From contig NZ_FOXJ01000001.1 of NCBI RefSeq assembly GCF_900115685.1, forward strand, positions 1,955,796 to 2,019,795: 64,000 nucleotides of DNA, in the 5' to 3' direction. The notes beneath the pieces were generated by a model. It ran no database searches. It was not told the origin of the DNA and saw nothing but the letters and a program-made list of their open reading frames with translations. Positions 1-64,000 of this stretch are shown in pieces. A program made the translations under genes and the position numbers. Position 1 is the stretch's first letter. The number at the start of each line of letters is the position of its first letter. The stretch is from Variovorax sp. 770b2. GTDB taxonomy: Bacteria > Pseudomonadota > Gammaproteobacteria > Burkholderiales > Burkholderiaceae_C.

Positions 1-304
1 TGGTCGGGCGCTCTTCGACGATCACCACCAGCACATTGCCGTTCACGTCGATGCGGACATCCTTGAACAACCCCAGGTCGAACAGCGCGCGAATGGCGGC
101 CGAGCCGCGTTCGTCGCTGTAGGTATCGCCCACGCGCACTGGCAGCGACGCGAAGATCGTGCCGGCCTCCACGCGTTGCAGGCCTTCGACGCGAATGTCG
201 CGCACCGTGAAAGGCTCGACGGCCCAGGCTGCCGTGGCTGCAAGTGCGCTGGCGACCACCGCGACAACGCTACGCAGGCGAAAGCGATTGGAGTTTTTGT
301 TCAT
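1..304 (-). CDS. bamA: Outer membrane assembly factor BamA, N-terminal part only
   Basis: The first about 101 codons are present; the rest runs off the left edge. The protein opens with a basic N-terminus and a hydrophobic signal peptide ending near AWA at residues 26-28. The start of the first POTRA domain follows (EPFTVRDIRVEGLQRVEAGT), with the GDTYSDE and LFDLGLFKDV pattern typical of BamA POTRA1. BamA is the outer membrane beta-barrel that inserts other outer membrane proteins. It lies 39 bases downstream of rseP on the same strand, which is the usual betaproteobacterial order. The ATG at 304 is supported by the signal peptide immediately after it. Confidence 0.93.
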   Translation of the reverse strand, partial: MNKNSNRFRLRSVVAVVASALAATAAWAVEPFTVRDIRVEGLQRVEAGTIFASLPVRVGDTYSDERGSAAIRALFDLGLFKDVRIDVNGNVLVVIVEERPT

Positions 305-343
305 CTGAGAATTGAGCCGGCACGGAAAGGGCCGGGCAGAAAG

Positions 344-1714
344 TTAACCAAAGAGCCGCGTGACGTCGTTGAAGAGTGCGACCGACATCATGACCAGCAA
401 CAAGGCGACACCGCCGCGCTGAAGCCGTTCCATCCAGGCGTCAGAGACGCTTTTGCCGGTCAGGCCCTCCCAAAGATAATACATCAGGTGTCCCCCATCG
501 AGGACCGGGAGCGGCATGAGATTGAGCACGCCCAGGCTCACGCTGATGACCGCCAGGAAGATCAGGTACTGGGTCAGGCCGAGGCTTGCGGACTTGCCCG
601 CGTAGTCGGCAATGGTCAACGGGCCGCTCAGGTTCTTGAGCGAAGCCTGTCCGGTCACCATCTTGACCATCATGCGGACGGTCAATGCGGACATCTCCCA
701 TGTGCGCACCACGCCGCGCCAGACGCCATCGCCCGGCCCCTGGCGCACCGTCACCATGTCGGGCGGGGCACCGACGTAAGCGCCGATGCGGCCGATCTTG
801 GCGGCGCCCTCCTCGCGCACTTCGGGCTTCACCTGGAGCGTGAGCAGCTGACCATCGCGCTGGACCTGCCAGGCCTGGGTGCGCGGCTGATCGCCGTCGA
901 CCGACGCCCGGATCACCTCGCGCAACTGCTGTCCGTCGTAGATGGCCGTATCGCCGATGGCGCGCACCAGGTCGCCCTTGCGCAAGCCCGACTGCTCGCC
1001 CGCGCTGCCGGCCATGACGTCGCCGATCTCCGGCCGGGTCAGGGGGGCGAGCACGCCGATCTTGCGGAACATCTGCGGATCGGCGTCCTTGGCCTCCATC
1101 CGGCTCAATGGCAGCACCAGCTGGCGCGCGGGCTTGCCGTCTTCGCCAGCCACTTCGAGCGTCAGGTCCCGGGCATCGAGCGCGCCCTGCGTCATGCGCC
1201 AGCGCAGGTCCTCGAAGGACTGGACGGGCGTCAGATCGCCGTCGAAGCCGGCGCGCGTGATGTGTTCACCGCCGCGCAGGCCCGCGGCCTCGGCCAGCGA
1301 AGCCGCCACCGGCCGCGCCAGCCTGGCGACCGGCTCTTCCACGCCGATCCAGTTGACGGCCGTGTAAAGCACGATCGCCAGCAGCAGGTTGGCGATGGGC
1401 CCGGCCGCCACGATGGCCGCGCGCGAACGCAGGGGCTGGGTGTTGAAGGCCCGGTGCCGCTCCTCGGGAGCCACCGGCCCTTCGCGCTCGTCGAGCATCT
1501 TGACGTAGCCGCCCAGCGGGAAGGCGGCGATGACGAATTCGGTCTGCTGCCCCGGGTGCTGGCGCTTGGGTTGCCAGCGGAACAGTGCCTTGCCGAATCC
1601 GACCGAAAAGCGCTCCACCTTGACGCCGCAGGCAACGGCTACGCGGTAGTGACCGTATTCGTGCACCGCGATCAGGACCCCGAGTGCAACCACGAAGGCT
1701 ATGACAGTGAGCAT
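344..1714 (-). CDS. rseP: RIP metalloprotease RseP (site-2 protease)
   Basis: The 456-residue protein is of normal length for an inner membrane site-2 protease, which cuts anti-sigma factor RseA and remnant signal peptides. The zinc motif HEYGH is at residues 18-22 in the first membrane helix, and the third ligand motif LDG is near residue 406 in the late helix. Two PDZ-like segments lie between them, with GDLVRAIGD visible in the second. The gene sits between dxr upstream and bamA downstream on the same strand, as in most proteobacteria, linking envelope stress control with outer membrane assembly. The start is ATG at 1714. Confidence 0.96.
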   Translation of the reverse strand: MLTVIAFVVALGVLIAVHEYGHYRVAVACGVKVERFSVGFGKALFRWQPKRQHPGQQTEFVIAAFPLGGYVKMLDEREGPVAPEERHRAFNTQPLRSRAAIVAAGPIANLLLAIVLYTAVNWIGVEEPVARLARPVAASLAEAAGLRGGEHITRAGFDGDLTPVQSFEDLRWRMTQGALDARDLTLEVAGEDGKPARQLVLPLSRMEAKDADPQMFRKIGVLAPLTRPEIGDVMAGSAGEQSGLRKGDLVRAIGDTAIYDGQQLREVIRASVDGDQPRTQAWQVQRDGQLLTLQVKPEVREEGAAKIGRIGAYVGAPPDMVTVRQGPGDGVWRGVVRTWEMSALTVRMMVKMVTGQASLKNLSGPLTIADYAGKSASLGLTQYLIFLAVISVSLGVLNLMPLPVLDGGHLMYYLWEGLTGKSVSDAWMERLQRGGVALLLVMMSVALFNDVTRLFG

Positions 1715-1738
1715 CGGATCCTCTGCGAATGGGAAAAG

Positions 1739-2926
1739 TCAGGCTGCGAAACGCAGCGCCGCGGCATTGGCGGCCGCCCGGGCGCTGGCGTCGAGCGCCA
1801 GCAGGTCGGCCAGCGATGCCGGCTTGGAGGGGGCGACGGTTTCCAAAGTTTCCATGTTGACCGCATGAATTCGGTCGAAACGCAGGCGCCGGTCAAGGAA
1901 GGCCTCGACAGCGACCTCGTTGGCCGCATTGAGTACCGCCGTCGTGCCGGGTGCGGCGCGCAATGCATGCCACGCAAGACCCAGGCCCGGGAATAGCGCC
2001 GCGTCGGGTGCATCGAAGGTCAGCGATGCCATCTGGCGAAAATCGAGCCGCGCCGCCCCGCTCTCGATGCGCTCGGGCCAGGCCAGACCGACCGCGATGG
2101 GCACCCGCATGTCGGGCGTGCCGAGCTGGGCGATGACCGAGGCGTCGGTGAACTGCACCATCGAGTGCACGACGCTCTGTGGATGGATGACGACCTCGAT
2201 CTGCTCGGGCGAGACGCCGAACAGGTGGCGCGCCTCGATCACTTCGAGCGCCTTGTTCATCATCGTGGCCGAGTCGACCGATATCTTGCGGCCCATGACC
2301 CAGTTCGGATGCGCACAGGCCTGCTCGGGCGTCACGGCGCCCAGCGAGCCGGGCGAACGGGTGAGGAACGGGCCGCCCGAAGCGGTCAGGATGATCTTGT
2401 CGATGCGCCGCGCCCAGGTGGACGGGTCTTCGGGGAGCGACTGGAAGATCGCCGAATGCTCGCTGTCGATCGGCAGCAGCGTGGCGCCGCCTTCTCGCAC
2501 CGTGCGCATGAACAGTTCGCCGCCGACGACCAGCGCTTCCTTGTTGGCCAGCAGAAGGCGCTTGCCGGCACGCGCCGCCGCCAGGCAGGGCCCGAGCCCG
2601 GCAGCGCCGACGATGGCGGCCATGACGGCATCCACGTCTTCGTGCGAAGCTATGTTTTCAATAGCATCCGAGCCCATCAGCACGCGTGTCTTCAGGCCGC
2701 TTTGCTTGAGTTTCTCGGCCAGCAACTGGGCATGCGGCGCGCTTGCCATCACGGCGAACCGGGGCGAAAACTGCGCGCACTGCGCAAGCATCTCGTCCAC
2801 CTTGGTGGCAGCGGACAGCGCAAACACCTCGAAACGCTCGGGGTGCCGCGCAATGACGTCCAGCGTGCTCACGCCGACCGACCCGGTCGAGCCCAGCACC
2901 GTGACGCGTTGTTTGGGAGTGTTCAC
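1739..2926 (-). CDS. dxr: 1-deoxy-D-xylulose 5-phosphate reductoisomerase
   Basis: This 395-residue enzyme catalyses the second step of the MEP isoprenoid pathway, converting DXP to MEP with NADPH. The nucleotide-binding motif LGSTGSVG is at residues 10-17 and the [12 protein letters not shown] block lies in the catalytic domain. The start is a GTG at 2926 whose last bases overlap the stop codon of cdsA (GTGA), so translation is probably coupled. The reading frame stays open far upstream, but that upstream translation is antisense-like material over cdsA and uppS and is not part of this protein. ispD and ispF of the same pathway are in this window at 26.5-27.7 kb. Confidence 0.96.
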
Positions 2927-3768
2927 AGGAAGGCCAGCATCATGGCAATGGGAAGTGCCGGCAAGAGGGCATCCACGCGGTCGAGCACGCCGCCATGGCC
3001 GGGGAGCAGCCGGCTGCTGTCCTTGGCGCCGGCACTGCGCTTGATCAGCGATTCGACCAGGTCGCCCACGACGCTCATCGCGGCGAGAAACACTGCGCCG
3101 ATCAAGAGCAGCCACCAGCCGCGCTCGAACAGGCGGGTGTAGAGGCTGGGCACCGCCGCGCCGAAGTGGCGGTCGGCCCAGACCCAGGCGAAGGCCAGCA
3201 CGATGACGCCGATCATTCCGCCCCACACGCCTTCCCAGCTCTTGCCGGGGCTGATGGCCGGGGCCAGCTTGCCGCGTGTGAACTTCAGGCCGAAGGCGCG
3301 GCCCGCGAAATAGGCGAACACGTCCGCCACCCAGACCAGCACCAGGATCGACAGCAGGAAATTGATGCCGACCATGCGTGCCTGCACCGCGGCCAGCCAC
3401 GCGACCCACAGCGCCAGCAAGCCGCCGACCAGGCGCAGCCCGCGCGGAATGCGGGGCCAGCCCGGCACCGCCACGCGCAGCAGCGCCGCGCCGCCGAGCA
3501 CCCAGGCCGCGCTGGCCAGGGTCCACATGAGGATCAGCGGTTGCTCGAGCAGGCCCAGCCACCACGAAAGCCCGCAGAGCACCACCATCTCGGCGCCGAG
3601 GAACAGCGACATGCCCTGCCCGTAGCCGTTCAGACGTCCCCACTCCCACGCGGCCGCGCCGATCAGCACGAGCATCACGCAGGCGAAGGGAATGTAGTGT
3701 CGATAGAACAGCGCTGGCAGCAGGATCGCGAGCAGCACGATCGCCGTGAGGATGCGTTGTTTGAGCAT
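2923..3768 (-). CDS. cdsA: Phosphatidate cytidylyltransferase
   Basis: The 281-residue polytopic inner membrane protein makes CDP-diacylglycerol from phosphatidic acid and CTP. The family signature is at the C-terminus: a serine-lysine-arginine segment ([13 protein letters not shown]) followed by [11 protein letters not shown]. The N-terminus starts MLKQRIL and runs straight into hydrophobic helices, as in other CdsA proteins. The gene follows uppS with a 21-base gap and overlaps dxr by 4 bases, inside the conserved lipid and translation operon. Confidence 0.96.
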
Positions 3769-3789
3769 GCGGGAGGTTGTGAGGTCTTC

Positions 3790-4509
3790 TCAGGCCGCAG
3801 CCGTCGAGACCTGTGCCGAGGTTTGGCCGAAGCGGCGCTCGCGGCTCTGGAATGCGGCAATGGCCGCGTCCAGCGCGGCCTCGTCGAATTCGGGCCAGAG
3901 CTTGTCGCTGAAGAAGAGCTCGGCGTAGGCGCTCTGCCAGAGCAGAAAATTCGACAGCCGCTGCTCGCCGCCGGTGCGGATGAACAGGTCCGGGTCGGGC
4001 ACATGGGCCAGCGCCATCGCGCGGTCCATGTTCATCTCGGTCATCGGAAGGCCCTGCGCGGCCAGCTTGGCCGCGGCCTGGGCGATGTCCCAGCGTCCCC
4101 CGTAGTTGAAACAGACGTTCAGCACGAGCCGCGTGTTGTGCGCCGTGGTCGTTTCGGCTTCGATCAGCGCGGCCACCATCTTGGCGGACAGGCCGGCGCG
4201 CTCGCCGACGAAATGCAGTCGCACGCCGTCGCGGCTCAGCCGCGGCACCTCGCGCGCGAGTGCGCCCACCATCAGCTCCATCAGCCCGGAGACTTCCTCG
4301 GCGGGGCGGTTCCAGTTCTCCGAGGAGAACGCGAACACGGTGAGCACGCCCACGCCGCGATCGGCACAGGCCTTGACGCAGCGCCGCAGCGATTCCACGC
4401 CCTGCTTGTGCCCTGCCACGCGGGGCATGAACCGCCGCGTCGCCCAACGGCCGTTGCCGTCCATGACGATGGCAACGTGGTGGGGAATGCGCGGCGGCGA
4501 AGAGGCCAT
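3790..4509 (-). CDS. uppS: Isoprenyl transferase (undecaprenyl diphosphate synthase)
   Basis: This cis-prenyltransferase condenses farnesyl diphosphate with isopentenyl diphosphate to give the C55 carrier lipid for peptidoglycan. The active-site segment [13 protein letters not shown] is near residues 11-23, and the [11 protein letters not shown] and GGRWDI blocks follow in the expected order. I chose the ATG at 4509, giving 239 residues. A TTG at 4521 would add four residues and overlap the frr stop codon, and I cannot exclude it. The gene lies 8 bases after frr and is part of the same operon. Confidence 0.95.
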
Positions 4510-4517
4510 GACGGGCC

Positions 4518-5078
4518 TCAAACGGCCATGATCTCCGCTTCCTTGGCCGTGACCAGGCGGTCGATTTCCGCGATATGGCGGTCGGTGACCTTCTGGATGT
4601 CGGCTTCGGCGCGCTTCTGGTCGTCCTCGGACGCCAGCTTGTCCTTGACCAGCTTCTTGACCGACTCGTTCGCGTCGCGGCGCAGGTTGCGCGTGGCGAC
4701 CTTGGCGGTTTCGCCTTCGTTGCGGACCAGCTTGGTCATTTCCTTGCGGCGCTCTTCGCTCATGGCGGGCAGCGGCACGCGGATCAGGTCGCCCATCGAC
4801 GCCGGGTTCAGGCCCAGGTCGCTTTCGCGGATGGCCTTCTCGATCTTGGCGCCCATGCCCTTTTCCCAGGGCTGGACGCTGATGGTGCGCGAGTCGAGCA
4901 CCGACACGTTGGCCACCTGGCTGAGCGGCACTTGCGAGCCGTAGTACTCGACGTGGATCGAGTCGAGCAGCGCCGAGTTGGCACGGCCCGTACGGATCTT
5001 GGTGAGGTTGTTCTGGAATGCGGCGAGCGACTGATTCATCTTCGCGTCGGTCGCATTGCGGATGTCTGCAATGGTCAT
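4518..5078 (-). CDS. frr: Ribosome recycling factor
   Basis: The 186-residue protein splits post-termination ribosomes together with EF-G. The family pattern is clear: [15 protein letters not shown] near residues 23-37, [14 protein letters not shown], and the C-terminal [14 protein letters not shown] helix. The ATG at 5078 gives [14 protein letters not shown], the usual N-terminus; the open frame upstream of it has a composition unlike the family. It lies 11 bases after pyrH and just before uppS, the standard order. Confidence 0.97.
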
Positions 5079-5089
5079 CTCAAATACTC

Positions 5090-5812
5090 CTAGGCATGCA
5101 CCAGCGTGCCTTCGTCCTCGCCCATCACGACGCGCTTGAACGCGCCGTTCTTGAGGATCGAGAACACCTTGATCGGCAGCTTCTGGTCGCGGCACAGCGC
5201 AAAGGCCGTGGCGTCCATGATGCCGAGATTCTTTGCGATCGCCTCGTCGAAACTGAGCGAGACGTAGCGCGTCGCGTCGGGGTTGGTCTTGGGGTCGGCG
5301 GAATAGACGCCGTCCACCTTGGTCGCCTTGAGCACCAGCTCGGCGCCGATCTCGGCACCGCGCAGCGCAGCGGCCGTGTCGGTGGTGAAGAACGGATTGC
5401 CGGTACCGGCTGCGAACACCACGACCTTGCCCTCTTCGAGGTACTGCAGGGCCTTGGGGCGCACATAGGGCTCCACGACCTGCTCGATGGCGATGGCGGA
5501 CATCACGCGGGCGATGAGCCCCTGCTTGTCCATCGCGTCGGCGAGGGCCAGCGAGTTCATGACGGTGGCCAGCATCCCCATGTAGTCGGCGGTGGCGCGG
5601 TCCATGCCGACCGAGCCGCCAGCCACGCCGCGGAAGATGTTGCCGCCGCCGATCACGACCGCCACCTGGACGCCCATGTTCACCACCTCGGCCACTTCCT
5701 GGACCATGCGAACGATGGTCGCGCGGTTGATGCCGAAGGCGTCATCGCCCATCAATGCCTCTCCCGACAGCTTCAACAAGATTCGCTTGTGGGCTGGGCG
5801 GGCATCAGACAT
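5090..5812 (-). CDS. pyrH: UMP kinase
   Basis: The 240-residue hexameric kinase phosphorylates UMP to UDP. Amino acid kinase family motifs are visible: [14 protein letters not shown] near the N-terminus, [13 protein letters not shown] around residue 60, and [17 protein letters not shown] around residue 140. The ATG at 5812 is preceded by an AAGGA ribosome binding site, which decides this start over an earlier in-frame ATG at 5884. The gene follows tsf after a gap of about 97 bases. Confidence 0.97.
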
Positions 5813-5909
5813 GGGCAATTTCCTTTGGGGTTGGCGGTGACGAGTGTAAAACGTAGCGATGAAAAAACGACGGCACGCGAGCACGCGCCGTCGTTGGAAG
5901 CCTTATGGC

Positions 5910-6833
5910 TTAAGCAGCGGCCTTGGCTGCTGCAACTTGCGCGGCCACTTCGGCGGCGAAGTCGTCGACCTTCTTCTCGATGCCTTCGCCGACCACGTAC
6001 AGGGTGAAACCCTTGATCGACGTGTCGGCAGCCTTGAGCATCTGCTCGACGGTCTGCTTGTCGTTCTTCACGAACGACTGGTTGTGCAGCGAGACTTCCT
6101 TCAGGTACTTCTGCACGCCGCCTTCGATGCGCTTGGCAACGATGTCGTCGGGCTGCGGCTTCTTGCCTTCGGCCTCGGCCGTCTTGCGGTCTTCGGCAGC
6201 CTTGCCGGCGGCCACGGCGCGCTCTTTTTCGATCAGGTCGGCAGGCACGTCCGACGCCTGGATGGCGACCGGCTTCATGGCGGCGATGTGCATCGCGACG
6301 TCCTTGGCCGACGTGTCGTCGCCCTCGAACTCGACCATCACGCCGATGCGCGTGCCGTGCAGGTACGAAGCCAGCTTGCCGTTGCCCGCGAAGTGCTTGA
6401 AGCGGCGGAAGCTCATGTTCTCGCCGATCTTGCCGATCAGGCCCTTGCGCACGTCTTCGAGCGTGGGGCCGAAGCCGTCCTGCTCATAGGCCAGCGCGCC
6501 CAGGGCAGCGATGTCCGCGGGGTTGTTCTTGGCGACCAGCATCGCGGCAGCGTTGGCCAGGGCCAGGAAGCTGTCGTTCTTGGTGACGAAGTCGGTTTCG
6601 CAGTTGATCTCGATCATGCCGCCGACAGCGCCGTCGACGTAAGCCGTGACCACGCCTTCGGCGGTGATGCGGCCCGATGCCTTGCCGGCCTTGTTGCCGA
6701 GCTTGATGCGCAGCAGCTCTTCGGCCTTTTCCATGTTGCCTTCGGCCTCGGTCAGGGCCTTCTTGCATTCCATCATCGGCGCGTCGGTCTTTGCGCGCAG
6801 TTCGCCGACCATGCTTGCGGTGATTGCAGCCAT
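5910..6833 (-). CDS. tsf: Translation elongation factor Ts
   Basis: The 307-residue nucleotide exchange factor for EF-Tu. The N-terminal UBA-like domain contains the diagnostic [18 protein letters not shown] at residues 16-33. The [15 protein letters not shown] segment, which contacts the EF-Tu nucleotide-binding domain, is near residues 76-90. A C-terminal coiled-coil dimerization region follows. It is transcribed after rpsB, with a strong hairpin and U-tract in the intergenic region that should lower its expression relative to S2. Confidence 0.98.
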
Positions 6834-6865
6834 TTGTGTATCTCCGTAAATCCAAAAATCAGGTT

Positions 6866-6891
6866 AAAAAAAAGGGGCACCAAAGCCCCTT
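6866..6891 (-). terminator. Intrinsic terminator or attenuator between rpsB and tsf
   Basis: Read on the minus strand, a perfect 7-bp stem (AAGGGGC / GCCCCTT) closes a 6-base loop and is followed directly by eight T residues at 6873-6866. It lies between the rpsB stop and the tsf start, both on the minus strand. It probably works as a partial terminator that sets the S2 to EF-Ts ratio, as known for the E. coli rpsB-tsf operon. No other tsf promoter is obvious. Confidence 0.85.
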
Positions 6892-6914
6892 CTTCAGGCT
6901 CGCGAGAGCACCAA

Positions 6915-7670
6915 TCAGGCCGAAGCGCTTTCTTCGACTTCGACGAATTCGTCGCTGCTGCCCTCGGCGATGGCCTTGACCACGTCACCACCGGCGCTGT
7001 TGCGGCCTTCGATGATCGCGTCGGCGATGCCGCGTGCGTACAGCGTGACGGCCTTGGACGAGTCGTCGTTGCCGGGGATCACGTAGTCGATGCCTTCGGG
7101 CGAGTGGTTGGAGTCCACCACGCCGATCAGCGGGATGCCCAGCTTCTTGGCTTCGGCCACGGCGATCTTGTGGAAGCCCACGTCGATCACGAAGATGGCG
7201 TCGGGCAGTGCAGCCATGTCCTGGATGCCGCCGATGTCCTTTTCGAGCTTCGCGATTTCGCGCGAGAAGGTCAGTTGCTCCTTCTTGCTCAGGCTGTCGA
7301 GGCCGGCTTCCTGCTGAGCCTTCATGTCCTTCAGACGCTTGATCGAGGTCTTGACGGTCTTGAAGTTGGTCAGCATGCCGCCGAGCCAGCGGGTGTCCAC
7401 GAAAGGCACGCCGGCGCGACGGGCTTCTGCCGCCACGATTTCACGGGCCTGGCGCTTCGTGCCGACCATCAGGATCGTGCCGCGGTTGGCCGTGAGTTGC
7501 TTGGCGTACTTCATCGCGTCCTGGAACATCGGGAGCGACTTTTCCAGGTTGATGATGTGGATCTTGTTGCGATGGCCGAAGATGAACGGCGCCATCTTGG
7601 GGTTCCAGAAGCGGGTTTGGTGACCGAAATGGACACCGGCTTCCAGCATTTCGCGCATGGTGGTAGACAT
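6915..7670 (-). CDS. rpsB: 30S ribosomal protein S2
   Basis: The 251-residue small-subunit protein starts [20 protein letters not shown], the characteristic S2 opening. Other family blocks include [17 protein letters not shown], the [13 protein letters not shown] segment near residue 95, and the [24 protein letters not shown] region. The acidic C-terminus ends [11 protein letters not shown]. An extended -10 promoter and a structured leader lie upstream, and the gene heads the tsf-pyrH-frr transcription direction. Confidence 0.98.
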
Positions 7671-7701
7671 TAGAAATTACTCCAAAGGTTGGGTCTAAAA
7701 T

Positions 7702-7755
7702 CCAGCCCGTTTTGCGCTCCTTTCGAATGGAGTCACAACACCTTGATTGGGCTGG
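7702..7755 (-). promoter_or_regulatory. Structured 5' leader of rpsB mRNA
   Basis: On the minus strand the untranslated leader holds a long-range 7-bp pairing, CCAGCCC at 7755-7749 with GGGCTGG at 7708-7702. It encloses a smaller CTCC/GGAG hairpin centred on a TTCGAA palindrome (7717-7732). The leader is about 139 nt if transcription starts just downstream of the -10 box at 7816. Autoregulation of rpsB by S2 through its leader is known in gammaproteobacteria; that this element does the same is an inference from position and structure. Confidence 0.5.
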
Positions 7756-7815
7756 TTTGCGGATGTGTTTGACTGGATGCAACGGGAGCCGTCGCTCGAC
7801 CAGCGAAACCCAAAG

Positions 7816-7824
7816 AGTATAGCA
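7816..7824 (-). promoter_or_regulatory. Extended -10 promoter for rpsB
   Basis: The minus strand reads TGCTATACT, a TGN extension followed by a near-perfect -10 hexamer (TATACT). No good -35 hexamer sits 17 bp upstream, as is common for extended -10 promoters. It points toward rpsB with a leader of about 139 nt. It lies in the divergent region shared with the amidase gene. Confidence 0.6.
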
Positions 7825-7881
7825 CGGCCGCAGCCCCTCTTTCCCCTTGAACCGAGCCGCCCGCGGCACCCGCAGCCACCC

Positions 7882-9207
7882 ATGAACGACCTTCACGCCG
7901 CCCGTCTCACCCTTCAGGCAGGTGGCTCCGATGCACGCACCGAAATGGAGCGCGCCATCGAAATCTCCCGGTCCCCGGCCTGCGCTCACGTCTTCACCCG
8001 CACGATGTTCGACGAAGCCCGCCGGAGCGCCGCCGAGGCGAACCCCGAAAGCAGGCTCGCCGGACTCGCCTTCACTTCCAAGGACTTGTTCGACATCGCA
8101 GGCCAGCCGACGCCCGCGGGGTCCGTCGTCCTGTCCCATGCCCCGGCCGCCAGGACCGATGCCATCGCGGTGGCGCGGCTCCGCGCTGCGGGCGGCGTGC
8201 CCACGGGCCGCACCAACATGAGCGAGTTCGCCTTCTCGGGCGTGGGCGTCAATCCGCACCACGGGACACCGGTCAACGTGAGCGACAAGGCCACGCCACG
8301 CATCCCGGGCGGCTCCTCCTCCGGCGCGGCGATCTCGGTGGGCAGCGGCGCCGCCTTCATCGGCCTGGGCTCCGACACCGGCGGCTCGATCCGCATCCCG
8401 GCGGCGCTGAACGGCATCGTCGGCTTCAAGAACACAGCCCGCCTGGTGCCGGCCGACGGCGCGCTGCCGCTGTCGACCACGCTCGATACCGTCTGCGCCA
8501 TGACGCGCTCGGTGCGCGATGCGATCACCGCGCACGAGATTCTCTCGGCGCGCCGCGTGACGGCCGGTACGGCCCCGCTCTCCGCCTACAAGCTGGCGGT
8601 CGTGAAGAACGTTTTCTTCGACGGCATCGAGCCCGTCGTGGCTGCCGCGTTCGAGCGCACGCTGAAAACGCTTCGCGCCGCGGGCGCCCGCATCGAGGAA
8701 ATCGAGCTGCCCGAGCTCGCCGACTTGCAGTCCATCAACGCCACCGGCGGCTTCTCCGCGGCCGAGTCGCACGCCTGGCACCGCCTGCTGCTGGAGCGCA
8801 GCGGCGCGGGCTATGACCCGCGCGTGGCCCAGCGCATCCTGCGCGGCGCCGCGATGAAGGCCCATGAGTACATCGACCTCATCAACGCCCGCCGCGCCTG
8901 GATCGCCCGCGTCGAAACGGCGCTGGCGCCCTTCGACGCCGTGCTCTCGCCCACCGTGCCTATTACCGCGCCGTCCATCGCCAGCGTGGCGCCGGGCGCC
9001 GAGCGCGACGATGAATTCTTCCGCGTCAATGCGCTGCTGCTGCGCAACCCGTCGATCGTCAACATGCTCGACGGCTGCGCCATTTCGTTGCCCTGTCACG
9101 CCGCCGGCGAATTGCCGGCCGGCCTGATGCTCTGGCACGCGGCGCTGCATGATGACGCCGTGCTCGCCATCGCCCTGCAGGCGGAGCGAGCGCTGCAAAA
9201 CCCATAG
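7882..9207 (+). CDS. Amidase signature family hydrolase
   Basis: A 441-residue hydrolase with the Ser-cisSer-Lys catalytic set of the amidase signature family. The lysine is in FTSKDLFDIAG near residue 71, and the glycine/serine-rich loop PGGSSSGAA is near residues 136-144. The catalytic serine is in SDTGGSIRIPAAL near residues 163-175. The true substrate cannot be told from sequence; relatives include general amidases and GatA-like enzymes. I placed the start at the ATG at 7882, since the open frame upstream overlaps the rpsB promoter and encodes low-complexity sequence. A flavin-dependent D-amino-acid dehydrogenase gene follows after 53 bases, so the pair may act on amides and amino acids in one catabolic route. 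Confidence 0.85.
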   Translation: MNDLHAARLTLQAGGSDARTEMERAIEISRSPACAHVFTRTMFDEARRSAAEANPESRLAGLAFTSKDLFDIAGQPTPAGSVVLSHAPAARTDAIAVARLRAAGGVPTGRTNMSEFAFSGVGVNPHHGTPVNVSDKATPRIPGGSSSGAAISVGSGAAFIGLGSDTGGSIRIPAALNGIVGFKNTARLVPADGALPLSTTLDTVCAMTRSVRDAITAHEILSARRVTAGTAPLSAYKLAVVKNVFFDGIEPVVAAAFERTLKTLRAAGARIEEIELPELADLQSINATGGFSAAESHAWHRLLLERSGAGYDPRVAQRILRGAAMKAHEYIDLINARRAWIARVETALAPFDAVLSPTVPITAPSIASVAPGAERDDEFFRVNALLLRNPSIVNMLDGCAISLPCHAAGELPAGLMLWHAALHDDAVLAIALQAERALQNP

Positions 9208-9260
9208 CCGCCCACGCCTCTTCACGGGCGTCAGCCGTCTCCTTTACCTCTGAACAATCA

Positions 9261-10514
9261 ATGAAAATCGCGATCGTGGGCGCCGGCATCATCGGCGTCA
9301 CCACCGCCTGGGAACTGGTCTCCGACGGCCATGAAGTGACCGTGTTCGAGCGCCGCGGCGCCGCGGCCGAAGAAGCCAGCTTCGCCAATGCCGGCGTCGT
9401 GGCGCCGGGCTACGTCACGCCGTGGGCCGCGCCGGGCATGCGCATGAAGGTGCTGCGCTCGCTGCTCTCCTCGCACGGCGCCATCAAGCTGCGCTGGCCT
9501 CTCGGCGCACGCGACCTCGGCTGGATGTCGCGCTGGCAGAAGGCCTGCAAGCTGGAGACCTACCTGGCCAACCGCGCCCGCATGCAGCGCCTGGCCTTCT
9601 ACAGCCGCACCCGGCTGCACGAAGTGAGCGAGGCGCGCGAGCTCAGCTACGAGCGCAGCGACGGCTACCTCGTGCTGCTGCGCTCCAAGCGCGAGAAAAA
9701 GCTGATCCAGCCCGGACTCGAAGTGCTGCGCACGGCCGGCAGCGTGTTTCGCGAAGTCGATGCCGACGAGGCCCGCCGGATCGAGCCCGCGCTCAACGCC
9801 GACACGCCGCTTGCGGGCGCCATCCACCTGCCCGAAGACGAAGTCGCCAATTGCCGCCAGTTCGCACTGCTGCTCAAGTGGGAGGCGGAGGCGCTCGGCG
9901 CGCAGTTTCATTTCAACTGCGACATTGCGCCGCTCAGCCGCGCGGCGCCCACGTCGCTCTCGCTCGCCAGCGGCTCGGAAGCGCTGCGCTTCGATGCCGT
10001 GATCATGTGCGCCGGCCTGGCCTCGGCGACGCTCTTGCGCCCGCTGGGCCTGCGTATTCCGCTAGCGCCGGTCTACGGCCACTCGGTCAGCGCGCCGGTG
10101 CGCGAGCCGCTCAATGCGCCGCGCAGCGCGGTGATGGACGAGCGCTACAAGGTCGCCATCTCTCGCCTGGGTCAGCGCGTGCGCGTGGCCGGCAGTGCCG
10201 AGATCGGCGGCTCGCTCGACACGATGAATCCGGCCGCGATCCAGACGCTCTACAAGGTGCTGCACGACTGGTTTCCGGGCGCGGCCACACTGCAATCGGG
10301 CGTGCAGCAATGGAAGGGCGCGCGGCCGATGCTGCCCGACGGCCCGCCGGTGCTGGGCGCCAGCGGCATTCCGGGCGTGTGGCTCAACCTTGGCCACGGC
10401 TCCAGCGGCTGGGCGCTGTCGTGCGGCAGCGCGCGCGTGCTGGGCGACCTGATCGGCGGACGCGACCCGGGCGTCGATCTCGAAGGCCTGGGCGTCGAGC
10501 GGCTCAGTCTCTAG
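9261..10514 (+). CDS. D-amino-acid dehydrogenase (DadA-like FAD oxidoreductase)
   Basis: The 417-residue flavoprotein begins MKIAIVGAGIIGVTTAWEL, a GxGxxG dinucleotide-binding fold, followed by the acidic residue in VFERR. The SFANAGVVAPGYVTPWAAPGM block is typical of DadA. The C-terminal FAD-contacting region is near PVLGASGIPGVWLNLGHGSSGW. DadA proteins are membrane-associated enzymes that oxidise D-amino acids to keto acids and feed electrons to quinone. It is probably cotranscribed with the upstream amidase. Its last 11 bases overlap the end of a convergent membrane protein gene. Confidence 0.85.
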   Translation: MKIAIVGAGIIGVTTAWELVSDGHEVTVFERRGAAAEEASFANAGVVAPGYVTPWAAPGMRMKVLRSLLSSHGAIKLRWPLGARDLGWMSRWQKACKLETYLANRARMQRLAFYSRTRLHEVSEARELSYERSDGYLVLLRSKREKKLIQPGLEVLRTAGSVFREVDADEARRIEPALNADTPLAGAIHLPEDEVANCRQFALLLKWEAEALGAQFHFNCDIAPLSRAAPTSLSLASGSEALRFDAVIMCAGLASATLLRPLGLRIPLAPVYGHSVSAPVREPLNAPRSAVMDERYKVAISRLGQRVRVAGSAEIGGSLDTMNPAAIQTLYKVLHDWFPGAATLQSGVQQWKGARPMLPDGPPVLGASGIPGVWLNLGHGSSGWALSCGSARVLGDLIGGRDPGVDLEGLGVERLSL

Positions 10515-10932
10515 GGCCCCATCGCCGAAGCATTTCGGGGCTCGGCGGCGGCTCGACCGCCAGGTCGGGCTCCGCGGGCGGCCTGAGCTTCTGGGCGACC
10601 CACGCCAACAGCGCGGGCGCCACGAGCGCAAAGAAAGCCAGGCACAGCAGATCGGCGCCCATCATCAGCCAACGCTGCATGAAGGAAAGCCCCTCTACCG
10701 GCAGGTCGAACCAGCGGATCACGCCGACGCCATAGGCAACGCCTGCAACCCAGGCCACATCGCGCATCGGCACCCACCGCTTCACTTCGGCCAGCAAGAA
10801 GGCACCCCACACGATGCCCAGCAGGCCGAGCGACCACGCCATGCCAGCGATCCATGCCAGCGTCGCAATCCCGAAAAAGACGACCCACGCCAGCAACAGG
10901 ACCAGCAGCCAGCCAAGGCTCTTGAGCTTCAT
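10504..10932 (-). CDS. Small integral membrane protein, unknown function
   Basis: A 142-residue protein starting MKLKSLGWLLVLLLAWVVFFG. It has about four hydrophobic segments, near residues 7-25, 29-48, 58-72 and 84-110. A short proline-rich cytoplasmic tail ends EMLRRWGPRD. I do not recognise the family. The gene is divergent from nnr (30-base gap) and convergent with, and overlapping, the D-amino-acid dehydrogenase gene. Long hydrophobic helices with a charged tail and a codon pattern like its neighbours support a real gene. Confidence 0.7.
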   Translation of the reverse strand: MKLKSLGWLLVLLLAWVVFFGIATLAWIAGMAWSLGLLGIVWGAFLLAEVKRWVPMRDVAWVAGVAYGVGVIRWFDLPVEGLSFMQRWLMMGADLLCLAFFALVAPALLAWVAQKLRPPAEPDLAVEPPPSPEMLRRWGPRD

Positions 10933-10962
10933 TCGCCGATCATAGGGCGGCAAAATGCCTCG

Positions 10963-12429
10963 ATGCACCGCATCACCTCCGCCACCGTCGCCGTCGCCGA
11001 CCTGTTCGACATCGCGGCAACACGCCGCATCGAACAGGCCGCAGCCACCGCCCTGCCCGCCCACACGCTGATGCAGCGCGCCGGCCTTGCTGTGGCGCGG
11101 CTCGCGATGGCGGTCGCGCCGCATGCGCGCACGATCTGGATCGCCTGCGGACCGGGCAACAACGGCGGCGATGGCTTCGAAGCTGCTGCACAGCTTCAGC
11201 ACCGGGGCTTCATGCCGATCGTCACCTTCCTGGGCGACGAGAACCGGCTGCCGCCCGACGCCAAGGCATCGCTGCAGCGCGCCCGCGACGCCAGCGTCAT
11301 CTTTGCGCAAAAGCCGCCCGCTGAGTACGAGTTGGCGATCGACGCGCTGCTCGGCATCGGATCGACTCGTCCGCCCGAAGGCGTCATGGCCGAGTGGCTG
11401 CGCGAGATGGACGCCAAGGGCCAGCCGGTGCTCGGCGTCGACGTACCGTCCGGCCTGAACGCGGACACGGGCGTGCTGTCGGGCCGCATCGGCGCCCACC
11501 CGGAGACGGCCCGCTTCTGCGTGACCTTCCTGACCTTGAAGCCCGGTCTCTTCACCGCGCAGGGCCGCGATGTGGCGGGCACGGTGTGGTTCGACGACCT
11601 GGGTTGCGGCGACACCGCCGAGCCGCCGACCGCGCGCCTGGCAGGCGCTCCGAAAGCGCGGCCCCGTACCCACGCATCGCACAAGGGCAGCTACGGCGAT
11701 GTCGCGGTGATCGGAGGAGCATCGGGCATGGCGGGCGCCGCGTTGCTGGCTGGATCGGCCGCGCTGCATGCGGGTGCCGGCCGGGTGTTCGTCGGGCTGC
11801 TCGATCCGGGTGCCGCGCCCGTGGACATGGCGCAACCCGAGCTGATGATCCGGGACGCCGCAGCGCTCGACCTCTCGGGCATGACCGCAGTCTGCGGCTG
11901 CGGCGGTGGCACGGACGTTCGCTCGGTGCTGCCGCGCGTGCTGGCGACGGCGGCTGCGCTGGTGCTCGATGCGGATGCGCTCAACGCCATCGCGACCGAC
12001 AGCGCATTGCAGACGCAGCTGGCATCGCGTGCCCGGCGCGGAAGGCCGACCGTGATCACGCCCCATCCACTGGAAGCCGCGCGCCTCCTCGGCTGCACGG
12101 CCAGTGATGTCCAGGCAGACCGGCTGGCGGCAGCCCGCCAGCTCGCGACGCGCTTCGGCGTCGTCGCCGTGCTCAAGGGATCGGGGACGGTGATCGCCCA
12201 GGACAGTGACGCGCCGGCGGTGCTCAACCTGACAGGCAACGCCCGGCTCGCAACCGCCGGAACCGGCGATGTGCTCGCCGGCATGATCGGCGCCGCGCTG
12301 GCGGCACAGCAACCGGCCTTCGAGGCGGCATGCGACGCCGTCTGGCGGCACGGCCACATCGCCGATACCTGGCCGGCCGATGCGGCTCCGCTCACGGCCG
12401 GCACGCTGGCGCGCCAGGCGCCTGTCTGA
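10963..12429 (+). CDS. nnr: Bifunctional NAD(P)H-hydrate repair enzyme
   Basis: The 488-residue fusion has an N-terminal YjeF_N epimerase domain (residues about 20-210) and a C-terminal ribokinase-like ADP-dependent dehydratase domain (about 230-485). The epimerase part shows the GPGNNGGDGFEAA nucleotide loop. The dehydratase part shows KGSYGDVAVIGGASGMAGAA and, near the C-terminus, NARLATAGTGDVLAGMIGA. It repairs damaged NAD(P)HX back to NAD(P)H. The length is normal for the fused form. It is convergent with the SDR gene downstream, only 7 bases away. Confidence 0.95.
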   Translation: MHRITSATVAVADLFDIAATRRIEQAAATALPAHTLMQRAGLAVARLAMAVAPHARTIWIACGPGNNGGDGFEAAAQLQHRGFMPIVTFLGDENRLPPDAKASLQRARDASVIFAQKPPAEYELAIDALLGIGSTRPPEGVMAEWLREMDAKGQPVLGVDVPSGLNADTGVLSGRIGAHPETARFCVTFLTLKPGLFTAQGRDVAGTVWFDDLGCGDTAEPPTARLAGAPKARPRTHASHKGSYGDVAVIGGASGMAGAALLAGSAALHAGAGRVFVGLLDPGAAPVDMAQPELMIRDAAALDLSGMTAVCGCGGGTDVRSVLPRVLATAAALVLDADALNAIATDSALQTQLASRARRGRPTVITPHPLEAARLLGCTASDVQADRLAAARQLATRFGVVAVLKGSGTVIAQDSDAPAVLNLTGNARLATAGTGDVLAGMIGAALAAQQPAFEAACDAVWRHGHIADTWPADAAPLTAGTLARQAPV

Positions 12430-12436
12430 AGACGCG

Positions 12437-13204
12437 CTAGCCGCGCCCGACGAAGGGCATCTTCGTCGCCATGATCGTGTGGAACAGCACGTTGGCTTCC
12501 AGCGGCAGGTTCGCCATGTAGAGCACCGACTGGCCCACGATCTTGACGTCGATCAGCGGCTCGATCGCGAGTTCGCCATTCGCCTGCGGCACGCCCTTGG
12601 CCATGCGCGCGGCCAGTTCGGTCATCGCGTTGCCCACATCGACCTGGCCCACGGCGATGTCGTACTTGCGGCCATCGAGCGATGCGGTCTTGGTCAGACC
12701 TTCCACCGCATGCTTGGTCGCGGTGTACGCCATCGAGTTCGGGCGCGGCGCGGTGGCCGAGATGGAGCCGTTGTTGATGATGCGGCCGCCCATCGGCACC
12801 TGCGCCTTCATCGTGCGGAACGCCTGCTGGATGCAGAAGAACATGCCGGTCAGATTGATGTCGACCACGCCCTGCCACTGCGCGGGCGTCCAGTCCTCGA
12901 ACGGGCCCGGCGGGTTGCCCACGCCGGCGTTGTTGAACAGCAGGTCGACGCGCCCGTAGCGCTCCACGGTGGCGGCGAACAGCGACTGCACCGACTCCGC
13001 ATTCGACACATCGGTCGGCACCGCGAAGGCGCGCGCACCGGCGCCCGACTCTTCGGCCACCTGCTCCAGCGGCTCCAGGCGACGGCCCGCGAGGACCACG
13101 CTCCAGCCATCGCCCAGCAGCGCCAGCGCCGCGGCCCGGCCGATGCCGGAACCCGCGCCTGTGACGATCGCGATGCGGCCCTTGTTGTTGCTCTCAACGC
13201 TCAT
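12437..13204 (-). CDS. Short-chain dehydrogenase/reductase
   Basis: A 255-residue classical SDR. The cofactor loop [10 protein letters not shown] is near residues 16-25, LLFNNAGVG near 86-94, the catalytic serine in [10 protein letters not shown] near 142, and YTATK (Tyr-x-x-x-Lys) near 157-161. Substrate is unknown. I set the start at the ATG at 13204 because an AAGGAGA ribosome binding site lies 8 bases upstream; a TTG two codons earlier is too close to that site. It is followed on the same strand by no close partner and lies 48 bases downstream of rnr. Confidence 0.88.
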
Positions 13205-13252
13205 GCTCAATGTCTCCTTCTCGGCTTGTCTGTCGTATCGGTTGGATGGGGC

Positions 13253-15577
13253 TCATCCGCGGCGGGGCTTGCGCCCCTTCATCTTGTTGGCGGCCTTCTT
13301 GACCGCCGACTTGAAGGCCTGCATCGCCGACTGCGGCCCGGCGGCAACGGCAGCCGTGCTGCGCTCCGCCCGCTGGTCGCTGGTGGCCGCCTCTGCCTTG
13401 TGGCGCGAACCACGCTTGGCCGACGCCTTGACCGGCACGCCGCCGGATCCGGCACCCTTGTCCTTCATGGCGCGCGCCGTCAGGTCTTCGCCCTCGCGCA
13501 CGAGGCGGAAGTCGATCTTGCGGCCATCCAGGTCGACGCGGCTCACCTGCACCCGCACCCGCGTGCCGATGGCGTAGCGAATGCCGGTGCGCTCACCGCG
13601 CAGTTCCTGGCGCATCTCGTCGAACTTGAAGTATTCGCCGCCGAGTTCGGTGATGTGCACCAGGCCCTCGACGTACATCGCATCGAGCGTGACGAAGATG
13701 CCGAAGGTCGTGGCCGCGGTGACCACGCCGCCGTACTCCTCGCCCAGGTGCTCGCGCATGTATTTGCACTTGAGCCAGGCCTCCACGTCGCGGCTGGCTT
13801 CGTCGGCGCGGCGCTCGTTGGCGCTGCAGTGCAGGCCCGCGGCTTCCCAGGCCAGCACTTCCTTGGTGGGCGCGATGGTCGCCTTCTGCGGCTTGCTCGT
13901 CGGCGCCTTCACGCGCGAGGCGAGGCGCTTGGCCAGCTTGGCATGTGCCTCGCCCGGGGTCGGCAGCATCGGCAACTGGTAGCGCGTCTTGGTGAGGATC
14001 GCCTTGATCACGCGGTGCACCAAGAGGTCGGGGTAGCGGCGGATCGGGCTCGTGAAATGCGTGTACGCCTCGTAGGCCAAGCCGAAATGCCCGCTGTTGA
14101 ACGGCGTGTAGATCGCCTGCTGCATCGAGCGCAGCAGCATGGTGTGGATCTGCTGCGCGTCGGGGCGCTCCTTGGTGGCTTCGGCAATCGCCTGGAACTC
14201 GCCGGGCTTCGGATCGTCGGTGATGCTGAGGCCGACGCCCATGGCCTTGAGATAGCCGCGCAGGATTTCCTTTTTCTCCGGCGTCGGGCCTTCGTGCACG
14301 CGGAACAGGCCCGGGTGCTTGCCTTCGGCGATGAAATCGGCGCTGCAGACGTTGGCCGCGAGCATCGCTTCTTCGATGAGGCGGTGCGCTTCGTTGCGCG
14401 TGCGCGGCACGATCTTCTCGATGCGGCCGGCGTCGTCGCAGATGATCTGCGTCTCGGTGGTTTCGAAGTCGACCGCGCCACGCTTGCCGCGCTGCTTGAG
14501 CAGGGCCTTGTAGACGTCGGCGAGGTTCAGCAGGTCCTTGACGCGGTCCTTGCGCTTCGCAGCTTCGGGGCCGCGCGTGTTGCCCAGGATCGCGGCCACT
14601 TCGGTGTACGTGAAGCGCGCATGGCTGAACATCACGGCCGGGTAGAACTGGTACGCGTAGATCTCGCCATCGGCAGCCACGAGCATGTCGCACACCATGC
14701 ACAGGCGCTCGACCTCGGGGTTCAGCGAGCACAGGCCGTTGGAGAGCTTCTCGGGCAGCATCGGGATGACGCGGCGCGGAAAGTAGACGCTGGTGGCCCG
14801 GTCGTAGGCGTCGATGTCGATCGCCGAACCGGTCTGCACATAGGCGCTGACGTCGGCGATCGCGACCAGCAATCGCCAGCCCTTGCCGCGGCCCACCTTG
14901 GCGGGCTCGCAGTACACAGCGTCGTCGAAGTCGCGGGCGTCTTCGCCATCGATGGTGACGAGCGGGATGTCGGTGAGGTCCACGCGCCCCTTCTTGTCGG
15001 CGGGGCGGACCTTCTCTGGCAAGGCCTTGGCCTCGGCCAGGCATTCAGCGGAAAACTCGTGCGGCACGCCGTACTTGCGCACGGCGATCTCGATCTCCAT
15101 GCCGGGATCGTCGATCTCGCCGAGTACTTCCCTCACGCGGCCCACGGGTTGGCCGAAGAGCGCCGGCGGCTCGGTGAGCTGCACCACGACCACCTGCCCC
15201 ACCTTGGCGGGACCGGTCGCGCCCTTGGGAATCAGGACGTCCTGCCCATAGCGCTTGTCTTCAGGGGCTACGAGCCAGATACCGCCTTCGTGCAGCAGGC
15301 GGCCGATGATCGGCTGCTCGGGACGCTCGACGATCTCGACCACGCGCCCTTCGGGACGACCGCGGCGGTCTTGCCGCACGACGCGCGCCTTGACGCGGTC
15401 CTTGTGCAGCACTGCACGCATCTCGTTCGGGGGCAGATAGATGTCTGCCTCGCCGTCATCGCGTTGCACGAAGCCGTGACCGTCGCGATGTCCTTGAACA
15501 GTGCCTTCGAATTCGTCCAGCAAGCCGCTGGAATTGACATTATTTTTGATATGATCTCCTTCTTTCCTGAAATTCAA
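13253..15577 (-). CDS. rnr: Ribonuclease R, N-terminally short form
   Basis: A 3'-to-5' exoribonuclease of the RNase II/R family. It contains the cold-shock-like domain with GTVQGHRDGHGF near residue 26. The catalytic RNB domain shows VTIDGEDARDFDDAVYC near 207 and SVYFPRRVIPMLPEKLSNGLCSLNPE. An S1 domain and a lysine-rich tail end RKPRRG. At 774 residues it is somewhat shorter than the E. coli enzyme because sequence homology begins where E. coli residue 82 would be; the N-terminal winged-helix domain is absent. The frame opens at a TTG at 15577, close to the tRNA-Leu gene on the other strand. No ATG is available nearby and a TTG at about 15523 is an alternative, so the exact start is uncertain. 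Confidence 0.9.
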   Translation of the reverse strand: MNFRKEGDHIKNNVNSSGLLDEFEGTVQGHRDGHGFVQRDDGEADIYLPPNEMRAVLHKDRVKARVVRQDRRGRPEGRVVEIVERPEQPIIGRLLHEGGIWLVAPEDKRYGQDVLIPKGATGPAKVGQVVVVQLTEPPALFGQPVGRVREVLGEIDDPGMEIEIAVRKYGVPHEFSAECLAEAKALPEKVRPADKKGRVDLTDIPLVTIDGEDARDFDDAVYCEPAKVGRGKGWRLLVAIADVSAYVQTGSAIDIDAYDRATSVYFPRRVIPMLPEKLSNGLCSLNPEVERLCMVCDMLVAADGEIYAYQFYPAVMFSHARFTYTEVAAILGNTRGPEAAKRKDRVKDLLNLADVYKALLKQRGKRGAVDFETTETQIICDDAGRIEKIVPRTRNEAHRLIEEAMLAANVCSADFIAEGKHPGLFRVHEGPTPEKKEILRGYLKAMGVGLSITDDPKPGEFQAIAEATKERPDAQQIHTMLLRSMQQAIYTPFNSGHFGLAYEAYTHFTSPIRRYPDLLVHRVIKAILTKTRYQLPMLPTPGEAHAKLAKRLASRVKAPTSKPQKATIAPTKEVLAWEAAGLHCSANERRADEASRDVEAWLKCKYMREHLGEEYGGVVTAATTFGIFVTLDAMYVEGLVHITELGGEYFKFDEMRQELRGERTGIRYAIGTRVRVQVSRVDLDGRKIDFRLVREGEDLTARAMKDKGAGSGGVPVKASAKRGSRHKAEAATSDQRAERSTAAVAAGPQSAMQAFKSAVKKAANKMKGRKPRRG
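15547..15555 (+). promoter_or_regulatory. Extended -10 promoter, first tRNA-Leu
   Basis: TGATATGAT gives a TGN extension plus a TATGAT hexamer, about 50 bases before the tRNA 5' end. It overlaps the 5' end of the oppositely oriented rnr gene. A TTGACA 10 bp upstream is too close to serve as its -35 element. Confidence 0.45.
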
Positions 15578-15604
15578 AACGTACTTGCTTTTGCAGGTAT
15601 GTGG

Positions 15605-15689
<85 letters not shown>

Positions 15690-15725
15690 AGTTTAAACAG
15701 ACCCTCATCGGGTCTTTCGATTCAA

Positions 15726-15750
15726 GCCACCGGTCTCCGGTGGCTTTTTT
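15726..15750 (+). terminator. Intrinsic terminator after tRNA-Leu copy 1
   Basis: GCCACCGG and CCGGTGGC form a perfect 8-bp stem around a TCT loop, followed by six T residues. It ends the first tRNA-Leu transcript. The same structure with a different loop follows the second copy. Confidence 0.9.
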
Positions 15751-15827
15751 CTTGCCCGCTCGCGTTCGAGCAGACACCGAACAACCCACGAATTCCTTCG
15801 CCGCGGCGAAATCGCTGCGTTCGATTT

Positions 15828-15836
15828 GGTATACTC
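15828..15836 (+). promoter_or_regulatory. Extended -10 promoter, second tRNA-Leu
   Basis: TGGTATACT is a TGN extension with a near-consensus -10 hexamer, about 17 bases before the second tRNA. After this box both tRNA copies share the 12-base stretch CTTTCCTGAAAT, which marks the edge of the duplicated unit. Confidence 0.55.
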
Positions 15837-15853
15837 GTAGGCTTTCCTGAAAT

Positions 15854-15938
<85 letters not shown>

Positions 15939-15974
15939 AAGTCAAGCAGACCCCTACCAGGTCTTTCGAATGAA

Positions 15975-15999
15975 GCCACCGGCATCCGGTGGCTTTTTT
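15975..15999 (+). terminator. Intrinsic terminator after tRNA-Leu copy 2
   Basis: GCCACCGG/CCGGTGGC form the same 8-bp stem as after copy 1, here with a CAT loop, followed by six T residues. On the opposite strand there is no T-tract, so it should not terminate the convergent rimO transcript efficiently. Confidence 0.9.
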
Positions 16000-16016
16000 C
16001 TTGCCTGTTCGAATCA

Positions 16017-17423
16017 TCAAATCGGCAATGCGATCAGGTCATGGCCCTCGGCGCCCACGATGCGCGCACGAGTGAATTCACCGACCTTCAGCGTCTTGCT
16101 GATCTTCTCGGGCGGCAGTAGCCGCACGGTGCCGTCGATCTCGGGCGCATCGGCGTAAGTGCGCCCCACGCCACCCTTGCGGCCCATGCCTGGCGCGGAA
16201 TCGACCAGCACCTGCATCGTTGCGCCGATGCGCTTTTGCAGCTTGGCGATCGACACGGCTTCGGCCACTTCCATGAAGCGGGCGCGACGCGCTTCGCGCT
16301 CGGCCGCGGGCAGCATGCCGGGGATGTCGTTGGCGGTCGCGCCTTCGACCGGGCTGTAGGCAAAGCAACCGGCGCGATCGATCTCGGCCTCGCGGATGAA
16401 GTCGAGCAGATGCTCGAATTCCTGCTCGGTTTCACCGGGGAAGCCGGCGATGAAAGTGCTGCGGATCACGAGCTCCGGACACACCTCGCGCCAACGCGCG
16501 AGCCGCTCCAGATTCTTTTCACCGCTGGCCGGACGCTTCATGCGCTTGAGCACATCGGGGTGGCTGTGCTGCAGCGGCACGTCGAGGTACGGCAGCACCT
16601 GTCCGCTCGCCATCAACGGGATGATTTCGTCAACGCTCGGGTACGGGTACACGTAGTGCAGGCGAACCCAGGCGCCGTAAGGCTCGGCAATTTCGCCGAG
16701 CGTGCGCACCAGTTCGAGCATGCGGGTCTTGACCGGCTTGCCGTCCCAGAAGCCGGTGCGGTACTTCACGTCCACGCCGTAGGCGGAGGTGTCCTGGCTG
16801 ATCACCAGCAGCTCCTTCACGCCGCCTTCGAACAGGGCCTTGGCCTCGCCGAGCACATCGCCCACCGGCCGCGACACGAGGTCGCCGCGCATCGAGGGGA
16901 TGATGCAGAAGGTGCAGCGGTGGTTGCAGCCTTCGCTGATCTTCAGGTACGCATAGTGACGGGGCGTCAGCTTGAGGCCGGCGATCCCGAAGGTGTTCGG
17001 CACCAGATCGACGAAAGGATCGTGCGGCTTGGGCAGGTTGGCATGCACCGCATCCATCACCTCTTGCGTGGCGTGCGGACCGGTGACGGCCAGCACGCTC
17101 GGGTGCATCTGGCGCACCAGGTTGCCGCCCTGGTCGCCGGTCTTGGCGCCCAGGCAGCCGGTGACGATCACGCGGCCGTTCTCGGCCAGCGCCTCACCGA
17201 TGGTGTCCAGGCTTTCCTTCACGGCATCGTCGATGAAGCCGCAGGTGTTGACGATCACCAGATCGGCACCTTCGAAAGTCTTGGAGGTCTGATAACCCTC
17301 GGCACTCAGCCGGGTCAGGATCAATTCGGAATCTGTCAGGGCCTTGGGGCAGCCCAGGCTCACAAAGCCGACCTTGGGGGCGGTCGACGTGGTCGTTCGT
17401 TCGGGGGAGGCAACTTCACTCAT
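16017..17423 (-). CDS. rimO: Ribosomal protein S12 methylthiotransferase RimO
   Basis: A 468-residue radical SAM enzyme that adds a methylthio group to Asp of ribosomal protein S12. The N-terminal UPF0004 domain holds the first [4Fe-4S] ligands in [18 protein letters not shown] and TGCLGA. The radical SAM core carries [11 protein letters not shown] near residues 165-175, with a C-terminal TRAM domain after residue 400. [12 protein letters not shown] is typical of RimO rather than MiaB. It is convergent with the tRNA-Leu genes. Confidence 0.95.
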
Positions 17424-17501
17424 ATCCCTCTATTGTCCCAGCTATCGGTGACAGTCGGGCAATCATTGGGCAAGCCCCGCCTTGGTGCGGTCCGGAGGCG
17501 C

Positions 17502-18062
17502 TCAGGGACGCTTGATGCCAAAGGCCCCCAGTACCTGCTCGGTGTTTTTCTGCATCTGCTCCTGCATCTGCAGGAAGACATTCTTGGATTGCTCGACGTA
17601 GTTGCCCATGAGGCCCTGGAGCATCGGCGATTGCATGGTCATGAATTTCGACCACATCTCGGGCGTGAGGCCCTCGGCCTTGTCGGCGAGCTGGGCCTGC
17701 ACTTCGGTCATGGCCTGGATGTTCTTCTCGAGGTACGGGCCCATGTAGCCCTGCATCGCCTGGCCGTAGAAACGGATGATGTTGGCCAGCACCTGCTCGG
17801 TGAACATCGGCGCGCCGCCCGCTTCTTCTTCCAGGATGATCTGCAGAAGAATGCTGCGCGTGAGATCGTCGCCGGTCTTGGCATCGCGCACCACGAACTG
17901 GGCATTCTGGATGACCAGCAGCTTCACCTCGGTCAGCGTGATGTACGTGGATGTCTCGGTGTCGTAGAGCCTTCGGTTGGGGTACTTCTTGATCACACGC
18001 TGTACCGGTTTGACCCCGGACTTCTTGCTCTGCACTGCGGACTCCTTCACATGGACGCCCAT
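17502..18062 (-). CDS. phaR: Polyhydroxyalkanoate synthesis repressor PhaR
   Basis: The 186-residue DNA- and PHB-binding regulator controls phasin and PHA genes. The N-terminal DNA-binding block KKYPNRRLYDTETSTYITL near residues 25-43 is the family hallmark. The PHB accumulation regulator block with RSILLQIILEEE and FTEQVLANIIRFYGQAMQ follows, and then a Gln/Met-rich C-terminus. I placed the start at the ATG at 18062; an ATG at 18098 would add 12 residues. No phaC or phasin gene is in this window, but a 3-hydroxybutyrate dehydrogenase is 4 kb away. Confidence 0.93.
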   Translation of the reverse strand: MGVHVKESAVQSKKSGVKPVQRVIKKYPNRRLYDTETSTYITLTEVKLLVIQNAQFVVRDAKTGDDLTRSILLQIILEEEAGGAPMFTEQVLANIIRFYGQAMQGYMGPYLEKNIQAMTEVQAQLADKAEGLTPEMWSKFMTMQSPMLQGLMGNYVEQSKNVFLQMQEQMQKNTEQVLGAFGIKRP

Positions 18063-18132
18063 GTCATCGGATGATTCTAGGGAGCGGTTTTGCTGCATCG
18101 CGACAAGGTTTACCCTGACCGCGCGCTGCACT

Positions 18133-18501
18133 TCAGCCCTGCGATGTCGCGTACTCGGCGCCGCATGCGTGGCAGGCGGCTGTTTCGGGGCGCTCTTCGG
18201 TCGCTTCGCGAAAGCGAAGCGGGCTCTTGTGGCCGTAGACCACCCAGCAACGCGGGCAGTGCTCCTGCCCCACGGTCGGCAGATAGGCACGGGCGCGCTG
18301 CTCGGCGCGCTCCTCGGTCACCGCCACGCCCTGCCGGAGGGCCCGCGCCACTTCGCGCGCCGCCATCGTGTCGGTGCGGCCGCCCGCATGGTCGTTGATG
18401 CCGTAGACCGCGCGCGCAAACTCGATGGGAGCCTGCCGCAACAGCGCGGCAACGCGCATGTCGGCATGAGCCCGATCAACCAGCGTTGATCGCGTATTCA
18501 T
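18133..18501 (-). CDS. Unknown protein with C-terminal zinc ribbon
   Basis: A 122-residue protein starting MNTRSTLVDRAHADMRVAAL. The helical N-terminal two thirds contains RGINDHAGG-like sequence (VYGINDHAGGRTDT). The C-terminus has two Cys-x-x-Cys pairs, CPRC near residue 82 and CHAC near 112, which probably bind zinc. I do not recognise the family. FlhC-like zinc ribbons came to mind, but nothing else matches FlhC. The start is the ATG at 18501; the frame is open further upstream into the tRNA-Val gene, which cannot be coding. Confidence 0.65.
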   Translation of the reverse strand: MNTRSTLVDRAHADMRVAALLRQAPIEFARAVYGINDHAGGRTDTMAAREVARALRQGVAVTEERAEQRARAYLPTVGQEHCPRCWVVYGHKSPLRFREATEERPETAACHACGAEYATSQG

Positions 18502-18605
18502 CGGATCGCTTGTCAAGGAATTGGGAATGGATTCGCAGGATGGCCAAGGTAGCACAACAACATGGCCATGGTCTTTTTCTGCATCACCACAAGGGACGAT
18601 TGAAA

Positions 18606-18667
18606 CACCGGGGAACCCGGTGAAAGCTCTGTTCAACAGACCCGGTGGTTGGCCGGAAGTTGAACAG
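18606..18667 (-). repeat. Two inverted repeats downstream of tRNA-Val
   Basis: Directly after the tRNA-Val 3' end (minus strand) lies a 9-bp inverted repeat, CTGTTCAAC/GTTGAACAG, at 18629-18637 and 18659-18667. A perfect 7-bp hairpin, CACCGGG-GAA-CCCGGTG, follows at 18606-18622. Only three T residues follow on the minus strand, so termination by this hairpin is uncertain. Confidence 0.5.
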
Positions 18668-18671
18668 AAAT

Positions 18672-18748
18672 TGGTAGGCGCGATTGGACTCGAACCAACG
18701 ACCCCCACCATGTCAAGGTGGTGCTCTAACCAGCTGAGCTACGCGCCT
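18672..18748 (-). tRNA. tRNA-Val (anticodon GAC)
   Basis: A 77-nt tRNA with the acceptor AGGCGCG/CGCGCCT, an AGCTCAGCTGGTTAGAGC D-arm and the anticodon stem CCACC/GGTGG. The loop TTGACAT contains GAC. The GGTTCGAGTCC T-arm and encoded CCA follow. It reads GTC and GTT valine codons. The promoter appears to lie in the end of relA. Confidence 0.97.
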
Positions 18749-18771
18749 AAGGATGTGTCCGAGAAGCAGCT

Positions 18772-18780
18772 ATTGTAGCA
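18772..18780 (-). promoter_or_regulatory. Extended -10 promoter for tRNA-Val
   Basis: The minus strand reads TGCTACAAT, a TGN extension plus TACAAT, about 24 bases upstream of the tRNA and 17 bases past the relA stop. No clear -35 box. It would let tRNA-Val be transcribed independently of relA. Confidence 0.45.
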
Positions 18781-18796
18781 GGAGAAAACACGCTTT

Positions 18797-21037
18797 TTAG
18801 CGGCGACGTGCAGATCGCACGCCAACAACTGCAGTGACGATGCCGAGCACCTGCGTCAGCCGCGCTGCGTCGGCGATTTCCACAGTGAAAGTCATCCACG
18901 CCGTGCCCTTCACCGACTGCGTCTGCACGCCGATCACGTTCATCTTTTCCCGGGCGAACACATCGGAGATATCGCGCAGCAGGCCCTGGCGATCTGCCGC
19001 TTCGACGGCCACGTCGACCGCATAGACGGGCGCCTCGCCACCCTTCTTCGTCGCGCCCCATTCGACATCGATCACGCGCTCGCCATCTCGCGTGGCCATC
19101 GTCCGGAAGTTGCTGCAGTCGGCGCGATGCACGCTGACACCGTGGCCTCGCGTCACGAAGCCGCCGATGGGATCGGGCGGCGCGGGCTTGCAGCACTTGG
19201 CCAGCTGCGTCATCAGCGACGACACGCCCACCACCAGCACGCCCCCCTTGCCGGACTTCTCGCTGCCGCGCGCCTTCTTGATCTGCACGCCATCGTCGGG
19301 ATTCGGCGCCGGCTCGGGCGGGCGCAGCAGCGTCTCGATGTTGCGCAAGGAAAACTCGTCCTTGCCGACCACCTCGAACAGATGGTCCGCCGACTTGAAG
19401 CCGAGCTGCGAAGCCAGGTCCTCCAGCCGCATGGCCGTCTTGCCTTCGCGCTGCAGCAGCTTCTCGACGGCTTCGCGTCCGCGTGCGACGGTCTCGTGCG
19501 TGATCTGTGCGTTGAACCATGCGCGCACCTTGGCGCGCGCACGGTGACTCGCCAGATAACCCAGCTCGGCATTGAGCCAATCGCGCGACGGCCCGCCTTC
19601 CTTCGCCGCAATGATCTCCACCGTCTGCCCATTCGACAGCGGCGTGTTCAGCGGCACCATCGCGCCATCGACACGCGCCCCGCGGCAGCGATGGCCCAGC
19701 GTGGTGTGCACCGTGTAGGCAAAGTCCACCGGCGTCGCGCCCTGCGGCAACTCGACGATGGCAGCGTCCGGGGTCAGTACATAAATACGGTCGTCGAACA
19801 GGCCCTGCCCCTGCAGGCCGCCCGAGAGATCGCGCTCCCACGCCAGCAGTTGCCGCAGCACGGCGATCTTCGCGTCGTACTCCCCGCTCGCCCAGACCCC
19901 CGCATAGCCCTTGTGCCCTGCTTCCTTGTAGGCCCAGTGCGCGGCCACGCCATGCTCGGCGTGGTCGTGCATTTCTTCGGTGCGGATCTGGATCTCGATC
20001 GGCTTGCCCGGCTTGCCATCGACCAGTTCGCGCACCACGGTGTGCAGCGACTGGTAGCCGTTCGGCTTGGGCCGCGCGATGTAGTCGTCGAACTCCTCGT
20101 CGATCGGCTGGAAATGGGTGTGCACCCAGGCCAGCGCCGCATAGCAGTCCTTGACGTCGGCCACCACCACGCGCAGCGCGAGGATGTCGAACACCTGCGC
20201 GAAGTCGAGCGACTTGCCACGCATCTTCTTGACGATGCTGTAGATGTTCTTGGGCCGTCCCTGCACGGTGGCATGCACGCCCTCGTCCTGCAGTTCCTGC
20301 TCGAGCTGCGAGCGCAATTGCTCGACGTGGCCTTCGCGCTCGATGCGCTTTTCGTCGAGCAGGCGCGCAATCAGCTTGTAGGTTTCAGGCTCGATGAAGC
20401 GGAACGAGAGATCCTCGATCTCCCACTTCACCTGCCAGATGCCCAGGCGATTGGCCAGCGGCGCGAACACCTGCAGCGATTCGCGCGCCACGCTCTCGGG
20501 CGCCGGCTGCTTGCTGGCCGCCGCATGGCGCAAGGTCTGCAGGCGCGAAGCAAGCCGCAGCATCACCACGCGCAGATCGCGCGAGAACGCCAGCAGCATC
20601 TTGCGCACGTTCTCGGTCTGTGCCCCGGCGCCTTCGATGTGATGGCCCTGCGAAGCCGAGCGGGCCTGCTCCTGCACGCGCACGAGCTTGGTGGTCTCGA
20701 CCGCAAGCGCCGCGAAGTTGTCGCCGAACACCTTGGCGATCACCTCCTGCGGGCGGTTCAGGTGCTGGCACGAATAGACGAGATAGCTCGCCGCCTGCAT
20801 GGCTTCGGAGCCGCCCATCTTCGCGACGATGGCGGCCACCGCATCGGCGTGCGCCAGCGTGTTCTCGCCGGTGTCCAGCTTTTCATCGGCGATCAGCGGC
20901 TCGGCGAACGCACGGGCGCGGGCAAGCATGTTCTCGATCACCGGCGTGCGGTCGGCCGTGGCGGCGGACAACGGATAGTCGACCACGGCGGTATCGGACA
21001 GGGGGGCCGTCTGCAGGCTCGAGGACTCGCGCTTCAC
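18797..21037 (-). CDS. relA: (p)ppGpp synthetase RelA
   Basis: The 746-residue stringent response enzyme transfers pyrophosphate from ATP to GTP or GDP on stalled ribosomes. The synthetase domain has RPKNIYSIVKKMRGK near residue 254 and EFDDYIARPKPNGYQSLHT near 303-321. The acidic EFDD motif is the RelA type, not the RFKD type of bifunctional Rel/SpoT. The N-terminal HD hydrolase region lacks the HDxxED residues (SYLVYSCQHLN instead), so it should be synthetase only. TGS (VLTPDAAIVELPQGATPVDFAY) and C-terminal ACT domains follow. The start is a GTG at 21037, 14 bases after the upstream hydrolase gene, which suggests cotranscription. Confidence 0.94.
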   Translation of the reverse strand: MKRESSSLQTAPLSDTAVVDYPLSAATADRTPVIENMLARARAFAEPLIADEKLDTGENTLAHADAVAAIVAKMGGSEAMQAASYLVYSCQHLNRPQEVIAKVFGDNFAALAVETTKLVRVQEQARSASQGHHIEGAGAQTENVRKMLLAFSRDLRVVMLRLASRLQTLRHAAASKQPAPESVARESLQVFAPLANRLGIWQVKWEIEDLSFRFIEPETYKLIARLLDEKRIEREGHVEQLRSQLEQELQDEGVHATVQGRPKNIYSIVKKMRGKSLDFAQVFDILALRVVVADVKDCYAALAWVHTHFQPIDEEFDDYIARPKPNGYQSLHTVVRELVDGKPGKPIEIQIRTEEMHDHAEHGVAAHWAYKEAGHKGYAGVWASGEYDAKIAVLRQLLAWERDLSGGLQGQGLFDDRIYVLTPDAAIVELPQGATPVDFAYTVHTTLGHRCRGARVDGAMVPLNTPLSNGQTVEIIAAKEGGPSRDWLNAELGYLASHRARAKVRAWFNAQITHETVARGREAVEKLLQREGKTAMRLEDLASQLGFKSADHLFEVVGKDEFSLRNIETLLRPPEPAPNPDDGVQIKKARGSEKSGKGGVLVVGVSSLMTQLAKCCKPAPPDPIGGFVTRGHGVSVHRADCSNFRTMATRDGERVIDVEWGATKKGGEAPVYAVDVAVEAADRQGLLRDISDVFAREKMNVIGVQTQSVKGTAWMTFTVEIADAARLTQVLGIVTAVVGVRSARRR

Positions 21038-21051
21038 GCTTGTTCACCCCA

Positions 21052-22005
21052 TCAATCGAACAGGAAGGAAGTGACGACGGCAACCTGCGCGGGATCGATG
21101 AAGGTCGGCGCATGGCCCACGCCTTCGAACTCGACCAGCGCCGCCTTCGGGCCGCGCTGCGTCATGGCCAGGGCCGTCTCGCGCGAGAGCAGGTCCGACA
21201 CGGCCCCGCGCGTCACCAGCGTGCGCGCCTGGATGGCGTCGTACAGGCTCCACATGATCGCGCCGCCCTGCGCCGCCGCTTCGGGCGTGATGGCGCGCAA
21301 CGCCACGGCGATGGCCGGATCGTAGTGAAGCAACCAGGGCCCCTCGCCAGCGACATTGCCGGTGTCGGTCTTTGCAGCACCGTCGGCGGTGCGCTGCGAG
21401 GCAGGCACCACCATGTGCTGCGACAGCGCGAGCCATTGCTCGGGCGTGTGCGGACCGAAGCTGGTCGAGATCGCCCACATCGCATCGGCCGCTTCCTTCA
21501 CGCTGCCGTAGCGACCGCCCTGCCCCACGTACGCCGCGATGCGTTGCAGGGCGATGGGTTCGATCGTCGGACCGACATCGTTCGCGATGAAGCGGCGCAC
21601 CGGCCGCGCGAGCGGCAGTTCCTTGTGGCCCGCCAGCACGAAGCCGATCAGCCCGCCCATGCTGGTGCCGAAATAGTCGAGCGTGTCGATGGCCTGTTCG
21701 CGCTGCACCTGGGCGATCAGCGCCACCATGTCGGCCGCGTAGACAGGCACCTGATAGAAGGCCGGATCGCGCAGCCAGTCGCTGCGCCCGCGCCCCACCA
21801 CATCGGGGCAGATCACGCGCACATCGCCGCCCGCGCGGGCCACGAGGGCCTCTGCCAGCACGTCGAAGTCGCGGCCTTGCCGGGTGAGTCCGTGCACGCA
21901 GACCACGACATGCGCGCTGCGTTCGTCGCCCCATTGCCAATAGGCCATGCGATGGCCGCCCTGTGGGTCGTCGCATGCCACGTAATGAAGCGTCGGTTCG
22001 GTCAT
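21052..22005 (-). CDS. Alpha/beta-fold hydrolase
   Basis: The 317-residue hydrolase has the HGLTRQGRDFD oxyanion region near residue 43. The nucleophile elbow GTSMGG (Ser) is near residues 112-117, the acidic residue probably in the C-terminal third, and a histidine in EGVGHAPTF near residue 300. The triad looks intact, unlike that of the HSL-type protein at 48.2 kb. Substrate is unknown. I chose the ATG at 22005 (MTEPTLHYVA); an ATG at 22047 is also in frame. It is divergent from bdhA and immediately upstream of relA. Confidence 0.85.
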   Translation of the reverse strand: MTEPTLHYVACDDPQGGHRMAYWQWGDERSAHVVVCVHGLTRQGRDFDVLAEALVARAGGDVRVICPDVVGRGRSDWLRDPAFYQVPVYAADMVALIAQVQREQAIDTLDYFGTSMGGLIGFVLAGHKELPLARPVRRFIANDVGPTIEPIALQRIAAYVGQGGRYGSVKEAADAMWAISTSFGPHTPEQWLALSQHMVVPASQRTADGAAKTDTGNVAGEGPWLLHYDPAIAVALRAITPEAAAQGGAIMWSLYDAIQARTLVTRGAVSDLLSRETALAMTQRGPKAALVEFEGVGHAPTFIDPAQVAVVTSFLFD

Positions 22006-22073
22006 GAAAACGGGGAAATCGTGGTGCGGATAATGGGTTCGTTGCATCCTAATTCATCCGGAGATTGATCTTC

Positions 22074-22844
22074 ATGCTCAAAGGCAAAACCGCGCTTGTC
22101 ACGGGGTCCACCAGCGGCATTGGCTTGGCCATTGCCCAGTCGCTCGCCCAGCAAGGCGCACACATCGTGCTCAACGGTTTCGGCGATGCCGAAACCCCGA
22201 AGTCCCAGATCGAAGCGCTCGGCGTTCGCGCCGAATACCACGGCGCCGACATGAGCAAGCCCGGCCAGATCGAGGACATGATGAAGTTCGCTGCGTCCAA
22301 GTTCGGCCGTGTCGACATCCTCGTGAACAACGCCGGCATCCAGCACGTCGCCAAGGTCGAGGACTTTCCGGTCGAACGTTGGGACGCGATCATCGCAATC
22401 AACCTCACCAGCGCATTCCATACGACACGCCTGGCGATTCCCGCGATGCGCGAGGCCAACTGGGGCCGCGTCATCAACGTCGCATCGGCCCACGGCCTGG
22501 TCGCCTCGGTGCAGAAGTCGGCCTATGTGGCGGCAAAGCACGGCATCGTCGGCTTCACCAAGTCGGTCGCGCTCGAAACCGCGACCACCGGCATCACCAG
22601 CAACGCGATCTGCCCCGGCTGGGTGCTGACGCAGCTCGTGCAAAAGCAGATCGACGACCGCGCAGCCCGCGAAGGCATCTCGGCCACGCAGGCGCAGAAC
22701 GATCTGCTGGGGGAGAAACAGCCTTCGCTGCAGTTCACGACGGTCGAGCAACTCGGCGGCCTCGCGGTCTTCCTGTGCTCGCCGGCCGCCGACCAGGTGC
22801 GCGGCGTGGCGTGGCAGATGGACGGCGGCTGGACGGCGCAGTAG
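22074..22844 (+). CDS. bdhA: 3-hydroxybutyrate dehydrogenase
   Basis: A 256-residue SDR that oxidises D-3-hydroxybutyrate to acetoacetate in PHB breakdown. The cofactor motif TGSTSGIG is near residues 10-17, followed by NNAGIQHVAKVEDF, INVASAHGLVASVQKSAYVAAKHG with the catalytic Ser, Tyr and Lys, and CPGWVLTQLVQKQI. The Q-rich substrate-loop sequences are typical of HBDH rather than general SDRs. A CGGAGA ribosome binding site supports the ATG at 22074 over the TTG at 22065. It fits with phaR nearby. Confidence 0.92.
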   Translation: MLKGKTALVTGSTSGIGLAIAQSLAQQGAHIVLNGFGDAETPKSQIEALGVRAEYHGADMSKPGQIEDMMKFAASKFGRVDILVNNAGIQHVAKVEDFPVERWDAIIAINLTSAFHTTRLAIPAMREANWGRVINVASAHGLVASVQKSAYVAAKHGIVGFTKSVALETATTGITSNAICPGWVLTQLVQKQIDDRAAREGISATQAQNDLLGEKQPSLQFTTVEQLGGLAVFLCSPAADQVRGVAWQMDGGWTAQ

Positions 22845-22863
22845 TCGGGCCTCCCGGCTTTTC

Positions 22864-22937
22864 ATGCCGCTTCGCGGCATGTAATTCGCCACCGCCCGAG
22901 GAGGAGGCGCGGGCCGCCTTGGGGCGGCCCGGCGGCG
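22864..22937. repeat. Intergenic hairpins with GGGGCGGCCCGGCG repeat
   Basis: Between two convergent genes lie a 7-bp hairpin (ATGCCGC-TTC-GCGGCAT, 22864-22880) and a perfect 8-bp hairpin (GGGCCGCC-TTGG-GGCGGCCC, 22911-22930). The second carries the core of a repeat also found near 33.45, 39.04, 54.75 and 61.63 kb. There is no T-tract on either strand. It may act as a transcript end or RNA-stabilising element for both genes. Confidence 0.6.
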
Positions 22938-22958
22938 TCCGCCAATCCGCCTTACGCC

Positions 22959-23660
22959 TTACTTGAGCTGCACCGACCCCGACACGTTCACGATCACGCT
23001 GGTCTTGCCGGCTTCGACCGGCACGGCCGAATCGGCCGAGAACGACTTGGCCTGCATCGCCATCACCCGCGGGCGCGGGCCGCCGTCGTTCGCGTTCACC
23101 GACACCTCGCGCAGCGTGTAGCCGCCGAAGCCGAAACCCTTGGCCAGCTCGTTGGCCTTCTGCTTGAAGTTCTCGATGGCGATGTTCTGCGCTTCGGCCT
23201 CGGTCTTGGCGCGCTGCTCGCGGCTCAGGCCGAAACCGACGTTGCCCACGCTGAGCGTGGTGATGCGGCCGGCCGTCTGCGTGATGCGCGGAAAGTCGCG
23301 CCCTTCGAGCACCAGCTCGGTCGAGCCCTGCCAGCCGTTGATCTTGCCGTCCTTCGTATAGCGTGGCGAGAGGCTGAAGTTGCCGGTGCGCACGTCGAGC
23401 TGGCCGGTCTGCGCGTTTTTCCTGGCCTCGGTCAGGGCGGCGTCGAGCGCGGCCTTCAGCTGGGTCTGCACGGTGGCCGCATCGGTCGCGTCGCGGGTGG
23501 TCACGAGCGTCATGCTCAGGAGATCCTGCTGGACCTCGACCGTTCCGGAGGCGGTGAGTTGCAGCACGTTCTGCGGCGCCGGGGTCACCACGTTCTGGGC
23601 CAGCGCGGAACCGGCGGCGGCCAGGGCGGCGCAAACGGCGAGCAATTTGATTTTTTTCAA
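22959..23660 (-). CDS. SIMPL-domain (DUF541) exported protein
   Basis: A 233-residue protein with a clear signal peptide (MKKIKLLAVCAALAAAGSALA, cleaved near residue 21) and a SIMPL domain over residues about 35-230. SIMPL proteins are periplasmic or outer-membrane oligomers with poorly defined stress-related roles. The start is a TTG at 23660, with a GGGAG ribosome binding site 9 bases upstream and no ATG that would keep the signal peptide. It follows another small exported-protein gene after 49 bases. Confidence 0.85.
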   Translation of the reverse strand: MKKIKLLAVCAALAAAGSALAQNVVTPAPQNVLQLTASGTVEVQQDLLSMTLVTTRDATDAATVQTQLKAALDAALTEARKNAQTGQLDVRTGNFSLSPRYTKDGKINGWQGSTELVLEGRDFPRITQTAGRITTLSVGNVGFGLSREQRAKTEAEAQNIAIENFKQKANELAKGFGFGGYTLREVSVNANDGGPRPRVMAMQAKSFSADSAVPVEAGKTSVIVNVSGSVQLK

Positions 23661-23709
23661 GACAAGGGACTCCCTAGGTTGATGGCGAGGAACACCCGCG
23701 CCAGGGCCC

Positions 23710-24066
23710 TCAGGGGCGCTGGCTGCGCGGCGCGGTCAGCGAACGGGCGGCGGGCATCGGTGCCGGCGCGATTCGCTCGGCTGGCTGCGATTCTGCCGAA
23801 TTCGCCAGGGCCCCCACGCTGGGCGGCGTCCACTGCCCCCGCACCTGCTGCCGCAACTCGAACAGCTCGGCGGCTGTCAGGCGCCTGCCGGCTGCGGCTT
23901 CCTCGCGGCGGATTTCCTCTCGCTGCGCCGCCCGGTGGGCGGCCACTGCATCCCGCACTTCACTGCGGCGCACCTCGCCGACCCTGAAAAAATCCCCCGA
24001 AACGGCCCATGTCGAACCACAGGCGCAGGCTAGAAGCAATGGAAGTGCGGAAAAAGGAAGTCTCAT
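23710..24066 (-). CDS. Small exported protein, unknown function
   Basis: A 118-residue protein. The signal peptide MRLPFSALPLLLACACGSTWA ends near residue 21. The middle is a charged helix, with repeated RREE/AAQREEIRREEAAAGRRL sequence near residues 45-62, and the C-terminus is disordered and Ala/Pro-rich. I do not recognise the family; similar short helical exported proteins occur upstream of other Burkholderiales genes. It is probably cotranscribed with the downstream SIMPL gene. Confidence 0.65.
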   Translation of the reverse strand: MRLPFSALPLLLACACGSTWAVSGDFFRVGEVRRSEVRDAVAAHRAAQREEIRREEAAAGRRLTAAELFELRQQVRGQWTPPSVGALANSAESQPAERIAPAPMPAARSLTAPRSQRP

Positions 24067-24145
24067 TGAGCATTTGTCATAAGGCAGGGGAACTTTGCCA
24101 CCGTCAAGCTAACGTCGGATGACCAGAGGGCGAGCGTCCGCAAGT

Positions 24146-24223
24146 TTTGTAACTTAGTGTCAAACCATAAGTAAATCTGGCTCGATGGGGTGCTAACGCC
24201 TTCAGAATCAGCGCTGTTACAAA
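24146..24223. promoter_or_regulatory. Candidate control sites upstream of ompR
   Basis: The upstream region of ompR is AT-richer than its surroundings. It holds an 8-bp inverted pair, TTTGTAAC at 24146-24153 and GTTACAAA at 24216-24223. TGTAAC/GTTACA is reminiscent of OmpR-type half-sites, so autoregulation is possible. The link is inferred from resemblance only. Confidence 0.3.
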
Positions 24224-24238
24224 TTCAACGTTGTAGAA

Positions 24239-24970
24239 ATGACTCAAGTTCCCGCTCGCACTGACAAGATCGTGATCGTCGATGACGACGCCCGCATCCG
24301 TGACCTGCTTCGCCGCTACCTGACCCAGGAAGGTTTCGAAGTGATCGTGGCCGAGGACGGCAAGGCGCTCAACCGCATCCTGTTGCGCGACACGGTCGAC
24401 CTGATCGTGCTCGACCTCATGATGCCCGGCGAAGACGGCCTCTCGGTCTGCCGACGCCTTCGTGCCGCCAACGACCGCACGCCGATCATCATGCTCACCG
24501 CCAAGGGCGAAGACGTGGACCGCATCGTCGGCCTGGAAGTCGGCGCCGACGACTACCTGGGCAAGCCCTTCAACCCCCGCGAACTGCTGGCCCGCGTGCA
24601 CGCCGTGCTGCGCCGCCGTCCGCCGCTGGAGGCGCCGGGCGCCCCCTCCACCGAGAACGAGACCGTCACCTTCGGCCCGTTCGCCTTCGACCTGGGCTCG
24701 CGCACGCTCAAGAAGGACGGCGAGGAGCTCTCGCTGACCACCGGCGAATTCGCGATGCTCAAGGCGCTGGTGCGCCATCCCCGGCAGCCGCTGTCGCGCG
24801 AAAAGCTCGCCCAACTGGCCCGCGGCCGCGAGTTCGAGCCCTTCGACCGCAGCCTGGACGTGCAGATCTCGCGCCTGCGCAAGCTCGTCGAATCCGACGC
24901 CGCGGCGCCCCGCTACATCCAGACCGTCTGGGGCGTGGGCTACGTGTTCGTGCCGGACGGCACGGCCTGA
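24239..24970 (+). CDS. ompR: Response regulator OmpR
   Basis: The 243-residue OmpR/PhoB-family regulator has a receiver domain at residues 10-120. The acidic pocket is IVDDD (13-17), the phosphoacceptor Asp59 is in VLDLMMPGEDG, and the conserved Lys is in YLGKPFNP. The winged-helix domain at 145-240 ends RYIQTVWGVGYVFVP. The sequence ARGREFEPFDRSLDVQISRLRKLVE is distinctly OmpR-like. It is followed after 14 bases by its sensor kinase gene, giving an ompR-envZ operon for osmotic or envelope responses. Confidence 0.93.
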   Translation: MTQVPARTDKIVIVDDDARIRDLLRRYLTQEGFEVIVAEDGKALNRILLRDTVDLIVLDLMMPGEDGLSVCRRLRAANDRTPIIMLTAKGEDVDRIVGLEVGADDYLGKPFNPRELLARVHAVLRRRPPLEAPGAPSTENETVTFGPFAFDLGSRTLKKDGEELSLTTGEFAMLKALVRHPRQPLSREKLAQLARGREFEPFDRSLDVQISRLRKLVESDAAAPRYIQTVWGVGYVFVPDGTA

Positions 24971-24984
24971 CGCGCCGCTGAGAG

Positions 24985-26457
24985 GTGGCCATCGGCCAAG
25001 CCGCCAGACCCGGCTCCCAGCAGGAAGACGGCGCGCAGGTCACGATGCCGAGCCCCCTGGAGGGCTCCCAGCGTGACCGCCGCCCCGGCCTCAAGCTGGG
25101 CTTCAGCCTTTTCTGGCGCACCTTCTTCCTGCTCGCATTGCTGCTGATCGGCTGTACGGTCGCCTGGCTGCAGACCTTCCGCTCGCTCGAATACGAGCCG
25201 CGCGCCATTCAAACGGCCCACCAGATCGCCTCGCTCGTGAACCTCACGCGCGCGGCGCTGGTGTATTCGGACGCCATCACGCGGGTGTCGCTGATCAAGA
25301 CGCTGGCCGACCAGGAAGGCGTGCGCATCCTCCCGCGCGAGCCCAACGACCGCTTCCAGCCCTACACCAGCGGCGCGCTCGACCTGCGCGTGACCGAGGA
25401 GCTGATCGACCAGCTCGGCGAAGGCACCACCGTGGCCAGCCGCGTGAACGACGAGGCGGGCCTGTGGATCGGCTTCACCATCGAGAGCGACACCTACTGG
25501 CTGCTGCTGGACCCCACGCGCTTCAGCCGCGTGGGCGGGCGCACCTGGCTGGTCTGGCTCAGCACCGCGATGGCGCTCTCGCTGGCCGGCGCGGCGCTGA
25601 TCACCCGGCTCATCAACCTGCCGCTCAAGCAGCTGTCGCGCGCGACCATGCAGGTGCGCGAGGGCGAGTACGAGGCGCACCGGCTCGACGAGCGCGCCCG
25701 CACCAACGAGATTCGCGCGGTCAACATCGGCTTCAACCGCATGGCGGACCAGCTGGCCAAGATCGAGCAGGACCGCGCCATCATGCTGGCCGGCATCTCG
25801 CACGACCTGCGCACGCCGCTCGCGCGCCTGCGCCTGGAAACCGAGATGAGCGTGGCCGACGAAGATGCCCGCGACCACATGGCCGCCGACATCGCCCAGC
25901 TCGACGCGATCATCGACAAGTTCCTGGACTACGCCCGCCCCGACCATGTCGATCCGCGGCCCGTGCTGCTGCGCGACGTGGTCGATGCCTGCACCTACGC
26001 CGTGCAGGACTACGAGGAGATGAACATCAAGGTCGAGGTGCCCGCCGACCTGCGGGTGCTGGGCGACGAGGTCGAGCTCACCCGCGTGATCTCCAACCTG
26101 GTCGAGAACGCCCGTCGCTACGGCAAGACGCCGGCCACGGGCGTGGCGGACGTCACGATCCAGGCGCAGGCGAACAACGATGCGGTGCTGATCAAGGTGC
26201 GCGACCATGGCGCGGGCGTCGAGCCCGCCCTGCTCTCGCAGCTGACCAAGCCCTTCTTCCGCGGCGACGCGGCGCGCACCTCGGCGGCGGGCGCGGGCCT
26301 GGGCCTGTCGATCGTGGCGAAGAACATCGAGCGCATGGGCGGCACCTTCGCGCTCACCAGTACGCCAGGGCGTGGGCTCGCGGCCCACATCCGCATGCCG
26401 CGCGCCATGCCGACGCCCAAGCCGGGCGAAGTACCGAACGGCAAGAAGCCCGTCTGA
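24985..26457 (+). CDS. envZ: Osmosensor histidine kinase EnvZ
   Basis: The 490-residue inner membrane kinase has TM1 near residues 41-62, a periplasmic sensor of about 120 residues and TM2 near 187-208. A HAMP domain is followed by the DHp helix with ISHDLRTPLARLR (His273). The catalytic domain has the N-box NLVENARRYG, the G1 box DHGAGV and GAGLGLSIVAKN. The frame opens at a GTG at 24985; an ATG at 25045 (20 codons later) is equally plausible, because the extra N-terminus is low complexity. It is partnered with ompR directly upstream. Confidence 0.92.
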   Translation: MAIGQAARPGSQQEDGAQVTMPSPLEGSQRDRRPGLKLGFSLFWRTFFLLALLLIGCTVAWLQTFRSLEYEPRAIQTAHQIASLVNLTRAALVYSDAITRVSLIKTLADQEGVRILPREPNDRFQPYTSGALDLRVTEELIDQLGEGTTVASRVNDEAGLWIGFTIESDTYWLLLDPTRFSRVGGRTWLVWLSTAMALSLAGAALITRLINLPLKQLSRATMQVREGEYEAHRLDERARTNEIRAVNIGFNRMADQLAKIEQDRAIMLAGISHDLRTPLARLRLETEMSVADEDARDHMAADIAQLDAIIDKFLDYARPDHVDPRPVLLRDVVDACTYAVQDYEEMNIKVEVPADLRVLGDEVELTRVISNLVENARRYGKTPATGVADVTIQAQANNDAVLIKVRDHGAGVEPALLSQLTKPFFRGDAARTSAAGAGLGLSIVAKNIERMGGTFALTSTPGRGLAAHIRMPRAMPTPKPGEVPNGKKPV

Positions 26458-26466
26458 CCCAGCCGC

Positions 26467-26961
26467 TCAGCGGTGCAGCAGGACCGCCGCGCGCGCTTCC
26501 ATCGCGCGGCCCTCGCCCACCGGGCCGAGCTTCTCGGCCGTCTTGGCCTTCACGTTGACCTGGTCGAGCGCGATGCCCAGCGTGTCCGCGATGCGCTGGC
26601 ACATGAGCGGAATGTGCGGCGCCAGCTTCGGTGCCTGCGCGATCACGGTGCTGTCGACGTTGCCGATTTCCCAGCCGGCGGCCCGCACGCGGCGCGCCGC
26701 CTCGGCCAGCAGCACGGCCGAATCGGCACCGCGGAACTGCACATCGGTGTCGGGAAAGTGCCGGCCGATGTCGCCCAGCCCCGCGCCGCCCAGCAGCGCA
26801 TCGGTGATCGCGTGCAGCAGCACGTCGGCGTCCGAATGGCCCAGGAGGCCGGTGGCGTGGGGTACCTCGATGCCGCCCAGGATGAGCTTGCGCCCCGCCA
26901 CGAGCTGGTGGACGTCCCAGCCCTCGCCGACGCGGATGTTGAAGGGCTTTGCGGTCGTCAT
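26467..26961 (-). CDS. ispF: 2-C-methyl-D-erythritol 2,4-cyclodiphosphate synthase
   Basis: The 164-residue trimeric zinc enzyme of the MEP pathway. The metal site DVHQL is near residues 15-19, followed by [29 protein letters not shown] and the C-terminal [19 protein letters not shown] substrate loop. The ATG at 26961 overlaps the stop of ispD by 4 bases (ATGA), so the two are coupled. It is convergent with envZ, 9 bases apart. Confidence 0.97.
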
Positions 26962-27671
26962 GCGATGGCTTTCTTGCGGCTGAGCAGGACCGCCTCGGCC
27001 AGTGCGAAATCCTCGGGGAAAGTGATCTTGAAATTCTGGGCGCTGCCCGGCACCAGGAGCGGTGCAAGGCCGATCGCCTCGATGGCGCTGGCCTCGTCGG
27101 TCACCACGTCGCCCACGCGCTCCAGCGCATCGAGCAGCATGCCGATGCGGAACATCTGCGGCGTCTGGGCCAGCCACTTGTCGGCGCGCGACAGGGTCTG
27201 GGAGACGCGGCTGTCGGTCGAGGACACCTTCAGCGTGTCGGCCAGCCGGTGTGCCAGCAGGCCGCCGACGGCGTCGTGCTCGCAGGCGGCGATCAGCGCC
27301 TCGATCTGGCTGGAGGTGACGAGGCAACGCGCCGCGTCGTGCACCAGCACCCAGTCGTGCGCCCCGGCGCCCTTCTGCCGCAATGCCGCGAGGCCGTTGC
27401 GCACCGTGGCCGCCCGGGTCAGGCCGCCGACCTGCAGCAGGTATTCGTCGTTGCCCGGAAAACGCGGCAGCGCAGCCTGCACTTCGCGGTCGTCCGGCGA
27501 CACCACCACCGCCAGCCCGGCAAAACGACCGGCCAGCGCGCGAAAAGCCTCCACCGTGTGCGCCACCATCGACGCCCCCGCGAGCCGCTGGTACTGCTTG
27601 GGCTGCACGCCGCCCGCTCGGTGGCCGGAGCCGGCACAGGGAATCAGCACGAAGAATCGGGAAGAAGACAT
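26958..27671 (-). CDS. ispD: 2-C-methyl-D-erythritol 4-phosphate cytidylyltransferase
   Basis: The 237-residue CTP-dependent enzyme makes CDP-ME. The nucleotide loop [19 protein letters not shown] is near residues 8-25. Also present are [24 protein letters not shown] and the substrate-binding TDEASAIEA. The ATG at 27671 gives the expected N-terminus ([14 protein letters not shown]). It is divergent from mfd and heads the ispD-ispF pair. Confidence 0.96.
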
Positions 27672-27790
27672 CGGTGGGTGCGGCACGGGCCAATGGCCGA
27701 CAAGCGGATAAGGGGCCGCCATTCTAGAATTGACCTTCGCACACCCCTCGCCAGCCGGCGCGGGGTGTTGTGCATTTTTCCAAGCGTTCC

Positions 27791-30700
27791 ATGGACCTCC
27801 CCCACCTCACGGCGGGCAAGCGTTTCACGCTGCCGCGCCCCCCTCTGTCGGCCGATGCCCTGCTGCTCGCGCAGCTGGGGATGCGCGAGAAGGCCGCCGG
27901 CCGCGCCACCGCGATGTTCACGGCCGATGCCAACGACGCGCAGCGGCTCATCGACGAGATCGCCTTCTTCGCGCCCGACCTGCGCTGCGCCCTCTTCCCC
28001 GACTGGGAGACGCTCCCCTACGACAGCTTCTCGCCCCACCAGGACCTCATCAGCGAGCGCCTGGCCACCCTCTGGCGCATCAGCCAGAAAGAGGCCGACG
28101 TGGTGCTGGTGCCGGCCACCACCGCGCTCTACCGCCTCGCGCCGCCCGCTTTCCTCGCCGGCTACACCTTCCACTTCAAGGCCAAGCAGAAGCTGGAGGA
28201 GTCCAAGCTCAAGGCCCAGCTCACGCTGGCCGGCTACAGCCACGTGACGCAGGTGGTGAGCCCGGGCGAATACGCGGTGCGCGGCGGCCTGATCGACCTC
28301 TTCCCCATGGGCTCGCTGGTGCCGTTCCGCGTCGACCTGTTCGACGACGAGATCGATTCCATCCGCACCTTCGACCCCGACACCCAGCGCAGCCTCTACC
28401 CCGTGCCCGAGGTGCGCCTCCTGCCCGGCCGCGAGTTCCCGATGGACGACGACGCCCGCGCGCGCTTTCGCAGCCGCTGGCGCGAACTGCTCGAGGGCGA
28501 CCCGACCAAGAGCCGCATCTACAAGGACATGGGCAACGGCGTGGCCACCGCCGGCATCGAGTACTACCTGCCCCTCTTCTTCGACGAGACGGCCACGGTG
28601 TTCGACTACCTCGGCCCCGACGCCACCGTGGTGCTGCACGGCGACCTGGAACCCGCCTTCCAGCATTTCTGGCAGGACACGAACGAGCGCTACCGGCTGG
28701 TGCGCGGCGACCCCGAACGCCCGGCGCTGCCGCCCGAGGCGCTGTTCCTGAGCGCCGAGCAGTTCTACCAGCGCGCCAAGCCGCACGCGCAACTGGCCAT
28801 CCGCGGCGACATTGCCACCGACACGCCCTACGCCGAGTTCGACCGGCTCCCGCCCTTCGCGGTGGTGCGCGGCGCCGAAGACCCGCTGGTCGGCCTCAAG
28901 CTCCACATCGCCGCCACGCCGCACCGCGTGCTGCTGATCGCCGAGAGCGACGGCCGGCGCGAAAGCCTGCTCGACTTCTTGCGCGCGAGCGGCGTGAGCC
29001 CGCCGGCCTTCGACTCGCTGGCCGAGTTCGAAGCGTCCACCGACGAGAAGATCGGCATCGTCACCGCCGCGCTGGCCTCGGGCTTCGCGTGGCGCGAGCA
29101 GGGCATCGACCTGGTGACCGAGACCGAGCTCTTCGCCACCGCGCCCACCACGCGCCGCCGCAACAAGAAGCAGGAGCAGGTCAGCGACGTCGAGGCGCTG
29201 ATCAAGGACCTCTCCGAACTCAACGTTGGCGACCCGGTGGTCCACACCGCGCACGGCATCGGCCGCTACCGCGGCCTCATGCACATGGACCTGGGCCAGG
29301 GCGTCGATGCCGAAGGCAAGCCGCTGCTGCAGGAAATGCTGCACCTGGAGTACGCCGACAAGGCCACGCTCTACGTGCCCGTCTCGCAGCTGCACCAGAT
29401 CAGCCGCTACACCGGCGTGAGCGCCGACGAGGCCCCGCTGCACCGGCTGGGCTCCGGCCAGTGGGAAAAAGCCAAGCGCAAGGCCGCCGAACAGGTGCGC
29501 GACTCGGCCGCCGAGCTGCTCAACATCTACGCTCGCCGCGCCGCGCGCGAAGGCCATGCCTTCCGCTACTCGGCCGCCGACTACGAGGTGTTCGCCAACG
29601 ACTTCGGCTTCCAGGAAACCGCCGACCAGAAGGCCGCGATCCACGCCGTGGTGCAGGACATGATCTCGCCCCAGCCGATGGACCGCCTGGTCTGCGGCGA
29701 CGTGGGCTTCGGCAAGACCGAGGTCGCGCTGCGCGCCGCCTTCATCGCGATCACCGGCGGCAAGCAGGTGGCGTTTCTCGCGCCCACCACGCTCCTGGCC
29801 GAGCAGCACTACCAGACGCTGGTGGACCGTTTCGCCAAGTGGCCGGTGAAGGTCGCGGAAATGAGCCGCTTCCGCTCAGCCAAGGAAATCACGGCCGCCG
29901 CGAAGGGGCTGGCCGAAGGGCAGATCGACATCGTGATCGGCACGCACAAGCTGCTCTCGCAGTCGGTCAAGTTCAAGAACCTGGGCCTGCTCATCATCGA
30001 CGAGGAGCACCGCTTCGGCGTGCGCCATAAAGAGGCGATGAAGGCGATGCGCGCCGAGGTCGACGTGCTCACGCTCACCGCGACGCCGATCCCGCGCACG
30101 CTGGGCATGGCGCTCGAGGGCCTGCGCGACCTGAGCGTGATCGCCACCGCGCCGCAGCGGCGCCTGGCCATCAAGACCTTCGTGCGCAACGAGGGCACGG
30201 GCGTCATCCGCGAAGCCGTGCTGCGCGAATTGAAGCGCGGCGGGCAGGTGTACTTCCTGCACAACGAGGTCGAGACCATCGAGAACCGCCGCCAGAAGCT
30301 CGAAGAGATATTGCCCGAGGCCCGCATCGCGGTCGCCCACGGCCAGATGCCCGAGCGCGAGCTGGAGCGCGTGATGCGCGACTTCGTGGCGCAGCGCTAC
30401 AACCTCTTGCTGTGCTCGACCATCATCGAGACCGGCATCGACGTGCCGACCGCCAACACCATCGTGATGAGCCGCGCCGACAAGTTCGGCCTCGCGCAGC
30501 TGCACCAGCTGCGCGGCCGCGTCGGGCGCTCGCACCACCAGGCCTATGCGTACCTGATGGTGCCGGACACCGAAGGCCTCACCAAGCAGGCGGCCCAGCG
30601 CCTGGACGCCATCCAGCAGATGGAAGAACTGGGCTCGGGCTTCTACCTCGCGATGCACGACCTGGAAATCCGCGGCACCGGCGAAGTGCTCGGCGAGAAC

Positions 30701-31273
30701 CAGAGCGGCAACATGATGGAGATCGGCTTCCAGCTCTACAACGAGATGCTCAGCGAAGCCGTGCGCGCGCTCAAGGCCGGGCAGGAGCCCGACCTCCTGG
30801 CGCCGCTGTCGGTCACCACCGAGATCAACCTGCACGCCCCCGCCCTCTTGCCCGACGACTACTGCGGCGACGTGCACCTGCGCCTGTCGTTCTACAAGAA
30901 GCTGGCCACCGCGAAGACACCCGACCAGATCGACACGCTGCTGGAAGAAATCGTCGACCGCTTCGGCAAGCTGCCGCCGCAGGCGCAGACGCTCATCGAC
31001 ACGCACCGCCTGCGCGTGCTCGCGCGGCCCTATGGCGTGGTGAAGGTCGATGCGGCGCCGGGCATCATCAACATCACCTTCAAGAAGGACGCGCCGGTCG
31101 ACGGCATGGCCATCATCCAGCTGGTGCAGAAGAACAAGCACATCAAGCTCGCAGGCAACGAGAAGCTGCGCATCGAGCGCGAGCTCAAGGAGCCGAAGGA
31201 CCGCGCGCAGATGGTGCGCGACGTGCTGCGCAGCCTCGGTCAACCCCTCGTCAAGGAACCCGCCCCCGCATGA
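27791..31273 (+). CDS. mfd: Transcription-repair coupling factor Mfd
   Basis: The 1160-residue DNA translocase removes stalled RNA polymerase and recruits UvrA. The UvrB-like N-terminal module is followed by the RNAP-interaction (CarD-like) domain around DPVVHTAHGIGRYRGL near residue 485. Walker A is GDVGFGKTE near 637, the DEEH box near 740, and VLTLTATPIPRTLGMAL follows. SRADKFGLAQLHQLRGRVGRS is motif VI, and the TRCF C-terminal domain closes the protein. I used the ATG at 27791; a GTG at 27770 is in frame. It overlaps serB by ATGA. Confidence 0.97.
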   Translation: MDLPHLTAGKRFTLPRPPLSADALLLAQLGMREKAAGRATAMFTADANDAQRLIDEIAFFAPDLRCALFPDWETLPYDSFSPHQDLISERLATLWRISQKEADVVLVPATTALYRLAPPAFLAGYTFHFKAKQKLEESKLKAQLTLAGYSHVTQVVSPGEYAVRGGLIDLFPMGSLVPFRVDLFDDEIDSIRTFDPDTQRSLYPVPEVRLLPGREFPMDDDARARFRSRWRELLEGDPTKSRIYKDMGNGVATAGIEYYLPLFFDETATVFDYLGPDATVVLHGDLEPAFQHFWQDTNERYRLVRGDPERPALPPEALFLSAEQFYQRAKPHAQLAIRGDIATDTPYAEFDRLPPFAVVRGAEDPLVGLKLHIAATPHRVLLIAESDGRRESLLDFLRASGVSPPAFDSLAEFEASTDEKIGIVTAALASGFAWREQGIDLVTETELFATAPTTRRRNKKQEQVSDVEALIKDLSELNVGDPVVHTAHGIGRYRGLMHMDLGQGVDAEGKPLLQEMLHLEYADKATLYVPVSQLHQISRYTGVSADEAPLHRLGSGQWEKAKRKAAEQVRDSAAELLNIYARRAAREGHAFRYSAADYEVFANDFGFQETADQKAAIHAVVQDMISPQPMDRLVCGDVGFGKTEVALRAAFIAITGGKQVAFLAPTTLLAEQHYQTLVDRFAKWPVKVAEMSRFRSAKEITAAAKGLAEGQIDIVIGTHKLLSQSVKFKNLGLLIIDEEHRFGVRHKEAMKAMRAEVDVLTLTATPIPRTLGMALEGLRDLSVIATAPQRRLAIKTFVRNEGTGVIREAVLRELKRGGQVYFLHNEVETIENRRQKLEEILPEARIAVAHGQMPERELERVMRDFVAQRYNLLLCSTIIETGIDVPTANTIVMSRADKFGLAQLHQLRGRVGRSHHQAYAYLMVPDTEGLTKQAAQRLDAIQQMEELGSGFYLAMHDLEIRGTGEVLGENQSGNMMEIGFQLYNEMLSEAVRALKAGQEPDLLAPLSVTTEINLHAPALLPDDYCGDVHLRLSFYKKLATAKTPDQIDTLLEEIVDRFGKLPPQAQTLIDTHRLRVLARPYGVVKVDAAPGIINITFKKDAPVDGMAIIQLVQKNKHIKLAGNEKLRIERELKEPKDRAQMVRDVLRSLGQPLVKEPAPA

Positions 31274-31980
31274 GCGCTACAGAAATTTCTCCCGGTCTCG
31301 TCCTGCAGCGCGTGAAGCCGCCGCTGGCGCTGGCCGATTTCAAGCTGATCGCGTTCGACATGGACTCCACGCTGATCAACATCGAATGCATCGACGAAAT
31401 CGCCGATGCCGTCGGCAAGAAGGCCGAGGTGGCCGCGATCACCGAGGCCACGATGCGCGGCGAAATCAAGGACTTCAAGGAAAGCCTGCGCCGCCGCGTG
31501 GCGCTGCTGCGGGGTGTGCCGGTCCAGGCGCTGCAGCAGGTGTACGACGAGCGGCTGAAGCTCAATCCGGGCGCGAGCGAGCTGGTGGCGGCCTGCAAGA
31601 AGGCGGGCCTCAAGGTGCTGCTGGTGTCGGGCGGCTTCACGTTCTTTGCGAACCGCGTGAAGGACCGGCTGGGCATCGACTTCGCGCGCTCCAACCTGCT
31701 CGACGAGGCCGATGGCAAGCTCACCGGCCAGGTCGTGACGCAGAGCTGGGGCGACATCTGCGACGGCGCCGAGAAGCGCCGCACGCTGCTCGAAGTGGCC
31801 TCGCTCATGGGCATCTCGCCGCAGGAAACCATCGCCGTCGGCGATGGTGCCAACGACCTGCCGATGATGGGCGAGGCCGGCCTCTCGGTGGCCTATCACG
31901 CCAAGCCGAAGGTGCGCGAGCAGGCCATGGTGGCGATCAACGAAGGCGGGCTCGACCGCCTGCTCGAAATCCTGAAATGA
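31270..31980 (+). CDS. serB: Phosphoserine phosphatase
   Basis: A 236-residue HAD hydrolase, the last step of serine synthesis. The nucleophile motif FDMDSTL has Asp30 and Asp32, followed by ECIDEIAD. Motif II is VLLVSGGFTFF, and the acidic motif is VGDGANDLPMMGEAG. There is no N-terminal ACT domain, so it is the short form. Its ATG overlaps the mfd stop (ATGA), and its own stop overlaps the next start (ATGA), so three genes are translationally linked. Confidence 0.95.
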   Translation: MSATEISPGLVLQRVKPPLALADFKLIAFDMDSTLINIECIDEIADAVGKKAEVAAITEATMRGEIKDFKESLRRRVALLRGVPVQALQQVYDERLKLNPGASELVAACKKAGLKVLLVSGGFTFFANRVKDRLGIDFARSNLLDEADGKLTGQVVTQSWGDICDGAEKRRTLLEVASLMGISPQETIAVGDGANDLPMMGEAGLSVAYHAKPKVREQAMVAINEGGLDRLLEILK

Positions 31981-33044
31981 CCGACTCGGCCGCCCCGCTC
32001 TACCGCGCCGATGCCCTCCGGGACTACGCGAGCGCCCTGCTGCAAAAAGCCGGCCTCGCTGCATCGATGGCCGACAGCGTCGCGCGCACCCTCGTCGAAG
32101 GCGACCTGCTGGGCCACGACACGCACGGCCTGGCGCTCCTGGCCGGCTATGTGAAGGAAGTCGAATCGGGCGGCATGACGCGCGGCGGCGCGCCCGAAGT
32201 GCTGTCGGACCGCCCCGCCGCCGTGCTGTGGGACGGCAAGCGCCTGCCCGGCCCGTGGCTCATGGACCAGGGCATGGACCTGCTGGTGCCGCGCGCCCGC
32301 GAGCTCGGCACGGCCTCGCTCGTGATCCGCCGCAGCCACCACATCGCCTGCCTCGCCGTCTACATGCTGCGCGCGCTGCAGGAAGACATGCTGATGCTGC
32401 TGGCCTGCTCGGACCCCAACACCGCCAGCGTCGCGCCCTTCGGCGGCACGCAGGCGGTATTCACGCCGAATCCGCTGGCGATGGGCTTTCCGCTCTCGCA
32501 GGGCGGCGTGATGGTCGACATCTCGGCCTCGATCACCACCAACGGCATGAGCAACCGCAAGCGCGCGGCCGGCGAGACCTTCGCCGAGGAATGGCTCATC
32601 GACGCGGCCGGCAAGCCCACCAACGACCCGCAGGTGCTGTTCGACCAGCCGCCCGGCACGCTGCTGCCCGTGGGCGGCCTCGGCCACGGCCACAAGGGCT
32701 ACGGCATGGCGCTGCTGGTGGAAACGCTGACGGCGGGATTGGCGGGCTTCGGCCGTGCCGATCCGAAAGAGGGCTGGGGCGCGACGGTGCACATCACGCT
32801 GCACGACCTGCATGCGTTCGGCGGCAAGGAGGCGTTCCTGCGCCAGATGGACCATGTCGCGGCGCAGTGCCGGAGCAACACGCCCATCGATCCTTCAAAG
32901 CCGGTCCGGCTGCCGGGTGAAGGCGGTTTGAAGCGGCGGGACGCGCAATCCAGGAACGGGGTGCGGCTGCACCCGTCGATCGCGCGCTCGCTGCAGGAGG
33001 CGGAGCAGCGCCACGGGCTGCAGCTCGCGAAGGCGCTGATCTAG
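31977..33044 (+). CDS. Malate/L-lactate dehydrogenase family oxidoreductase
   Basis: A 355-residue NAD(P)-dependent oxidoreductase of the non-Rossmann Ldh/YlbC-YiaK family. Visible family motifs are GHDTHGLALL near residue 46, the SHHIACLAVYM region with the catalytic histidine near 121, NPLAMGFPL near 163 and GHGHKGYGMALLVETLTAGL near 240. Substrates in this family include malate, ureidoglycolate, sulfolactate and 2,3-diketo-L-gulonate, and sequence alone does not choose. The start overlaps the serB stop. It ends 4 bases from a convergent gene. Confidence 0.88.
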   Translation: MTDSAAPLYRADALRDYASALLQKAGLAASMADSVARTLVEGDLLGHDTHGLALLAGYVKEVESGGMTRGGAPEVLSDRPAAVLWDGKRLPGPWLMDQGMDLLVPRARELGTASLVIRRSHHIACLAVYMLRALQEDMLMLLACSDPNTASVAPFGGTQAVFTPNPLAMGFPLSQGGVMVDISASITTNGMSNRKRAAGETFAEEWLIDAAGKPTNDPQVLFDQPPGTLLPVGGLGHGHKGYGMALLVETLTAGLAGFGRADPKEGWGATVHITLHDLHAFGGKEAFLRQMDHVAAQCRSNTPIDPSKPVRLPGEGGLKRRDAQSRNGVRLHPSIARSLQEAEQRHGLQLAKALI

Positions 33045-33048
33045 AGGG

Positions 33049-33372
33049 TCAGTCTTCTTCGGACGGCTCCTCGGCCCGCTCCCCGGCCGGGCGCGGCGTG
33101 CGCTTGCCGGGCTTGGCGAGGATCTCGATATAGAACTGCTTGCCGGCCTCTTTCACGATGCCGTCGATCAGCTTGTTGATGGCCGGCAGCTGGGCGACTT
33201 CGGCGGTTTCCGCCGACGCGCCGAACTTGCAATCGAAGTCCCAGAAGTCGCTGCCCTCGGGCAGGTCGCGGCGGCGTTCGCGCTTGATGTACTTGGCGAT
33301 CTCGTGCTTGATGGCTTCGACGAGACGGTCGGGGTGCTTGCCCTCGACCTGGAGCTGAAAGGTTTTTCTCAT
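33049..33372 (-). CDS. Small conserved protein (DUF6172-like)
   Basis: A 107-residue protein with the conserved pattern MRKTFQLQVEGKHPDRLVEA, then KYIKRERRRDLPEGSDFWDFDCKFG and FYIEILAKPGKR. I recall this as the DUF6172 family of proteobacterial proteins, without a known function. The C-terminus is charged and acidic (ERAEEPSEED). The ATG at 33372 starts the conserved sequence exactly; an upstream in-frame ATG adds unrelated residues. Confidence 0.8.
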   Translation of the reverse strand: MRKTFQLQVEGKHPDRLVEAIKHEIAKYIKRERRRDLPEGSDFWDFDCKFGASAETAEVAQLPAINKLIDGIVKEAGKQFYIEILAKPGKRTPRPAGERAEEPSEED

Positions 33373-33421
33373 GGTGGATGGTAACCAATGCCCCCGGGTC
33401 GCCACTTCGTGTGCTTCGCCA

Positions 33422-33471
33422 CCCCAAAAGGGGAAGGCTCAATCGCCTTGGCGCGGCCCGGCGGCGATTGA
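33422..33471. repeat. Intergenic inverted repeats with GGCCCGGCG core
   Basis: A 12-bp palindrome (CCCCAAAAGGGG, 33422-33433) is followed by a 9-bp inverted repeat, TCAATCGCC/GGCGATTGA (33439-33447, 33463-33471). The loop contains GCGCGGCCCGGC. The loop core matches the repeat seen at 22.9, 39.0, 54.7 and 61.6 kb. It lies between divergent small genes. Confidence 0.55.
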
Positions 33472-33533
33472 CTTCCCGGCCGCCCGGCTGTCATGTGTAC
33501 AGTCGGCGGCTCAATGGAAAGCAGGTGAAAGAC

Positions 33534-33761
33534 ATGGCGCGCGCAAACGACTGGGCAAGCAAGGTGATGGCATTGGTGAACGGCGGCAACGCTTCCGCGG
33601 CCATCGCGCAGATCAAGGTCGGGCCCTCGGTCAAGGACCTGAAGGCGCTGCAGACCATCATGACGCTCTCGAAAATGAAAGGCCGCTATCCGAACGTGGA
33701 TACGGCCATTGCCGAGAACCTGGACCTGCTGGCGGCGCCCCGCCTGCATCGCTCGCCCTGA
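33534..33761 (+). CDS. Short conserved-looking protein, unknown function
   Basis: A 75-residue mostly helical protein starting MARANDWASKVMALVNGGNAS, with SVKDLKALQTIMTLSKMKGRYP in the centre. No membrane segment or known motif. An AGGTGA-type ribosome binding site lies about 8 bases before the ATG at 33534. It is convergent with the aminotransferase gene (4-base gap). I do not recognise it; composition and ribosome binding site support it being real. Confidence 0.6.
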   Translation: MARANDWASKVMALVNGGNASAAIAQIKVGPSVKDLKALQTIMTLSKMKGRYPNVDTAIAENLDLLAAPRLHRSP

Positions 33762-33765
33762 GGGT

Positions 33766-34953
33766 TTACAGGGCCTGGCCGAGGCGCTTCACGCCCTCTT
33801 CGATCTTGGCCACATCGGCCGTCGCAAAGCTCAGGCGCAGCGTCGCCACGTCGGGCTTCTCGGCGAAGAACGGCGCGCCGGGCACGAAGGCCACGAGCTT
33901 CTCGATCGCGCGCTTGGCCAACTCGTTCGCATCGGCCAGCTTGCCGTTGGCGCCCGTCAGGCGCGCCCAGAAGAACAACCCGCCGTTGGGCTGCGTGAAG
34001 CTCACCGCGTCGCCCAGCTCGCGCTTCAGCGCCGCGCCCATGGCCTGCGCGCGCTGGCCGTAGACCTCGCGCACATGCGCGAGCGTGGCGGGCATGCGGC
34101 CGCTCTTGAGGTATTGCGCGGCCGTGGCCTGCGAGAAGGTGCTGGTATGCGCGTCGCTGAACTGCTTGCACATCGTCGCCTTGGCGAGCAGCTCGGGCGG
34201 CGCGATCATCCAGCCGATGCGAAGGCCCGGGCTCAGCACCTTGCTCAGGCTGCCGCAATGCGCGAGCAGTTCGCGGCTGCCCGGAACATCCTTGCTCAGG
34301 GCGAGGATCGAAGGGGGAGGCGCTTCGCCGAAGTAGAGGTCGCCATACGGGTCGTCCTCGACGATCAGCGTCTGGTACTTCACGGCAAGCTCGAGCACCT
34401 TCTTGCGGCGCTCCAGCGTCAGCATCGCGCCGCTGGGGTTGCCGAAGGTCGGGATCAGGTAGACGAACTTGGGCTTGTGCTCGGCGATGAGCTTCTCCAG
34501 CTCGTCGGTCTTCACGCCGTTGGCGTCGATGGGCGCGCTGATGAGCTGTGCGCCGTAGAGGCGAAAGCACTGGATGGTGGCCAGGAAGGTCGGGCCCTCG
34601 ACGATCACCTTGTCACCCGGGGAAATCATCGTCTTGCCCAGCAGGTCCAATGCCTGCTGGCTGCCGGTGGTGACGATGAGGCCGCTGGGGTCCACATCGA
34701 CGCCCTTGGTCTTCATGAAAGCACTGAGCTGGCTGCGCAGCGGCTCGTAGCCCTCAGTGGCGCCGTACTGCAGTGCGCCGCCGGGCTCCTCGGTCAGCGC
34801 CTTCTGGCTCGCCTCCTTCAGGCCCTCGACGTCGAACATCGCGCTGTCCGGAAAACCGCCCGCAAAACTGATGATGCCGGGCTTGCCGAGCAGCTTGAAG
34901 AGTTCGCGGATGGCGGAGGTTTCGACGTTGTCGAGGCGGGAGGCGAATTGCAT
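33766..34953 (-). CDS. PLP-dependent aminotransferase (2-aminoadipate type, class I/II)
   Basis: A 395-residue fold type I aminotransferase without the GntR domain. GIISFAGGFPD is near residues 26-36, QYGATEGYEPLR near 62 and VTTGSQQALDLLGK near 95. IPTFGNPSGAML has the Asn-Pro contact, EDDPYGDLYF the PLP-ring Asp, and SLSKVLSPGLRIGW the Schiff-base lysine near 234. This resembles LysN/Aro8-type enzymes acting on 2-aminoadipate, aromatic or branched substrates. The ATG at 34953 begins MQFASRLDNVE, the usual N-terminus. It is divergent from nth. Confidence 0.9.
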   Translation of the reverse strand: MQFASRLDNVETSAIRELFKLLGKPGIISFAGGFPDSAMFDVEGLKEASQKALTEEPGGALQYGATEGYEPLRSQLSAFMKTKGVDVDPSGLIVTTGSQQALDLLGKTMISPGDKVIVEGPTFLATIQCFRLYGAQLISAPIDANGVKTDELEKLIAEHKPKFVYLIPTFGNPSGAMLTLERRKKVLELAVKYQTLIVEDDPYGDLYFGEAPPPSILALSKDVPGSRELLAHCGSLSKVLSPGLRIGWMIAPPELLAKATMCKQFSDAHTSTFSQATAAQYLKSGRMPATLAHVREVYGQRAQAMGAALKRELGDAVSFTQPNGGLFFWARLTGANGKLADANELAKRAIEKLVAFVPGAPFFAEKPDVATLRLSFATADVAKIEEGVKRLGQAL

Positions 34954-35094
34954 GGTCAGTCTCACTTTCTGGGCGTCATTGTCGCGAAAGGCGGGTGCAT
35001 GAATGCTGCGTAAGGCTATCGTCTTTCAACGATATATTGCGCCTGTCGCAGCGCTGCGCCCCCGGGCAGACGCGTGCGGCGCCCCCCGAGCCCC

Positions 35095-35742
35095 ATGAAA
35101 AAAGACAACATCCCCCTCTTCTTCGCCACCCTGCAGGCGGCCAACCCCACGCCCGAGACCGAACTCGAATACGACACCCCCTTCGAGCTGCTGGCCGCCG
35201 TGCTGCTCTCGGCGCAGGCCACCGACGTGGGCGTGAACAAGGCCACGCGCAAGCTCTTCCCGGTGGCCAACACGCCGCAGGCGATCTACGACCTGGGGGT
35301 CGAGGGGCTGGAGGCTTACATCAAGACCATCGGCCTCTACCGCAGCAAGGCGAAGCACCTGATCGAAGCCTCCCGCATGCTGGTCGAGCTGCACGGCGGC
35401 CAGGTGCCCAGGACGCGCGCCGAGCTCGAGGCGCTCCCCGGCGTCGGCCGAAAGACCGCCAACGTGGTGCTCAACGTGGCCTTCGGCGAGCCGACCATGG
35501 CGGTCGACACGCACATCTTCCGCGTGGGCAACCGCACCGGGCTCGCGCCGGGCAAGACACCGCTGGAGGTGGAACTCAAGCTGGAGAAGCGCGTCCCACC
35601 GGAATACCGGCTGCACGCGCACCACTGGCTCATCCTGCACGGCCGCTACATCTGCGTGGCGCGCAAGCCGCGCTGCTGGGAGTGCGCGGTGGCCGCGTAC
35701 TGCGATTTCAAACCCAAGACACCGGCCCCGAAAACCGCCTGA
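35095..35742 (+). CDS. nth: Endonuclease III
   Basis: The 215-residue DNA glycosylase/AP lyase removes oxidised pyrimidines. In this numbering the catalytic Lys is residue 120 (LPGVGRKTAN) and the catalytic Asp residue 138 (AVDTHIFR). The [4Fe-4S] cysteines are at 187, 194, 197 and 203. All positions are identical to the E. coli enzyme, which confirms the ATG at 35095. A GTG seven codons upstream is in frame but would break this register. It is followed by an exported protein gene after 10 bases. Confidence 0.97.
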   Translation: MKKDNIPLFFATLQAANPTPETELEYDTPFELLAAVLLSAQATDVGVNKATRKLFPVANTPQAIYDLGVEGLEAYIKTIGLYRSKAKHLIEASRMLVELHGGQVPRTRAELEALPGVGRKTANVVLNVAFGEPTMAVDTHIFRVGNRTGLAPGKTPLEVELKLEKRVPPEYRLHAHHWLILHGRYICVARKPRCWECAVAAYCDFKPKTPAPKTA

Positions 35743-35752
35743 CACCCTGCAA

Positions 35753-36601
35753 ATGAAGACCTCGAAAAACCACGGCGCCCTGCTGGCCGCCGCCCTGTTC
35801 TCGGCAGCCGCTTTCCTGCCGGTTGCGGCCTGGTCGCAGCAAGGCGGCAAGGGCCTCGCGCCCGACGCCATGGCGGCCTACGGCGGGCGCTGGTCGACCG
35901 CGTGCGCCGATGCGTCCGCGCCCACGCTGCAGGTGCGCGAAGACCAGCTGATCGTCGAAAGCGGCAAGCGCCGCGTGGTCGGCCGGGCGCCCGAGTCGGC
36001 CCACAGCTTCTTCGGCAACAGCCAGCCGCCGGCGCGCTTCGACGTCGCCCTGATGAGCAACGTGGGCAAGGCCGGGGCCCTGACCTTCCTGGTCTTTCGC
36101 GAGGCGGGCGGCCAGTCCATCACGCTCGACGCCGCAAGGCCTGTGGCCGGGCAACTGGGCCCCGAACTGATGAAGCTGCGCTACTGGCGATGCGACGGCT
36201 CGGCGCGCGCCGCGACGCCGCCCGCGGAGCCGGCCGCCACGAAGCAGCCATCTCCACCGACGGGCAGCCCAGCCGCGCTCGCACAAGGCCCCGCGATGCA
36301 GAAAGCCTGGCGCGCCGCGCTGGGCGCCAAGGAAAACGACCGCTGGCTGGTGCGCCGCGAAGGCCCGGCGCCCGAGCCGCAGTGGGTCACCGTGGACGGC
36401 ACGCGCTACGTGCTGCACGCCTTCTGCAAGCCGCACGACTGCTTCGACAACAACGCGATCGCCCTCTACGACCAGGGTTCGGGCCGCATCTACGGGCTCG
36501 CGCAGCGCAACGGAAAGAACACCCTCGTGGGCGCGCCACCGCAGGCACTGGCACCGCAGCTGGACAAGCTCTGGCGAGAACAGTGGCGGCAGAAGAATTG
36601 A
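35753..36601 (+). CDS. Exported two-domain protein with C-terminal Ivy-like lysozyme inhibitor domain
   Basis: A 282-residue protein. The signal peptide ends near AWS at residues 26-28. A unique N-terminal domain, residues about 38-148, has one cysteine at each end (51 and 147) that could form a disulfide. A Pro/Ala-rich linker (150-180) leads to a C-terminal domain with the CKPHDC loop at residues 225-230. CKPHDC is the hallmark of the Ivy family, where this loop plugs the lysozyme active site. Canonical Ivy is a single domain of about 130-155 residues, so this is a fusion. The N-terminal domain is unknown to me. A periplasmic location and protection of peptidoglycan are likely. Confidence 0.75.
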   Translation: MKTSKNHGALLAAALFSAAAFLPVAAWSQQGGKGLAPDAMAAYGGRWSTACADASAPTLQVREDQLIVESGKRRVVGRAPESAHSFFGNSQPPARFDVALMSNVGKAGALTFLVFREAGGQSITLDAARPVAGQLGPELMKLRYWRCDGSARAATPPAEPAATKQPSPPTGSPAALAQGPAMQKAWRAALGAKENDRWLVRREGPAPEPQWVTVDGTRYVLHAFCKPHDCFDNNAIALYDQGSGRIYGLAQRNGKNTLVGAPPQALAPQLDKLWREQWRQKN

Positions 36602-36721
36602 GCTGACGGGCGCCCGGCGGGCCCCGCCCGCCTCCAACGCACTACCTCCAACGATGGATGTGCAACGGCCGGCAGAGGCACACACTGCACGCCACCACCA
36701 TGCGTGGAGGAGGCAGACGCC

Positions 36722-37633
36722 ATGGCACTCACGCCCGAGCAGCAGCAGGACATTCGCGAGGAAGAGTACTTCCGGATGGAAGTGCGCAAGTCCCTCGCCG
36801 CGCCGAAGGGGCCGCCCACGCTGATGGACCGCCTCTCGGCCTTCGGCGATTCCAAGGTCGGCTTCTGGCTCCTGACGACCGTGCTCGCCGGCCTTGTAGC
36901 CACGGGGTTCACCAAGCTGCAGCGCTACTTCGACCAGGAAGACATCGCCCGCCGCGAGCTCGCCGAACGCAGCCGGCGCGACGCGGACATGCTGCTCAAG
37001 CTCGGCCCCCTGCTCACCTCCGACAAGCGTCCGCAGGTGGACATGGCGATCGTGCTGCTCAACAGCCTCTCGGCCGGCGACGGCATCGACAAGCAGGTGT
37101 CGGGGCAGATCGTCGCGCTGTTCCGCAGCACCGCCGAAGCCGGCAACCGGCCCAACGCCACGCCCGAGGAGCGTGTGGCCAGCCAGGCGATCTACAGCTT
37201 CTTCGACCAGGCGGGGCTCTCGGCGATGCAGGCGTGGGGAACGCCGGCCGCGGCGAGCGTTGCTGCCGAGCCGGCCCCGGCGGCGGCCGCACCCAGCCTC
37301 GTGGCGGCGGCGCTGGACAGCGCGACGCTGCCGATCCGCATCTACCTGCAAGTCGGCGACCGGGCCGACTGGCCGGCCGCGACCCGGGCCTCGGAGGGAT
37401 TGCGGCAGGCCGGGATGATCGTGCCCGGCATCGAACTGGTGCCGGCGCAGAACACGCCCAGGCAGAACAGCGTGCGCTACTGCAAGGACAAGGTCTCGCC
37501 CGCGGCGCTGGAGCGGGTGCGGACGGCCACGGCGAGCCAAGTCACTCCAGCGCCCGCGATGACCGAGCTGGCATCGAAGCTGTGCAACAACGTGCGCTTC
37601 AACCACTTCGAACTGTGGTTTGCGCGGGGGTAG
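36722..37633 (+). CDS. Single-pass membrane protein, unknown function
   Basis: A 303-residue protein with a charged N-terminus, one membrane segment near residues 44-63 (VGFWLLTTVLAGLVATGF), and a helical region to about residue 150. An Ala/Pro linker (170-195) precedes a C-terminal domain that starts IRIYLQVGDRADWPAATRASEGLR and ends with a cysteine-containing segment. I do not recognise it, though the C-terminal VPGIELVPAQNTPRQNSVRYC pattern resembles domains I have seen in other proteobacterial unknowns. A GGAGGAGG ribosome binding site supports the ATG at 36722. Confidence 0.7.
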   Translation: MALTPEQQQDIREEEYFRMEVRKSLAAPKGPPTLMDRLSAFGDSKVGFWLLTTVLAGLVATGFTKLQRYFDQEDIARRELAERSRRDADMLLKLGPLLTSDKRPQVDMAIVLLNSLSAGDGIDKQVSGQIVALFRSTAEAGNRPNATPEERVASQAIYSFFDQAGLSAMQAWGTPAAASVAAEPAPAAAAPSLVAAALDSATLPIRIYLQVGDRADWPAATRASEGLRQAGMIVPGIELVPAQNTPRQNSVRYCKDKVSPAALERVRTATASQVTPAPAMTELASKLCNNVRFNHFELWFARG

Positions 37634-37636
37634 TTG

Positions 37637-38200
37637 TCAGCCGATGGGTGGGTGCTCGAAGGTCAGCCAGCCGCCGAATGCGAGTTCGCCGGCGGGCCAA
37701 TCGGCTGCGGTCGCGGGGCAGCGAATGCCGCGCTGCAGAAGCGTCACCGCACGCAGCACGCCGGCATGCGTGACCCACAGCGCATCACCCTCGCCCGAGC
37801 GCCATTCGTCGTGGGCCTGGGCCGCGCGCTGCATGAAGACACGCACGCTCTCGCCGTTCGCACCGGCGATGCCGTCGGCGAAATTGCCGGTCCAGGCCTC
37901 GAACTCTTCGCGCGCGATGGCGGACCACGGCCGCCCTTCCCACGCGCCGAAGCTCATCTCCGCGAGACGGGCATCGTGCTGCACGGCCAGGTCGGGGCGC
38001 AGCGCCGCGATGGCTTCGGCCAGCGCGACACAGCGCCGCAGCGGCGAACTGCGCAGCGCGATGCCGGCGGGCAGCAAGGGTGCGATGCGTTGCGCGGCGG
38101 CCAGTGTGGCCTCGGCTTCCGCTTCGAGGTCGGTGGCGCCGTAGCACAGCCCCGGCTCTGCAATCACCGGCGCGTGGCGCAGGAGCCAGAGCTTTCTCAT
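37637..38200 (-). CDS. cobC: Histidine phosphatase, probable alpha-ribazole phosphatase
   Basis: A 187-residue phosphoglycerate-mutase-like phosphatase. The active-site LLRHAP (RHG-type) is near residues 6-11. Further motifs are RSSPLRRCVALAEAI, the EMSFGAWEGRPW block with the proton-donor Glu, and the second histidine in WVTHAGVLRA. Its place at the end of cobQ-cobT-cobS, overlapping cobS by 4 bases (ATGA), argues for alpha-ribazole-5'-phosphate dephosphorylation in nucleotide loop assembly. Confidence 0.88.
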   Translation of the reverse strand: MRKLWLLRHAPVIAEPGLCYGATDLEAEAEATLAAAQRIAPLLPAGIALRSSPLRRCVALAEAIAALRPDLAVQHDARLAEMSFGAWEGRPWSAIAREEFEAWTGNFADGIAGANGESVRVFMQRAAQAHDEWRSGEGDALWVTHAGVLRAVTLLQRGIRCPATAADWPAGELAFGGWLTFEHPPIG

Positions 38201-39000
38201 GCCTGCCACGTGAGCGCGAGATAGATCGCCAGTTCGCAGACCTGCTGGGTGGCGCCCAGTCCATCGCCAGTGAAGCCCTGCAAGCGCCGCAGGAAGAGAC
38301 GCGCCATCCAGCCCGCCGCGAGGACGACGGCCAGCAATGCGGCGGCGACGTGCGCGGCGTCATGCGCGCACAGCAGCAGCGCCACGGCAGGAATCGACCA
38401 CAGCAGCGCAATGACCAGCGCGCCGCCGCTGATCGCATCGGCCAGCGGCTTCGCCTTGCTCGCCCCGCTGTCGCCCACATAGGGAAGCCAGCGGATCAGG
38501 AACAGCGGCGCCAGCCGCGACAGCACATGCGCGCCGACGATCGCCACGGCCACCGTCTCCAGCCCGCGTCCGGCCAGCGCGGCGAGCAGCGCGAACTTGA
38601 GGCCCAGCGCGAGCACCAGCGCAGCCGCGCCGAAGGCGCCGATGCGCGAGTCCTTCATGATCTCCAGCGCCCGGTCGCGCTGGGCCGAGCCGCCCAGGCC
38701 ATCGGCGACGTCGGCGAGGCCGTCCTCATGGAAGGCGCCGGTCAGCATCACGGTGGCGACGGTGCTCAGCACCGCCGCGGCGACAGCGCCTGCGACGCCC
38801 TGCAATCCGACGCCCACGGCCACGAAGACCAGCGCAGCCACGCCGCCCACCAGCCATCCGATGCCGGGCAGGTGCGCCGCGCTCGCGCGCAGCATCTGCG
38901 GGCTGAAACCGACCCATGCCGCGAGCGCCCCCGTCACCGGCACTCGGGTGAAGAACTGCAGTGCCAGCAGGAAGTGGCGAACGCCGTTCATCGGGCGCAT
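38197..39000 (-). CDS. cobS: Adenosylcobinamide-GDP ribazoletransferase (cobalamin synthase)
   Basis: The 267-residue polytopic membrane enzyme joins alpha-ribazole(-phosphate) to AdoCbi-GDP. The conserved acidic motif FHEDGLADVADGLGG is near residues 90-104, followed by MKDSRIGAFG. An N-terminal FFTRVPV block is present. The ATG at 39000 has a GAAGG ribosome binding site 7 bases upstream. That site lies in an intergenic repeat that begins at the cobT stop. The gene name follows the E. coli/Salmonella scheme; Pseudomonas calls it cobV. Confidence 0.95.
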   Translation of the reverse strand: MRPMNGVRHFLLALQFFTRVPVTGALAAWVGFSPQMLRASAAHLPGIGWLVGGVAALVFVAVGVGLQGVAGAVAAAVLSTVATVMLTGAFHEDGLADVADGLGGSAQRDRALEIMKDSRIGAFGAAALVLALGLKFALLAALAGRGLETVAVAIVGAHVLSRLAPLFLIRWLPYVGDSGASKAKPLADAISGGALVIALLWSIPAVALLLCAHDAAHVAAALLAVVLAAGWMARLFLRRLQGFTGDGLGATQQVCELAIYLALTWQA

Positions 39001-39058
39001 TGGGCAACCTTCGCGCTGCGCGCCGCGGTGTTCGTCCTGGGAGCGGCCCGGCGGCTCA
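39001..39058 (-). repeat. Intra-operon repeat between cobT and cobS
   Basis: Directly after the cobT stop, the minus strand reads TGAGCCGCCGGGCCGCTCCC, then GCGCGCAGCGCGAAGG, which is the ribosome binding site for cobS. The pieces and their order match the repeats between lrgA and lrgB and between exbB and the DUF2149 gene. Confidence 0.55.
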
Positions 39059-40096
39059 TGCGTCCTTGCGCGACACGCCCGCCGCCTCGAAGCTCGCCAT
39101 CTCGCGCAGGATGCGGCAGGCCGATTCGAGCAGCGGCCAGGCCAGTGCGCCGCCGGAGCCTTCGCCCAGGCGCAGGTCCAGATGGAGCAAGGGCTCCAGC
39201 CCCAGGTGCTTCAGCAGCAGCGCGTGCCCGGGCTCCGCCGAGCTGTGCGCGGCCACGCAGCGCTGCGTCACGTGCGGCTGCAATGCCTGCGCGACGAGCA
39301 CCGCGGCGCCGGCGATGAAGCCATCGACCACGATCACGCGGCGCTCTTCTGCCGCCTGCAGCACGGCGCCGACCAGCGTCGCGACCTCGAAGCCGCCGAA
39401 CGCGGCCAGCGCGTCCAGCGGCCCGGTCGCAGCCGCATGCAGTGCGAGTACTTCGCGCAGCACGTCCCGCTTGCGCGCCAGCCCCGCGGCGTCCAGGCCG
39501 GTGCCGGCGCCGGTGCAGGCGCCGACGTCCAGGCCCGCGAGCCGCGAAAGCAGCAGCGCGGCCGACGAGCTGTTGCCGATGCCCATCTCGCCGAGCAGCA
39601 AGGCATTGCCCGGCAGCACGTGCACCACGTCTCTTCCGTTGGCGATGGCCTGCGCGCATTGTTCGGCCGTCATCGCCGGCCCGGCCGACGCATCCGCCGT
39701 TCCCGCGGCAATCCGCCGCGAGACCAGCCCCGGACGAGGCTGGAAGTCGCGCCGCACGCCGCAATCGACCACCGTCAGCGCCAACCCGTGCTGCCGCGCC
39801 AGCACGCTCACGGCCGCGCCGCCGGCCAGGAAGTTCTCGACCATCTGCCAGGTCACGTCGCTCGGAAACGCGGAGACGCCGCGCGCCGCCAGTCCGTGGT
39901 CGCCCGCGCAGACCAGCATCTGCGGCGCTTCGAGCACCGGGGCTTCGCTGCCCAGGATCGTGCCGATCCGCAGGGCCAGCGTTTCCAGCTTGCCCAGCGC
40001 GCCCAGCGGCTTGGTCTTGTTGTCGATCGCGTGCTGAAGCCGTGCAGCCAGCGCGTTGTCGGTGAGGTCGGGAATGGTTGGAATGGTGTCGTTCAT
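39056..40096 (-). CDS. cobT: Nicotinate-nucleotide--dimethylbenzimidazole phosphoribosyltransferase
   Basis: The 346-residue enzyme makes alpha-ribazole-5'-phosphate from DMB and nicotinate mononucleotide. Family blocks visible are KPLGALGKLE near residue 31, VCAGDHGLAARGVSAFP near 72, and MGIGNSSSAALL near 172. The C-terminal LRLGEGSGGALAWPLL near 309-324 contains the catalytic glutamate. It works with BluB from cluster B, which supplies the DMB. It overlaps cobQ by 4 bases (ATGA). Confidence 0.96.
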   Translation of the reverse strand: MNDTIPTIPDLTDNALAARLQHAIDNKTKPLGALGKLETLALRIGTILGSEAPVLEAPQMLVCAGDHGLAARGVSAFPSDVTWQMVENFLAGGAAVSVLARQHGLALTVVDCGVRRDFQPRPGLVSRRIAAGTADASAGPAMTAEQCAQAIANGRDVVHVLPGNALLLGEMGIGNSSSAALLLSRLAGLDVGACTGAGTGLDAAGLARKRDVLREVLALHAAATGPLDALAAFGGFEVATLVGAVLQAAEERRVIVVDGFIAGAAVLVAQALQPHVTQRCVAAHSSAEPGHALLLKHLGLEPLLHLDLRLGEGSGGALAWPLLESACRILREMASFEAAGVSRKDA

Positions 40097-41559
40097 GCGG
40101 ATTCAATCAGGCCGGCAAGCACGCCGGCGTCGAAATGGGTGTCGATGAAATCGGCCAGGCCGTCGAAGGTGCTGTCCAGCGTGGGCGCGGCGGCGCCGAA
40201 CAGCGCGTGCAGCACCGCCGCATCCTCGAAGAGGCCGTGAAGGTACAGGCCGAGCACGTTGCCGCGCGCGTTCTGCCAGGCGAGCCCCTCGGGCATCACG
40301 GCCTGGCCGTCCTGCGCCATCTGCGGGTGGGCGGCGGTCTGGCCGTGGTGAATCTCGTAGCCGGCCATCGGCACGTTGGACAGCGCGGCCCAGTCGCCGG
40401 CGAGCGCGCCGAAGGTGGCGGTGCGATGGCGCACGGTCTTCTCGCGCTCGAACACCGTCACCAGCGGCAGCAGGCCCAGGCCCGGCGCATTGCCGTCGAT
40501 GCCGTGCGGATCGACCAGCGCCTCGCCCAGCATCTGCAGCCCGCCGCAGATGCCCAGCACCACGCCGCCGCGCGCCGCATGCGCGGCCACGGCACTGTCC
40601 AGCCCCTGCGCGCGGAGCCAGGCCAGGTCGCCGCTCGTGTGCTTGGAGCCGGGCAGCACGATCCAGTCGGCGCCGGCCACGTCGGCGGGCGTGCGCGCCC
40701 AGACCAGGCGCACGCCGGGCACGTTCTTGAGCGACTGGAATTCGTCCAGGTTGCTGATGCGCGGATAGGCGATGACCGCCACCGTGCGGGTGACCTTGCC
40801 GCTCGCGCGGCTGCGGTCGTCGAACACGCCGTCTTCCTCGGGCAGTCCGTGCTGCCACCACATCGGCAGCGTCGCGACGGTGGCGACGCCGGTCAGCGCC
40901 TGCAGCTTCTCGGGTGCGGGCGAGAGCAGCGAGGCATCGCCGCGAAACTTGTTGAGCACGAAGCCGTGCAAGAGAGACCGGTCGGCCTCGGGCAGCAGCG
41001 CCCAGGTGCCGTAGAGGTGGGCGAATGCGCCGCCGCGGTCGATGTCGGTCGCGAGCAGGCAGCGCGCCTCGGCGTAGCGGGCCACGCGCATGTTGACGAT
41101 GTCGCTGGCCATGAGGTTGATCTCGGCCGGCGAGCCCGCGCCCTCGATCACCACCACGTCGTTCTCGGCGCGCAACGCATCGAGCGCCTCTGCGATCTGC
41201 GGCCACACGCGTTCGCTGCGGCCGCGCCAGGGCAAGGCGGAGAGCGCCTCGCTCACCTGCCCCATCAACACGACCTGGCTGTGGGTGTCGCGCTCGGGCT
41301 TGAGCAGCAGCGGGTTCATCCGCACGTCGGGCACGGCATTGGCGGCCAGGGCCTGGAAATACTGGGCGCTGCCGATCTCGCCGCCATCGACCACGCGGGC
41401 GTTGTTGCTCATGTTCTGCGCCTTGAAGGGCGCCACCTTGAGGCCCCGCCGCGCATACCAGCGGCACAGCGCCGTGGCCAGCCAGCTCTTGCCGGCTCCG
41501 CTGGTGGTGCCCAGGACCATGACGCACCGCGCCGGCCTGCTTTTCGCCGTTGAACTCAT
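40093..41559 (-). CDS. cobQ: Cobyric acid synthase
   Basis: The 488-residue ATP- and glutamine-dependent amidase acts on side chains b, d, e and g of the corrin ring. The N-terminal dethiobiotin-synthetase-like loop GTTSGAGKSWLATAL is near residues 17-31, followed by KAQNMSNNARV. The C-terminal triad-type glutamine amidotransferase domain has the Cys in LGICGGLQMLGE, and the His and Glu near the C-terminus (GLYLHGLFED). The ATG at 41559 was chosen because the upstream residues are not conserved. It is the first gene of cluster A. Confidence 0.95.
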   Translation of the reverse strand: MSSTAKSRPARCVMVLGTTSGAGKSWLATALCRWYARRGLKVAPFKAQNMSNNARVVDGGEIGSAQYFQALAANAVPDVRMNPLLLKPERDTHSQVVLMGQVSEALSALPWRGRSERVWPQIAEALDALRAENDVVVIEGAGSPAEINLMASDIVNMRVARYAEARCLLATDIDRGGAFAHLYGTWALLPEADRSLLHGFVLNKFRGDASLLSPAPEKLQALTGVATVATLPMWWQHGLPEEDGVFDDRSRASGKVTRTVAVIAYPRISNLDEFQSLKNVPGVRLVWARTPADVAGADWIVLPGSKHTSGDLAWLRAQGLDSAVAAHAARGGVVLGICGGLQMLGEALVDPHGIDGNAPGLGLLPLVTVFEREKTVRHRTATFGALAGDWAALSNVPMAGYEIHHGQTAAHPQMAQDGQAVMPEGLAWQNARGNVLGLYLHGLFEDAAVLHALFGAAAPTLDSTFDGLADFIDTHFDAGVLAGLIESA

Positions 41560-41692
41560 GGGGCGGATTGTCGTTGAGCGCCGGGAGCCCCGAATCGGTC
41601 GGCGGAAATGCGGCATCTTTCACGCAGGGCGCAATGGATGCGGTTGCATTTTGAATCCGGGGCCGTCGTTTGTCCGTATACAAGACACCTCA

Positions 41693-41947
41693 ATGCCTTG
41701 CGACCACGGACCCATGCCCGCTCTCAACGACCTGGCGCTCACGGTCGAGGAACGCGAGCCGGGCCAGTTCTACTGGACCCTGCTCGAAGCCCTCGACAAC
41801 AGCGGCCATTCAGACCTTCACGACACCCTCGACTACCGGGTGTTCCGCTCGGCGGCCAAGCCGCAGGCCACCTACTCCAACGCCCTGGCCCTGGGCGTCG
41901 CGGAGCTCCAGAAGATCAGCGCGTCGCCACCTTCTGCGTCGTTGTAG
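41693..41947 (+). CDS. Small protein, unknown function
   Basis: An 84-residue acidic protein whose core reads ALTVEEREPGQFYWTLLEAL, then a short DNSGHSDLHDTLDYRVFRSA segment and a helical end. No known motif. The start could also be the ATG at 41714, which gives 77 residues. It is divergent from cobQ. Its last 32 bases overlap the 3' end of the convergent efflux gene. Codon use resembles real genes here, but support is moderate. Confidence 0.55.
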   Translation: MPCDHGPMPALNDLALTVEEREPGQFYWTLLEALDNSGHSDLHDTLDYRVFRSAAKPQATYSNALALGVAELQKISASPPSASL

Positions 41948-43388
41948 CCGAAGCGGTTGCTGCGGGCACTTCCCACGTACCGCCGATCGCGCGGATCAGG
42001 CCCACGGCCGCCTGGTACTGCGCCGACTTCACCTGCAGCGCCTGGCGCCGGTTGCGCAGCTCGCTGCGGCGTGCGTCGAGCAGATCGAGCTGGCTGATGT
42101 AGCCATTGCGATAGCGCGTGTCCGACAGGCTCGTCGCCCGCTGGGCCGACGACACCGCCTTGGCCTGCACCACCGACTGCTCCTGCAGGATGCGGATCGC
42201 GGCCAGCTGGTCTTCGACCTCCTGGAACGCCACCAGCACCTGGGTGCGGTAGCTGGCGATCGCGCCGTCGAGCTGGGCGTTGGCGCCCTGCAGGCCGGCC
42301 TCGCGGCGGCCGCCGTCGAAGATCGGCAGCGACAGCAGCGCGCCCACGCCCCACGACCGGGCCGACCACTTGAAGAGGTCGCCGATCTCGGGCGAGGCGT
42401 AGCCGGCGGCGCCGGTCAGCGAGATGTCCGGGAACCACGCGGTCTGCGCCACGCCCACGCGGGCCTGTGCCGCGAGCACCGCGTTCTGCGCGGCCGACAC
42501 GTCGGGCCGGCGCGTGAGCACCGTGCCGGGCACGCCCGGCGGAATGGCCGGCAGCGCGGTCGCCCACTCGTCGGTGCGCACGCCGAAGCTGGAAGCCGAG
42601 TCGCCCACCAGCACCGCGAGCGCGTGCTCGACCTGGGCACGCTGGCGATCGAGCGCCAGCGCGTCCGATTCGGTGGACGACACCTCGGTCTGCACGCGCG
42701 CCACGTCCAGCTCGGCGATGTCGCCGGCCGCCTGGCGTCGCTGCGTGAGGCGCAGCGTGTCGCTGTAGGCCTCGACCGTCTCGCGCATCAGTGCGCGTTC
42801 GGCGTCGAGCGCGCGCAGTTGCAGGTAGGTCTGCGCCACCTCGGCCTGCACCGCCAGGCGCGTGCTCTGCAGCAGGCCTTCGCGGCCGGCGGCATCGAGC
42901 TTGGCCGCGTTGCTGGCGCCCGAGAGGCGGCCGAACAGGTCGACTTCGTACGAGAACGTGGCGCCGATGTTGGTCATCGTGGCCGGCGAGACGCTGGCCG
43001 TGGCCTTGTCCAGGCCGGCGCCGCGGTTGGCGCCCGCGCCCAGGCCGATCTGCGGCAGCCGGTCGGCGTTGGCACTGCGTGCGAGCGCGCGGGCCTCGGC
43101 CAGCCGCGCCGCTGCGCCCTGGATGTTGTTGTTGTTGACGTCGGCCTTCTCGACCAGCGCATTGAGCACCGGGTCGTTGAACGCCAGCCACCAGGCGCCG
43201 CGTGCCTGCGCCTCGGAAGGCAATGCCTTCGTGAAGCCGGCGGGCGGCGTGGCGCCCTGCTCCTTGAACTGCGCGGTGGTCTGGATCTCCGGCACGCCGG
43301 AGGGCACCGTCGCGCAGCCGGCCAGCGCCAGGGCTGCCACCAGCGGCAGCAAGGCGTTGCGAACCAAAGGTTGGAATGCGAATTTCAT
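41916..43388 (-). CDS. RND efflux outer membrane lipoprotein (NodT/OprM family)
   Basis: The 490-residue trimeric outer membrane channel has a lipoprotein signal peptide with the lipobox ALAGC at residues 21-25. Two outer membrane efflux repeats of long helices follow, including WWLAFNDPVLNALVEKA near residue 66 and DVARVQTEVSSTESDALAL. The C-terminal repeat has SDTRYRNGYISQLDLLDARR. It is the last gene of a three-gene efflux operon after the membrane fusion protein and pump genes. Confidence 0.93.
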   Translation of the reverse strand: MKFAFQPLVRNALLPLVAALALAGCATVPSGVPEIQTTAQFKEQGATPPAGFTKALPSEAQARGAWWLAFNDPVLNALVEKADVNNNNIQGAAARLAEARALARSANADRLPQIGLGAGANRGAGLDKATASVSPATMTNIGATFSYEVDLFGRLSGASNAAKLDAAGREGLLQSTRLAVQAEVAQTYLQLRALDAERALMRETVEAYSDTLRLTQRRQAAGDIAELDVARVQTEVSSTESDALALDRQRAQVEHALAVLVGDSASSFGVRTDEWATALPAIPPGVPGTVLTRRPDVSAAQNAVLAAQARVGVAQTAWFPDISLTGAAGYASPEIGDLFKWSARSWGVGALLSLPIFDGGRREAGLQGANAQLDGAIASYRTQVLVAFQEVEDQLAAIRILQEQSVVQAKAVSSAQRATSLSDTRYRNGYISQLDLLDARRSELRNRRQALQVKSAQYQAAVGLIRAIGGTWEVPAATASATTTQKVATR

Positions 43389-43418
43389 GATGAACTTTCT
43401 TCTTGATCGGTCGTGCGA

Positions 43419-46400
43419 TCAGTCATGCGACTCGTGCGAGGGACGCGGCGAGGCCGGCACCGGGTGCAGCCCGCCACCGCCGGAACCACCGTGCGACGAC
43501 GACGGAGCCGGGGCGGCCGGATGGCCCGCCGAGACGAACTCCTCGCCGTGCGGCACTTCGCCATGCAGCTTGAGCGGCTTGTTGCCCGCCAGGCGGCGCA
43601 TCAGCACGTAGAACACCGGCGTCAGGAACAGGCCGAAGGCCGTCACGCCGATCATCCCGGCGAACACCGCCACGCCCATGGCCTTGCGCATCTCCGAGCC
43701 CGCGCCGGTGGAGAGCACCAGGGGCAGCACACCCATCACGAAGGCGAGCGAGGTCATCAGGATCGGGCGCAGGCGCAGGCGGCTCGCTTCGATCGCGGCC
43801 TGGATGGGCGTGCGTCCGGCGAACTCCAGCTCCCGTGCGAACTCCACGATCAGAATCGCGTTCTTCGCACTCAGCCCCACCAGCACGATCAGCCCGATCT
43901 GCGTGAAGACGTTGTTGTCACCTCCCGATATCCATACGCCCGCCATCGCGGCCATGATGCCCATGGGCACGATCAGGATGATGGCGATCGGCAGCGTCAG
44001 GCTCTCGTACTGCGCGGCCAGCACCAGGAACACCAGCAGGATGGCCAACGGGAACACCAGGAAGGCGGAGTTGCCGGCCAGGATTTCCTGGTAGGTCAGC
44101 TCGGTCCACTCGAAGCTCACGCCCTTGGGCAGCGTCTCGGCCGCGATCTTGGTGATCACGTCCTGCGCCTGGCCCGACGAATAGCCGGGCGCCGGGCCGC
44201 CGTTGATGTCGGCCGCCAGGTAGCCGTTGTAGCGCATGGCGCGTTCCGGGCCGAAGGTCGAATTGACCTTCATGAGCGCGGCCAGCGGCACCATCTCGCC
44301 AGTCGTGGAGCGCACCTTCAGCAGGCCCACGTCTTCGGCACGGGCGCGGTAAGGCGCATCGGCCTGGACGCGCACGGAATACGTGCGGCCGAACTTGTTG
44401 AAGTCGTTGGCGTACAGGCTGCCCAGGTAGATCTGCATGGTGTCGAAGATGTCCGTCACCGGCACGCCGAGCTGGCGGGCCTTGGTGCGGTCGATGTCCG
44501 CATACAGCTGCGGCACGTTGACCTGCCAGCTCGTGAACATGCCGGCCAGTTCGGGCGCGGCCTGTGCCTTGGCCATGAAGGCCTTCACAGCCTGGTCCAT
44601 CTGGTCGTAGCCGACCGAGCCGCGGTCTTCCAGCTGCAGCTTGAAGCCGCCCGTGGTGCCCAGGCCCGCCACCGGTGGCGGCGGGAACATCACGATGAAT
44701 GCGTCCTGGATGCTGGAGAAAGCACCGTTGAGCTGGCCGGCGACTGCGCCGCCGCTCTGGTCGGCGCGCTTGCGCTCGTCGAAGGGCTTGAGCGTGACGA
44801 ACACGATGCCCGAGTTGGAGCTGTTGGTGAAGCCGTTGATCGACAGGCCCGGGAACGAGATGGCGTCTTCCACGTTCGGGTTCTTCTTCATGAGCTCGCC
44901 CATGCGCTTGATCACGTCCTCGGTGCGGTCCAGCGTGGCGCCGTCGGGCAGTTGGGCAAAACCGATGAGGTATTGCTTGTCCTGCGCCGGCACGAAGCCG
45001 CCGGGCACGGCCTTGAAGAGGCCGAAGGTCACCGCGATCAGCGCGACGTAGATCGCCAGCATCAGCGCCTTGCGCGAGATGACGTTCTTCACGCCGCCGC
45101 TGTAGGCCTCCGAACCGCGATGGAACAGCTTGTTGAAGCCGCGGAAGAGCCAGCCGAAGGCCTTGTCCATGCCGCGCGTCAATGCGTCCTTCGGCTGGTC
45201 ATGGCCGCGCAGCAAGAGGGCTGCAAGCGCGGGCGACAGCGTGAGCGAGTTGATCGCCGAGATCACCGTCGAGATCGCGATGGTCACCGCGAACTGGCGA
45301 TAGAACTGCCCCGTGAGGCCGCTGATGAAGGCGAGCGGCACGAACACGGCCACCAGCACCAGCGCGATCGCGATGATGGGCCCGGACACTTCGCGCATCG
45401 CCCTGTAGGTCGCCTCGCGCGGCGTGAGCCCGGCCTCGATGTTCCGCTCGACGTTCTCCACCACCACGATGGCGTCGTCCACCACGATGCCGATCGCCAG
45501 CACCAGCCCGAAGAGACTCAGCGCATTGATCGAGAAACCGAGGATGTGCAGCACCGCGAAAGTACCGATCACCGACACCGGCACGGCCAGCAGCGGAATG
45601 ATCGAGGCGCGCCAGGTCTGCAGGAACAGGATCACGACCAGCACCACCAGCATGATGGCTTCGAGCAGCGTGTGGATCACCGATTCGATGGACGCGCGCA
45701 CGAACTGCGTCGGGTCGTACGCAATGCGGTATTCCAGGCCTTCGGGCATGTTCTTGTTGAGCTCGATCATCGTCTTGCGAACGTTGGCCGAGATGTCCAG
45801 CGCGTTGGAGCCCGGTGCCTGGAACACGCCCATGCCGACGGCCGGGTCGTTGTTCAGCAGCGAACGCAGCGAGTAGTCGGCAGCGCCCATCTCCAGGCGG
45901 CCGATGTCGCGCAGGCGCGTCACGGCGCCGTCGGTGCCGCTCTTGACGATGATGTCGCCGAATTCTTCCTCGCTCTGCAGGCGCCCTTGCGCATTGATCG
46001 ACAGCTGCATGTCCACGCCCGAGAGGCCCGGCGAAGCGCCGACCACGCCGGCCGCGGCCTGCACGTTCTGGCCGCGGATCGCAGCCACCACGTCGCTGGC
46101 CGAGAGGCCGCGCTGCGCGACCTTCTGCGGGTCGAGCCAGACGCGCATCGAATAGTCGCCGCCGCCGAAGATCTGCACCTGGCCCACGCCTTCGATGCGC
46201 GCGAGCGGGTCCTTCACGTTCAGCACCGCGTAGTTGCGCAGGTAATTGATGTCGTAGCGGTTGTTCGGCGACACGAGGTGGACCACCATCGTGAGGTCGG
46301 GCGCGCTCTTGACGGTCGTGATGCCCAGGCGCCGCACTTCCTCGGGCAGGCGCGGCTCGGCTTGCGAGACGCGGTTCTGCACGAGCTGCTGGGCCTTGTC

Positions 46401-46706
46401 GGGATCGGTGCCCAGGCGGAACGTGACGGTGAGCGTGAGCACGCCGTCGGTCGTTGCCTGGCTGCCCATGTAGAGCATGCCTTCGACGCCGTTGATCTGC
46501 TCTTCGAGCGGCGTGGCCACTGTTTCGGCGATCACCTTCGGGTTCGCGCCGGGGTACTGGGCGCGCACCACCACCGAAGGCGGCGCGACTTCCGGGTACT
46601 CCGAGATCGGCAGCCCGCGCAGCGCGATCAGGCCGGCTATCAGCATCAATAGCGACAGCACGCCGGCAAAGATCGGCCGGTCGATGAAGAATTTAGAGAG
46701 ATTCAT
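43419..46706 (-). CDS. RND multidrug efflux pump, inner membrane subunit (MexF/AcrB type)
   Basis: The 1095-residue proton-driven pump opens MNLSKFFIDRPIFAGVLSL. The TM4 proton relay aspartates are in GIVVDDAIVVVENVERN near residue 407. LIVLVGLSAKNAILIVEFA holds the TM10 lysine region. The periplasmic loop FVPAQDKQYLIGFAQLPDGA resembles MexF/OqxB. A histidine/proline-rich tail ends HESHD. Substrates probably include chloramphenicol-, quinolone- or solvent-like compounds, inferred from the family. The operon order is fusion protein, pump, outer membrane channel. Confidence 0.95.
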   Translation of the reverse strand: MNLSKFFIDRPIFAGVLSLLMLIAGLIALRGLPISEYPEVAPPSVVVRAQYPGANPKVIAETVATPLEEQINGVEGMLYMGSQATTDGVLTLTVTFRLGTDPDKAQQLVQNRVSQAEPRLPEEVRRLGITTVKSAPDLTMVVHLVSPNNRYDINYLRNYAVLNVKDPLARIEGVGQVQIFGGGDYSMRVWLDPQKVAQRGLSASDVVAAIRGQNVQAAAGVVGASPGLSGVDMQLSINAQGRLQSEEEFGDIIVKSGTDGAVTRLRDIGRLEMGAADYSLRSLLNNDPAVGMGVFQAPGSNALDISANVRKTMIELNKNMPEGLEYRIAYDPTQFVRASIESVIHTLLEAIMLVVLVVILFLQTWRASIIPLLAVPVSVIGTFAVLHILGFSINALSLFGLVLAIGIVVDDAIVVVENVERNIEAGLTPREATYRAMREVSGPIIAIALVLVAVFVPLAFISGLTGQFYRQFAVTIAISTVISAINSLTLSPALAALLLRGHDQPKDALTRGMDKAFGWLFRGFNKLFHRGSEAYSGGVKNVISRKALMLAIYVALIAVTFGLFKAVPGGFVPAQDKQYLIGFAQLPDGATLDRTEDVIKRMGELMKKNPNVEDAISFPGLSINGFTNSSNSGIVFVTLKPFDERKRADQSGGAVAGQLNGAFSSIQDAFIVMFPPPPVAGLGTTGGFKLQLEDRGSVGYDQMDQAVKAFMAKAQAAPELAGMFTSWQVNVPQLYADIDRTKARQLGVPVTDIFDTMQIYLGSLYANDFNKFGRTYSVRVQADAPYRARAEDVGLLKVRSTTGEMVPLAALMKVNSTFGPERAMRYNGYLAADINGGPAPGYSSGQAQDVITKIAAETLPKGVSFEWTELTYQEILAGNSAFLVFPLAILLVFLVLAAQYESLTLPIAIILIVPMGIMAAMAGVWISGGDNNVFTQIGLIVLVGLSAKNAILIVEFARELEFAGRTPIQAAIEASRLRLRPILMTSLAFVMGVLPLVLSTGAGSEMRKAMGVAVFAGMIGVTAFGLFLTPVFYVLMRRLAGNKPLKLHGEVPHGEEFVSAGHPAAPAPSSSHGGSGGGGLHPVPASPRPSHESHD

Positions 46707-46759
46707 GTTGGTTCTCCGGCGGACGCAAAAGCGTCCCCTCCGAGTTCATCGAATTCGAT

Positions 46760-48016
46760 TCAGGACTTCGCGGCTTCCGCCACGCGTTCCGGTTGTTGTT
46801 GCTTGGCCGCGTCCGCCTTGGCGTCCATCGTCACGTTCTGCGGTGCCAGCAGGGCACCCGGGCGGATGTGCTGCAGGCCGTTGACCACGACGCGATCGCC
46901 GGCCTTCAGGCCCTTGCTCACGACGCGCAGGCCGTTGATCGATGCGCCCAGCGCCACTTCGCGGTAGACGGCCTTGCTGTCTTCGCCCACGACCATCACG
47001 AATTTCTTGTTCTGGTCGGTGCCGATGGCGCGTTCACTCACCAGGAGCGCGGTGTCGTTGCGCGCCTGGCCCATGCGGATGCGGGCGAACTGGCCGGGGA
47101 TGAGCGCGCCGTCCTTGTTGTCGAAGGAAGCACGGACACGCACGGTTCCGCTGCGGGCGTCGACCTGGTTGTCGATCAGCTGCAGCTTGCCGGTGAAGGG
47201 CGTGCCCTCCAGGCCGGCGGTGCCCATCTGCACGGGAATCGTGTCGATCTGGCCGCGTGCGCCGGCGTTGGCCGGCAGGTCCTTCAGGGCGCGCGTGACG
47301 ACCTGCTCGTCGGCATCGAAGCTCGCGTAGATCGGGCTCACCGAGACCAGCGTGGTCAGCACCGGTGCGCCAGGGCCCGCGGCGACGAGGTTGCCCACCG
47401 TCACTTCGAGCTTGCCGATGCGGCCGGACACCGGCGCGCGCACCTGGGTGTAGCCCAGGCTCAGGCGTGCGGTCTGCAGCGAGGCCTGTGCCGCGCGCAG
47501 GTTGGCTTCGGCTTCGCGGCCGGCGTTCACGCGCTCGTCCAGTTCACGCTGGGCGATGGCCTGCTCGTCCCAGAGGCGGCGGGCACGTTCCTGCTCGCTG
47601 CGGCTGAACGCCTGGCGGGCTTGTGCCGATGCGACCTGCGCTTCGGCACGCTCCACCTCGGCGGCGTACGGTGCGGGGTCGATGGTGATCAGCAGGTCGC
47701 CCTGCTTGACCAGTGCGCCTTCGCGAAAGTGCACCGCCTGCACGGCGCCCGCCACGCGGGATCGCACGTCGACGCGCTCGACCGCTTCGAGGCGGCCCGA
47801 GAACTCGTCCCAGGCATTGATCTGGCTCGACGCGACGACCGCCACCGACACCGGCGTGCCCTGTTGCGCCGCGACCGGCGCCGTGGCCTCGGCCTTGAAG
47901 CTGTACATGCCCACCACCGCGGCGGCCACGGCCAGCAGCGCGGTCAGGCCGGTCACGGCGGGCCACAGTCCCTTGCGGGCGGTGGAAGACAGCTTTTGTT
48001 GTTCGTTGTTCGACAT
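46760..48016 (-). CDS. RND efflux membrane fusion protein (MexE/AcrA type)
   Basis: The 418-residue periplasmic adaptor has an N-terminal membrane anchor near residues 16-38. A lipoyl half-motif RSRVAGAVQAVHFREGALVKQGD comes before the hairpin, and RAPVSGRIGKLEVTVGNLV after it. A beta-barrel and membrane-proximal domain end DRVVVNGLQHIRPG. The ATG at 48016 follows a GAAGGA ribosome binding site. It is the first gene of the efflux operon, and no TetR regulator lies next to it. Confidence 0.93.
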   Translation of the reverse strand: MSNNEQQKLSSTARKGLWPAVTGLTALLAVAAAVVGMYSFKAEATAPVAAQQGTPVSVAVVASSQINAWDEFSGRLEAVERVDVRSRVAGAVQAVHFREGALVKQGDLLITIDPAPYAAEVERAEAQVASAQARQAFSRSEQERARRLWDEQAIAQRELDERVNAGREAEANLRAAQASLQTARLSLGYTQVRAPVSGRIGKLEVTVGNLVAAGPGAPVLTTLVSVSPIYASFDADEQVVTRALKDLPANAGARGQIDTIPVQMGTAGLEGTPFTGKLQLIDNQVDARSGTVRVRASFDNKDGALIPGQFARIRMGQARNDTALLVSERAIGTDQNKKFVMVVGEDSKAVYREVALGASINGLRVVSKGLKAGDRVVVNGLQHIRPGALLAPQNVTMDAKADAAKQQQPERVAEAAKS

Positions 48017-48167
48017 GATGTTTCGTCCTTCTCGATGACTTTTTGGGATGCAACAGGCCACCCCGTCGCTTTTGGCGACAGGAGGCGGATTTCAGGGAAA
48101 AGAGGGGCCGGACGCCCGCCTCGGGGGAGGCGGCGGCTGTCAGTGGGCGGTGCTGACTCTTGCGGGT

Positions 48168-49058
48168 CTAGCTGGGCTCGGGCGCTGCGGGAGGCTGCGC
48201 GGGAGGTGGCGGCGTCGTGGCGCTGAAGAACTCGCGAAAGTGCTGCTGCACGTTGGCCGCGCAGTCCCGACAACCTTCGTTGTCAGGGTCGTACAGCGCC
48301 TTGGGCCAGTTCGCCGCGCCGGGCAGCACGCTGCTGGTGACCTCGATGCCGGCGGCGCGCAGGCGACCGGCGAAGGTCATGGCCTCGTCGCGCATCGCGT
48401 CGTCTTGCCCCACCAGCACCAGGGCCGGTGCCAGGGCGGCCAGGCGCAGCGAACCGCTGGGCACCGCATAGGGGTGCGTGGCGTTCGACGGGCAGCTCAG
48501 GTATTTTTCCCAGCCGCTCGCCCAGCGGCATTCGGCCGCATCGTTGGTCGCCTTGCGCAGCGACGCAGTGCCTGCGCACGGGTCCAGCATCGGCGACAGC
48601 AGGATCTGGCCTGCCAGCGGCGGATGGGCCCGGTCGCGGGCAATCAGTGCCACCGCGGCGGCCAGGTTGCCACCGGCTTCCTCGCCGGCCAGATAGACCA
48701 GCGCGCCCTTGCCGCCCAGCTTGGTGCGTTGCTTGTAGAGCCATTCGAGGGCGGCATAGCCGACTTCGATGGGTTCAGGGAACGGTTCCAACGGGTAGGC
48801 CAGCGAAACCACCACGGCACCCGCGCCGGCCAGCAGCCGGCCCACGTTGCGCCCGTTGTCCAGGCCGCCGCACACGAAGGTGCCGCCGTGGAAGTGCAGC
48901 ACCAGCGGGGCCGTGTCACCCTTGGCGCGTTGCCCGTAGATACGGGCGGCCACCGGTTCGCGACCGGGCAGCTCGATCAGAAGATCGGCTTCCACGCCTT
49001 GCACCGCAGCGGCTGCGGCGGCGGCTTCGGCAGAACGGGACGATGGAACGGGTGACAT
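48168..49058 (-). CDS. HSL-type alpha/beta-fold protein with lost catalytic residues
   Basis: A 296-residue protein with the hormone-sensitive-lipase fold. The HGG oxyanion motif is at residues 57-59 and the acidic pair GQDD near 217-220. The nucleophile elbow, normally GDSAGG, reads GEEAGG at 125-130, so Ser is replaced by Glu127. The usual C-terminal catalytic histidine position reads PGAANW. It should not be a serine hydrolase and may bind a ligand or a partner instead. It sits 151 bases upstream of the RND operon on the same strand and is divergent from a LysR gene. I chose the ATG at 49058; an earlier in-frame ATG exists at 49169. Confidence 0.75.
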   Translation of the reverse strand: MSPVPSSRSAEAAAAAAAVQGVEADLLIELPGREPVAARIYGQRAKGDTAPLVLHFHGGTFVCGGLDNGRNVGRLLAGAGAVVVSLAYPLEPFPEPIEVGYAALEWLYKQRTKLGGKGALVYLAGEEAGGNLAAAVALIARDRAHPPLAGQILLSPMLDPCAGTASLRKATNDAAECRWASGWEKYLSCPSNATHPYAVPSGSLRLAALAPALVLVGQDDAMRDEAMTFAGRLRAAGIEVTSSVLPGAANWPKALYDPDNEGCRDCAANVQQHFREFFSATTPPPPAQPPAAPEPS

Positions 49059-49239
49059 GGGCGACCTCAGGGGGATGGGCGATGGTTGAAATATAAGGCG
49101 CCGTGTGTGACATGAAACAGGCACTCTGGCCCCACTCTGTTTCCAAACGGCTAACAATCCGTATGCCACGGGGGGTTGGCCGCCTTGTGTGAGAATCCGC
49201 CTCCCTCCGGCGTGGGCCGGGCACCAGAACAGGCATTCG

Positions 49240-50154
49240 ATGGATCAAATCCAGGCCATGCGCATCTTCGTCCGCGTCGTGGAGGCCGGCACTTTCACCC
49301 GGGCAGCGGACTCGCTCGCCTTGCCCAAGGGCACGGTCACCAAGCAGATCCAGGCGCTGGAATCGCGCCTGCGCGTGAAGCTCTTGAACCGCACCACGCG
49401 CCGCGTGACGGTCACGCCCGACGGCGCCGCGTACTTCGAACGCGCCGCGCGCCTCTTGAACGACTTCGACGACATGGAGGCCAGCATGACCAATGCGCAG
49501 GCCAGCCCCACGGGGCGGCTGCGCATCGATGTCGGCACGTCGGTGGCCAGGCAGATCATCCTGCCCAACCTGGCCAGCTTCTGCGACCGCTACCCCGACA
49601 TCCAGGTCGACCTGGGCGTGAGCGACCGCACGGTCGACCTGATCAGCGACAACGTCGACTGCGTGATCCGCGCCGGCGAGCTCAGCGACCAGTCGCTGGT
49701 GGCCCGGCGCATCGGCACCCTGCACTTCGTGACGGTGGCTTCGCCCGCGTACATCAAGCGCTACGGCACGCCCGCGCATCCGAACGACATCGAGAAGCGC
49801 CACACGGTGGTGAGCTACTTCTCGGGCACCACGCGGCGCATCTACCCGCACGAATTCCACAAGGGCGACGAGCGCATCGAGCTGAACGGGCCTTATCGGG
49901 TGTCGGTGAACGAGAGCAACGCGCACATCGCTGCAGTGCTCGGTGGCTTCGGCATTTCGCAGTGCATCACCTTCATGGCGGAGCCGCATCTGGAAAGCGG
50001 TGAGCTGGTCGAAGTGCTGCCGGATTGGAGCCGCGATCCGCTGCCGATTCATGTGGTCTATCCGCCGAACCGGCATCTGAGTGCAAAGGTGCGGGCGTTC
50101 GTGGATTGGGCGGCGGAGTTGTTTGCCAAGAATCCGCGGCTTCAGCGCCGCTGA
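49240..50154 (+). CDS. LysR-family transcriptional regulator
   Basis: A 304-residue regulator. The N-terminal winged HTH covers residues about 3-62, with FTRAADSLALPKGTVTKQIQALESRL and TPDGAAYFERA. A periplasmic-binding-like effector domain follows residue 90. LysR genes commonly control the divergent gene, which here is the inactive hydrolase-like protein and possibly the RND operon beyond it. The ATG at 49240 begins MDQIQAMRIFVRVVE, the standard N-terminus. Confidence 0.92.
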   Translation: MDQIQAMRIFVRVVEAGTFTRAADSLALPKGTVTKQIQALESRLRVKLLNRTTRRVTVTPDGAAYFERAARLLNDFDDMEASMTNAQASPTGRLRIDVGTSVARQIILPNLASFCDRYPDIQVDLGVSDRTVDLISDNVDCVIRAGELSDQSLVARRIGTLHFVTVASPAYIKRYGTPAHPNDIEKRHTVVSYFSGTTRRIYPHEFHKGDERIELNGPYRVSVNESNAHIAAVLGGFGISQCITFMAEPHLESGELVEVLPDWSRDPLPIHVVYPPNRHLSAKVRAFVDWAAELFAKNPRLQRR

Positions 50155-50256
50155 ATACGCCTACACGGGAGGCCATGACCGGCTGACGCAGCCGCCATGG
50201 CCCGTCACCTAGCTTGAACGCATCGATGGCTCGTTCAAGCAAAGGAGATGACCCCC

Positions 50257-50562
50257 ATGCCCACCACCGCCACCCACAAGTGGTCCCGCCACGTCACTGA
50301 AAAAAGCGACGCGCTCGACCTGAAGAAACGCGTCTTCGCCGGCACCGACCCGCGCAGGATCGCGCGCTCGCTCAAGCGCTCCGCCGAGCACAGCGACCGC
50401 CGCAAGAGCGACCCGTACCGCTCGGCCATGTCGATGTTGAGCTTCTACATCAACCGCGCCGGCGACACGCTGCCGCGCAAGCAGCGCAGCAGGCTCGAAG
50501 CCGCGAAGGACGAGTTGCGCGATCTGTTCGGCAAGCCGCGACAGGCGCACGGCAAGCACTGA
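50257..50562 (+). CDS. DUF3175 family protein
   Basis: A 101-residue highly basic helical protein. Its core (KWSRHVTEKSDALDLKKRVF, then IARSLKRSAEHSDRRKSDPYRSAMS and INRAGDTLPRKQRSRLEAAK) matches my memory of DUF3175. The function is unknown; basicity suggests nucleic-acid contact. An AAAGGAG ribosome binding site sits 9 bases before the ATG at 50257, which decides this start over the ATG at 50248. Confidence 0.82.
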   Translation: MPTTATHKWSRHVTEKSDALDLKKRVFAGTDPRRIARSLKRSAEHSDRRKSDPYRSAMSMLSFYINRAGDTLPRKQRSRLEAAKDELRDLFGKPRQAHGKH

Positions 50563-50665
50563 GCGCGAAGACCGGATCGATGCCGCGCTTGCAACTGCAA
50601 GAATGGAATACCCGATGGCCTGCGCACACCCCTGAACAAAGGCGCGCATGCACCCTGTGCCGTTG

Positions 50666-51139
50666 CTAGTCGGCCCGATAAACCGGCTCGCAGCGCACAT
50701 CGGTCTTCACCGAATTGGCGATGAAGCACTCTTCATGCGCGCGGTGGTGCAGGTGCGCGATCTGCTCGCGCGTCGGCAGGCTCTCGCCGGAGAACGTGAC
50801 CTCGGGCCGGAGCGTGACCACGGTCATCGCCATCTTGCCTTCGGCGTTCTTTTCCATGACGCCGCTCGCCGCATCGAAGTAGCGGTCCACGCAGAACTTG
50901 CGCTTCACCGCCATCGTGAGAAACCACAGCATGTGGCAACTCGACAGCGACGCGACGAAGGCTTCTTCCGGATCGACCGCCGACGCATCGGAAAACGGCA
51001 GCGGCACCACGTGCGGCGACGAGGAGCCCGCCCATTCCGCGCCGCCGTCGAAGCGCAGCGAGTGCCGCCGGCTGTAGGTGTTGGCCAGGAAGTCCTGCTC
51101 GCCTCGTTGCCACAGAACTTCTGCGGTGTATTCGGACAT
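50666..51139 (-). CDS. OsmC family peroxiredoxin-like protein
   Basis: A 157-residue OsmC/Ohr-superfamily protein with DPEEAFVASLSSCHMLWFL near residues 57-75 and one resolving-type cysteine in HEECFIANSVKTDV near 138. Two cysteines in these positions are typical of thiol peroxidases that reduce organic hydroperoxides. It lies 30 bases downstream of the AraC gene and may share its transcript. Confidence 0.87.
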   Translation of the reverse strand: MSEYTAEVLWQRGEQDFLANTYSRRHSLRFDGGAEWAGSSSPHVVPLPFSDASAVDPEEAFVASLSSCHMLWFLTMAVKRKFCVDRYFDAASGVMEKNAEGKMAMTVVTLRPEVTFSGESLPTREQIAHLHHRAHEECFIANSVKTDVRCEPVYRAD

Positions 51140-51169
51140 GGTCGTCGTTCTCCGTGATGGGTTGTGGGG

Positions 51170-52012
51170 TCAGCTTCTGGTTGGCGCCGCAGCGCGGATC
51201 TGCGCGGCGGTCACGGCCCAGGCCTTGCCTAGCATGCGTGAGAGGTAGGAGCCCGACTCCCACCCCACTTGCTGCGCGACCGAGAGCACCGAGTCGTCCG
51301 TGGTCTCGAGCAGGTAGCGCGCGCGCTCCAGACGCTTGCGCTGCTGGAATTCGAGCGGCGACACCTCGAAGGCGGTCTTGAAGATCCGCTCGACCTGCCG
51401 CCGCGAGAGCCGGTGCCGCTCGGCGAATGCATCCAGCGAAAGCGCGCGAGAAAGGTCGGCCTCGATGTCGTCGGCCAGCAGCGCAGCGAGCACCTGCGCG
51501 GGCGCGCCCCGGTCGTTCGGCTGCACGAGCGGGTGGGCCGTGAGCCGCGCCGCTTCCATGACGAGCGCGCCGCAATGCGCGACGACCCGCTCGTCGGTTT
51601 CGCCCGCCTGCGCCAGCGACAGCATCTGCTGCGACAGCGTGGTGAGCGCCGCGCTCCCGGCGCGCATGCCCTGCATCGGCGCGTGCACGCCCTGGGCGCG
51701 CAGCGCCATCTCCCAGAACTCGGAATCGACGTACACCGCGACGTGCGTCTGCCGCAACGTCTGCGCGCTCGTCGCATGGGCCGCGCCGGCGGCGAACCAG
51801 AGAAAGTGGCCGGGCGACGATTGCAGTGCATCGCCCTGCGCATCGACGATGTCGAAGCGGCCCGCCAGCGGCACGAAGAGCATGTCGCAATCGTGCGCAT
51901 GCGTGCTGGTCGCATAGCCCTCGCGCGCGTTCGCCACCATCGTCGCCTTGTGGGCGAGCCGGTCGATGAACGGCGAAATCCGCAGGCCGGGCTGGGCGTC
52001 TTTCGGTGGCAT
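51170..52012 (-). CDS. AraC-family transcriptional regulator
   Basis: A 280-residue regulator. The N-terminal cupin-like sensor has THAHDCDMLFVPLAGRFDI near residues 37-55 and SPGHFLWFAAGAAHAT near 66. The C-terminal double HTH (residues about 175-275) shows LSRRQVERIFKTAFEVSPLEFQQRKRLERARYLLETTDDS in segments. The start ATG at 52012 gives MPPKDAQPG. It is divergent from the solute-binding protein and PhzF genes across 117 bases and probably controls them. Confidence 0.9.
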   Translation of the reverse strand: MPPKDAQPGLRISPFIDRLAHKATMVANAREGYATSTHAHDCDMLFVPLAGRFDIVDAQGDALQSSPGHFLWFAAGAAHATSAQTLRQTHVAVYVDSEFWEMALRAQGVHAPMQGMRAGSAALTTLSQQMLSLAQAGETDERVVAHCGALVMEAARLTAHPLVQPNDRGAPAQVLAALLADDIEADLSRALSLDAFAERHRLSRRQVERIFKTAFEVSPLEFQQRKRLERARYLLETTDDSVLSVAQQVGWESGSYLSRMLGKAWAVTAAQIRAAAPTRS

Positions 52013-52129
52013 GGGCCGATTGTCGCCAATGTCGCTTTCGTGCGCGCGGGTGTCGCGATCCGGCGCACTCCCGGGGGCGCGTTCGACAAGACTAGCCCGC
52101 ATCCCCTCGTCGATCCTGCAAGGAACCTC

Positions 52130-53104
52130 ATGAACCCCTCGTCCCTCGTGCGCGCCGGCCTCAAGCTGGCGGCGGCCGGTGTGCTGACAGCCGCAGCGGC
52201 CGCGCACGCCGCCTACCCGGCCAAGCCCGTGACCATCGTCGTGCCCTTTCCCGCGGGCGGCGGCACCGACGTGATCTTCCGTTCGGTGCAGGTCAAGCTG
52301 CAGGCCGAGCTGGGCGTGCCGGTGATCATCGACAACCGCGCCGGCGCGGGCGGCACCGTCGGCACCGGCTACGCGGCCAAGGCGGCGCCCGACGGCTACA
52401 CGCTCGTGGCCGCGACGACCACCACCATCGCCTCGGCGCAGGCCGTGTACCCCAAGCTGCCCTACGACCCGCTGGCGGACCTCGCGCCGGTCGGCACGCT
52501 CGGCACCACGCCCTTCGTGCTGGTGGTGTCGCCCGAACTGCCGGTGAAGAACCTGGCGGAATTCATCCGCTACGCCAAGGCCAAGCCCGGCGCGCTGAAC
52601 TACGGCAGCATCGGCAACGGCACCGCGAGCCACCTGGCGGCCGAGCTCTTCAAGCAGCGCACCGGCATCGACATGACGCACATTCCCTATCGCGGTGCAG
52701 CGCCCGCGCAGACCGACCTGATGGCGGGCCAGATCCAGGCGCTGTTCGACAACCCCGTCGCGCTGGCGCCGCAGGTGCGCGCCTCGCGGATGCGTGCGCT
52801 GGCGATCAGCCAGCCCTCGGCCGTGTTCCCCGAGTTGCCGACCTTCGAGGCTTCCGGCATCAAGGACTTCAAGCCCGAGCTCTGGTATGGCCTCATGGCG
52901 CCCGCCGCCACGCCCAAAGACGTGCTGCAACGCCTGCGCACCGCGCTGGACAAGGTGCTGCAAGACCGCAACCTGCGCGCAGACATGCTCTCCAAGGGCG
53001 TGGCGCCGCAAAGCCTGAGCCCCGAAGCGTTCGCCCAGAAGATCCATGCCGACATCGCTCTCTGGGGCGGCATCGCCCGCGCCGTCAACGCGAAGGCCGA
53101 CTGA
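52130..53104 (+). CDS. Bug-type tripartite tricarboxylate transporter substrate-binding protein
   Basis: The 324-residue periplasmic binding protein has a signal peptide ending near AHA at residues 25-27. The mature part starts YPAKPVTIVVPFPAGGGTDV, a hallmark of the Bug family, followed by NYGSIGNGTASHLAAELFKQ and IPYRGAAPAQTDLMAGQI. These proteins bind small carboxylates or other ligands, and many are orphans without a nearby TctAB permease, as here. An AAGGAA ribosome binding site supports the ATG at 52130. A PhzF gene follows after 12 bases. Confidence 0.93.
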   Translation: MNPSSLVRAGLKLAAAGVLTAAAAAHAAYPAKPVTIVVPFPAGGGTDVIFRSVQVKLQAELGVPVIIDNRAGAGGTVGTGYAAKAAPDGYTLVAATTTTIASAQAVYPKLPYDPLADLAPVGTLGTTPFVLVVSPELPVKNLAEFIRYAKAKPGALNYGSIGNGTASHLAAELFKQRTGIDMTHIPYRGAAPAQTDLMAGQIQALFDNPVALAPQVRASRMRALAISQPSAVFPELPTFEASGIKDFKPELWYGLMAPAATPKDVLQRLRTALDKVLQDRNLRADMLSKGVAPQSLSPEAFAQKIHADIALWGGIARAVNAKAD

Positions 53105-53116
53105 GGAGATGAAAAG

Positions 53117-53998
53117 ATGACCATGCAGCTCGTTCGCGTATTCGCCCTGCCCGGCGCCGACACCGGCGGCAACCCCGCGCCCGTCTGGCTCGGTGCCGAC
53201 GACATGACCACCGCGCAGATGCAGGAACACACGCGCCTGAGCGGGCACGAGTCGGTGTTCGTGCTGAAGCCGTCGAGCGCCGATCACCAGTTCCGCATGC
53301 GCTACTTCGTGCCGCGCCACGAGATGGAGATGTGCGGCCACGCGACTCTCGGCGCGCTCTGGCTGCTGCACGCGCGCGGCCTCTGGAACGGCGAGCCCGT
53401 GGCCGTCGAGACACTGAGCGGCACCGTCCAGGGCCGGTACATGCAGGGCACCGTCGAGATCAGCCAGCCGAACGCCCGAGTGGAAGTCGTCGGCGACGCG
53501 CTGGTGCAGGAGATCGCACGCTGCCTGGGTGTGGAGATACGGCAGATCGTCGGCCCGGTGCTCAACTCGGCCACGAGCCGCGTCAAGACGCTGGTTCGCC
53601 TGGAAAGCCTCGATGCGCTGCACTCGCTGCGCGTGGACCTGGGCAGCGTCGAGGCGTTGTGCGACCGGCTCGCATCGACCGGCCTCTACCCCTTTGCGCT
53701 CGCCGACGGCAACGGCCCGGTCGTCAGCGCGCGGCAGTTTCCGCGCTCGTCCGGCTATCCGGAAGATGCCGCCACCGGCATCGCTGCAGCGGCGCTCGCC
53801 TGGGGCCTGCGCGAACAGGCGCTGGCGGGCGATGCGGCCACGCTCGTGACGGTCAGGCAAGGTGAGGCGATGGGCTCGCCCTCGATGATCGGCGTGCGGC
53901 TGCCCGCGCGTGGCGAAGAGGCGCAAGGCTGCTGGCTGCGCGGCGAAGCGCGGGCGATGCAGGGGGAGCAGGCCCTGGTCAGGCACCCAGCAGCTTGA
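53117..53998 (+). CDS. PhzF-family isomerase
   Basis: A 293-residue member of the diaminopimelate-epimerase-like fold. GNPAPVWL is at residues 18-25 and the catalytic Glu is at position 45 (GHESVFVL), the same position as in P. fluorescens PhzF. CGHATLGALWLL is near 74-85 and DAATGIAAAALAWGL near 218-232. There are no other phenazine genes, so a general isomerase or epimerase role is likely. It is probably coexpressed with the upstream Bug gene. Its last 20 bases overlap the end of convergent lrgB. Confidence 0.88.
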   Translation: MTMQLVRVFALPGADTGGNPAPVWLGADDMTTAQMQEHTRLSGHESVFVLKPSSADHQFRMRYFVPRHEMEMCGHATLGALWLLHARGLWNGEPVAVETLSGTVQGRYMQGTVEISQPNARVEVVGDALVQEIARCLGVEIRQIVGPVLNSATSRVKTLVRLESLDALHSLRVDLGSVEALCDRLASTGLYPFALADGNGPVVSARQFPRSSGYPEDAATGIAAAALAWGLREQALAGDAATLVTVRQGEAMGSPSMIGVRLPARGEEAQGCWLRGEARAMQGEQALVRHPAA

Positions 53999-54710
53999 CC
54001 AGCAACGGCACCAGCAGCGCCGTCGCGATGCCGTTCAGCCCCATCGCGAGCGCCGAGAACGCGCCGGCCGTCTCGTTGACCTGGATGGCCCGCGCGGTGC
54101 CGATGCCGTGCGCCGCCATGCCGACCGCGAAGCCGCGCACCGCGGGCTCCTTGATGCGAAGCAGGTTCAGGAGACCCGTCGCCATGATCGCGCCCGAGAT
54201 GCCGGCCACCGCAGCCGCCACCGCGGCCAGCGACGGCAGGCCGCCGATCTTCTCGGCCACGCCCATCGCGATGGGCATGGTGGCCGACTTCGGCGCAAGC
54301 GACATGATCAGTTCGTGCGATCCACCCAGCGCCCACGCGATGCCGATGGCCGAGACGATGGCCGCCACCGAACCCATCAGCAGCGCGACACCGATCGGCA
54401 GCCACAAGCGCCGCAGCCGCGCGATCTGGCCGTAGAGCGGCACGGCCAGCGCCACGGTCGCCGGGCCGATCAGGAAGTGCACGAACTTCGCGCCTTCGAA
54501 ATACGTGTCGTAGGGCGTGCGCGTGACGAGCAGCACCGTCACGATGACGACGACGGAGATCAGCACCGGATTGACCATCGGGTTCGCGCCGCTGCGCCGG
54601 TGCAGCCACAGCGCCCCCAGGTACGCGAGCAGCGTGAGCGACAGCCACAGCAGCGGCGACTGCGCGAGAAAAACCCAGATCTCGGAGAGCTTCGCGGGCG
54701 CGGAAATCAT
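53979..54710 (-). CDS. lrgB: LrgB family membrane protein
   Basis: The 243-residue polytopic protein belongs to the CidB/LrgB family. NPVLISVVVIVTVLL and LIGPATVALAVPLYGQ appear in the first half, followed by SATMPIAMGVAEKIGG and a C-terminal HGIGTARAIQ block, all family features. With LrgA it is described as an antiholin-like or small-carboxylate/pyruvate transport pair. The gene is separated from lrgA by about 60 bases holding the intergenic repeat. Confidence 0.92.
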   Translation of the reverse strand: MISAPAKLSEIWVFLAQSPLLWLSLTLLAYLGALWLHRRSGANPMVNPVLISVVVIVTVLLVTRTPYDTYFEGAKFVHFLIGPATVALAVPLYGQIARLRRLWLPIGVALLMGSVAAIVSAIGIAWALGGSHELIMSLAPKSATMPIAMGVAEKIGGLPSLAAVAAAVAGISGAIMATGLLNLLRIKEPAVRGFAVGMAAHGIGTARAIQVNETAGAFSALAMGLNGIATALLVPLLVKLLGA

Positions 54711-54740
54711 CGAGAAACCTCCGCGCTTCGCGCTGCGGTG

Positions 54741-54774
54741 CGAGCTTGCTTGGGGCGGCCCGGCGCGGCGCTCA
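54741..54774 (-). repeat. 34-bp intergenic repeat, copy between lrgA and lrgB
   Basis: This segment matches 61620-61653 at 33 of 34 bases. On the minus strand it begins with the TGA stop of lrgA (TGAGCGCCGCGCCGGGCCGC) and is followed by GCGCGAAGCGCGGAGG, which supplies the lrgB ribosome binding site. Both copies sit at the same place relative to genes. Confidence 0.75.
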
Positions 54775-55125
54775 TTCCGCGTTCTTTCCGGTGATGCGGA
54801 TCATCCAGCGAAAGGTGAGCGCGGTGACGGTCATGGTGAAGGCCGCGCCGACGATGCCGGCCGCCAGGAACGGCAGCCACTCGCGCCCCACCCGCTCGAA
54901 ATGCAGCATGACGCCGGTCACGGCGGGAATGAACAGCAGCATCAGGTTGCGCAGCAAGTGGCCCGAGGTGTCGGTCAGCGCCTGCGGCACGCCGCCGCGC
55001 ACGAGCAGCGCGATGAAGAGCAGCACCATGCCGATCAGCGGACCCGGAATCGGCAGGCCCAGCCACTGCACGAGCAGTTCGCCGGCCAGCTGGCAAAGGA
55101 AGAGAGAGGTGATGGCGTAGAGCAT
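54772..55125 (-). CDS. lrgA: CidA/LrgA family membrane protein
   Basis: The 117-residue protein has four membrane helices. Near the N-terminus it carries LGLPIPGPLIGMVLLFIALL (residues 22-41), the LrgA signature, and then LLRNLMLLFIPAVTGVM. It starts 4 bases after the stop of the cobC decarboxylase gene on the same strand, so it appears to be part of the cobalamin transcript. That linkage is unusual. Confidence 0.92.
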   Translation of the reverse strand: MLYAITSLFLCQLAGELLVQWLGLPIPGPLIGMVLLFIALLVRGGVPQALTDTSGHLLRNLMLLFIPAVTGVMLHFERVGREWLPFLAAGIVGAAFTMTVTALTFRWMIRITGKNAE

Positions 55126-55129
55126 GGTT

Positions 55130-56140
55130 TCAATCTTCGGTGCAAGCGGCTGCGCGTGTCCAGGCCTCCCTCAGCGCCTGCTGGCTCTGCGGCGGCAGAA
55201 CGCCCAGGCGCACGTGGCCCGGCAGGCCGAAGGAGGCGCAGTCGCGCAGCTTGATGCCGCCGGCGCGCAACGCGGCCGCGCGCCGAGGGTAAGGCGCGTC
55301 GGTGCGGGCGCAGAAGAAATTGGCGTCGCTGGGCAGGCACTGCCAGCCCAGCGATTCGCAGAGCGCACGTTGCTGCGCCTTCCAGCTTCGTAGGGTCCGC
55401 AGGCTCTCGGCGAGCCACGCTTGCGCTTCATCGCCGGTCCATGTTTCGAGCAGCGCCACGCCGTGGGTGCCGAGCGGCCATGACGGTGCGAGCCGTTCGA
55501 GCCGCTGCATCAGGGGCGCGGCGGCGGCGTCGTCGGGCGCGATCGCGTAGGCGGCGCGGATGCCGGTGAGGCCCATGGCCTTGTTCGGCGTCCAGAGTTG
55601 CCAGACGCGGTTGCGCTGCGCGGCATCGAGCGAAGCCCGGCCTTCGAGGCGCAGCGGTTCGTAGGCCATGTCCAGAACGCAGGTGCTGCCGGCCTCGGCG
55701 TGCAGTGGGAGATCGTCCTGCGCCTGCCCCAACGGACTCGACGGCTCGCAACACCAGTGCAACGCCGCTTCGCCATACGGCTCCGGCGCACGCAGCACCT
55801 GCAGCCCCCACGCCAGTGCCGCACGCTCGTAGTCGCCGTAGCTGTGCGCCGGCAGCCAGACCTGCCGGCCACCGCCCTGCGCGACGGCCGCACCGATGCG
55901 ATGGATGAATTCGCTCGCGCTCGCAGCGATCACGAGGCGCTCGCCCCCGACGCCATGAAAAGCAGCGAGCCTTTCGCGCAACGACGTGTAGCGCGGGTCG
56001 GGATAGTGCGCAGCGTCGACCGCGCGCAACGCGGCCACCGCTGCCGGACACGCGCCCACCGCGTTGCCGTTGGTCGAGAAGTCGTGCGGCGCCGCACCGG
56101 TCTCGTCGGGGCCGCCATGCAGGGCACTGGTGAGTGTCAT
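55130..56140 (-). CDS. cobC: Threonine-phosphate decarboxylase-like aminotransferase (CobC/CobD type)
   Basis: A 336-residue fold type I PLP enzyme. HDFSTNGNAVGACPAAV is near residues 19-35, followed by YPDPRYTSLRERLA and the Schiff-base lysine in LWTPNKAMGLTGIRAAYAI near 186. The C-terminal small domain ends GIKLRDCASFGLPGHVRLG. It makes the aminopropanol-phosphate linker for the nucleotide loop, acting next to CbiB. The start overlaps the cbiB stop (ATGA). Confidence 0.9.
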   Translation of the reverse strand: MTLTSALHGGPDETGAAPHDFSTNGNAVGACPAAVAALRAVDAAHYPDPRYTSLRERLAAFHGVGGERLVIAASASEFIHRIGAAVAQGGGRQVWLPAHSYGDYERAALAWGLQVLRAPEPYGEAALHWCCEPSSPLGQAQDDLPLHAEAGSTCVLDMAYEPLRLEGRASLDAAQRNRVWQLWTPNKAMGLTGIRAAYAIAPDDAAAAPLMQRLERLAPSWPLGTHGVALLETWTGDEAQAWLAESLRTLRSWKAQQRALCESLGWQCLPSDANFFCARTDAPYPRRAAALRAGGIKLRDCASFGLPGHVRLGVLPPQSQQALREAWTRAAACTED

Positions 56141-57144
56141 GGCCATCTCGCCATCGAAAAGATCGCAAGGATCGCCACCGACGCCACCACCGCCCACGCC
56201 AGCACCGCCCTGCCGGCCAGCACGGCGGTGCGCTGCGTGTCTGCCGCCGCGGCTTTGCGCCCCTCGCCGTTCAAGGTGTAGACCCCGGGCTTGGCAAGCC
56301 GCACGCCGACCAGCAGCGCCATCGCGGCCATCGGCCAGCCGCTGTTGGGCGACGGTGTGCGGCGCGCCTCGCGCCCCAGGTCTCTTGGCCATTGCCATGC
56401 CGCCAGTGCCAGCAGCAGCACGGTGATGCGCGCGGGAAGCCACGAGAGCACATCGTCGGCGCGCGCGGCCCATTTGCCGAGCCAGGTCCAGTCGCGGCCG
56501 TTGCGGAGGCCACGGTAGCCCCACATCGCATCGGCCGTGTTGGCGAAGCGGTAGAGCGCCGCGCCCGGCAGGCCGAGCAGCACGAACCAGAACAGCGGCG
56601 CCACCAGCGAGTCGTTGAGGTTCTCGGCCAGCGACTCGATCGCGCTCTCGCGCACCTCGCGTTCGCTCAGCATGGAGACATCGCGGCTCACCAGCCGGGC
56701 CAGTTGCGCCCGGCCCGCATCGAGCGACACGGCCAGCGCCGCCTCGACCGCCAGCACTTCGTCGCGCAGCATCCGCCATGCGAAGAGCGGCTTCAACAAC
56801 AGCCCCAGCAGCGCGGCCGCGGCCCATGCGGGGAGATGCAGCGTGACGAGCGATTGCAGCAGCAACGCCGCGCACCAAACCGCCATGCCGCCGATGCACC
56901 AGGTCAACGCGCCGATGAAGAACAGCGGCAGGTCCACGCGCTTCACCTGGTGGGGCCGGGGCGCGATGCGCGAACCGACCCAGCCGAGGTACTGCCCCAT
57001 CCAGACCACGGGATGCAAGCGCGCCGTCGGCTCGCCCAGCCAGCGGTCGATGGCCAGCGCGAGCCAGAGCGCCGCGATGGCGACGAGGGCATGGGCGAAG
57101 GCCAAGGAGAAAGAAAAAGAAAAGGCAGGCATGGGCGCCGTCAT
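56137..57144 (-). CDS. cbiB: Adenosylcobinamide-phosphate synthase CbiB/CobD
   Basis: The 335-residue membrane enzyme attaches the aminopropanol linker to cobyric acid. Family features are the N-terminal LAIDRWLGEPTARLHPVVWMG near residues 30-50, RESAIESLAENLNDSLVAPLFWF near 170-192, and RTPSPNSGWPMAAMA near 268. It is 9 bases after cobN and is coupled to the next gene. An internal ATG at 57132 could also start it. Confidence 0.95.
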   Translation of the reverse strand: MTAPMPAFSFSFSLAFAHALVAIAALWLALAIDRWLGEPTARLHPVVWMGQYLGWVGSRIAPRPHQVKRVDLPLFFIGALTWCIGGMAVWCAALLLQSLVTLHLPAWAAAALLGLLLKPLFAWRMLRDEVLAVEAALAVSLDAGRAQLARLVSRDVSMLSEREVRESAIESLAENLNDSLVAPLFWFVLLGLPGAALYRFANTADAMWGYRGLRNGRDWTWLGKWAARADDVLSWLPARITVLLLALAAWQWPRDLGREARRTPSPNSGWPMAAMALLVGVRLAKPGVYTLNGEGRKAAAADTQRTAVLAGRAVLAWAVVASVAILAIFSMARWP

Positions 57145-57153
57145 TCTCGCGAA

Positions 57154-60100
57154 TCAGGCAGCGACGGCAGCCGGGTGCCGCGCCCGGCCGCGCCGCCACT
57201 GCGCGAAGGCGCCGAGCGCGATGAGCAGCGCCGCGCCGAACGCGACCCAGAGGCGGAGCACCACGGTCTCGGCCTTCGGCGGCGGTGCCTCGTCGGGCGT
57301 GGGTTCGAGCTTGAGGCCGGCCACGTGCTGGGTGCCGCTGTCTTGCGCGGGGGCGGCCTCGTCGGGTGCCGGTGCGGGCGAAGGCGCGGAGAGCGGCGTA
57401 GCCACGGGCGCCCTCTGCGCTTCCCGCGCTTCCCGCGCTTCCCGCACGTCCCGTACTTCCACGGGCGCGGCAGCCCGCGGTGCCAGTTCCGCCTGCACGA
57501 AGCGCTGCACCGCCGTATTGCGTTCGCGCAGGCCCGTGGCGCGAACGGCCTCGGCGTAAGCCTTCGCCAGCTCGCGCCGCGTCGCGGCATCGGGCGCCCA
57601 GTAGTTCAGCCGCACCGCGTCGAGCATGCGCTCCAGCGTCTGCGCGAAGGCCGCGCGGTTGTCGCCTTCCAGCCATTCGCGCGTGCCCAGCCTGTACCTG
57701 TCGCGCACGTACACGTCGTGCAGCGACTGCCACTGGTCCTGGCGCACCGTGCCGGGCGCGGTGACCTGCCAGCCCCAGAGGAACTGCGCGGTCTTGAGCA
57801 CCTGCAGCGTGCCGCTGTAGCCCTCGGCCTTCTGCGCCTGGATCCATTGCGGGTGCAGGTAGCGCGTCTGCATTTCGCGCGCGATGGCGCCGGCGGCGGT
57901 GTCGGTGCGCACCGCGCCGCCGTCGCGCAGGTTCTGCACGTACAGCGCCGGGTCCTTGCCCGTGAGCTGGCGCACGGCCTGCGCGATGCCGCCGAGGTAC
58001 TGGAACGGATCGTCGTTGGTGAGCACGCCGTAGAGATTGGACGTGCGCGCCATCAGCGCCGCATCGACCTGCGCGAGGTTGCCCGCGTAGGCGCCGGGCC
58101 GCGCCACGCCGTCGAGCCCTTGCCCGTAGGCGTGGCCCATGCGGTCCATGTAGAGCCGCGCCATCTGCGCATCACCACCGCCGCGGCGCTGCGAAGCCCA
58201 CACATCGCTCGCGAGCGCAGCTTCTTCGAGCCCGGCACCGTAGCTGCCCTGCTCGTTCGAGAACACGCGCGCGGTCGACCAGCGCGTCGCCTCGGCCGGC
58301 GTGGCGCCTTCCGCGCGCAGCTTGCGGGCCAGCGCGTTGCTGTGCCGCGCGACGGCGTTGCCGGGCTCGTCCAGCGCGGCCACCTGCTGCACCGCCTCGT
58401 CGAGCCAGCGCATCACGTTGGGAAACTGGTCGCGGTACGAGCCCGTCACGCTGACCAGCACGTCCATGCGCGGCCGCTTCAGCGCCGATGCGGGCAGCAC
58501 CTCGATGCCGGCGATGCGCCCTGCCTCGTCCCAGCGCGGCTTCACGCCCATGGCGTAGAAGGCCTGGCTCTCCATCACGCCCTGATGGCGCGAGGCCTCG
58601 CCGGCCCAGAGGGTGAAGGCGATCTTTTCGGGCGGCTTGCCGGCGTGGCCTTTGGCGTGTTCGGCGATCCATGCGTCCATCGCGGCGACGCCGATGTCCC
58701 ACGCGGCCCGCGTCGGCACACGGCTCGGGTCGAAACCGTAGAGATTGCGCCCGGTCGGCAGGCTGTCGGGATTGCGCACCGGGTCGCCGCCGTAGCTGGC
58801 TTTGAGGTAGCGGCCGTCGAGCGCGGTGAGCAGGCCTTCGATTTCTTCGTTGTGCGCGAGTGCGGCGTCGATCTTCTGCGCGCGCAGGGCCATGGTTCGC
58901 AGCGCCTTGGCATCCGCGCCCATTGCGCTCGCGGTATCGGCATCCTTGACCGCGACTTCGACCCATCGTGCGAGGCGCGAAGCCGCGATGTTCTTCGCAT
59001 CGACAAGGAAGGCCTCATCGACGTCTTCGCCCAGCGCCTCGGCCAGCGGCTTGCCAAGGATCTGCAGGATCGTCATGCGGCGACGCTCCGCATCCGGCGC
59101 CTGCCCGAAGGTTGCGAGGCCCAGCGGCTGCGCGGTCTGCGCCAGTTCGTCCAGGTACGGATGCAGCACCGCGATGAAGCCGGCGAAGTCGGCGCGAATG
59201 CGTGCGGGCGTCCATTTCAGGTCGCGGTCGTAGTGCTGTTCGACGAACTCCGCGGCGAGCTCTTTTTCCATCGCGGCTTTCACCGGCCCGGGCGACAGCG
59301 TCTCCCAGTCGTGCATCCGCTCATGCATTGCCTGCACGCCGGGGCGAAAGCCCGCGGGCGCGAACATCGGTGTCGAGTGGCTCACCATCGTCGCGCGGCC
59401 GCGGCGCTTGGCGGTCGTGGCCTCGCCGAGGTTGTCCATGATGTACGGGTAGACGTTGGGCAGGTCGCCGAGCGCGAGCAGCGGATCGTCCTGCACCGAG
59501 AGCCCGCGCTCCTTGCCGGCCGACCATTCGACCGTGCCGTGCGTGCCCACGTGCACGACCGCGCTCGCGCCGAACTGCGTGCGCAGCCACAGGTACGTCG
59601 CCAGGTAGCCATGGCTCAGCGGAATGGCCGAGCGGTGGTAGACCTGCTCCGCCTTGCCCGCCACCTGCGTACCGGGCTCGAAGCGCGGCGGCTGGCGCAG
59701 CACGACGACGTTGCCGAACTGCACGCGCGGGACGACGAAGGCTTGCTCGCCCGCGACGGGCCGCAGCATCGTCGATTTCTCCGGTGGCCCCCAGTAGGTC
59801 TCGATGCGGCGCTGCGTCTCCACCGGCAGTGCGCGAAACCACGCGACGTAGCGCGACAGCGGCAGCGAATCGGCCAGTCCCTTGTCGAGCAGCGGCTGCA
59901 ACGCATCGCCGCCATCGACGGGGTAGTAGGCCTTCATGGTCGCCTGCACCTGCGCGATGAGCGCGTCCGCGCCGGGTATCTCGGTGCGGTAGCCCGCCGA
60001 CTGCATCGCCGCCAGCATGTGGTTCACGCTGCGCGGCACGTTGAGAAACGACGCACCGAAGTTCGCCTCGCCCGGCGGGTAGTTGTAGACCAGCAGCGCG

Positions 60101-61215
60101 ACGCGCCGGTCCGCGGCCGGCGTGCGCTGCAGCCGCAGCAGCGCAGCGGCCTTGCCGGCCACCGCGTCGATCTGCGCGGGCAGCGGCTGCAGCGTGCCGC
60201 CGGCGGCATCGCGCGCGCTCACGAGCATCGGGTCGGTCATGCCGGCCAGTTCGCTCGGGCTGTAGTAGGAGGCGATGTCGGTCTGCGCGAGGCCGTCCTT
60301 GCTTGCGGCCCACTGGGTAGCGTCCATCGCGAGCGACGGCAGGGTCTGCAGCACCGGCACGCCGATGCGCTCCAGCTCGGCCTTGCGCTCGTTCGGCGTG
60401 AAGACCAGCGCGGCGTTGACGATCAGGTCGGCCACGCGGCGCCCGTCCCCATCGCCCGCGTGCGTCATGCGAAAGAACAGGTCCTTCTGCTGGCGTGGGC
60501 CGTAGAAGGCGTAGGCGCGAAGGCCGCGCTGTTCGAGTGCGCCGATCAGCGTGTCGAGCCAGCCGGTGTCGTCGCCCGTCACGGTGGCGCCGTTGATGGC
60601 GATGGCGACGGTTCCGGTCGTGCCGGGCAGCTTGTCCACTGCCGCGAGGCCGGTCTCGATGCGCGGCCAGCGCGGGTGATAGAAGCCCGAGAGCGGCGTC
60701 GGCACGGGTGGCGGCAGTCCGTTCACGTCGTCGATCTGCGCCAACGCCTTCATCGCCGACTTCAGGTTGGCCGCTCCCGCGAACCGCCAGTACGCCCGCA
60801 ACCGCTGTGCCCAGGCCGCATCGACGCCGCGTTCGGCAGCGAGCGGCGCGGCGCTGGAGGTTTGCCCCTTGGCCACGAGCGCGAACTCGCCGATCAGCAC
60901 ATACGGCACGGCACTGCGCGAAACCACATCGCCGAAGCGCGCCGCCGCGGCCTGCGCCACGCTGATGTGTGGCGCATCGATCACCAGCAGCCGCGTGCCG
61001 TCGAGGGCCGCTGCCAGCGCTTCAGGCGAATCCTTCGCGGCCGACACCACCTGCAGCGGCAGCCCCGCTTCGTGCGCCGCTTCCTGCAGCCGCACCACGC
61101 GCGCCGGGGACACCAGCGATGTGCTCAGCACCACGATGCGCGAAGGCTCGTCCGGCTCGGCGTGTGCGCAGAACGCCAGCGCCATCAGCAAGAGCCAGGC
61201 GAGGAGGCGCGTCAC
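57154..61215 (-). CDS. cobN: Exported, membrane-anchored CobN-family cobaltochelatase large subunit
   Basis: The 1353-residue protein has the CobN/BchH catalytic domain. VHVGTHGTVEWSAGKE is near residues 554-569, AWDIGVAAMDAW near 845 and VTGSYRDQFPNVMRW follows. Unlike textbook CobN it begins with a signal peptide (hydrophobic residues 4-17, AHA at 17-19). It ends with a disordered Pro/Ala-rich segment (about 1258-1315), one membrane helix (about 1320-1338) and a basic tail. The topology therefore places the chelatase domain in the periplasm. The GTG start overlaps the stop of the DUF2149 gene (GTGA). CobS and CobT AAA partners are not in this window. The reaction could be metal insertion or removal on a corrinoid or another tetrapyrrole. 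Confidence 0.9.
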   Translation of the reverse strand: MTRLLAWLLLMALAFCAHAEPDEPSRIVVLSTSLVSPARVVRLQEAAHEAGLPLQVVSAAKDSPEALAAALDGTRLLVIDAPHISVAQAAAARFGDVVSRSAVPYVLIGEFALVAKGQTSSAAPLAAERGVDAAWAQRLRAYWRFAGAANLKSAMKALAQIDDVNGLPPPVPTPLSGFYHPRWPRIETGLAAVDKLPGTTGTVAIAINGATVTGDDTGWLDTLIGALEQRGLRAYAFYGPRQQKDLFFRMTHAGDGDGRRVADLIVNAALVFTPNERKAELERIGVPVLQTLPSLAMDATQWAASKDGLAQTDIASYYSPSELAGMTDPMLVSARDAAGGTLQPLPAQIDAVAGKAAALLRLQRTPAADRRVALLVYNYPPGEANFGASFLNVPRSVNHMLAAMQSAGYRTEIPGADALIAQVQATMKAYYPVDGGDALQPLLDKGLADSLPLSRYVAWFRALPVETQRRIETYWGPPEKSTMLRPVAGEQAFVVPRVQFGNVVVLRQPPRFEPGTQVAGKAEQVYHRSAIPLSHGYLATYLWLRTQFGASAVVHVGTHGTVEWSAGKERGLSVQDDPLLALGDLPNVYPYIMDNLGEATTAKRRGRATMVSHSTPMFAPAGFRPGVQAMHERMHDWETLSPGPVKAAMEKELAAEFVEQHYDRDLKWTPARIRADFAGFIAVLHPYLDELAQTAQPLGLATFGQAPDAERRRMTILQILGKPLAEALGEDVDEAFLVDAKNIAASRLARWVEVAVKDADTASAMGADAKALRTMALRAQKIDAALAHNEEIEGLLTALDGRYLKASYGGDPVRNPDSLPTGRNLYGFDPSRVPTRAAWDIGVAAMDAWIAEHAKGHAGKPPEKIAFTLWAGEASRHQGVMESQAFYAMGVKPRWDEAGRIAGIEVLPASALKRPRMDVLVSVTGSYRDQFPNVMRWLDEAVQQVAALDEPGNAVARHSNALARKLRAEGATPAEATRWSTARVFSNEQGSYGAGLEEAALASDVWASQRRGGGDAQMARLYMDRMGHAYGQGLDGVARPGAYAGNLAQVDAALMARTSNLYGVLTNDDPFQYLGGIAQAVRQLTGKDPALYVQNLRDGGAVRTDTAAGAIAREMQTRYLHPQWIQAQKAEGYSGTLQVLKTAQFLWGWQVTAPGTVRQDQWQSLHDVYVRDRYRLGTREWLEGDNRAAFAQTLERMLDAVRLNYWAPDAATRRELAKAYAEAVRATGLRERNTAVQRFVQAELAPRAAAPVEVRDVREAREAREAQRAPVATPLSAPSPAPAPDEAAPAQDSGTQHVAGLKLEPTPDEAPPPKAETVVLRLWVAFGAALLIALGAFAQWRRGRARHPAAVAA
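57419..57463 (-). repeat. 9-bp tandem repeat inside cobN
   Basis: Three perfect copies of GCTTCCCGC (57419-57445) and two degenerate ones encode a VRDVREAREAREA-type charged repeat. It lies in the flexible stretch between the CobN catalytic domain and the Pro-rich membrane-proximal linker. Copy number could vary without breaking the frame. Confidence 0.8.
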
Positions 61216-61577
61216 TTCCCGCCCTGCACCGCCGAAGCTGCCGGAACGGCGTCCGCCGGCACATAGACCATCGTGCCGTCCTTCAGCCGCCAGGCCGTAC
61301 CGGCCTTCTCGCCGTCGCCCTGCCCCGTCGCGCCGCTGGCCTTGAAGCGCGTGACCTTCTGCCCTTCGCGCGTGATGATCTCCATGTCCGGCTTGCCCTC
61401 GTTGCGGATGATCGTCACCTTGTCCTGCGCGAACGGGTTCATCGGGTTGTTGATGACCGCGATCATCAGCATGCCGATGACCACCATGAACACGTCGATC
61501 AGGTTGATGGTCGAGAGCACCGGGTCGTCGTCGTCCGTGTCCAGGCTGCTCAGGATCGAGAACTGACGACGGGTCAT
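61212..61577 (-). CDS. DUF2149 protein, ExbD-like
   Basis: A 121-residue protein with an acidic N-terminus (DTDDDDPV) and one membrane helix at residues about 26-44. The sequence NLIDVFMVVIGMLM has the form of ExbD/TolR, where the Asp (here residue 28) carries protons. A small periplasmic domain follows. I recognise it as DUF2149, a family that accompanies CobN-like genes. It lies between an ExbB-type channel gene and cobN, and its stop overlaps the cobN GTG. Confidence 0.82.
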   Translation of the reverse strand: MTRRQFSILSSLDTDDDDPVLSTINLIDVFMVVIGMLMIAVINNPMNPFAQDKVTIIRNEGKPDMEIITREGQKVTRFKASGATGQGDGEKAGTAWRLKDGTMVYVPADAVPAASAVQGGK

Positions 61578-61619
61578 CGGTGCACCCTTGGCGCTGCGCG
61601 CCTTCCCGCCAAGCGGGAG

Positions 61620-61653
61620 CGAGCTTGCTCGGGGCGGCCCGGCGCGGCGCTCA
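61620..61653 (-). repeat. 34-bp intergenic repeat, copy between exbB and DUF2149 gene
   Basis: It matches 54741-54774 with a single difference. On the minus strand it starts with the exbB stop codon and is followed by a short inverted repeat (CCCGCTTGGCGGG) and the AAGGG ribosome binding site of the DUF2149 gene. Confidence 0.75.
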
Positions 61654-62124
61654 TGACAAGCGATCCCGCGCATCGAGCACCATCACCAGTTCGCGCATCA
61701 GCCAGCGGCGACGCACCGTGTAGACCACGAAGGTGATCGAGGCCGAGGCGAGCGCCACGATCACCGCGGCGAACGCGGGCGCAAGGCTCTGCGCCACGCC
61801 GTGCGATTCGCCCGACGCAACGGCCACCAGCGCCGGCCCCATCGGGATCATGGTGGCGATGAGCCCGAGCATGGGCGCCACGCGGCTGCACAGGCGCACG
61901 CCTTCGAGGTGCTTGAGCACCACCAGCTCCATCTGCTCCTGGCTCGCATCGGCATGGCGCCGCAGCGCCAGCACGCGCGAGGGGTCGCGGCGGCGCTGCA
62001 GGTACTCGATGCCGAAGGCGCCGAGGCAATACACCGCATAGACGAAGGACAGCAGCACGCCGAGCGTCACGGGCCAGAGGAACAGGCGCGCGATCTCGAA
62101 GAGGACGGTATCGAAGGCCAGCAT
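61651..62124 (-). CDS. MotA/TolQ/ExbB proton channel family protein
   Basis: A 157-residue protein with three membrane helices, near residues 10-38, 85-105 and 115-140. The TolQ/ExbB-type block is RVAPMLGLIATMIPMGPALVAVA, followed by a helix with small and hydroxyl residues and a cytoplasmic EYLQRRRDPSRVLALRRHADA helix. It is shorter than classical ExbB and resembles the channel proteins found beside CobN/DUF2149. Its ATG overlaps the bluB stop by one base (TGATG). Confidence 0.85.
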   Translation of the reverse strand: MLAFDTVLFEIARLFLWPVTLGVLLSFVYAVYCLGAFGIEYLQRRRDPSRVLALRRHADASQEQMELVVLKHLEGVRLCSRVAPMLGLIATMIPMGPALVAVASGESHGVAQSLAPAFAAVIVALASASITFVVYTVRRRWLMRELVMVLDARDRLS

Positions 62125-62813
62125 CAGGCGGTTTCCACGGAAGACGGGGTAAGGGAAAACAGGTCCGACGGCTGGCCCCAGCGCTCGTCGAACACCAGTG
62201 CCGAGAGCGGTTCGCGCTTCGACCAGCGTTCGCGCTGCAGAATCGGCTCTTCGTAGAAATCGTGCACCGGGCCCAGGCACAGCAAGGCGATGGGCTCGGC
62301 GCCTTCGGGCAGGCCGAGCAAGGCGCTCAATTCGGCCGGATCGAACAGCGACACCCACCCCATGCCCAGCCCTTCGGCACGCGCCGCGAGCCAGAGGTTC
62401 TGGATCGCACAGGAGGCCGAGGCCAGGTCCATCTGCGGCAGGGTGCGGCGGCCGAACACGTGCTTGTCGCGGCCATCGGCGAGCGACACGGCCAGCAACT
62501 CGGCCGCATCGAGCAGGCCCTGCACCTTCAGGCGCATGAATTCGTCTTCGCGCTCGCCGAGGGCGCGCGCCGTGAGCACGCGTTCGCGCTCGACCGCATC
62601 GTGCAGGCGATGGCGCAGTGCGGCATCGCGGATGCGGATGAAGCGCCACGGCTGCATGAAGCCGACGCTGGGCGCGTGATGCGCCGCTTCGAGCAGCGTG
62701 CGCAGGACGTCGGGCGCGACCGCGCCACCCGCGAAGTGCCGCATGTCGCGCCGCTCGCGGATGGCGCGGTACACCGCCCTCGTCTCGTCGGCCGCGAATG
62801 CGTGCTGCGCCAT
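62124..62813 (-). CDS. bluB: 5,6-dimethylbenzimidazole synthase BluB
   Basis: A 229-residue nitroreductase-fold flavin destructase that turns FMNH2 plus oxygen into the lower ligand DMB. RRDMRHFAGGAVAPDVL is near residues 20-36, HHAPSVGFMQPWRFI near 45-59, MDLASASCAIQNLWLAARAEGLGMGWVSLFDP near 128-159, and LCLGPVHDF near 180. These are BluB-specific rather than general nitroreductase blocks. Product is used by CobT of cluster A. The stop overlaps the start of the channel gene. Confidence 0.93.
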   Translation of the reverse strand: MAQHAFAADETRAVYRAIRERRDMRHFAGGAVAPDVLRTLLEAAHHAPSVGFMQPWRFIRIRDAALRHRLHDAVERERVLTARALGEREDEFMRLKVQGLLDAAELLAVSLADGRDKHVFGRRTLPQMDLASASCAIQNLWLAARAEGLGMGWVSLFDPAELSALLGLPEGAEPIALLCLGPVHDFYEEPILQRERWSKREPLSALVFDERWGQPSDLFSLTPSSVETA

Positions 62814-62818
62814 CGCGC

Positions 62819-63388
62819 TCAATCCTCGATGCCGCGCTGCGCCGGGATGCCGGCCTTGAACGCGTGCTTGACCATGGTCATCTCGGTCACGGTGTCGGCC
62901 AGCTCGATGATCTCGGGTGGACAGCGGCGCCCCGTGAGTGCCACGTGCACGTGCCTGGGCCGCGCGCGCAGCGTTTCGAGCACGCCTTCGAGCGGCAGCC
63001 AGCCGTAGATCAGCGGGTAGGTGATCTCGTCGAGCACCACCAAGAAGAACTCGCCCGAGAGGATCGCCGCCTTCGCCTTCTCCCACCCGTCGCGCGCCAG
63101 TTGGCCCGAGCGTTCGAGGTCCTGGCTCTTCCAGCTGAAGCCGTCGCCCAGCCCTTCGATCGGAATGCCGATCTGCTCGAACATGCGGTGCTCGCCGAAG
63201 CGTGCCGAGGGCACCTTCATGAACTGGTAGATCTTCACGGCCTTGCCGCGGCCGTGGGCGCGCAGCGCGAGGCCGAATGCGGCCGTGCTCTTGCCCTTGC
63301 CGTCGCCGGTGTTGACGATGACGATGCCGCGGCGTTCGCCCTCGGGCTTCTCGTAGGGCTTTTCGCTGGGGGGAGTTTCGATCTGCAT
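62819..63388 (-). CDS. cobO: Cob(I)yrinic acid a,c-diamide adenosyltransferase CobO/BtuR
   Basis: The 189-residue ATP:corrinoid adenosyltransferase has the P-loop GDGKGKST at residues 28-35, KIYQFMKVP, the Walker B-like [10 protein letters not shown], and a C-terminal [26 protein letters not shown] block. It acts in de novo synthesis and in salvage of imported corrinoids. The start ATG at 63388 lies 11 bases after the ABC ATPase gene. Confidence 0.95.
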
Positions 63389-63399
63389 GTGTGTGTTCC

Positions 63400-64000
63400 T
63401 TATTTCGGCAGCGCGATCCACTGGTCCGCCACGCGGTGCACGCGGATGCGGTGGTCGAACACCTGTTCGAGCGCGGTGTGGGTGGCCGGGTCGTCGCAGC
63501 CGCCGTGGTGCACCACGCGGCCCTTGTCCATCACGACCATTTCATCGGCGGCCAGCGCCATCGGCAGCTCGTGCAGCACGCTGACCACGGTGCGGCCTTC
63601 GGCCACGAGCGTGCGGGCGGTCTGCATCCAGTCGGCCTGGTGCGGCGGGTCGAGGTTGGCGAGCGGCTCGTCCATCAGCAGCACCTGCGCTTCGACCGCG
63701 AGGGCGCGGGCGAGCAGCACGCGCTGGCGTTCGCCGCCCGAGAGCTGGCCGAGCGGCCGGTCGCGCCAGTCCCAGGCCTGCGTGCTGCGCAGGGCCCGCT
63801 CCACGGCTTCGCGGTCGGCCTCGCTCGGGGCCGCGAGCCAGCGCTGGTGCGGCAGGCGGCCAAGCATGGCGACGTCGTAGACCATCAGGTCGTCGGCGCT
63901 CGCCTCGCCCGTGCCGCTCTGGCCGAGCCACGAGAGGCGCTGCGCGCGGATGCGGGCCGGGATCTTGCCCTCCGCCTCGCCGAAGAGCCGCACCTCGCCC
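63400..64000 (-). CDS. ABC transporter ATP-binding protein, BtuD/FepC type, C-terminal part
   Basis: The frame is open to the right edge, so the N-terminus with the Walker A motif is outside. Visible are the ABC signature [15 protein letters not shown], Walker [13 protein letters not shown], the switch His in [15 protein letters not shown], and the C-terminal [20 protein letters not shown]. It groups with the FecCD-type cobalamin and siderophore importers. Adjacent cobO, bluB and cobN argue for corrinoid uptake, so BtuD is the likely role. Confidence 0.88.

What the first reader, a model, noticed from the sequence alone, without database searches (positions are those of the whole stretch)
57154..62124. 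Periplasmic CobN coupled to an ExbB/ExbD-like proton channel: a candidate PMF-driven tetrapyrrole chelatase or dechelatase
Seen: three consecutive minus-strand genes encode an ExbB/TolQ-type channel (157 aa), an ExbD-like DUF2149 protein (121 aa) and a 1353-aa CobN with signal peptide and C-terminal anchor. DUF2149 and cobN overlap (GTGA). Known: classical aerobic cobaltochelatase is cytoplasmic and powered by the AAA proteins CobS and CobT; ExbB/ExbD harvest the proton gradient. As I recall, the hmuS-hmuU-hmuV genes of Bacteroidota pair a CobN-like protein with the same two accessory families for haem. Inference: the channel pair energises CobN across the membrane to insert or remove metal from a corrinoid or porphyrin before import. 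I know of no characterised example in Betaproteobacteria.
Basis: partly seen in the sequence, partly recalled or inferred. Interest (0 to 1): 0.88.

Follow-up and report, generated by a model that had tools for sequence, protein, structure and literature searches.

The report
Proton-powered metal stripper for vitamin B12
Beside its vitamin B12 uptake genes this Variovorax-type bacterium, in which no gene for a key B12 ring-making step (CbiC) was found, encodes a relative of the cobalt-inserting enzyme CobN that is predicted to work outside the inner membrane, likely driven by the proton gradient instead of ATP, where it would strip wrong metals from scavenged B12 precursors.

Summary
An ExbB-like channel (157 aa), a DUF2149 protein (121 aa) and a 1353-aa CobN-family protein with signal peptide and C-terminal anchor form a tight trio. 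It sits inside an operon headed by a cobalamin riboswitch: btuB-cobB-cobU-btuFCD-cobO-bluB-[trio]-cbiB-cobC. The host is Variovorax-like.

New here:
(1) This CobN is not the classical enzyme. It falls below the TIGR02257 cut-off and lies in a separate, predicted periplasmic clade.
(2) DUF2149 carries an invariant membrane Asp that aligns with that of ExbD. Most CobN tails carry a VxGxxL-type motif just before the anchor.
(3) The genome lacks CbiC, so it very likely cannot build corrin rings. In 61 genus genomes DUF2149 (24) and CbiC (8) never coincide.
(4) 23 of the 24 also carry a classical CobN, which in the six loci read adjoins ChlI, ChlD and CobW; 0 of 29 genomes with neither do.

Reading: a PMF-driven periplasmic chelatase-type unit in corrinoid salvage, most likely a dechelatase for mis-metallated corrins. 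Metal removal, its direction and PMF coupling are inferred. The kind is known (HmuS-HmuU-HmuV, BtuS); the B12-linked form is a new variant.

The parts
57154..61215 (-). CobN-family protein, 1353 aa, predicted periplasmic and membrane-anchored
   Evidence: PF02514 E 7.7e-291; NF004644 1338.2 bits over cut-off 1248, TIGR02257 513.7 bits under cut-off 822.05
61159..61215 (-). signal peptide, MTRLLAWLLLMALAFCAHA
   Evidence: sequence; hydropathy 2.65 over 13 residues; prediction only
59539..59541 (-). His559 of the GTHG motif, equivalent to HmuS His-538
   Evidence: alignment; needed for haem conversion in HmuS (PMC12583661 section 22)
57988..58017 (-). active-site loop NDDPFQYLGG: Asp1069 and Gln1072 at the places of HmuS His-1209 and Glu-1212
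57307..57324 (-). juxtamembrane motif VAGLKL ([VI]xGxx[LM])
   Evidence: before the anchor in 74 of 78 periplasmic-type tails, 0 of 9 classical CobN/ChlH tails
57202..57264 (-). C-terminal transmembrane anchor
   Evidence: hydropathy 2.37 over 17 residues
61212..61577 (-). DUF2149 protein, ExbD-like membrane helix
   Evidence: PF09919; AlphaFold helix 19-42, beta elements after it, low confidence
61494..61496 (-). membrane Asp28 of DUF2149, invariant
   Evidence: 18 of 18, 86 of 86 rows (partly the same rows)
61651..62124 (-). ExbB/TolQ-like channel, 157 aa
   Evidence: PF01618
61852..61854 (-). Thr91 of the ExbB-like protein, aligned with a Thr of three of the genome's own ExbB/TolQ-type proteins
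62124..62819 (-). bluB
   Evidence: TIGR02476 249.4 bits, cut-off 150
62819..63421 (-). cobO/btuR
   Evidence: NF004637 216.9 bits, cut-off 185
63400..64000 (-). btuD-like ATPase, runs off the window; btuC, btuF, cobU, cobB, btuB and the riboswitch follow upstream in L005
56137..57144 (-). cbiB
   Evidence: TIGR00380 215.2 bits, cut-off 165.9
55130..56152 (-). cobC/threonine-phosphate decarboxylase-like aminotransferase
   Evidence: TIGR01140 109.8 bits, below cut-off 290.55

Best explanation
The trio encodes a CobN-family protein that is predicted to be tethered on the periplasmic face of the inner membrane, together with an ExbB-like and an ExbD-like (DUF2149) protein that likely drive it with the proton gradient, so that it would strip non-cobalt metals from scavenged corrins before import. 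Shown by sequence or search: the gene order, the riboswitch match, the topology signals, the invariant channel residues, the CobN-type active-site pair, the absence of CbiC and the co-occurrence with a classical CobN. Inferred: BtuB brings in corrins, some carrying Zn, Cu or Ni; the ExbB/DUF2149 motor pulls on the Pro/Ala-rich tether through its VxGxxL motif, as ExbB/ExbD pull on TonB; the CobN body opens, protonates the ring and lets the metal go; the freed corrin passes to BtuFCD; inside, CobB amidates it and, where present, CobN2-ChlI-ChlD with CobW inserts cobalt. In trio genomes without a second CobN the unit would either just clear useless corrins or put the cobalt in itself.
For: Context: cobalamin riboswitch ahead of the operon, also ahead of the trio operon in L040 and L169, L041 and L042, and in L055. 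Among trio loci of other context, none in 4 of 4 (L029, L034, L036, L038) and none in 5 of 7; L108 and L110 have one. All 15 Variovorax/Polaromonas loci keep the B12 order (BluB unmatched in L056, L060 and L065 cut by contig ends). No corrin-ring synthesis: CbiC absent in G000 and in all 5 B12-context genomes of the order sample; in the genus 0 of 24 DUF2149 genomes has CbiC against 8 of 37 others (P 0.018). Cobalt insertion inside: classical CobN in 23 of 24 DUF2149 genomes, 5 of 8 CbiC genomes and 0 of 29 with neither (P 4e-14 for 23/24 against 0/29; counts), with CobW, ChlI, ChlD and an importer beside it in 6 of 6 loci of trio genomes read. Motor: invariant Asp28; hhalign with the genome's ExbDs E 1.1e-4 (probability only 55.8) pairs the two Asp; invariant Thr91. 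Tether motif 74 of 78 against 0 of 9. Precedent: HmuS, encoded with the same two partners, removes iron from haem (PMC12583661, PMC10434189). Chemistry: metal-free corrin takes up Cu about 200 times faster than Co, and Zn also faster than Co, and such corrins are proposed as B12 antimetabolites (PMC12174906, passages).
Against: No enzyme activity of this subgroup is known. Five B12-context genomes (G171, G025, G072, G116, G284) have no second CobN, so strip-and-refill cannot be general. The four tails without the motif are exactly the B12-context proteins of other lineages (L040, L041, L042, L043), and L041-L043 have NNDAFD (Asp/Asp) instead of Asp/Gln. A close relative on a Comamonadaceae plasmid (70.5% identity) has the trio with no B12 gene annotated in 14 kb on either side. 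Riboswitch misses: L043 (its stretch ends just beyond btuB) and the CobN2 locus L176. Wrong-metal corrins in nature are not documented in what I read. DUF2149 is not matched by the ExbD Pfam model even at E 10, and its predicted outer part is low-confidence beta. The ExbB-like protein has Ala where host protein L047 has Glu in the last helix. ExbB-DUF2149 occurs without adjacent CobN in some loci. The HmuS papers report NADH dependence in vitro, and one credits HmuU/HmuV with powering the outer-membrane receptor. One paper assigns the anaerobic B12 pathway to its own Variovorax strain (PMC9430724); in my sample 8 of 61 genus genomes have CbiC.
Confidence: 0.36

Rival explanations
1. The trio is a periplasmic cobaltochelatase: it uses the proton gradient to insert cobalt into metal-free corrins before BtuFCD import.
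For: Active-site pair Asp/Gln as in classical CobN; works without a second CobN, as in G171, G284, G025, G072, G116; metal-free corrins are known compounds (PMC6790578, PMC12174906, passages).
Against: The closest characterised relative with the same partners removes metal (PMC12583661); most Variovorax trio genomes already have a cobalt-inserting enzyme inside; I saw no cobalt-carrier gene in the operon.
Confidence: 0.2
2. The ExbB-like and DUF2149 proteins power the outer-membrane receptor BtuB, and the CobN protein is a separate periplasmic corrinoid binder.
For: Papers assign PA1924 and HmuU/HmuV this role (PMC4542158; PMC12583661; passages).
Against: The host has five ordinary ExbD/TolR genes; Trichlorobacter lovleyi carries an exbB-exbD-tonB set right next to the trio; DUF2149 overlaps cobN; most CobN tails carry a conserved motif by the anchor.
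Confidence: 0.15
3. A corrinoid relay without metal chemistry: the CobN body catches corrinoids from BtuB and the motor releases them to BtuF.
For: Operon position among receptor, importer and salvage genes; classical CobN co-purifies with its corrin substrate (PMC7689651, passage).
Against: His559, the residue needed for catalysis in HmuS, is kept; a BtuF-like binder is present in the same operon.
Confidence: 0.12
4. A haem dechelatase of HmuS type that happens to sit in a B12 operon.
For: Same gene trio as hmuS-hmuU-hmuV (PMC10434189, passages).
Against: Riboswitch and B12 neighbours; HmuS motif LSLDHxxEFMGG not met; no room for the Met-rich insertion (58 residues between the aligned blocks where HmuS has 223).
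Confidence: 0.06
5. Classical cytoplasmic cobaltochelatase subunit acting with the CobS/CobT pair elsewhere in the genome.
For: CobS/CobT-like genes on contig C8.
Against: They lie beside sulfoacetaldehyde acetyltransferase; CobS is below its cut-off (515.3 of 558.55); signal peptide and anchor on this CobN; a classical CobN with ChlI/ChlD-like genes exists; no CbiC.
Confidence: 0.03

Closest known systems
HmuS-HmuU-HmuV of Bacteroidota (haem dechelatase HmuS, PDB 9d26)
   Same: CobN-family protein with membrane segments at both ends, ExbB-like and DUF2149 partners, TonB receptor, conserved GTHG histidine.
   Different: Haem operon and iron control against B12 riboswitch; HmuS has His-1209/Glu-1212 and a Met-rich insertion, the window protein has Asp1069/Gln1072 and no such insertion. 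In what I read, no HmuS paper proposes a proton drive; PMC13227078 only says that HmuT, HmuU and HmuV may affect HmuS activity.
BtuS family (Rodionov et al. 2003, as cited in PMC6460266; the 2003 paper is not held)
   Same: Third type of CobN-like protein, predicted periplasmic, proposed for metalloporphyrin salvage.
   Different: I could not read whether the B12-operon form in Betaproteobacteria or the ExbB/DUF2149 link was described there.
Classical cobaltochelatase CobN with CobS/CobT or ChlI/ChlD
   Same: Family PF02514; same Asp/Gln pair in the active-site loop.
   Different: ATP motor, cytoplasm, CobW beside it; the window protein has signal peptide, anchor, tail motif and an ExbB/DUF2149 pair, and scores under the TIGR02257 cut-off.
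cobN-exbB-exbD-tonB cluster of Geobacter (Trichlorobacter) lovleyi plasmid pSZ77 (PMC3403914)
   Same: CobN-like gene without CobS/CobT next to B12 genes and an ExbB/DUF2149 pair.
   Different: The paper reports growth without added cyanocobalamin, so this host makes B12; the cluster has a DUF2162 transporter and its own exbB-exbD-tonB. The paper calls the CobN's role unknown and does not name DUF2149 in the passages I saw.
PA1922-PA1925 of Pseudomonas aeruginosa (Zur regulon)
   Same: TonB receptor, CobN-like, ExbD-named channel gene and DUF2149 gene (PMC4542158, PMC9431628, passages).
   Different: Zinc-controlled, not B12-controlled.

Membership tests
Classical cobaltochelatase CobN | CobN/Mg-chelatase domain over the full body | tested here: met
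   PF02514 7.7e-291, residues 141-1212
Classical cobaltochelatase CobN | Score over the TIGR02257 (cobalto_cobN) cut-off | tested here: not met
   513.7 against 822.05 bits; the genome's second CobN scores 1554.8
Classical cobaltochelatase CobN | Cytoplasmic, no signal peptide or anchor | tested here: not met
   Hydropathy of both ends; the classical CobNs examined lack the tail anchor; prediction only
Classical cobaltochelatase CobN | AAA+ motor genes (CobS/CobT or ChlI/ChlD) beside it | tested here: not met
   None among the operon genes identified; they sit with CobN2
Classical cobaltochelatase CobN | Host makes the corrin ring | tested here: not met
   No CbiC in G000; other ring enzymes not searched
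HmuS haem dechelatase | Operon with ExbB-like (HmuU) and DUF2149 (HmuV) genes | tested here: met
   hmu gene list in PMC10434189
HmuS haem dechelatase | Catalytic His-538 in the GTHG motif | tested here: met
   His559
HmuS haem dechelatase | LSLDHxxEFMGG motif with His-1209 and Glu-1212 | tested here: not met
   LTNDDPFQYLGG
HmuS haem dechelatase | Methionine-rich insertion | tested here: not met
   58 window residues between the aligned blocks against 223 in HmuS
HmuS haem dechelatase | Met-79 and His-254 haem site | tested here: inconclusive
   The alignment starts at HmuS residue 332
HmuS haem dechelatase | Removes iron from haem | not testable with these tools
   needs protein
ExbB/TolQ/MotA channel | PF01618 match and conserved membrane Thr | tested here: met
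   E 3.3e-7; Thr91 invariant in 18, aligned with three host ExbB/TolQ-type proteins
ExbB/TolQ/MotA channel | Glu in the last membrane helix (ExbB type) | tested here: not met
   Ala at that column; only one of three host proteins aligned there has Glu
ExbD | PF02472 match | tested here: not met
   no match to E 10; hhalign probability 55.8, E 1.1e-4
ExbD | Single N-terminal membrane helix with Asp | tested here: met
   Asp28 invariant in 18 of 18; helix 19-42
ExbD | ExbD-type periplasmic domain | tested here: inconclusive
   low-confidence beta elements (pLDDT 65, pTM 0.28)
BtuS | As defined by Rodionov 2003 | not tested
   paper not held; known only through PMC6460266

The most novel reading that the evidence does not exclude
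A metal-correction relay for vitamin B12 across the inner membrane: bacteria that cannot make the corrin ring strip wrong metals from scavenged corrins outside with a proton-driven CobN-ExbB-DUF2149 machine and re-load cobalt inside with an ATP-driven CobN-ChlI-ChlD machine. The same proton-driven module, with its active-site loop retuned, serves iron, zinc, nickel and cobalt acquisition elsewhere, which makes ExbB/ExbD-type motors a general power source for tetrapyrrole (de)metallation.
Probability: 0.22. Interest if true: 0.9.

Novelty: new variant of a known kind. Interest (0 to 1): 0.7.

Why it matters
If true, it adds a third power source for class I chelatases. ATP drives CobS/CobT and ChlI/ChlD; NADH dependence is reported for HmuS; here the proton gradient would do the work, through a motor tied (from recall) to transport, motility and outer-membrane upkeep. 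It gives DUF2149/HmuV, described as without homology to any known family in PMC13227078, a testable ExbD-like role. It also predicts that B12 auxotrophs can use metal-free or mis-metallated corrins, a traffic in B12 precursors that I found no paper on. A two-gene knock-out in a harmless soil bacterium would test it.

Tried and rejected
CobS/CobT as partner: found on contig C8, but beside sulfoacetaldehyde acetyltransferase (Xsc), so set aside as the B12 motor.

ExbD homology by profile against solved structures gave nothing (best E 0.21, not ExbD); by Pfam nothing; only hhalign against the host's ExbDs gave a weak hit.

Two AlphaFold runs of DUF2149 stayed low-confidence, so I ran no fold search.

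My own B12-box pattern (recalled consensus) missed riboswitches that Rfam found (against 15, 73); it was not used. Rfam was run on 25 of the 188 loci and on the window.

At order level DUF2149 and CbiC are not significantly linked either way (2 of 18 against 15 of 232, P 0.35); the exclusion holds only in the genus sample. Genomes in one genus are not independent, so all P values overstate the evidence.

The 79 of 79 membrane-Asp count is partly built in, because searched with a pattern holding that Asp; the 18 of 18 came from an HMM search.

The first tail-motif count (75 of 78) included one match inside an anchor (L042); restricted to the stretch before the anchor it is 74 of 78, 76 of the 78 sequences being distinct. 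Three sequences of 1250 residues or fewer were left out (L078, L093, L108_o1). Rows left out of the tree: 10 near-duplicate or short sequences; 13 comparison sequences were hand-picked, and the Trichlorobacter CobN did not pass my ORF filter.

DUF2149 and the periplasmic-type CobN lie on one contig in 23 of 24 genus genomes; in G271 they are on different contigs.
Full report
Observation. bluB and exbB overlap as TGATG. The operon runs on both sides. Upstream, outside the window but in the same genome (L005), lie btuD, btuC, btuF, cobU, cobB and btuB; downstream lie cbiB and a cobC-like gene. CobB, CobO, BluB and CbiB pass an NCBIfam cut-off. BtuB, CobU, BtuC, BtuD and CobC are names from matches below cut-off; BtuF is named by context, its only NCBIfam match at E 1e-20 being an ABC substrate-binding family below cut-off. 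A cobalamin riboswitch precedes btuB (L005:11149-10884, 50.7 bits).

Host. The best DUF2149 matches in named genomes are Variovorax (up to 98% identity over the matched part). The genome (G000, 7.45 Mb, 100% complete) has no CbiC/CobH, the ring-contraction isomerase family, while the same search finds it in 17 of 250 genomes of the order and 7 of 14 control genomes. I take this as loss of corrin-ring synthesis; the other ring enzymes were not searched. A paper says that its own Variovorax strain encodes the anaerobic pathway (PMC9430724, passages), so the genus is mixed, as my 8 of 61 with CbiC also say.

Two CobNs. G000 has a second CobN. It passes TIGR02257 with 1554.8 bits (cut-off 822.05), while the window protein scores 513.7 and instead passes NF004644. 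The second one has CobW and a CbiM-family cobalt permease before it, ChlI- and VWA-domain (ChlD-like) genes after it, and its own cobalamin riboswitch ahead of a TonB receptor. A tree of 85 sequences rooted on ChlH puts the classical and the periplasmic CobNs in separate clades, each with support 1.0.

Genus survey (61 genomes). DUF2149: 24, with a periplasmic-type CobN match in all 24, on the same contig in 23. CbiC: 8. Overlap: 0. Classical CobN: 23 of 24 DUF2149 genomes (not G284), 5 of 8 CbiC genomes, 0 of 29 with neither; two of these 29 have ChlH-type matches. The two CobN loci are far apart, 1.34 Mb in G000. In 6 of 6 loci read (L006, L161, L162, L163, L174, L176) the classical CobN of DUF2149 genomes has CobW, ChlI, ChlD and an importer beside it. 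So the trio goes with cobalt insertion but not with ring synthesis. That is the pattern expected if these bacteria take in corrins whose metal must be changed or supplied.

Order survey (250 genomes). DUF2149: 18; CobN family: 57, including 17 of the 18; CbiC in 2 of the 18. Five of the 18 have B12 context: G000, G171, G025, G072, G116; none of the five has CbiC, and four of them have no second CobN. In the tree G025, G072 and G116 form a clade apart from the Variovorax one, so the link to B12 arose at least twice or is old. That clade differs: it has GRHS for GTHG, NNDAFD for NDDPFQ, and no tail motif.

Named survey. Of 80 loci kept of more, 15 (L051-L065, all Variovorax or Polaromonas) have the window's B12 order, BluB being unmatched in L056 and two loci cut by contig ends; most of the rest have a TonB receptor, CobN, ExbB and DUF2149. 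CobN is matched in 69 of 80. A plasmid of Comamonadaceae bacterium OTU4NAUVB1 has a 70.5% identical CobN with its two partners and no B12 gene annotated nearby.

Motor. DUF2149 has an invariant Asp in its single predicted membrane helix (NLIDVF in the window; 18 of 18). hhalign pairs this Asp with that of the host's five ExbD/TolR proteins (probability 55.8, E 1.1e-4). The ExbB-like protein keeps the Thr shared by three host ExbB/TolQ-type proteins but not the Glu seen in one of them, L047. That these residues serve proton use in ExbB/ExbD is recalled knowledge.

Tether. Behind the CobN body comes an Ala/Pro-rich stretch, then [VI]xGxx[LM], then the anchor with Arg/Lys after it. The motif stands within 50 residues before the anchor in 74 of 78 periplasmic-type proteins (76 distinct) and in the last 100 residues of 0 of 9 classical CobN/ChlH; shuffling the same stretches gives 1.4% (53 of 3900). 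The four misses are L040 and L041-L043, the B12-context proteins of other lineages. I infer a docking site for DUF2149 in the majority form. The likeness to the Pro-rich linker of TonB is recalled.

Active site. HmuS needs His-538 (sections 14 and 22 of PMC12583661); the window has His559 there. At His-1209/Glu-1212 of HmuS the window has Asp1069/Gln1072, as do the classical CobNs examined, while a set of proteobacterial periplasmic CobNs has mostly DHPFE(Y/F), His/Glu like HmuS. This favours a corrin over haem for the window protein, but many cassettes without B12 context share the Asp/Gln pair, so it is no proof.

Wider family. The trio lies between hypF and hypC-hypD-hypE beside hydrogenase genes in Runella slithyformis, with a weakly NicO-like membrane protein below cut-off; near nikR in Azospirillum brasilense; with B12 and cobalt-importer genes plus a separate exbB-exbD-tonB in Trichlorobacter lovleyi; in the Zur regulon in P. 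aeruginosa (PMC4542158, PMC9431628, passages); and in hmu operons (PMC10434189, passages). A metal-acquisition module that takes metals out of tetrapyrroles fits all of these. This leans the direction towards removal.

Why removal of wrong metals. PMC12174906 (passages) reports that metal-free hydrogenobyric acid binds Cu(II) about 200 times faster than Co(II), and Zn(II) at about a fifth of the Cu(II) rate, hence also faster than Co(II), and calls such corrins candidate antimetabolites. Whether such corrins reach soil bacteria is unknown.

Literature. Searches for DUF2149+CobN, HmuS+CobN, BtuS+cobalamin, PA1923+Zur, CobN+periplasmic+ExbB+cobalamin, hydrogenobyrinic+salvage, metal-free corrin+zinc, CobN+proton motive force+chelatase and Variovorax+cobalamin+auxotroph returned no title or abstract opening that proposes a proton-driven CobN; for the papers I opened I saw only the passages and sections named here. 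Seen: PMC12583661 (abstract, passages, sections 12, 14, 22, 23), PMC6460266 (abstract, section 3.5), PMC13227078 (passages, section 3.1), and passages only of PMC10434189, PMC9431628, PMC10846266, PMC3403914, PMC4542158, PMC7689651, PMC6790578, PMC12174906, PMC9430724, PMC10409787. PMC13227078 does allow that HmuT, HmuU and HmuV may affect HmuS activity. Rodionov 2003 is not held and may contain part of the B12 link.

Verdict. Real, conserved and in print as a kind (HmuS/BtuS). This B12-riboswitch form in genomes without CbiC, its pairing with a second classical chelatase, the ExbD-like reading of DUF2149 and the tail motif are new to what I could search. The mechanism is inferred.

Noticed in passing
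L183 (Runella slithyformis plasmid pRUNSL01) 3140-11174: The ExbB-DUF2149-CobN trio with a TonB receptor and a weakly NicO-like membrane protein is inserted among hyp genes for nickel hydrogenase maturation, suggesting a nickel version.
   Followed up: partly
L118 (Azonexus hydrophilus): Two trios lie in one locus on opposite strands.
   Followed up: no
L070, L089, L091: ExbB-DUF2149 pairs downstream of an RND-pump-like gene with no CobN match within 10 kb on either side; the partner is unknown.
   Followed up: partly
L044 6209-11778 (G000 contig C8): A CobS/CobT-like pair beside sulfoacetaldehyde acetyltransferase, apparently outside B12 metabolism.
   Followed up: partly
window 54744-54763 and 61623-61642: A 20-base GC-rich repeat in the exbB-DUF2149 gap and in the lrgA-lrgB gap, one mismatch (mean 0.08 expected, 1 of 100 shuffles reached two).
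   Followed up: no
window 15605-15689 and 15854-15938: Two tRNA-Leu (CAG) genes whose starts are 249 bases apart, with the same Rfam score.
   Followed up: no
Periplasmic CobN clade: Two main active-site subtypes, DDPFQ and mostly DHPFE, the second resembling HmuS, may mark different substrates or metals.
   Followed up: partly
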